IMG/VR virus record: IMGVR_UViG_3300030419_005003
Location: 1 to 23,499 of that record
Length of the DNA stretch: 23,499 bases
DNA from: a virus
Strand: one strand, 5' to 3'
Shown here: piece after piece, positions 1 through 23,499 of the stretch
Position numbering within the stretch: position 1 is the first letter of the stretch
Layout: each line of letters opens with the position of its first letter
Notes under the pieces: generated by a model
Seen by the model: the letters and a program-made list of their open reading frames with translations, nothing else
What the model was told of the DNA's origin: nothing
The model's database searches: none
Position numbers and translations under genes: made by a program

Positions 1-530
1 GTAACAATGATGGAGCCAGTCGGTGACCCGTAACCAGTGTTAAGAGCGTAGAAACTCTTCTCAGCATTTGAGCCGAGGCTGGTGAGGTTCGCGTCTGCGT
101 CCTCTTGTGAGAGGTCAACACCACCGGTAATCTGCTGTCCAACAACGCCACCACCGTAAAGTGAATTTCCAGCGCGGAAGTCCAGACGAGAATCCGTATA
201 GGTGAAGTCCAGGAAGAAGATGAGACCCGAAGGCAAGCTCATCGGCTGGACCGAAACAAGATCGTTGGCCAGAAGACCACCGAAAACACGACGGACGAGG
301 GGGAAAGCCACAGAGGCGAAACCCTCGACATCTCCAGCAGCCATCGAGGAAGCCTCTTTGAGCAGCTGGGCGGCCTGGTTCTCTAACAAACGAGCCATGC
401 CATTTCTCTCTTGGTCATCATTGAGTCCTTCAAGAAGTCCGGTGGCTTCCCACTTTTCAAGTAGGGCAGCACCTTCTCTCTGGAGGGAACGTTCTTTGAT
501 GCCTTCAGTTAATTTATCTAAAACAGACAT
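1..530 (-). CDS. 23: Major capsid protein, N-terminal part (gp23-like), cut by window edge
   Basis: The frame is open from an ATG at 530 to the left edge, giving 176 residues of the N-terminal part; the rest lies outside. An AAGGAGG ribosome binding site sits just upstream in the 13-base gap after gp22. Residues 69-95 carry the signature FPLVRRVFGGLLANDLVSVQ followed by PMSLPSGLIFF, which matches the gp23 family, the HK97-fold hexamer-forming shell protein of T4-type phages. Residues 56-60 read LLKEA, matching the I/L-x-E rule of the gp21 prohead protease, so the mature protein probably starts at A60. T4 gp23 loses a propeptide of 65 residues, a similar length. Its place directly after protease and scaffold genes is the T4 order 21-22-23. 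Identity is quite sure; the cleavage point is inferred. Confidence 0.93.
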   Translation of the reverse strand, partial: MSVLDKLTEGIKERSLQREGAALLEKWEATGLLEGLNDDQERNGMARLLENQAAQLLKEASSMAAGDVEGFASVAFPLVRRVFGGLLANDLVSVQPMSLPSGLIFFLDFTYTDSRLDFRAGNSLYGGGVVGQQITGGVDLSQEDADANLTSLGSNAEKSFYALNTGYGSPTGSIIV

Positions 531-543
531 TTGAAAATCCTCC

Positions 544-1560
544 TTATGAATTGTTGTTTAAGCCTGCCAAGACTTTCCACCTGTCAACAGCTGGATTGTC
601 TTGAGTTTTTGCCTCTGTCTTGCGACGAGACAAGATTAAAGTCGAAGAAGGTTTGTTAACGGCTTCGCTCAACGATTCTGGCGATTTGCTTTTGGTGCTG
701 CCCGTTGCGCTCTGAAGTGTTTCAAAGATAATCTTTGCTTCTTCAACAGTTTCAGCCTTTGATATGGCATCGGCAATTCTATTTTTATGCCGCTCATTCA
801 GGGAGTCACCAATCAAGACTTTATTCGTGTAAAGTAATCTCGCATTTTGAAGATTTGTCTCTTCAAGCGTATCCTTTACTCTAAGAGAGAGATCACGTAA
901 TTCATCTCTCTCTTCAATAGCTTGGTTTAATTTTTCTTCAAGGGCCTTGTTAGCCTCTTGTAGGTCAGAAACGGCCTTTCTCATTGCGGCGCGCTCTTCC
1001 TTGACCTTGGAATCTTGCTCAAGTGCAAGAAGCTCTTCTTCTGCAAGGTCGACCATCGCTTGTGGCGTGCCGGCCCAGCCGCTCTTCTGTGGATGGATGT
1101 CAACCGTCAACTGCTCGATAATATCAGCAAGCGATTCTTCACTTAAGTCTAGTTCTTCCTCAAGTGGCAACTCCTCTTCCTCTTCAGGAGGGGTCATTCC
1201 AGTTAATTCTATCGCTGCAGCCTCTCTATCCACTTCAGGCGCCATCTCGTCGCCCGCGTCAAGCTGCTTGAGCAAATCATCCAAGGGAATCTCGATCTCT
1301 TCATCATCGTCGGGACAAGGGCAAAGTTTTGCACCAGCAGTGCTTGCCATCGGAACATCATCAGCCATTTCTTCTTCTGGCTCTTCGGCCGTATCTAAAC
1401 CGAAATCGTCCATCTCATCTTCCGGTTGCTCTAATAAATTTTCAACTGCTTCTTTGATTTGTTCCGAATATTTTTCTAAGACGGAAGCCTCGGCGCTCTT
1501 GAGAGCCGCCTCTCTCAGTGCTTCAGCGTCGACGATAGCTTGTTCTAACATATTTGACAT
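544..1560 (-). CDS. 22: Prohead core scaffolding protein (gp22-like)
   Basis: This 338-residue protein is very acidic and almost wholly helical, with a coiled coil at about 165-235 (runs such as ALEEKLNQAIEERDELRD) and a long Glu/Asp-rich stretch at about 45-150. Composition, length (T4 gp22 is about 270) and position between the protease and the major capsid gene identify it as the main scaffold, which assembles inside the prohead and is then digested. Sequence identity alone would not prove this. Residues 15-18 (LREA) and 35-38 (IKEA) fit the gp21 cleavage rule I/L-x-E. A GGGAG ribosome binding site precedes the ATG, and the gap to gp23 is only 13 bases, so the two are probably translated from one message. 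Confidence 0.85.
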   Translation of the reverse strand: MSNMLEQAIVDAEALREAALKSAEASVLEKYSEQIKEAVENLLEQPEDEMDDFGLDTAEEPEEEMADDVPMASTAGAKLCPCPDDDEEIEIPLDDLLKQLDAGDEMAPEVDREAAAIELTGMTPPEEEEELPLEEELDLSEESLADIIEQLTVDIHPQKSGWAGTPQAMVDLAEEELLALEQDSKVKEERAAMRKAVSDLQEANKALEEKLNQAIEERDELRDLSLRVKDTLEETNLQNARLLYTNKVLIGDSLNERHKNRIADAISKAETVEEAKIIFETLQSATGSTKSKSPESLSEAVNKPSSTLILSRRKTEAKTQDNPAVDRWKVLAGLNNNS

Positions 1561-1647
1561 TGATCTTCTCCCAAGAATCCTTAATATTAATTAGTGCTTT
1601 TTTTTGTAAATAGCATATATAATTTTTTAAGATATAGGCCAGAACCC
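1561..1647 (-). promoter_or_regulatory. AT-rich gap before the scaffold gene; possible late promoter region
   Basis: This is the longest gap between genes in the window, 87 bases and strongly AT-rich, between a virion-protein gene and gp22. On the minus strand it contains TTATATATG and a run of eight A, and ends with GGGAGAAGATCA before the gp22 ATG. T4-type late promoters have TATAAATA as the main element; only a poor match is present here. It is the natural place for a promoter that raises gp22 and gp23 expression, but this is inference from position. The A-run reads as T on the plus strand and has no GC-rich stem before it, so I do not call a terminator. Confidence 0.3.
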
Positions 1648-2088
1648 TTAAGCGTTAATGCCTGAGCCGCTAAGTGCGAACATGGATTGTGTCGGGATAG
1701 TAGTCAGAGAGGCTACAACCTCATAGCCTCCAGCAGCCATGCCGGGGGATGAGGAGATCCACATCTCTTTACACTTCACATCAAAATCAATAGAATCTCC
1801 AGCACTGTCCAAGGTGACATAGTGATGACCATCGTAGACTCTGTTTTCAGCCGAAGAGGTACCAAAGTGGACCCTAATGTGCGTATTGTTAGTAAAAGAA
1901 CCAGACGCAATAACTGTAACCTCCTTGGTGACATATGGAAATTCAATGTGGTGATGCACATTAGCGGCTGAAAACGCATTACCAGTTATGTAGGGGTGAC
2001 CGGAAACCTGATAAGAGCCCACATTTCTAAGCCCACTAGCGGTTGAACCGTGAAAAATCTGTTGCCCTGTCTTTGTATCTGTTGCCAT
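1648..2088 (-). CDS. Small virion protein of unknown role, possibly capsid- or tail-associated
   Basis: A 146-residue protein rich in Gly, Ser, Thr and His, predicted mainly beta strand, without signal peptide or membrane segment. The start is supported by AGGAG eight bases before the ATG at 2088. The N-terminal part contains GLRNVGSYQVSGHPYITG, and the middle has HHHIEFPYVTKEVTVIAS. I recall similar short beta-rich proteins in marine myophages but cannot name a function. The gene sits between the S21-like gene and gp22, inside the head-building set, which suggests a decoration or accessory shell protein. A tail role cannot be excluded. Confidence 0.6.
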   Translation of the reverse strand: MATDTKTGQQIFHGSTASGLRNVGSYQVSGHPYITGNAFSAANVHHHIEFPYVTKEVTVIASGSFTNNTHIRVHFGTSSAENRVYDGHHYVTLDSAGDSIDFDVKCKEMWISSSPGMAAGGYEVVASLTTIPTQSMFALSGSGINA

Positions 2089-2091
2089 TTT

Positions 2092-2328
2092 CTATCTCCT
2101 GCTGTCGAATGTATCGTTTCTTTCTTTATTAGCCTTTCTGGCGTTTTCAAGGCTCCTCAACCTGGCCTTTCTTTTTCTAGTAGATGGTTTAATATACCTA
2201 CTTCTATCTAAATAGTCCTCAATAATTCTTTCTTTTTTTACTTTTTTGATAAATCTTTTTATAAGCCTGTTGGTGTTACCACCTACCTCTTTTAATGTAA
2301 CCTGTAGATTATAAGTTTTGTTAGCCAT
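2092..2328 (-). CDS. rpsU: Phage-encoded ribosomal protein bS21 homologue
   Basis: A very basic 78-residue protein. Residues 21-56 follow the bacterial bS21 layout: RLIKRFIKKVKKERIIEDYL then DRSRYIKPSTRKRKAR, matching the bS21 pattern of a basic helix, an R-x-x-Y-x-KPS/T turn, and a second basic helix. bS21 is a small, loosely held subunit of the 30S ribosome near the anti-Shine-Dalgarno end of 16S rRNA. Phages are known to carry bS21 genes, and a phage copy may replace host bS21 and favour viral messages; that role is inferred here. The gene overlaps the preceding core-protein gene by 8 bases and ends 3 bases before the next ATG, so it is embedded in the head operon. AGGGG precedes the ATG. 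Confidence 0.85.
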   Translation of the reverse strand: MANKTYNLQVTLKEVGGNTNRLIKRFIKKVKKERIIEDYLDRSRYIKPSTRKRKARLRSLENARKANKERNDTFDSRR

Positions 2329-2698
2329 TTCTTTCCCCTAGATGATATTTCCATTTATCTTGTGCCAAGTTGAGAATCCCACTAATATCAACACCAGGGT
2401 TGGAATTATCAGTTGAGCCCTCTGGGATTGGTTTAGTATTTTTGAAAACATTTCCGAACGAAGTGCTCTCATTAAGTCTTTTTATTTTTTCTTGGCGCTC
2501 CTGCTCCAGTCTCTCAGCCTTTATGTGCTGATCTGTTGTTTTTTGGTTGCTGCTCTTGGATTCAACAACCACGGAGCCACCCATGCCCTGCGCCACCTCT
2601 TTTATTATGCCAGATAATACACCTTCTTCAAAGATACACTCTTTAATGCACTCTTTAATAAGTGGCTTAAGCATTTTTTTAAGTTCTTTCTTATTCAT
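2321..2698 (-). CDS. Probable prohead core or assembly protein with repeated protease sites
   Basis: A 125-residue, mostly helical protein between the gp21 protease and the S21 gene. Its first 36 residues hold four tripeptides fitting the gp21 cleavage rule: IKE at 14-16, IKE at 18-20, IFE at 22-24 and IKE at 32-34, inside the segment LIKECIKECIFEEGVLSGII. The middle (about 50-80) is a charged helix and the C-terminal part is Asn/Pro/Gly rich. In T4 the neighbouring genes 67 and 68 code for small core proteins digested by gp21, so a comparable role is a reasonable inference. I do not see direct similarity to either. An AAGG site precedes the ATG. A membrane or DNA-binding role is not suggested. 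Confidence 0.65.
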   Translation of the reverse strand: MNKKELKKMLKPLIKECIKECIFEEGVLSGIIKEVAQGMGGSVVVESKSSNQKTTDQHIKAERLEQERQEKIKRLNESTSFGNVFKNTKPIPEGSTDNSNPGVDISGILNLAQDKWKYHLGERNG

Positions 2699-2700
2699 GA

Positions 2701-3336
2701 TTAACCTTTTAGAATATCATCAATAATACTGCTAATTTTTTGTTCCTTAGCGGTATTTTCATTAATATAAGCATTTATTTGAGGACTCATCTTAACGTCA
2801 GAAGATACCGAAGGGCTCATATAAGCGTTGGGAGTGGATGGGTCCGACACCATGTCAAAACAAATCAATTGAAAATCATCTTCAACAATAGTATTTCCGC
2901 CCTGTTGCTTTACAGAGCCCAGACCTCTAGATGAAATGCCAAGCTTGACACCAGATTTTACCAAAGATTTGAGAATTTGGCCGCTAGGCGTATCAAGAAC
3001 CTCTATCTTGCCCATGACATTGTTTCCGTCCCACCACATTTTTGTGACAAGATGACTGGCGTTTTTCAAGTTAATAACAGAATCATCGGGATGATCGAGT
3101 TCTCCAAGAGACCTCCTCTCTCCGATGGCCTGCTGGTAATTTTCAACTTCGCGCTGTAGGATGGGCTTGCTGTATATGCGACCGTTTCCGTTTTTAGTGC
3201 CAGCCTTTTGGCAAATACCAACCAGATAAACACCGCCATTGGAAATGCTGCGCTTCTCGACCTCTGTTAAACGCTCAACCGGACATCTGCCCTCGGGGCA
3301 CAATTCAAAAAATTCTGTGAGGAGTTGTTTTGTCAT
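2701..3336 (-). CDS. 21: Prohead maturation protease (gp21-like)
   Basis: The 211 residues match T4 gp21 (212) in length. Diagnostic motifs are NGRIY at 51-55, GELDHP at 78-83 (likely catalytic His82), GISSRGLGS at 133-141 (likely nucleophile Ser135 or Ser136) and DMVSDPSTPNA at 161-171. This is the herpes-type serine protease fold used by T4-type phages to cut scaffold, core and shell proteins at I/L-x-E sites inside the prohead. The C-terminal tail contains INE at 191-193, a possible self-cleavage site. The ATG overlaps the stop of the preceding 38-codon gene as TAATG, and there is no strong ribosome binding site of its own, so translation is probably coupled. Confidence 0.93.
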   Translation of the reverse strand: MTKQLLTEFFELCPEGRCPVERLTEVEKRSISNGGVYLVGICQKAGTKNGNGRIYSKPILQREVENYQQAIGERRSLGELDHPDDSVINLKNASHLVTKMWWDGNNVMGKIEVLDTPSGQILKSLVKSGVKLGISSRGLGSVKQQGGNTIVEDDFQLICFDMVSDPSTPNAYMSPSVSSDVKMSPQINAYINENTAKEQKISSIIDDILKG

Positions 3337-3452
3337 TATTTCTTTTTACCTTTTTTGCCATAGTCGCCTTTGTATTTATTGCCAACCTTTGCAATGTTTT
3401 TAACACCCCACACATAAGAAGCAGGGCTACTTTTAGTTTGTTTCTTGCTCAT
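3336..3452 (-). CDS. Very small basic protein (38 residues) coupled to gp21
   Basis: A 38-residue open frame with 12 lysines and a single acidic residue, ending in GKKGKKK; the middle reads SYVWGVKNIAKVGNKYKGDY. Its TAA stop overlaps the ATG of gp21 by one base (TAATG), the same junction used by clearly real gene pairs in this window, and the ribosome site for gp21 is otherwise poor. That supports real translation. Against it, no good Shine-Dalgarno precedes its own ATG. Function is unknown; the charge suggests binding to DNA or to an acidic partner such as the scaffold. Confidence 0.55.
   Translation of the reverse strand: MSKKQTKSSPASYVWGVKNIAKVGNKYKGDYGKKGKKK
3372..3380 (-). promoter_or_regulatory. 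Candidate T4-type late promoter element upstream of gp21
   Basis: The minus strand reads AATAAATAC, eight of nine bases of the T4 late consensus TATAAATAC. It would start transcripts about 30 bases before the gp21 ATG. It lies inside the 38-codon gene (codons for Asn-Lys-Tyr), and such AT-rich words occur by chance, so this is only a candidate. No sigma factor gp55 gene is visible here to confirm T4-style late transcription. Confidence 0.22.
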
Positions 3453-3464
3453 AATATTATTGCT

Positions 3465-3481
3465 GCGAGGCTCACCCTCGC
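3465..3481 (-). other. Short GC-rich hairpin between two very small genes
   Basis: A perfect six-base stem GCGAGG/CCTCGC with a five-base loop GTGAG. The TGA stop of the 21-codon frame falls across the stem and loop, and the hairpin ends 12 bases before the ATG of the 38-codon gene. There is no T-run after it, so it is not a standard terminator. It could affect re-initiation or message stability. Confidence 0.35.
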
Positions 3482-3537
3482 TTGATTGTGCTGCCGTTAC
3501 AGCAACGACGAACTTCTGGAGTATTGCGCCGTCTCAT
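3472..3537 (-). CDS. Possible 21-residue peptide with strong ribosome binding site
   Basis: The ATG at 3537 overlaps the TGA of the membrane-protein gene as ATGA and is preceded by AGGAGG with a six-base spacer, the best ribosome site in this part of the window. The frame then codes for only 21 residues, MRRRNTPEVRRCC followed by NGSTIKRG, and stops at 3472. Strong initiation with such a short product is odd: either a true micropeptide, a leader, or the start of a longer gene broken by a frameshift (the 38-codon frame downstream is offset by one). No family recognised. Confidence 0.4.
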   Translation of the reverse strand: MRRRNTPEVRRCCNGSTIKRG

Positions 3538-3842
3538 GATTTACCTCCTGTCCTATTAATTTTTAAACCAAAATCATCTAATAACATTGTAATAAAATAA
3601 CTTGTTCCTGCCGAAATGCATCCACACAAGAAAGCATTTGTAAAACTATATTCAAAGCTAAATAGTTCTGTGAAACCATTAATACTCCACAAAAAAACCC
3701 CGACCCAGAAGCCCAAACACAGTGGGCAACTAAATAATTTCCCAAATTGACCTTTGGTAGGCCTAACTGGGTTGAATATCGAACCATATAGAAGTATGAA
3801 AGTCATACCATAGGATGCAAGAACAAAATGTATTAATTCCAC
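3534..3842 (-). CDS. Small integral membrane protein with CxxC-GFW motif
   Basis: I choose a GTG start at 3842 (102 residues): it lies 7 bases after the stop of the preceding gene and AGGTG stands six bases before it. The frame is open further upstream, but that part overlaps the preceding gene and looks non-coding. Hydrophobic segments are at about 3-23, 43-60 and 70-92. CPLCLGFWVG at 39-48 is the striking feature: a Cys-x-x-Cys pair entering a membrane helix. Similar short proteins occur in phages and bacteria, but no function is known to me. The TGA overlaps the next ATG. A role at the membrane during infection or assembly is conceivable, without evidence. Confidence 0.7.
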   Translation of the reverse strand: MELIHFVLASYGMTFILLYGSIFNPVRPTKGQFGKLFSCPLCLGFWVGVFLWSINGFTELFSFEYSFTNAFLCGCISAGTSYFITMLLDDFGLKINRTGGKS

Positions 3843-3849
3843 GCTACAC

Positions 3850-4434
3850 CTATTCTTCGAGTCGATACACAGCAGAGTATTTACCGATACCATAAGGATA
3901 CTTGCCAGTTTGAATTGAGCCCTTTTGATCGGCGTGGCGTTCAGGGTCAAACTCAGTTGACTCCCCAGGGAGGGGATCGGCCAATCTTTGTTCCTGCTCT
4001 TTCTCAAAAGCTTCTTCAAACTCAATTTCGGGTTTCTCTATTTCCATAAACTTATAAATGGAATATAGTGCATGCTGCAAGGCATTATATTTTTTTGATT
4101 CCAAAATAGGAGCTTCCATGGAGTAAAAAACATTCCCCCCTTGAACAGATTCGTTCGAGGTGATACCTTTTCTAAACAGAAATTTGAAAAGTCTATCTTG
4201 TGCTTCATAAACATGATCGCCAAAACTGTCCTTTGCAAAGGCAACAATCTTTTTTTTCTCCATCATTAAAACAATATCAATGTCATTATGATCAAAAATC
4301 ATAATATCGCCGTTGATGCTTTTCTTTGCCTTAAGCCTAATCGTTTCCTTAACTTGTTGTTTGCTTGGGGAAACATCTATCTGCACCTTTCCAGTCGCGT
4401 CAACCTTGTCACCTATTTTAATCTTTATAGCCAT
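3850..4434 (-). CDS. Conserved phage protein of unknown function in head operon
   Basis: A 194-residue protein starting MAIKIKIGDKVDATGKVQID. Residues 1-100 look like mixed beta strands with a motif DHNDIDIVLMMEKKKIVAFA at about 48-67; residues 100-155 are helical, and the C-terminal 40 are Gly/Tyr/Pro rich and likely flexible. No signal peptide or membrane segment. The ATG shares one base with the stop of the upstream gene (TAATG). The position between portal and protease is where T4 has genes 67 and 68, but I see no similarity to those. A head-assembly role is inferred only from position. Confidence 0.75.
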   Translation of the reverse strand: MAIKIKIGDKVDATGKVQIDVSPSKQQVKETIRLKAKKSINGDIMIFDHNDIDIVLMMEKKKIVAFAKDSFGDHVYEAQDRLFKFLFRKGITSNESVQGGNVFYSMEAPILESKKYNALQHALYSIYKFMEIEKPEIEFEEAFEKEQEQRLADPLPGESTEFDPERHADQKGSIQTGKYPYGIGKYSAVYRLEE

Positions 4435-5249
4435 TATGATTTTATCTCACACACTAATTGTTGAATACTTAATAATTGCTTAACCATGGCAGAATCAATC
4501 TCTCTACTCTTATAGGTTTCCAGCAAGCTCATCAGTTCATCTTTCTTTTCTGCCATTTCATTATCGGAATCGAAGAATGAACTTTCTTGTATCAGCCCAC
4601 GCAGTCGGCCTATCTCCTCGTTGAGATATACCTTAAGCTCAAGACCGTTGTCATCAATCGAAGTAATATATCTAGACAAAAGACCTTGTTGTTCTTCAAG
4701 TAAGTTATTAGAATATGTTTCGTTAAACTTTGTGAAGAATGTCTTAAGAGCCAACTTGTCCATGGGTTTAATTTTTGTCTCGCTCTTCTCTACAAGTGTT
4801 GAGCAAATCTTATCAAGCACGGTCTGTTCTAAAAGAACCTGATTCTTTGGTTTAGTCTTGGCATAAAACAATTGATTTATTGTAGCCAGCTCTCTATAAT
4901 CTGGTACAAAGTTGTCATATACACTTTCACCCAGATTCTTGTTAATATCATCGATAAGACGAGTTTGAGAATTGAAGATTACTTTTTTATCAAGCTCTTT
5001 AAATTGCTTCTTGGTTTCAGAAATAAGTTTTTCAGCAATATCCTTACTAAGATTGGTTTCCTTATAGAGTGTCTTATACAGCGACAACTCTTTTCCAAGG
5101 ACGGTGTTTGAATTTAAATGTTTTTTTAAAATTGAAATAATACTGCTTTTCCTCTCAGCCAAGCCCTTGGCTGTGGCAACAGTCAATTCCCTGATTAAGG
5201 ACTCGAAAAGGAAAGCAGTATTTCTTTTTTTATTATGCCTATACTTCAT
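4434..5249 (-). CDS. Helical protein of unknown function after the portal gene
   Basis: A 271-residue, almost entirely helical protein, Lys/Glu/Leu rich, without membrane segments. The N-terminus MKYRHNKKRNTAFLFESLIR is basic and contains LFE (14-16) and IRE (19-21), both fitting the gp21 cleavage rule, but such tripeptides are common in helices. It overlaps the end of the portal gene by 11 bases and is coupled to the next gene by TAATG. I recall similar proteins next to the portal in other marine T4-type phages, without known role. A core or portal-accessory protein of the prohead is the best guess. Confidence 0.72.
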   Translation of the reverse strand: MKYRHNKKRNTAFLFESLIRELTVATAKGLAERKSSIISILKKHLNSNTVLGKELSLYKTLYKETNLSKDIAEKLISETKKQFKELDKKVIFNSQTRLIDDINKNLGESVYDNFVPDYRELATINQLFYAKTKPKNQVLLEQTVLDKICSTLVEKSETKIKPMDKLALKTFFTKFNETYSNNLLEEQQGLLSRYITSIDDNGLELKVYLNEEIGRLRGLIQESSFFDSDNEMAEKKDELMSLLETYKSREIDSAMVKQLLSIQQLVCEIKS

Positions 5250-7221
5250 CCGTCTTATTGCCCTCCATCAACTTAATCAAATCTTTAATTTCAGTATTAA
5301 CCTGCATTAATGTTTCTTCTTCCTTATGGTAAGTAGTTTCTAGACCCTCTGTAATACCATAACTTAATCCTTTGAGTCCATCTTTGCCTTTCCAGCCTGG
5401 GTGTAGTGCTCGCGGGTCTAGCCCAGGCAAGGCTTGGGATGACATATTTCTAGATCTTGCGCCGTGGGTGCGACGATCACCGCCTTTCTGGGAAACAGGC
5501 ATATACCAACTCTTAGATTTCTCTGTCGTGGTTAACTTTTTGCCAAGCTTGTCTTTCTTAAATTTCTTGCCGTCATCCCTTTTGGCGGGGGCAGCCTCAT
5601 CCGGGGGGGTTGCCAAAAGTGTCGGCTCCTCTTCTGGCGTTTCAAGTTCATCGCCGCCCTCTGCGGCCTCACCAGGTTCTTCAGGTGCGAGATCATCCAA
5701 TCCAGTATCTGCACCCGGCTCCTCGCCAAAGTCAGCACCAAGGCCTGCGGCGCCGCCTGTAGAGACTTCCTCTGCAACCTTTTCCAAGGTCGCGTCAAAT
5801 TTCCTATCATGGAACATCTCTCTCTTAATGCGCAACATCTCTTCTTCAGACATATTGAAAATGTTTTCTGACACCCAACGTTTACTAAAGAACCCTTCAG
5901 TTGCCGATGCGGCAGTGTCAAATTTGGTCTTCCAGTGCTCCAACTCTTGTAGTTGTGCCAGCTTGGATGGATTGTTAAGCTTGAGTTTAAAAGAAGTCAA
6001 ATCTTTACCACGGTAGCCACGAGAGAAAAGATGGACAACCGCTATCTTCTCCAACTCGGAGGTGATTGATCTTTGCAATCTCTGCACGGTTCTTGCAAAT
6101 CTAATATCTTTTTGTGCGAGTGTGGTTTTGTCTTCATCGCCACCCTCTCCGCGAGTCAGATAAGATGCCGGCACTTTAAGAGCACTGAATAATTTATCTC
6201 TGAGATATTTAACGTCATCAATGTCTCCAGTGTATGAGCCACCAGGAAGAGTTTCAACTTTTGAAGAGGTACCTCCGCGAACTGGAATAAAGTAGTCCTC
6301 TTCAATGCTAAGAGGATTATATCGAAGGTCGACCTTGCCTGTGTTGGGGTCCACGATCTGGTTTCTCTTCATCTGAGTCATGACTCTTTGCATATATTGT
6401 TCCACGTCTTGTGGTGGTATATTACCAACGTCAACATAAAAAACACGGCGCTCAGGTGAACGAACAATACGATAAGCCATAACAGCATCTTCCAGAAGTG
6501 TTAATTGGCGCCAAATTCTTCTGGCTGAATCTAAGATCGAAGTACCATATGGCGTATGTTTATCGTTGCCAAGGATCCTAAAATGTGCAACCTGCCAATT
6601 CTCTAGGGTCATACCGGCAGAGTTCCACTGGTACTGGACATAATTGGGGTTTTCTTCATCTTCGCCCTCAAGTCTTTCAACTTCTGCCGAAGGTAATCCA
6701 ATAATATGTTTGATACCATCCTTCTCATCGATGTCTAAGTAGAGGAAAAAATCACCATACTTACATAATGACCTTGCCCAGCCAAACAGGTTAAAATCAA
6801 TGTTCAGAACATTGTGAAACAAGTTGTTAAGCTCAAGTTTAATTTCCTCATCTGGCGTTTTAATGTCTAAAAGAGGGGTTAGCTCGGTAGAGGTTGTAAT
6901 CTCGTCTGCAAAAATGTCAAGAGCACTAGCAATCTCTGGCGTGTATTCCATTTGATCAAAATCAGCATAACGATCAAAGCGATTCTGGTTGGCCATGTAG
7001 TTGGCACTATAAGTGCCCAAGCCTTTTTGGCTAAACTGTGATTTTTTAAACTGCTGGCCACTGGCAGACTGGAATCTAGATGCTTGAAAATCTAATTGTC
7101 CTCGCGGCATGCGACGAGGGGTCTGACGTCTATATGTAGCAATTGGGCCAGATAAAAGTCTAGTGAGTTTTCTAAAAAGGTCGCTTTGTGGATTTCTTGG
7201 ATTACTTGTTCTCTTCGCCAT
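5239..7221 (-). CDS. 20: Portal protein (gp20-like) with acidic C-terminal extension
   Basis: The 660 residues include the T4 gp20 signature RIVRSPERRVFYVDVGNIPP at 251-270, plus EYTPEIASALDIFADEITT at 92-110 and the stem-like RDKLFSALKVPASYL at 341-355. The portal is the dodecameric ring at one capsid vertex through which the terminase packs DNA and to which the neck and tail attach; in T4 it also starts prohead assembly. T4 gp20 has 524 residues. The extra length is a C-terminal tail from about 485: Glu/Pro/Gly/Ala-rich and acidic to about 545, then basic Lys/Arg-rich to about 590, then a short conserved-looking end. The gene starts 3 bases after the terminase stop with AAGGG before the ATG. 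Confidence 0.93.
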   Translation of the reverse strand: MAKRTSNPRNPQSDLFRKLTRLLSGPIATYRRQTPRRMPRGQLDFQASRFQSASGQQFKKSQFSQKGLGTYSANYMANQNRFDRYADFDQMEYTPEIASALDIFADEITTSTELTPLLDIKTPDEEIKLELNNLFHNVLNIDFNLFGWARSLCKYGDFFLYLDIDEKDGIKHIIGLPSAEVERLEGEDEENPNYVQYQWNSAGMTLENWQVAHFRILGNDKHTPYGTSILDSARRIWRQLTLLEDAVMAYRIVRSPERRVFYVDVGNIPPQDVEQYMQRVMTQMKRNQIVDPNTGKVDLRYNPLSIEEDYFIPVRGGTSSKVETLPGGSYTGDIDDVKYLRDKLFSALKVPASYLTRGEGGDEDKTTLAQKDIRFARTVQRLQRSITSELEKIAVVHLFSRGYRGKDLTSFKLKLNNPSKLAQLQELEHWKTKFDTAASATEGFFSKRWVSENIFNMSEEEMLRIKREMFHDRKFDATLEKVAEEVSTGGAAGLGADFGEEPGADTGLDDLAPEEPGEAAEGGDELETPEEEPTLLATPPDEAAPAKRDDGKKFKKDKLGKKLTTTEKSKSWYMPVSQKGGDRRTHGARSRNMSSQALPGLDPRALHPGWKGKDGLKGLSYGITEGLETTYHKEEETLMQVNTEIKDLIKLMEGNKTDEV

Positions 7222-7224
7222 GTT

Positions 7225-8799
7225 TTATCCCTTAATAAGCCAAGAATATTCTTGGTAGTGTTTCATTGTATCATTATTTTTTACAGGTTTATAGCCTTGT
7301 TGTCCTTGAATTGTGGTATTCATTGTTGTATCGTATTTTTTCATTGAGCCCAAGAACGCCTTTCTATATTCTAGCTCTCTCTGGTTTACAGTAAAAGCTA
7401 TATCTTTGACCCAACAGCCAATCGCACAAGCCATAATTAAGTCATCATTATACTTTTTCATAGCCTGTGGGCGACCGTTGTTCCAAACGAATGTTTTCAT
7501 TTCATTATATAGCCTATTGGAATATATTGTAATTAGTTGATTTCGTATGAATTCCTCCATTTTTGCTATAATAAGAGGCCGTGTCTTGGAGGTATTAGAA
7601 AATCCTGGTACGGTATTAGTTAATGATTCGGCAGTTACGGGGTCGACATACTCATGACTAGATTTATAAGAATAAAATAAATTTGGATATGTTCTTTCAA
7701 TTAATTTGTCCAATACCGTCCAACCAACTGAGTTGTTTTCTACGACAAGCATACACTCACCATATTCTCTTCCCGCTTCATTTAACATATTGGAAAAAAG
7801 ATCTGGCGTGGGCTTACCCATATATTCAGCTACTATTTCCATGGTTTCTATCTTAAACACATGAAATGCTGAAAAGTCTGCGCCATCTCCGCGAGCAACA
7901 TCAGCAGATATCAGATATGTGTACTGAGGGCTATACTCTTCCCAGATCCAAAAATTACGATCGAACCCAGTTCTGTGCTTTGGTTCCTTTATAGCGAACT
8001 CTATCTTCTGCATGTCTTCAGAGTGGAACACAGTCTCACCGGACATATTAAAATTACACTCAAGCTCCTGAGCTATCTGCCTACGAGACATGTTTCTCGT
8101 TTCTTTCTGAAACCATTCCTGATCGCGGTCGGGATGTGATTGCCATGGCAAAGTCGTAAGATGAAAATCATTTGTTTGTGATTGAGAGTCGACACATGTT
8201 TGGTGGAACCAGTTGCCGACACCGTTTGGGGTCGAAAGAGCGATGCATCGACCACCAGTGGACAACGTTGGATACAAGCCAGTCCACAGTTCTTCAAGAC
8301 CCTCTACGTGTGCCGCCTCGTCGATTACCAATAGCGAAAGAGCTTCGGAACGACCAGCATCGCCACTAGTGGAGGATGCTTTTATTTGAGAGCCGTTGGA
8401 AAGCTCAAAAGAAGTTCTATTGTCAATTTCAATTTTGGCTATCTTAAGCCATTCTGGGAGGTGCCTATGTATGTTTTTGACTTTCTTAACAAGGTTGGCT
8501 GCTGTACCAAATTTTGTTGCTATGACTAAGATGTTCTTATCCCGGTGGAACATCATCATCCATGCCACGTAAGCAGCAGTAATAGTTGAAATGCCAAGCT
8601 GGCGTGCCTTTAAAATAACATTAAAGCGATGATCGTTAAAATCTTTAACTAGCTCGTCTTGAAAATCATAAGTTTTAAACGGCACCAAGCCATGCATGGG
8701 GTGCGATATCTTAGCGTAGTTATTAATGAAGTACACAGGATCCTTTCCAGATTTAACAATCTCTTTTAGGATCTGTTCACGGGAAAGTGAATAGGACAT
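7225..8799 (-). CDS. 17: Terminase large subunit, packaging ATPase and nuclease (gp17-like)
   Basis: A 524-residue DNA-packaging motor protein (T4 gp17: 610). The ATPase half has the Walker A variant LKARQLGIST at 63-72, Walker B LLVIDEAAH at 156-164 (D160, E161) and the coupling motif ALSTPNGVG at 187-195. The nuclease half, an RNase H fold, has SADVARGDGADFS at 298-310 (D300), VVENNSVGW at 352-360 (E354) and YNDDLIMACAI at 450-460 (D452/D453). It docks on the portal, moves DNA into the prohead using ATP, and cuts the concatemer. The following gene is the portal; sheath and tube genes that separate the two in T4 are absent. The small terminase subunit is not recognised. Confidence 0.95.
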   Translation of the reverse strand: MSYSLSREQILKEIVKSGKDPVYFINNYAKISHPMHGLVPFKTYDFQDELVKDFNDHRFNVILKARQLGISTITAAYVAWMMMFHRDKNILVIATKFGTAANLVKKVKNIHRHLPEWLKIAKIEIDNRTSFELSNGSQIKASSTSGDAGRSEALSLLVIDEAAHVEGLEELWTGLYPTLSTGGRCIALSTPNGVGNWFHQTCVDSQSQTNDFHLTTLPWQSHPDRDQEWFQKETRNMSRRQIAQELECNFNMSGETVFHSEDMQKIEFAIKEPKHRTGFDRNFWIWEEYSPQYTYLISADVARGDGADFSAFHVFKIETMEIVAEYMGKPTPDLFSNMLNEAGREYGECMLVVENNSVGWTVLDKLIERTYPNLFYSYKSSHEYVDPVTAESLTNTVPGFSNTSKTRPLIIAKMEEFIRNQLITIYSNRLYNEMKTFVWNNGRPQAMKKYNDDLIMACAIGCWVKDIAFTVNQRELEYRKAFLGSMKKYDTTMNTTIQGQQGYKPVKNNDTMKHYQEYSWLIKG

Positions 8800-8802
8800 A
8801 TG

Positions 8803-9318
8803 CTAGTCCTTCTTGTCTTTTAGTCCCCCCTGTGCGAGGAAATCCTTGAAGTTTTTCTCAACCGTGTCTTCACTAGGCGCAAGTCGATCTTCTGTACCGT
8901 CCAGGCCACCTATTTGATATAGCTTGGTAGCTATAACAAAAACCCTTACTCTACTAGTTGTTTGCACCAAGGCATCGCAGTCGCCCACAGGGGTTAAAGA
9001 AAGGGCGTTGCCAGTAATCTTTTTGTATTGTTTTTTGAGGAAAGACACAATATCAGCCATTGTTTGTTCTAACTCGCCTTCAAGGTCCTGGGCGTATACA
9101 TCTTTCAATCTGATCTCGCTTTGATAGGTCACAATCAACTTAGTGCCATCGATACGTATCTTAAAGCCGTCAATAGCTCTAGAATGCAATACTGGGTCGC
9201 CCTTCTCTCTTCTTAATCCAATTTCAATTGGCTCACCTTTTTCATCCAGGGCGCCGTCATATGCATGTGCCGCTGCTTGAGAAATTCCTCTAACGATATC
9301 AATTGTTGCTTGTGACAT
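8803..9318 (-). CDS. Unknown protein directly upstream of the terminase gene
   Basis: A 171-residue soluble protein. Residues 50-90 look like paired beta strands (GFKIRIDGTKLIVTYQSEIR) followed by a helix (about 78-98) rich in Glu, Gln and Lys, then more strand (VRVFVIATKLYQIG at about 124-137) and a charged tail ending GGLKDKKD. It overlaps the zinc-protein gene upstream by 20 bases and stops 3 bases before the terminase ATG, so it is co-translated with gp17. In T4 this is the place of the small terminase gp16, but gp16 is a helical protein with a central coiled coil and this fold looks different. I leave the function open. Confidence 0.72.
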   Translation of the reverse strand: MSQATIDIVRGISQAAAHAYDGALDEKGEPIEIGLRREKGDPVLHSRAIDGFKIRIDGTKLIVTYQSEIRLKDVYAQDLEGELEQTMADIVSFLKKQYKKITGNALSLTPVGDCDALVQTTSRVRVFVIATKLYQIGGLDGTEDRLAPSEDTVEKNFKDFLAQGGLKDKKD

Positions 9319-9691
9319 TATCTGGTCTCCATCCTTTTAGCCAGCGATCTTCTCGCCCTTCAATGTACTTTATGTAGCATGCTTCGCAACATTCATATTT
9401 ATTATTATAAATGTCGTCCCTTATATTTTTAAATTTTTTAGTGCAAACCGGACAATTTGTCCTAGCTTCTCTATTAAGTAGTTTTTTATTAACTAAAAAC
9501 CCTTCAACTTCTACGAGTTCTGATGTCTCATTTGCGCGTCTTTGTTTTTCAACCACATGCCTTAGTTGATCAAGATAATCTTTTTCCTTATCTTCATTCC
9601 AATATTTCGCTGGGTTTTCAACAGCCTCTGGACCGTATTTCTTTTTAATGGCTTTTTCGTAGCCTGCTATCTTGTTTAAATCGTTATCCAT
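9299..9691 (-). CDS. Small zinc-ribbon protein conserved in T4-type phages
   Basis: A 130-residue protein with two Cys pairs, CPVC at 80-83 and CCEAC at 101-105, forming a likely four-cysteine zinc site, followed by YIEGREDRWLKGWRP at 109-123. The N-terminal 55 residues are a charged helical region. I recall this C-terminal pattern (Cys pairs, then EGRE-RW--GWRP) in many marine T4-type phages, with no assigned function. The ATG overlaps the stop of the preceding fibre-like gene (TAATG). A zinc site alone cannot separate DNA-binding from purely structural roles. Its coupling to the terminase pair suggests a packaging or assembly link, by position only. Confidence 0.78.
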   Translation of the reverse strand: MDNDLNKIAGYEKAIKKKYGPEAVENPAKYWNEDKEKDYLDQLRHVVEKQRRANETSELVEVEGFLVNKKLLNREARTNCPVCTKKFKNIRDDIYNNKYECCEACYIKYIEGREDRWLKGWRPDNVTSNN

Positions 9692-10392
9692 TATACATCC
9701 GATACATTGGCTAGATTTTCGTCGACATCCATAACATTGCCAAGATCACCCGCTGCCACATCATTAATTGAATTTCCATAAACAATTTGTAATTTTGGTG
9801 CAGTTCCACCACCACCTTCATTAAAATACATACCAGCGTCCAAAGAAACTTCGGATGGTGCTACATTTAGATAGTCGTTGTCGTATTGCACAATGGCGAC
9901 TGCAAAAACATCTAAAGAAACTATATCTGCGAGGGCGGCAGCGTTCAGAATAAAAGAATTATAGCCGGATGTATTCCAAGTTGTCAACTCAGAAGAATAG
10001 TCGGTCACATTGCCATTCATTGAATTCCCAGCAGAGAATCCAGTAATTGCGTCAAAATCAGCAACAGCAATATCAGTGGAGAGGTCTGGGGCAGTTGCTT
10101 TCACAGCAATTACGTCTGCGTCACCATTGAGTCGACCCCTAATCAGCAGGCGCGCTGAAGCAGGGGTGGTTTTGAATTTACTTGTGTCAAAAGAAAAGAA
10201 AGCTCTGGAGACAGTGAACGTGTCACCGCCTCGTCCTGCGGTATGATAGGCCAGGACCGCAGAGGCACGGTTGGTGCTATTGGGGCCTGCGCTAGTACCG
10301 GTGCCGGCGTCACGGGTGGCGGACCAAGTAGTGCCGTTTTTGCTTACATATCCATCGGGAGCGGGTGCAAATTTAGTCGAAGTAATTGACAT
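9691..10392 (-). CDS. Fibre-like virion protein with beta-sandwich, probably adhesin or tail-associated
   Basis: A 233-residue, Ala/Ser/Thr/Asp-rich protein predicted mostly beta strand. Segments such as VSRAFFSFDTSKF and ASARLLIRGRLNGDADVIAV resemble the repeated-strand layout of DNRLRE-type, carbohydrate-binding-like beta sandwiches found in surface and fibre proteins. A Gly-rich stretch NEGGGGTAPKL at about 191-201 precedes a last strand. No signal peptide. It is coupled by TAATG to the methyltransferase gene before it, and both follow a large fibre gene, so a host-contact role in the particle is likely. The fold comparison is from memory and weak. Confidence 0.65.
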   Translation of the reverse strand: MSITSTKFAPAPDGYVSKNGTTWSATRDAGTGTSAGPNSTNRASAVLAYHTAGRGGDTFTVSRAFFSFDTSKFKTTPASARLLIRGRLNGDADVIAVKATAPDLSTDIAVADFDAITGFSAGNSMNGNVTDYSSELTTWNTSGYNSFILNAAALADIVSLDVFAVAIVQYDNDYLNVAPSEVSLDAGMYFNEGGGGTAPKLQIVYGNSINDVAAGDLGNVMDVDENLANVSDV

Positions 10393-10976
10393 TAAATTAT
10401 CACCTTTGGTAAATAATATTTCTTGTGGTTAAAATAACTATTTTGAGGAGGATCAACTTCAATCTCTTCATAAATAACGTCATACTCCTCATCGAGGTCG
10501 TGATTGTTTGTTCTATCGGCGCAGTTATTCCAAAATGTAAAAATGGTGCCCTCTTTGGTTATGTTTGGCAAGACATCTTTAAATTTCTTCCAGTCTCGAT
10601 CACCAAAAGCATCATAAAAAATACCATCATATATGCCAAACTCATCTTGTTTATTATACCATGAGCCATTAACAATTTTAACATTTGGTTTATCGCTCGC
10701 CCATTCTTCTAGTTTTTCTATTATTTGCGGGTGATTCTCAACAATCGTATGAGATGTCGGATTTAGCCCCTGAATATAGTTTGCCGATATTCCCATTCCA
10801 AAGCCGATCTCTAAAATATCGCCGCCATTTGAGCATACCACCTCTGCGTGCCTTTTCATCAAAGAATCTTCCCAAGACATCATTACCTCAGTTTCAGTTT
10901 CAGGGAGCCAACTATCTTTCATGATAATTGAATCTTCCTTAAAAACCAGTTCTCGTTCTTCAAATATTAATTTCAT
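10392..10976 (-). CDS. SAM-dependent methyltransferase resembling guanidinoacetate N-methyltransferase
   Basis: A 194-residue class I methyltransferase. VMMSWEDSLM at 31-40, LEIGFGMGISANYIQ at 55-69, TIVENHPQI at 77-85 and DGIFYDAFG at 117-125 line up in order with guanidinoacetate N-methyltransferase (GAMT), whose human form has VMMRWE, LEVGFGMAIAAS, WIIECN and DGILYDTY. By this alignment E36 and D122 fall at the two acidic residues that bind the guanidino group in GAMT. Related bacterial and fungal proteins are described as arginine N-methyltransferases. So the likely substrate has a guanidino group, perhaps an arginine side chain of a virion or host protein, or a small metabolite. It is tightly coupled (TAATG on both sides) between two fibre-type genes, favouring a virion target. 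The substrate is inferred. Confidence 0.82.
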   Translation of the reverse strand: MKLIFEERELVFKEDSIIMKDSWLPETETEVMMSWEDSLMKRHAEVVCSNGGDILEIGFGMGISANYIQGLNPTSHTIVENHPQIIEKLEEWASDKPNVKIVNGSWYNKQDEFGIYDGIFYDAFGDRDWKKFKDVLPNITKEGTIFTFWNNCADRTNNHDLDEEYDVIYEEIEVDPPQNSYFNHKKYYLPKVII

Positions 10977-13090
10977 TATGCTAGTGTAACAAAAGTATTG
11001 TCAGGATTAAAGTAAATTAAAAAATCAGTCCCGTCAGTGTCCATAAGATAACCAACAATTCTAACAACATCACCGGATGTTGTTGATGGGTGCATATCGT
11101 ATTCGCCTGCGGTTGTGCTGAGATATACAGGATCTCCGACATCTGTGACGTCGGCATAATTGTTCATTAGGGCGGCATCAATACGGACTATCCCTCGTAA
11201 TAATACAAGGCCCTCGTCTGCACCTCCGTCATCATCCAGAGCAACCCCCAACATACGTGTTGAGTCACCGTTTGCCGACGTATCACTGCGATCTGCCTCG
11301 TACCAGCCCTGTCTGTAAAGGCTAACAACGTGTCCCTTAACAATGCCGCTGTCGAAGGCCCCCAACCTTATCATGTCACCGCCGCCTTGGCCATCAGCGA
11401 TCTTTGCAATTGCGTCGCCCTGAGAGCCTTGAGTACCCATATCGGTTATGGTGTCGAAAGCAGTAACAGGGGTAGTGATTGCAGGACTATAAGTTGTTCC
11501 TGCTGCTCCCAGGGCGCCGCAAGTTGCCATGCTGCCGCTAAAATAGGTGCCACCGTGGGCGCCAGACATTATTAATTTATCAGCCGACGCTTCATCATAA
11601 AATATATGAGCGTCTGCGCCGTCACCAAATTGAAGTTTCTTATTATCTTGCATTTCCATGGCGTTGGCTTGAAGTGTAAAAACATGAGTATCGTCATAAT
11701 CAAGAAACCTAAGCTCCTGGGCTGTGCTGGTATCAAGAGAGGCACGGATGGTACCATCAGATTTAATAACAATAAACTCGTTAGCCTCCGTACCAGGATC
11801 AAAAATGATATCGTAACTTGAATCTAATACGATCGATGTTGCAGTTGTGGCTATTGTAAATTCGCCATTATTGGCTTTTGTTAAAGTGGCCACGTCATTG
11901 GCATCGTCAGCCTGGTCAGCAATCAACTGTATTTTTGCTGATCCTCCCTCATATGGATTGTGGACAGTAAAGCCAGTATCACACGATGCTGAAATCTGAC
12001 TGCCGCTTAAGACCAATCCACCATCTGCTGAACCGGAGATAACCAAGAAGTCATGGGAATCACCACTAGCCTCCAAGAACATCGCATAACTTTCAATATT
12101 CCCGCTATAACCAAATATAATCTTTTTGTTATCCTCCATGATAATATTATCTTTGATTTTGAGCATATCAATGCTAGTATCGTATATAAGTTGGCCATCG
12201 CCGGCGCCGCCCTTCAAATTGATCGTTGTATCTGACGCGTCGTCCTCGCCAAGATTAATCGTGCTTGCTACAAAATTAAGGGCTCCGGAGCCGTTTGATG
12301 CAGATAAAGTAATGTTTGAGCCAGTAACGAGAACGTCACCAGTAGACTCCATATATATGCTAGACCCAGATACGTTAACACCATGAGAGCCGCTTATCAT
12401 GATGTTTCCTGCCGTGCCGGAAATCTGCAAATCTCCGGTGTCGTTCTGGATTATTGAATTAGTTCCATCATGAAACAATTCAAAGTCACCACCCGAGATG
12501 GAGCCAAGGAATATTTTTTCATTGTCCGCGAACCACAGGCCGGCGCTGGCCAGATAAAATCTATCATAATAACTTAAGTATCTTATGTCAGCCTTGTTGT
12601 GGGTTCCTGAAAACTCCAACATTGGTCCACTAAAAAAGCCAGAATCTGTTATAAGACCATCCCTAAGCGAGAGAGTGGAAGACGATACGACAAGTCGTGA
12701 GGCCGACATTATTAAATTATCAGAAGTAGCCTCATCATAAGTTAAATAAGAATCCGAATTGGTACCGAAATAAAACTTGTGATCATCTTTAACCATCACA
12801 TTGTCGTTAATGGTAAAAGTTGTGCCGTCATAAGTAAGATTGGCTTCGGCTGTTAGTGTACCATCCCCATCGGAGGTTAGCACCCTGTTAGCTCCGTCAG
12901 AAGCAATAACTTCAGCCACGTTTAAAGTCAGAGTTACGTCACCGCTAGTGCCGCCTCCATCAAGGCCTGTACCGGCTGTGACAGCCGTGATGTCACCAGA
13001 TGCGCCGCCTCCTGCGTCCACCTTGCCATCAATGATCTCATCCAGTTTGGCCCTGGTATAATCTCCAATTCTTCCTTTCTTACTGGCCAT
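10976..13090 (-). CDS. Large repeat-containing tail fibre or virion fibre protein
   Basis: The ATG at 13090 is preferred (704 residues, MASKKGRIGDYTRAKLDEII); an in-frame TTG at 13126 is possible but the ATG has GGAG upstream. After a short helix and a Gly/Thr-rich linker the protein is beta-rich and contains four degenerate modules of the type DNKKLQFGDG-x-YDEA-x-LIMSG at about 101-130, 188-228, 318-358 and 480-515. Such modules are typical of marine phage tail fibres. The C-terminal 160 residues form a separate domain (VKGHVVSLYRQGWYEA, GDPVYLSTTAGEYDMHPS) like the end domains of fibres or head fibres. It probably contacts the host surface. It overlaps the preceding membrane-protein gene by 11 bases. 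No chaperone gene follows; the next gene is a methyltransferase. Confidence 0.82.
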   Translation of the reverse strand: MASKKGRIGDYTRAKLDEIIDGKVDAGGGASGDITAVTAGTGLDGGGTSGDVTLTLNVAEVIASDGANRVLTSDGDGTLTAEANLTYDGTTFTINDNVMVKDDHKFYFGTNSDSYLTYDEATSDNLIMSASRLVVSSSTLSLRDGLITDSGFFSGPMLEFSGTHNKADIRYLSYYDRFYLASAGLWFADNEKIFLGSISGGDFELFHDGTNSIIQNDTGDLQISGTAGNIMISGSHGVNVSGSSIYMESTGDVLVTGSNITLSASNGSGALNFVASTINLGEDDASDTTINLKGGAGDGQLIYDTSIDMLKIKDNIIMEDNKKIIFGYSGNIESYAMFLEASGDSHDFLVISGSADGGLVLSGSQISASCDTGFTVHNPYEGGSAKIQLIADQADDANDVATLTKANNGEFTIATTATSIVLDSSYDIIFDPGTEANEFIVIKSDGTIRASLDTSTAQELRFLDYDDTHVFTLQANAMEMQDNKKLQFGDGADAHIFYDEASADKLIMSGAHGGTYFSGSMATCGALGAAGTTYSPAITTPVTAFDTITDMGTQGSQGDAIAKIADGQGGGDMIRLGAFDSGIVKGHVVSLYRQGWYEADRSDTSANGDSTRMLGVALDDDGGADEGLVLLRGIVRIDAALMNNYADVTDVGDPVYLSTTAGEYDMHPSTTSGDVVRIVGYLMDTDGTDFLIYFNPDNTFVTLA
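11546..11653 (-). repeat. Fibre module copy 4
   Basis: This copy codes for DNKKLQFGDGADAHIFYDEA followed by SADKLIMSGAHGG. At DNA level 11565-11600 matches 12705-12740 at about 30 of 36 bases, so copies 1 and 4 are the closest pair. Confidence 0.7.
12017..12139 (-). repeat. Fibre module copy 3
   Basis: Codes for EDNKKIIFGYSGNIESYAMF then LEASGDSHDFLVISGSADGG. It shares DNKK-x-x-FG and the ending xxISGS with the other copies but little DNA identity. Confidence 0.55.
12407..12529 (-). repeat. Fibre module copy 2
   Basis: Codes for DNEKIFLGSISGGDFELFHD then GTNSIIQNDTGDLQISGTAG. This is the version closest to the fibre modules I recall from cyanophages, with FHDGTNS and GDLQISG. Confidence 0.6.
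12701..12790 (-). repeat. Fibre module copy 1
   Basis: Codes for KDDHKFYFGTNSDSYLTYDE then ATSDNLIMSA. The DNA stretch 12705-12740 is nearly the same as 11565-11600 in copy 4, suggesting duplication within the gene. Confidence 0.65.
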
Positions 13091-13556
13091 GGTCTCTAAT
13101 CTCCACGGCCGCAAAAAATATAGCAACTGACACTAGTATTCCGGCTAACACACCTCCTGCGAACCACAAGGAAGAATAGTCAGGCCCGATTTCATCTTTT
13201 ATAAACTTGTTAAGATCATCAATCTGGGCGTTCTTAACCCTCAACAATTCTTCGTGTGTCTTCAACAGCGAAGTGTGATCGGCACTTAATAAATCAAAAG
13301 CCATCTTTTTGTCTGCAAATTGTTTAGCAAATTCCTTTCGTAGCTCTAGCTCCAACTCTAAGGCAGCATACTTTTTATCTGCTATCATCTTTGAAGCTGC
13401 AACATTGTCTAACAGTATACCAGCGAAAGGTGCCTTCTCATTCAAACCAAGCGCAGTGACCTGGCCCTCAAGGTTTTCTATCTCTTGGCCAGATACCTCA
13501 ATAGGAATCAAGATTATTAATACGGCCAAAAAAAATGCTAGTACCTTATTCCACAT
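13080..13556 (-). CDS. Exported coiled-coil membrane protein, possible spanin or lysis protein
   Basis: A 158-residue protein with an N-terminal signal or anchor (MWNKVLAFFLAVLIILIPIE, cleavage perhaps after VSG at 21-23), a motif APFAGILLD at 42-50, a long helix or coiled coil at 55-120, and a C-terminal membrane segment SLWFAGGVLAGILVSVAIFF at 129-148. No lipobox cysteine is present. I recall this layout, AP-F-G-x-L then coiled coil then a Trp/Gly-rich membrane helix, from many marine phages, where it is usually unassigned. The architecture suits a spanin-type envelope protein. AGGAG precedes the ATG, and it overlaps the neighbouring membrane-protein gene by 11 bases. Confidence 0.72.
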   Translation of the reverse strand: MWNKVLAFFLAVLIILIPIEVSGQEIENLEGQVTALGLNEKAPFAGILLDNVAASKMIADKKYAALELELELRKEFAKQFADKKMAFDLLSADHTSLLKTHEELLRVKNAQIDDLNKFIKDEIGPDYSSLWFAGGVLAGILVSVAIFFAAVEIRDHGQ

Positions 13557-13956
13557 GCTTGGCTCCTAAAATTCTTGCTATCTCTTTTGCCATTTCTTCA
13601 GGCTTTTCTTTATGCTTTTCAACAAGATTAGATATCTCTTCGCGCTTTTCTTTTTCCAAGGCCTCGATTTTAACATCAAACTCCTCTTCAATTTTAGTCA
13701 GGGCCTCTTGATGACCTTTTATGATCTTGTCCTTTTCTTTGTCTTTGATATCGTTGTTCTTGTTTATTACATCTAATTCTTCTTTGTATCTTCTTCTAGA
13801 TAACTCAAAAAGGTCAAAAAATTTATTTTTGATACCATTCTGCAAAGAAGCGAAAAGAATCATCAATATAATTAAAAATGGCACATACCAGTGGTGCTTT
13901 ACCCACGTCCAGGCTTTGCTCAAAGCTGTCTTCATTGCTATTTTCCATGTTTCCAT
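13546..13956 (-). CDS. Membrane-anchored coiled-coil protein, possible inner-membrane spanin
   Basis: A 136-residue protein with one membrane helix at about 23-38 (VPFLIILMILFASLQN) after a basic, Trp-rich N-terminus, then a highly charged coiled coil at about 55-125 (Glu/Lys repeats such as KIEALEKEKREEISNLVEKH-type runs). This is the layout of an Rz-type inner-membrane spanin: N-terminal anchor in the cytoplasmic membrane and periplasmic helix. It could equally be a membrane protein with a cytoplasmic coiled coil. A second in-frame ATG at 13935 is possible; neither has a strong ribosome site. It overlaps the holin-like gene by 19 bases. Confidence 0.68.
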   Translation of the reverse strand: METWKIAMKTALSKAWTWVKHHWYVPFLIILMILFASLQNGIKNKFFDLFELSRRRYKEELDVINKNNDIKDKEKDKIIKGHQEALTKIEEEFDVKIEALEKEKREEISNLVEKHKEKPEEMAKEIARILGAKHVE

Positions 13957-14132
13957 TGTGTGGCAAGGTCAACCAATGCTTGTGAGCCGATATAAGCTAA
14001 AGTTACAGCAACCCAATCTTCACTAGTTACATTTCCACTAAACACTAAATAGGTCGCTGTGCCCCATGCAAGAAACTTGCGACTAATAAATCTCTCAACG
14101 TGCCTATCAAGCCATGCTCTCATTCTAGACAT
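13938..14132 (-). CDS. Small holin-like membrane protein
   Basis: I place the start at the ATG at 14132 (64 residues, MSRMRAWLDRHVERFISRKF). AGGAGG lies eight bases upstream and would overlap the alternative GTG at 14141. Two hydrophobic stretches, about 21-34 (LAWGTATYLVFSG) and 38-55 (EDWVAVTLAYIGSQALVD), with a basic N-terminus and a charged tail, fit small two-helix holins. Holins open the cytoplasmic membrane at the end of infection. The next two genes are also membrane proteins with coiled coils, as in a holin-spanin set. Sequence alone cannot prove holin activity. Confidence 0.62.
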   Translation of the reverse strand: MSRMRAWLDRHVERFISRKFLAWGTATYLVFSGNVTSEDWVAVTLAYIGSQALVDLATQWKHGK

Positions 14133-14158
14133 TGTAAACACCTCCTAGAGATAAATAG

Positions 14159-14755
14159 TTACCAAATCTTTTTAGAGGGTAAATCTCGACCCCAGTTCAA
14201 AAGTTTCAAATCCTTGTTGTAAATAGCCCAACCAATAGGATTTTTACTATTGCTCATGGTCAAAATAACACTACATGCCTCTCTAAGGTTAGAATAGGGA
14301 CCGTACAGGCCCCAATTGCCGATGTGGAAAAACCTGCCATCTTTATTCCTAACCCAGCACATAGCATGGCCGTGTAATTTGCCGTCTTTCCCCAGCCAAG
14401 AAAAAATAAAAATCCTTGGATCATACTTGGTATGGACACAGTGTGCTGCCCATACAGAGAAATCATCACAATCTAACGGACCATCCGGCTGTTTGCCGGT
14501 CCTATCAATCTCGTTAAGGCAATGTTGAACCCACCTTGGGCTTCCAATGGAATCCCACAATGCGCGGGAATCATCTGCCGTCCAAGTGAGCTGGCTCATC
14601 CTCTCAGAGGCCTTTTGTGGTGTCGAACATATCTCCAGAGTAGTGTCCTTGTACTTTCTATGATATAGAAACCTGTAAATTCCACTCCAGAACGGCCACC
14701 AAAATAACGCGACCGGATAGAAAAATCTTGCTAAAGCTAATTTAAATTTTGACAT
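14159..14755 (-). CDS. Transglutaminase-like cysteine peptidase or related enzyme
   Basis: A 198-residue protein with a hydrophobic, aromatic N-terminus (about 6-30, FKLALARFFYPVALFWWPFW) that may anchor it to the membrane or act as a signal. The rest has the order Cys-His-Asn/Asp of transglutaminase-like and papain-like folds: PLDCDDFSVWAAH at 93-105 (C96), LHGHAMCWVR at 127-136 (H130) and FFHIGNWGLYGP at 142-153 (N147). Such proteins cut or modify peptide or amide bonds. With the holin-like gene next to it, a cell-wall peptidase (endolysin or auxiliary) is one reading; modification of virion proteins is another. AGGAGG precedes the ATG with a seven-base spacer. Family confidence is moderate, role open. 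Confidence 0.7.
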   Translation of the reverse strand: MSKFKLALARFFYPVALFWWPFWSGIYRFLYHRKYKDTTLEICSTPQKASERMSQLTWTADDSRALWDSIGSPRWVQHCLNEIDRTGKQPDGPLDCDDFSVWAAHCVHTKYDPRIFIFSWLGKDGKLHGHAMCWVRNKDGRFFHIGNWGLYGPYSNLREACSVILTMSNSKNPIGWAIYNKDLKLLNWGRDLPSKKIW

Positions 14756-14766
14756 GGGTTTGCCTC

Positions 14767-17700
14767 CTATTCATTAACGCAGGCAAAACCCTCGCTTTTT
14801 TCAATTATTATCTGTTTATCGACAATATCTTTTAAGCTTTCCAGGTGTGAAATAAGCAACACGGTTTTGAACTGCGTTTTTATCATATCAAGAATTCTAA
14901 TGAATCCCTCCATGTTTTCTGCGTCGAGCGCAGTGCCTGGCTCGTCTAGTATAAATATGTCGCCCTTTGGTAAAGTGGACACGTTTAAGAGTGCAAGACG
15001 AATTGCCATGGCAGCAATTGTCTTCTCTGCTCCCGAGCCCATCTCGATGGGACGCGGATCATAATTTGGATGTTTAATTAAAATATCTAACTTTTTATCA
15101 TCATTAACAAACATGATTTCAAATTCCACAATGTTCGTTAAAATTTTTGAAACCTCACTGTTAATTAAGGGGAGACGCTTTTTGATAATATCGTAAGATA
15201 TGCCGTTAGAATGCATACATCGCATAAATAAATCAGAGACTGTGAATTCATTTTCAAGAGTATGGAACTCTTCTTCCTCTTTAACCACTTGATCGTGCTT
15301 CTGTTCCAAGCTGCCATTTTTTCTGTAAAGATCCAGTAGCTGCGCTCTACAAGATTCGAATTCCTTATTTGCGTTTTCAATTTCATTTTCCAGCGTTTCC
15401 TTATCTTTTAGTAAGTTTTCTAAATTTTCAATCGCCTCTTTATTGCTGTTATATTGACCTTCCTTCTCTTTGAGCTTGTCTAAGGTGTTTGCAAGATGAA
15501 ACAGCTTAGACTTTCCACGCTCCAACTCTAATTCAATAGAGCTAACTATATTTTGCTGATGTATTTTCCTTTCCAAGATCTTTTCGTATTTTTCAATATA
15601 GTCGTCAAGCTTGGTGGGATTCATCTCTTCTCGCTTGTTGCCCAGCGTTTTCTTTCTCAAGGAAGATTGATTAATTTTATTCTCATACATCCTCAAATTA
15701 TCAATCGCCAAGTATGCATCATTAACAAACTGACAAGACTTCTGAAATTGCTTCCCACAGGGGACTGTCTTCAAAATATCTATTTTCTTTGAATTTATCT
15801 GTCTCTTTTCATCAAACTCCTTAAGTTCCGTTTCAATTTCGAGTATCTGTTGCTGATACGAATCAACAATCTTCTTTTTATTCCTTGTATCTTCAATATT
15901 GAAAGAGTCCACAAAATTTTGAATCTTTGTGAGAAACTCAGTCTGTTTTTCAAACTCATTTGTTTTTTCCTCAATTGTGGCTTTTAAAGAAGTGCTCTCC
16001 TTGCTATAAACCTTAATGTCGTTCTTTACTTCAGTGATGTCAATAACCTCTGCGGGGATTGAATCGATTTTAGAATTAACATTAAGTAGTTCACTTTCTA
16101 AATTTTTAATTTTCTCAGTTAATGACTCGCAAGTGCGCTCTTTTACTGATAGTTTTGCTTCTTGTCTGGCTAGTTTGGTGCGTGCCTGCTTTCTTTCTTC
16201 TTCAAAATCTCGATCCGACAAGCGACGGATCGCACCCTTTAAGTCAGAAGCGTCCTCCTTGCAAAGCTTAAACTTCTTTTCAAAAACTTCCAAGTCCAAA
16301 AACTTAGCAAGAATCTCCTTTCGGCGGGTGGAACCCTCGCTAATGTAAGACAAAGATTCAAGCTGGCTGGCCATGGAGGTGGTTAGAAAATCCTCAAGCG
16401 TACCAAACACCTTGCGAATGTTCTTATCAGTTTCTAAGCGACTAGTGCCATTAAGTGACTCCACATCACCTGTCGCATTATCAAGTACATCGAACTCGAC
16501 ATCAGTTTTAGCCTCAAGTGTTTCCTTGCCCTTCAGACGCTTAATGTACTTGGTGCTCTTTCTCTCAACGCGATATGTTTTAGAGCCGATATCAATCTCA
16601 ACATAGCCGCGACAGTCGTCTCTATTCTGGTTAATCAGATTGAGATTCTTGCGGCTGTTCTTGGAAGTGGTGTTGTAAAGGGTATACAGAAAGCTATCAA
16701 TAATGCTTGATTTACCAGAGAAGTTCTTTCCAAAAATCCCAACAATACCCTCAAGATTAGAAAATTGTATGCTGTTACCTTCTCCATAATTGAAAAGATT
16801 ATCCCATTCAATCTTCTTAAGCTTCCAATTGATGTTTCTAGAGACCTCCTCTTCTTCTTCAACTATCGTATTATATTTGCGGTTCATACGATAAACATTA
16901 TCTAGAGTTTCTTCTTCTGGCTGATAGTCCGACAGATACTCTGAAATGAGTTCCTCTTGCACAGCTACATCTCTCAAGTCTTCTTGTACAAGAGAATTGG
17001 CCAAGTCCTCAACATTGCCGCGCTCTCCTGCACTTCTATTCAAGTATGTGACGGCTTCAGGCTTAAAGCGTGATTTAGCGACGTCAACAGCCTTGCGAAC
17101 AGCATCGAGTGGTAAATTATTCTCTGAAACCAAACGAAGGCGAGCACCTTTCTGGATTTCTAGTTTATTTGGAAGGCGACCCTTTGGGGTGAGCTTGATC
17201 GTAATAAAAGGCTTTGGGTTATCAATCGCATAGTGTGTGCATTCATAGGTGTCCCTATCGTCAATGTCCCACACTAAGAAACCCTTGTCGTTAGTCTCCC
17301 CGTGGTTTTGCTGGATCGTGGAACCGCAATAGCGAATCTTACCATCTTTGTCTAGTCTCTGGTCGGTCTTGTGGATATCTCCAAGAAAAGCATAGTCAAA
17401 ATTATCAAAGATATTAATATCATTTTCGCCGTGCTCCATCACCCAGCCGGTATCAGTCTCAATACCACTCACGGTTCCGTGATAAAGTGCGATATTAATC
17501 CTTTCTTTGTCGGTTGGATCAATCCAATTCTTTCTATCGAAAACCGACAGGACATTTAAAGTAAACTTTTCGTCTAGATTTGTCTCGCCAGAGTCCTTAA
17601 GTAAATATAAATTAGAGTGTCCTAAAGCATTAACAATTGGTGTAAGAGCGTCTTGACGGCTAGAGTTTCTAAGATTACCATCATGATTGCCAAGAATCAC

Positions 17701-17922
17701 ATACGTAGGGGCAATATCAGCCAGGTTCTTGAGAAAATCAGAACACATATCCACAAACTCAGGACTAATTTGCGTTTTAGTGTGGGCAATATCGCCACAG
17801 TGAATAATATAATCCACTTCAAGCTCTCGAAGCTTTTCATATATACGGGAAAATACGACACGATATTCTTTATGATACTTCAGATTGCGAATATGCGTAT
17901 CGCCAAAATGTGCAAACCTCAT
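14767..17922 (-). CDS. Fused recombination nuclease-ATPase (gp47-gp46, Mre11-Rad50/SbcD-SbcC type)
   Basis: One uninterrupted frame of 1051 residues (ATG at 17922, GGAG upstream; the TTG at 17925 is less likely). Residues 1-330 are the gp47/SbcD phosphoesterase: FGDTHI (D8, H10), HCGDIAH (D44), GNHDG (N79, H80), YHG (H148), GDIHK (H184). A Glu-rich linker (about 335-362) leads to the gp46/SbcC ATPase: Walker A GKNFSGKSS at 398-406, coiled coil about 550-890 with a hook-like PCG-x6-C (C722, C730), signature GSGAEK at 962-967, Walker B FILDEP (D993, E994) and H-loop SHL (H1026). In T4 these are two proteins that together process DNA ends for recombination-dependent replication. All catalytic motifs are present in both halves. 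The fusion is seen directly; function follows from the families. Confidence 0.93.
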   Translation of the reverse strand: MRFAHFGDTHIRNLKYHKEYRVVFSRIYEKLRELEVDYIIHCGDIAHTKTQISPEFVDMCSDFLKNLADIAPTYVILGNHDGNLRNSSRQDALTPIVNALGHSNLYLLKDSGETNLDEKFTLNVLSVFDRKNWIDPTDKERINIALYHGTVSGIETDTGWVMEHGENDINIFDNFDYAFLGDIHKTDQRLDKDGKIRYCGSTIQQNHGETNDKGFLVWDIDDRDTYECTHYAIDNPKPFITIKLTPKGRLPNKLEIQKGARLRLVSENNLPLDAVRKAVDVAKSRFKPEAVTYLNRSAGERGNVEDLANSLVQEDLRDVAVQEELISEYLSDYQPEEETLDNVYRMNRKYNTIVEEEEEVSRNINWKLKKIEWDNLFNYGEGNSIQFSNLEGIVGIFGKNFSGKSSIIDSFLYTLYNTTSKNSRKNLNLINQNRDDCRGYVEIDIGSKTYRVERKSTKYIKRLKGKETLEAKTDVEFDVLDNATGDVESLNGTSRLETDKNIRKVFGTLEDFLTTSMASQLESLSYISEGSTRRKEILAKFLDLEVFEKKFKLCKEDASDLKGAIRRLSDRDFEEERKQARTKLARQEAKLSVKERTCESLTEKIKNLESELLNVNSKIDSIPAEVIDITEVKNDIKVYSKESTSLKATIEEKTNEFEKQTEFLTKIQNFVDSFNIEDTRNKKKIVDSYQQQILEIETELKEFDEKRQINSKKIDILKTVPCGKQFQKSCQFVNDAYLAIDNLRMYENKINQSSLRKKTLGNKREEMNPTKLDDYIEKYEKILERKIHQQNIVSSIELELERGKSKLFHLANTLDKLKEKEGQYNSNKEAIENLENLLKDKETLENEIENANKEFESCRAQLLDLYRKNGSLEQKHDQVVKEEEEFHTLENEFTVSDLFMRCMHSNGISYDIIKKRLPLINSEVSKILTNIVEFEIMFVNDDKKLDILIKHPNYDPRPIEMGSGAEKTIAAMAIRLALLNVSTLPKGDIFILDEPGTALDAENMEGFIRILDMIKTQFKTVLLISHLESLKDIVDKQIIIEKSEGFACVNE

Positions 17923-17976
17923 CAATACTCCACAGGTTAGTAGAGACTATAGTAACAAAATCAACGAAGGTAAATG

Positions 17977-18567
17977 CTATAATTTCTCTTCCGGAGCTTG
18001 AGAGCCGCCAAGTCTTGCTTGTTGAGTCTTGAGCACGCTTATTGCATCTGCTATATTAACCCCCAAGTTGTTGGCCATGCCAGCTAAAAATTGTGCTTTT
18101 TCAAATTCATCGGCGGCGCGGAGGTTGTCGAAAAAAGGCCCTAAAGACTTTGCAGCAGATAACTTCTTTGCCAATGCCGCACCTTTTGACTTCAGCTTCT
18201 TGGTCGCGTCTCCGAGCACTTCGTCAACTGCGTACTTAGCCTGCATTTTCCCAAGGGGGGTTGAGCGGTATTCATCAGAGTCCATGCTCATGATCTGCCC
18301 TTTCTGTATCGTGTAAACAGTCGGTGTAAAATTGGCGCTGCGGCCTTCTAGGCCGGCCTTGGCGTATTCCACAAGTGATGCCACCATGATTAATTTTGGC
18401 TGCTCATCGGGTCCGCTAATGTTGACATAATTATCATCGTTTAGTCTACTGCCAGTCGTCTTGCCTGCGGAATCATAGATACTAAAATAAGTTGGAAAGC
18501 TGCCTTCTCCAAGAGCGTCTATCTCTTCTTTAATAAGCTGCTTTAATTTTTCTTTCGTGATCTTCAT
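17977..18567 (-). CDS. Unknown protein with capsid-targeting-like N-terminus
   Basis: A 196-residue protein starting MKITKEKLKQLIKEEIDALG. This helical start contains IKE at 12-14, fitting the gp21 cleavage rule, and resembles short N-terminal leaders I recall on many unrelated proteins of marine T4-type phages. The rest has a small beta-rich part (about 25-90, with SIYDSAGKTTGSRLNDDNYV) and a helical C-terminal half rich in Ala, Lys and Leu, ending in a Pro/Glu tail. The ATG overlaps the stop of the 570-residue gene (ATGA) and has AGGAG upstream, so they are made together. The leader resembles the capsid-targeting sequence of T4 internal proteins. Function unknown. Confidence 0.72.
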   Translation of the reverse strand: MKITKEKLKQLIKEEIDALGEGSFPTYFSIYDSAGKTTGSRLNDDNYVNISGPDEQPKLIMVASLVEYAKAGLEGRSANFTPTVYTIQKGQIMSMDSDEYRSTPLGKMQAKYAVDEVLGDATKKLKSKGAALAKKLSAAKSLGPFFDNLRAADEFEKAQFLAGMANNLGVNIADAISVLKTQQARLGGSQAPEEKL

Positions 18568-20276
18568 AGTATTGCTCCTAGTTTGCGCATTACCTTATTA
18601 ACTAGTTGTTCTGTTGTAAAGTAAGCGGAAGTTTTTGTGGCCTCGGGATCGAATCGTCCCTGGATGTATTCGACGGCCTTTTCTGTTGAGAAATCCGGAT
18701 CTAAATATAACATAATCGAGTCATATAAGTTATTAAACTTTCCGGTTGGCATTTGGATCACCTTGTTCATGACATACCAAGTCTTAAGTTCTGAATATTT
18801 GGGATCTTCATACCTCTTAACCGGCTTTGGCTTGGGCGCCTTGGCCTTCTTGGCTTTCTTCTCTCCAGGTTTTTTTGGTTCCTCGGGAGCGTCGGGGAAA
18901 TATTTAAACATATCTCCCTTTTTACCTCTAGCAGAAATACTACGGACGCCTGGAGTGACTATTTTTCCCTTCTCTGATTTGATACCGAGAATAAACTTTG
19001 CTGCCTCTTCAAAACCTTCACTGTCGATCTCGTCAAATATTATACCAAGCCAACTGTTCTTTTCAAATTCATCTCGTATATCATCAAGGTTCATGTTAAT
19101 CTTTTTAATATTTGTGATTGCCTCTTTAATCTGGCCAATACTCTCTTCTGTGGTAGCGGCGTCTTCACCAGATTGGCGGCGCTTCATGGCCACCCAAACA
19201 ATCGCTTGTAACTCATGAGGCAATAAGCCAAGTCTCTTTGCTTCTTGGCCGACGAGGCCGGCCATGTGTCGATACGATACAGGGTCGGACATCATCTTAC
19301 CCTTAAGGGCTGTGAATTCTTTCTGTGTTGAAGCCCTCTTAAGCATGGGGTAGAAGGCATCAATCATCCATGTGTCAATTGTTGAGTTCCACATATACAT
19401 ATCATTGTATGTCATGGCACCGGTATCTGCATCACGCGAACCAGCAAGCTCTGGTGCTATTAGATTTAAAACAAAATTTGGCACCTTGTTTGCTTTTGTG
19501 AAACCTCGAAGTTCACCGGGCTCTCTTTTTTCAGCACCAACAAAAGTCTCCAAATAATCTTTCAGCATTTCTGGTCTTTCTTTAGCGTCTTCCTCGACAG
19601 CCTTAAACATATAAGCAGCCTCGACAAGATTTAAGGAAAACTTAGCCCTCGGTGAGTAGGTTGCAATTAAAAGACCAAGCAAAGCTGCATCTCTATCAGA
19701 TTTAGTTTCTTGATCTAGCAGCTTTCTTATGGTATGATACCAATCACGAGCTTCTATAAAGAGATCACCTGCTCTCTTGGTTTCTTCCACCATAAGCGCA
19801 AAATCATCAAGCACTTCTTGGGGGACTTTTAGCACGTAGGAGCCAGCTTCGAACTCAGCCGGGGTCATCCTACCTATGCCCCCTTCTAAGTCCTTACGGG
19901 ACGCTCCAGGGCGCACTGTGGGGATCTCTCCTTCTGGACCGTAATACTTCTGACGTAGAGCAATTAGCTCCTCTTCTTCCTCTGGGGAGAACTGCGTTTT
20001 GCCGGCGCCTCGCCGTCCCTTGAAACGGTCACTAGCATCTACAACATCGCCCTCTGCAACTTTACGCATGGGCTCTGCCTCAACGGGCTCAAGCATGTCT
20101 TTTATGCTAAGTAAGGTTGGGCCGGTGGCTCCAAGAACCTTGGATGCCTCAGAGGATATCTTTCTAATAGACGCCTCTAGCTTTTTGACCTCTGCTCCTG
20201 TGAAGACAAATTGCTTTGTGCCAGATTCTATAACTTCATTAATTAATTTTTCTATTGCTTCAAGAGTTAATTTCAT
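18564..20276 (-). CDS. Large protein of unknown function with capsid-targeting-like N-terminus
   Basis: A 570-residue protein starting MKLTLEAIEKLINEVIESGT, with INE at 12-14 in the same position as IKE in the next gene. A flexible charged region (about 70-150) follows. The core at about 155-380 is helical and holds ATYSPRAKFSLNLVEAAYMF, KANKVPNFVLNLI, NSTIDTWMIDAFYP and LLPHELQAIVWVAMKRR. I recall this order of motifs in uncharacterised phage proteins, but cannot name an activity. A Lys/Pro-rich linker (about 465-490) leads to a helical end. It may be an internal head protein injected with the DNA, or a replication-linked enzyme, since primase and recombination genes flank it. No strong ribosome site precedes the ATG; the gap to the primase stop is 11 bases. 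Confidence 0.72.
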   Translation of the reverse strand: MKLTLEAIEKLINEVIESGTKQFVFTGAEVKKLEASIRKISSEASKVLGATGPTLLSIKDMLEPVEAEPMRKVAEGDVVDASDRFKGRRGAGKTQFSPEEEEELIALRQKYYGPEGEIPTVRPGASRKDLEGGIGRMTPAEFEAGSYVLKVPQEVLDDFALMVEETKRAGDLFIEARDWYHTIRKLLDQETKSDRDAALLGLLIATYSPRAKFSLNLVEAAYMFKAVEEDAKERPEMLKDYLETFVGAEKREPGELRGFTKANKVPNFVLNLIAPELAGSRDADTGAMTYNDMYMWNSTIDTWMIDAFYPMLKRASTQKEFTALKGKMMSDPVSYRHMAGLVGQEAKRLGLLPHELQAIVWVAMKRRQSGEDAATTEESIGQIKEAITNIKKINMNLDDIRDEFEKNSWLGIIFDEIDSEGFEEAAKFILGIKSEKGKIVTPGVRSISARGKKGDMFKYFPDAPEEPKKPGEKKAKKAKAPKPKPVKRYEDPKYSELKTWYVMNKVIQMPTGKFNNLYDSIMLYLDPDFSTEKAVEYIQGRFDPEATKTSAYFTTEQLVNKVMRKLGAIL

Positions 20277-20287
20277 AATATGATTTG

Positions 20288-21223
20288 TTAAATTCCAGCA
20301 AGTGCTTTCAATAAATAGTTGGTTGTATTCATAAGTGTTGCATTTTGTTTTCTAAGAACAAATTCCTTTTTAGACATCTCTCCGACATCCGAATATGGAG
20401 AAATATCAACTTTATAAATTTCAATTCCATACTTCAACAGATCACTGATCAGCCTCATCGCTTTCTTCTCGGCATCGGGGTCAAGGGCGATATAAACCGG
20501 AGTATCGTTTTTTGCAATTTCTTGGAATAGTTTTGAATTCTCGCGTAAAGTAGAGCCAAGAATTGGTACCGCGTTTGGGCCGGCAATTATCGCATCAAAA
20601 ATGCCTTCAGTGATAATTAGATCTTCATCAAAATCCAAATACAGGTGATTGAATACTATGTCCTTCTTAGCAGGGGGATTCTTGTATTTTTTCCAATCGT
20701 CAGAATACGATCTAGCTGTAAAATAATTTGGATCACCAGACAGAGAGAAAGAAGGAACTATGACTCTACTCTCATACTCGCCCTCAAAACAATAACCAAT
20801 TTTCCACCTTACAATATCACTCTTTGTGAGTCCACGGGAATATAAGTAATTTAAAGCATAAGTCGCCGTAGCAGGAAGATTTTTGTTTGCCAATGAAATA
20901 AACTCTTTTGGCAAGGGAACAACCTGTTCAACAACCTCTTCCTCATTAAACAGATTTTCTGAAAATAGTTTAATGTCGACCTGGCTGGTTAAAGCCGTCC
21001 AGTCAGAGCGATTCTTGTAAGTACCATACCTTCTAACGAGGCGATAAAGTGATCTGCCAGAATAATCACAAACCCAGCACTTAAAAACATCCTTGGGAAG
21101 GTTTACCGACAGTTTCTTTTTGTGGTGCTCACACTTAGGGCAGTGGAACAATATCTCGCTATTAGAACGATAAGAGTCTCCCAAGACCTCTCTTAGGATT
21201 TTGAGCTTTTTTCCTTCTGACAT
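20288..21223 (-). CDS. 61: DNA primase (gp61-like)
   Basis: A 311-residue primase (T4 gp61: 342). The N-terminal zinc site is CPKC at 28-31 and CWVC at 49-52, with HH at 33-34 between them. The TOPRIM-type catalytic part has IITEGIFDAII at 203-213 (E206) and YIALDPDAE at 244-252 (D248, D250), the acidic residues that hold metal ions. Primases lay RNA primers for lagging-strand synthesis and in T4 work with helicase gp41, which is not in this window. The gene overlaps the end of the RuvC gene by 31 bases. The C-terminal helical tail from about 280 may be the helicase contact. Confidence 0.9.
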   Translation of the reverse strand: MSEGKKLKILREVLGDSYRSNSEILFHCPKCEHHKKKLSVNLPKDVFKCWVCDYSGRSLYRLVRRYGTYKNRSDWTALTSQVDIKLFSENLFNEEEVVEQVVPLPKEFISLANKNLPATATYALNYLYSRGLTKSDIVRWKIGYCFEGEYESRVIVPSFSLSGDPNYFTARSYSDDWKKYKNPPAKKDIVFNHLYLDFDEDLIITEGIFDAIIAGPNAVPILGSTLRENSKLFQEIAKNDTPVYIALDPDAEKKAMRLISDLLKYGIEIYKVDISPYSDVGEMSKKEFVLRKQNATLMNTTNYLLKALAGI

Positions 21224-21750
21224 TGGACCAGACCAGCCTTAGCAATCACCCAACTATCCACCTTATCAAAACACTCAGGCCTTGGGTTACCATGCTTAGT
21301 ATATTCTATAAGAACATCTGGCACGTTGTCAACAACGTATTTCATGGCGGCTTCCTTTCCCTTTGTGCCTTTCGGAACAGAAATACCAGCAAGTTTTCTT
21401 GCTGACGTTGCTGCAATATATTCTGGCTTAATTTCAAATATATTATAGCAAAGCCACGATACAATGCCATTGAATCGTGAAAGCGAGGAAAGAGTCTTAG
21501 CTGATGAAAAGCCAGATCTAAAAGTTTGAAGTGACTGCTCAATAAAAATACGCCTTGGCCATGTTGTAACCCCAACGGTTTTCAATATTTGTACTTTCAA
21601 ATCTTCAAGAGCCTTCTCAACAGCTACGGCCTTCTCAAAAAAATCTTTATATTTTCTAGTGTCGATAGCAAAGTTATGTATTACTTTCGAATCTTGATCG
21701 AGCAAAGTTATTCCCGTGATGCTCGTGCTCACGTCTAATCCTAAAATCAT
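21193..21750 (-). CDS. ruvC: RuvC-type Holliday junction resolvase
   Basis: A 185-residue RNase H-fold nuclease. MILGLDVSTSITGITLLDQD at 1-20 is the first strand pair with catalytic D6; RIFIEQ at 67-72 gives E71; and FDKVDSWVIAKAG at 161-173 gives D162 and D165 for the last acidic positions. Between them ATSARKLAGISVPKGTKGKE is the RuvC-like loop and helix region. T4 uses the unrelated endonuclease VII (gp49) to resolve branched DNA before packaging; a RuvC-type enzyme would do the same job here. It is coupled to the tail gene before it by TAATG and overlaps primase. The symbol is given for the family, not as proof of orthology. Confidence 0.85.
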   Translation of the reverse strand: MILGLDVSTSITGITLLDQDSKVIHNFAIDTRKYKDFFEKAVAVEKALEDLKVQILKTVGVTTWPRRIFIEQSLQTFRSGFSSAKTLSSLSRFNGIVSWLCYNIFEIKPEYIAATSARKLAGISVPKGTKGKEAAMKYVVDNVPDVLIEYTKHGNPRPECFDKVDSWVIAKAGLVQCQKEKSSKS

Positions 21751-22898
21751 TACACATCCAGTTTCATTTTAAAAGTATAATCGATTTCGTTGGTTTTTTT
21801 AATAGGTTTAGCTAATTTTGCAATTGCAATTAGGTTTTTATCTTGATCATAAATGCCTATCTTTGATATGTAGGTTGTCTTTTCGTATGGCTCTTTATAG
21901 TTGTGATACGAGCTACTGACGACATTCTTAACTGTCCTACTTGGTTCTATAAATCTATGACTGGATGATACTGTTCCTGTTGTGTTAACCAAAGAACTGT
22001 CTAGGAATGTTGGATTGTTAGAGAAGTTCAATTGATTTTTAGGAGCATGTGCCTTCATGGTCAACACAGGTGTGTATGTCGACCCAGAAAAGGACATGAC
22101 ATAACTAGATGTACCATTAGTAGCCGTATTATAGCCAAAGTTGACCCACTTAGGCTCGTCGGCGGTGAGGCCCTCGTAGGCCTGTGTATATTCGTCGGTC
22201 AGGTTATACGCACCTGTCAATACAATACAACCTTCATTATACAGCACGACCCCAACCACATTACCAGAAGCAAAACTATTTGCTGGTGCTGTCTGAATCA
22301 AGCTGCCGTCCTTGTTAATGTCTTGGGCGCGACCAATCAATGAGCCGGTCAAATAAAACCTTAAATCAACGCTGCCCTTTTTAATTGAAGAGCCGTAAAA
22401 TATCGAAGGAATGCTTATCAGATTTAGATTCGCCGTTGATAAATCCCTGGAGTGCATTGATGACGTGTATTGATAATGGGAATTGAAAGCAGCGTAATAA
22501 TCAAATGTATTTTTTAATGCTGTTATTCGTGTCCTGGTTGAACTAGCGGCATGATACTCCCTATGATACGAAGAGGTCATAGGATAGCTGCCCGATAACG
22601 TGTCTCCGTAAACAAAGTTATTATTAAAGTTTTCCGTCGTCACAGTCGAGAATGATGTTAGGCTTCCGTCTTTTGTAATAAAAGGATAGATAAGCTGACC
22701 CGTGGGCCTATCAACGTTCAGTTCATATAGACTTAAGTGTCCAGTGTCGTGATGTCCAGCATTGCCAACGTGAGTCCCGCTTACAGTGGGCTTCCCATTG
22801 TAGTAAACATTGCCGCCATAAATAAAAAACTCAGTCTTAGGATGAGCTTTTATCTGATTATAGAATACATCATTTCTACCAAATTTGTATAACGGCAT
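21750..22898 (-). CDS. Virion protein, probable tail or adhesin, sharing C-terminal domain with neighbour
   Basis: A 382-residue, Ser/Thr/Tyr/Asn-rich protein predicted mainly beta strand, with no signal peptide. The N-terminus MPLYKFGRNDVFYNQIKAHP is followed by long strand-rich parts; the C-terminal 45 residues (YISKIGIYDQDKNLIAIAKL then AKPIKKTNEIDYTFKMKLDV) are clearly related to the end of the next gene upstream. I recall this C-terminal pattern (Y-x-IGLY, LLAVAKLS-PIKK, KLDY) in structural proteins of marine T4-type phages, perhaps baseplate or fibre parts. The start has only a weak ribosome site; the gap from the upstream gene is 15 bases. Confidence 0.75.
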   Translation of the reverse strand: MPLYKFGRNDVFYNQIKAHPKTEFFIYGGNVYYNGKPTVSGTHVGNAGHHDTGHLSLYELNVDRPTGQLIYPFITKDGSLTSFSTVTTENFNNNFVYGDTLSGSYPMTSSYHREYHAASSTRTRITALKNTFDYYAAFNSHYQYTSSMHSRDLSTANLNLISIPSIFYGSSIKKGSVDLRFYLTGSLIGRAQDINKDGSLIQTAPANSFASGNVVGVVLYNEGCIVLTGAYNLTDEYTQAYEGLTADEPKWVNFGYNTATNGTSSYVMSFSGSTYTPVLTMKAHAPKNQLNFSNNPTFLDSSLVNTTGTVSSSHRFIEPSRTVKNVVSSSYHNYKEPYEKTTYISKIGIYDQDKNLIAIAKLAKPIKKTNEIDYTFKMKLDV

Positions 22899-22913
22899 GT
22901 TTTAAAACTCATT

Positions 22914-23499
22914 TTAGTAATCTAATCTCACCCTGAAAGTAAGTTCTGTAGTTGGGTCTTTTTTGATCGGCTCGGAAAGTTTAGCAACCGCCAAAAGCTC
23001 ATTGTCTGCCGAATACAAACCGATAGTCGATATGTAGGATACAGGCGAGTCTAATGTGCTATCTTTCACGACAATCTTGCTGTTGGAAAGATACGTTGGG
23101 TTCGTGCTATAGTTAAATTCATTATGATTTGCTCGGCAAAAATGAATTGTAGAGTTAAGCTCAGTGGTGTTGTTAAAGGAAAGGTCAAAAATCTTGTGTC
23201 TGACACCGTTAGAGAAATTCTGTATGGTTCCGCCCGACAAGGACGAGGTAACAGTCATGACCTTGCCTGATCCGCCAACAATGTCAGTGCCGTTAGACAC
23301 GTCCATAGGCGTGTTGCCAGCGTTTGTGTTGTGCAGGAGGCCGCCGATGTCCGCAGTGTTGAAGATTGAAGCTGTCAAAACAACAATTCCAGCCTGATAA
23401 AAGATCAAGCCAGCTTTTTGTGTTCCGTCGTCGGTATTTAGAAAGTCCGTTGAACCGTCCCCACCGCCATGGGTGTCTGCATAAAGAATACCATATTCA
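22914..23499 (-). CDS. Virion protein, paralogue of the next gene, start beyond the window
   Basis: The frame is open to the right edge: before the TTG at 23408 it reads YADTHGGGDGSTDFLNTDDG in phase, so the gene begins outside and at least 194 residues are present. AGLIFYQAGIVVLTASIF aligns with GVVLYNEGCIVLTGAYNL of the following gene, and the last 40 residues (YISTIGLYSADNELLAVAKL then SEPIKKDPTTELTFRVRLDY) align with its end. It is beta-rich and lacks membrane segments. It is most likely a second copy of the same tail or adhesin family, formed by tandem duplication and then diverged in length and middle part. Confidence 0.75.
   Translation of the reverse strand, partial: EYGILYADTHGGGDGSTDFLNTDDGTQKAGLIFYQAGIVVLTASIFNTADIGGLLHNTNAGNTPMDVSNGTDIVGGSGKVMTVTSSLSGGTIQNFSNGVRHKIFDLSFNNTTELNSTIHFCRANHNEFNYSTNPTYLSNSKIVVKDSTLDSPVSYISTIGLYSADNELLAVAKLSEPIKKDPTTELTFRVRLDY

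Follow-up and report, generated by a model that had tools for sequence, protein, structure and literature searches.

The window analyzed here, a 23,499-nt stretch of viral DNA (IMG/VR record IMGVR_UViG_3300030419_005003), carries on its minus strand, at 14767–17922, one frame of 1,051 aa in which an Mre11/SbcD nuclease is followed by a Rad50/SbcC ATPase. The fused, intact frame is confirmed, and it is highly probable that its product is the phage Mre11-Rad50 (gp47-gp46) enzyme on a single polypeptide, two chains of which would make the equivalent of an ordinary M2R2 complex acting in DNA-end processing. The frame opens with an ATG at 17922, preceded at ~6 nt by GGAG, and closes with a stop at 14767–14769; a TTG one codon further upstream, at 17925, is the listed start. 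Within the protein, Pfam places Metallophos (PF00149) at residues 2–186 (E 5e-13) and AAA_23 (PF13476) at residues 372–613 (E 1e-10), and PHROG matches are SbcD-like for one half and SbcC-like for the other. The gene, its parts, and the primase-like gene upstream of it are as follows:

14767..17922, minus strand: whole fused Mre11-Rad50 gene, 1,051 aa, stop included (Pfam and PHROG matches)
17227..17922, minus strand: Mre11/SbcD phosphoesterase core, residues 1–232 (PF00149; predicted strands and helices)
17371..17382, minus strand: nuclease motif V, GDIH, residues 181–184, with Asp for the usual first His (invariant, 82 of 82)
17023..17226, minus strand: putative Mre11 capping domain, residues ~233–300 (predicted beta/helix domain, assigned by its position between core and helix-loop-helix)
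16855..16968, minus strand: predicted Rad50-binding helix-loop-helix (HLH), residues 319–356 (helices 319–330 and 337–356, block pLDDT ~69–92; Foldseek alignment to full-length Mre11/SbcD chains of MR complexes)
16831..16854, minus strand: actual linker, residues 357–364, non-helical, between the HLH and the first Rad50 strand
16291..16830, minus strand: Rad50 N-terminal ATPase lobe with Walker A, residues 365–544 (PF13476; motif alignment)
15766..16290, minus strand: ascending coiled-coil arm, residues 545–719 (predicted structure)
15730..15765, minus strand: hook apex, C722 and C730, C-x7-C (alignment of 82)
15214..15729, minus strand: descending coiled-coil arm, residues ~732–903 (predicted structure)
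14770..15213, minus strand: Rad50 C-terminal lobe, residues 904–1051, with signature, Walker B, D-loop, and H-loop (motif alignment, sequence profile)
20288..21223, minus strand: primase-like gene, upstream and in the same direction (phrog_47 DNA primase)

Several lines of evidence indicate that the fusion is real. The original prediction held that a single frame encodes the nuclease and then the ATPase, and that both halves are intact rather than decaying. The domain order is borne out by the open reading frame, by the Pfam and PHROG matches, and by the motifs of 82 aligned homologues; the motifs are near-invariant, and the reading of both halves as intact is upheld. In a scan of viral contigs, all of the best 80 IMG/VR relatives (54–67% identity, ~1,020–1,093 residues) show a single uninterrupted frame, although in L020 the contig boundary falls within the gene and the frame begins there. 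The cultured phages that we looked at usually keep nuclease and ATPase in two separate genes, and a sequencing or assembly error that deleted a stop and a start between two ordinary genes could in principle mimic a fusion. Because the same uninterrupted frame recurs in these 80 relatives, which come from many independent metagenomes, we reject such an error, the chance of which is negligible; the length of the joint is also constant, the stretch from N347 to W366 spanning 20 residues in 81 of 82 proteins. The signs that could have overturned the original prediction were looked for: none of the best 80 relatives has a stop at the joint, and we found no two-gene version within the window's phage group. 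Further afield, Microcystis phage Mel-JY01, a 735-kb metagenomic phage, and the relatives of each also have the fusion in a single frame.

We also asked how many copies such phages carry, scanning 16 long records (13 from IMG/VR of 147–205 kb, Mel-JY01, and two jumbo records) for AAA_23 and Metallophos. Exactly one AAA_23 (SbcC-type) match, located in the fused gene, was found in 14 of the 16, and the phages thus generally carry no copy beyond the fusion; in LR756508 the sole such match lies in the second part of an interrupted fused gene. Of the other two records, one shows its fused gene by the phosphoesterase match alone, and the 735-kb record has more than one AAA_23 match. These counts, together with the single phosphoesterase present in most, led us to reject the idea that the genomes carry a separate gp46/gp47 pair besides the fusion. 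Cellular genome contigs yielded 13 fusion loci, mostly on small contigs of metagenome-assembled genomes. A cellular origin was rejected as well, since the sole "chromosome" locus (WOR-3, L107, CP070664.1) is flanked by runs of N and by phage genes; it is apparently a mis-binned phage fragment scaffolded into a WOR-3 chromosome. Plasmid relatives were likewise set aside: the matches were partial and in most cases hit an AAA family ATPase; a single Nicoliella plasmid has two adjacent genes.

Trees inferred by maximum likelihood, one for the nuclease half and one for the ATPase lobes, place all 18 sampled fused sequences beyond one branch (support 99/98 and 100/99), with the sampled two-gene phages on its opposite side in both trees; both trees are unrooted, contain some long branches, and leave out the Mimivirus-type fusions. 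Since the fused sequences lie on one side of one branch in each tree, the data are consistent with a single fusion event in the window's lineage.

The nuclease half contains calcineurin-type phosphoesterase motifs I–IV (DxH, GD, GNHD/E, H) as D8-x-H10, G43-D44, G78-N-H-D81, and H148, followed by G181-D-I-H184, all near-invariant among the 82 aligned homologues. The claim that all nuclease motifs are present therefore holds for motifs I–IV but not for the canonical form of motif V, which is GDIH instead of GHxH in 82 of 82, with the second His retained and Asp in place of the first. Among SbcD proteins of two-gene phages, eight of nine have GHxH, the exception being a T5-like Vibrio phage with GDLH. 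Judged by these motifs, the nuclease half is homologous to Mre11/SbcD and should work like it, but as a motif-V variant rather than a canonical member. Because the Asp replaces a metal-binding His, nuclease activity of the fused protein is presumed rather than guaranteed. If the Asp weakened metal binding, as the replacement of GHxH in fused members might suggest, the fusion could be a catalytically altered or inactive nuclease serving mainly as a structural DNA tether. We regard this as quite unlikely given that every other metal ligand is invariant, that Asp is itself a good metal ligand whose strict conservation suggests function and not decay, and that GDLH also occurs in a two-gene Vibrio phage.

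In three distant loci the coding sequence is disturbed at the nuclease motifs. In L003 (LR756508.1, a 484-kb phage) ~1 kb at 6550–7638 interrupts the fused gene just after GDIHKRQ; the insertion holds a 305-aa Cys-rich, endonuclease-like frame, and an Rfam search of it matched no intron family. At the same spot in L104, after GDIHKMQYM, there are ~100 extra out-of-frame bases (3538–3686), and the gene is split into frames of 224 and 860 aa with overlapping start and stop; these bases may be left over from an intron, represent a bypass element, or reflect an error. In L110 (1–110) the reading frame joins the protein immediately behind the GNHD position, the junction reading ...NGKISISGN|C, a sequence resembling the C-terminal end of an intein, here within metal-binding motif III.

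In the ATPase half the claim that all ABC-ATPase motifs are present is upheld: the 82 aligned homologues conserve Walker A (GKNFSGKSS), signature (SGAEK), Walker B (FILDEP), D-loop (ALD), and H-loop (H1026). The ATPase is split as in Rad50, with Walker A in the N-terminal lobe and the remainder in the C-terminal lobe, and the signature reads SGAEK rather than SGGE/Q. The lobes are separated in the AlphaFold2 model by a long antiparallel coiled coil with helical arms at residues 545–719 and 731–903. At its tip the window protein has C-x7-C and not the CxxC of the zinc hook, and the spacing is non-canonical in most of the 82 (Cx6C in 58, Cx7C in 17, CxxC in 7). From the alignment we take the hook to be a putative zinc-hook variant in an otherwise canonical ATPase; in a literature search we found no relevant publication on divergent hooks of phage Rad50. 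Within one family of ~55% identity (window 15730–15765 and loci L032, L045, L055, L058, L077, L080) the hook is of either a PCG-x-C type (Cx6-7C) or an EYDPxCxxC type (CxxC), as if hook tips had been exchanged.

The AlphaFold2 model, built with 46 sequences, has a mean pLDDT of 82 and a whole-chain pTM of only 0.46, such that the placement of the nuclease relative to the Rad50 head is not fixed by it. Mre11-Rad50 chains lead the Foldseek matches in the PDB, with both Rad50 and full-length Mre11/SbcD chains aligned, and a sequence profile search agrees, matching SbcC, Rad50, SbcD, and Mre11. At the joint, the model predicts helices 319–330 and 337–356 where the Rad50-binding HLH at the C-terminus of Mre11 is expected, Rad50 binding being predicted from this position, and next a strand at 365–374 that belongs to ATPase lobe I. 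Because the helices directly precede this strand, the Glu-rich stretch that had been described as the linker between the halves is present but is, in the predicted fold, mostly the last HLH helix, and the true linker is ~8 residues.

Based on this architecture, we propose that an N-terminal phosphoesterase and cap would lead through the HLH and the ~8-residue linker into the Rad50 ATPase, and that the two lobes of one chain would pair via the antiparallel coiled coil with the cysteine hook at its tip. Two chains would then join, with contacts at the Mre11 dimer interface and between Rad50 heads that sandwich ATP, and the resulting M2R2 equivalent would act on DNA ends as T4 gp46/47 does, serving both recombination-dependent replication and the breakdown of host DNA; for the replication role, namely DNA-end preparation, we reason by analogy with gp46/47. 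In every Rad50/SbcC the C-terminal lobe folds back along the coiled coil. The fold-back that the original prediction treated as a special problem is therefore normal Rad50 folding, and the further suggestion that fusion raises a new problem of pairing lobes and nucleases finds no support either, as the joint fits the known Mre11–Rad50 head, an argument already published (PMC3175470). With merely ~8 residues between the HLH and lobe I in the predicted fold, the nuclease of one chain might dock on another chain's Rad50 head and build higher-order assemblies in place of a simple M2R2 dimer; we consider this very unlikely, however, since a linker of 9–12 residues, close to that of the window protein, was estimated to be enough for the ~28 A gap in the T. 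maritima complex (PMC3175470). Along the chain, nuclease, cap, HLH, short linker, lobe I, coil, and lobe II succeed one another just as they are arranged in space in the known complex; we therefore infer a cis assembly, with the usual M2R2 complex as the most likely outcome when two fused chains combine.

The supposition that the fusion is unusual is not supported. Mimivirus R555 and twelve other Mre11/Rad50 fusions, one of them from a Bacillus phage, were described in 2011 with the same domain order by Yoshida, Claverie, and Ogata, who argued that the joint suits the known complex, in which the Mre11 C-terminus lies ~28 A from the Rad50 N-terminus (PMC3175470). They found that R555-like genes, including those of marine viruses, are plentiful in the viral fractions of aquatic samples, probably derive from phages, and share scaffolds with primase genes, and they reported a His206-to-Asp change in motif V of R555 (PMC3175470). 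R555-type fusions have Mre11 N-terminal and Rad50 C-terminal in one chain and keep the HLH and ~9–12 extra residues; the window protein, with its predicted HLH and short linker, fits this description. Compared by its published description, R555 shares the domain order, the HLH with short linker, and the Asp for the motif V His, but it has 1,351 aa, a longer coil, and an amoeba virus as its source, whereas the 1,051-aa window protein belongs to a phage with T4-like head genes. A fold search of viral proteins with the window protein returned giant-virus proteins of fused size first (e.g., Tupanvirus A0A6N1NVE8), with further phages listed.

T4 likewise has the nuclease upstream of the ATPase, from the same families, but does encode gp47 and gp46 as two genes, as had been stated, with 46.1 and 46.2 between them; its motif V is GHFH and its hook CPTC. 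The E. coli SbcCD and archaeal and Thermotoga Mre11-Rad50 proteins match the window protein by sequence profile and fold but are separate subunits. E. coli SbcC alone has 1,048 aa, with a coil much longer than that of the window protein. Microcystis phage Mel-JY01 (WWT39521.1) has the same fusion, with 30% identity over 99% of the length and a primase just upstream, but it belongs to another sub-clade and its hook is CxxC (CKHC). A primase-like gene is also directly or nearly upstream in several distant fusion loci (L002, L003, L088). In the window, a 570-aa gene (18564–20276, DUF7178) lies between primase and fusion. T4-like prohead protease, portal (Portal_T4, E 6e-86), and terminase genes occupy 2701–8799, and the portals closest to the window's are those of Mel-JY01 (43%) and Flavobacterium phage immuto (40%).

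The fusion is thus real, intact, and lineage-wide but expected, a well-supported addition to those described in 2011; what is new is in the details only, namely its lineage-wide fixation, the fixed motif V Asp, the existence of two types of hook, and interruptions resembling mobile elements at the nuclease motifs. A bolder reading, that one phage lineage (marine T4-like, freshwater, and jumbo) runs all its end processing on a one-chain Mre11-Rad50 with an Asp-modified nuclease center and an exchangeable hook (CxxC or Cx6-7C), and that this is a mechanistically distinct enzyme class and not a mere gene fusion, seems to us rather unlikely. As a compact, natural, single-chain 1:1 Mre11–Rad50 of ~120 kDa, the protein would be a handy model for cryo-EM and single-molecule study of nuclease–ATPase communication. 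The window fusion adjoins T4-like portal, terminase, and prohead protease genes, and the sequences bear out the 2011 suggestion that R555-like marine fusions are often of phage origin (PMC3175470).
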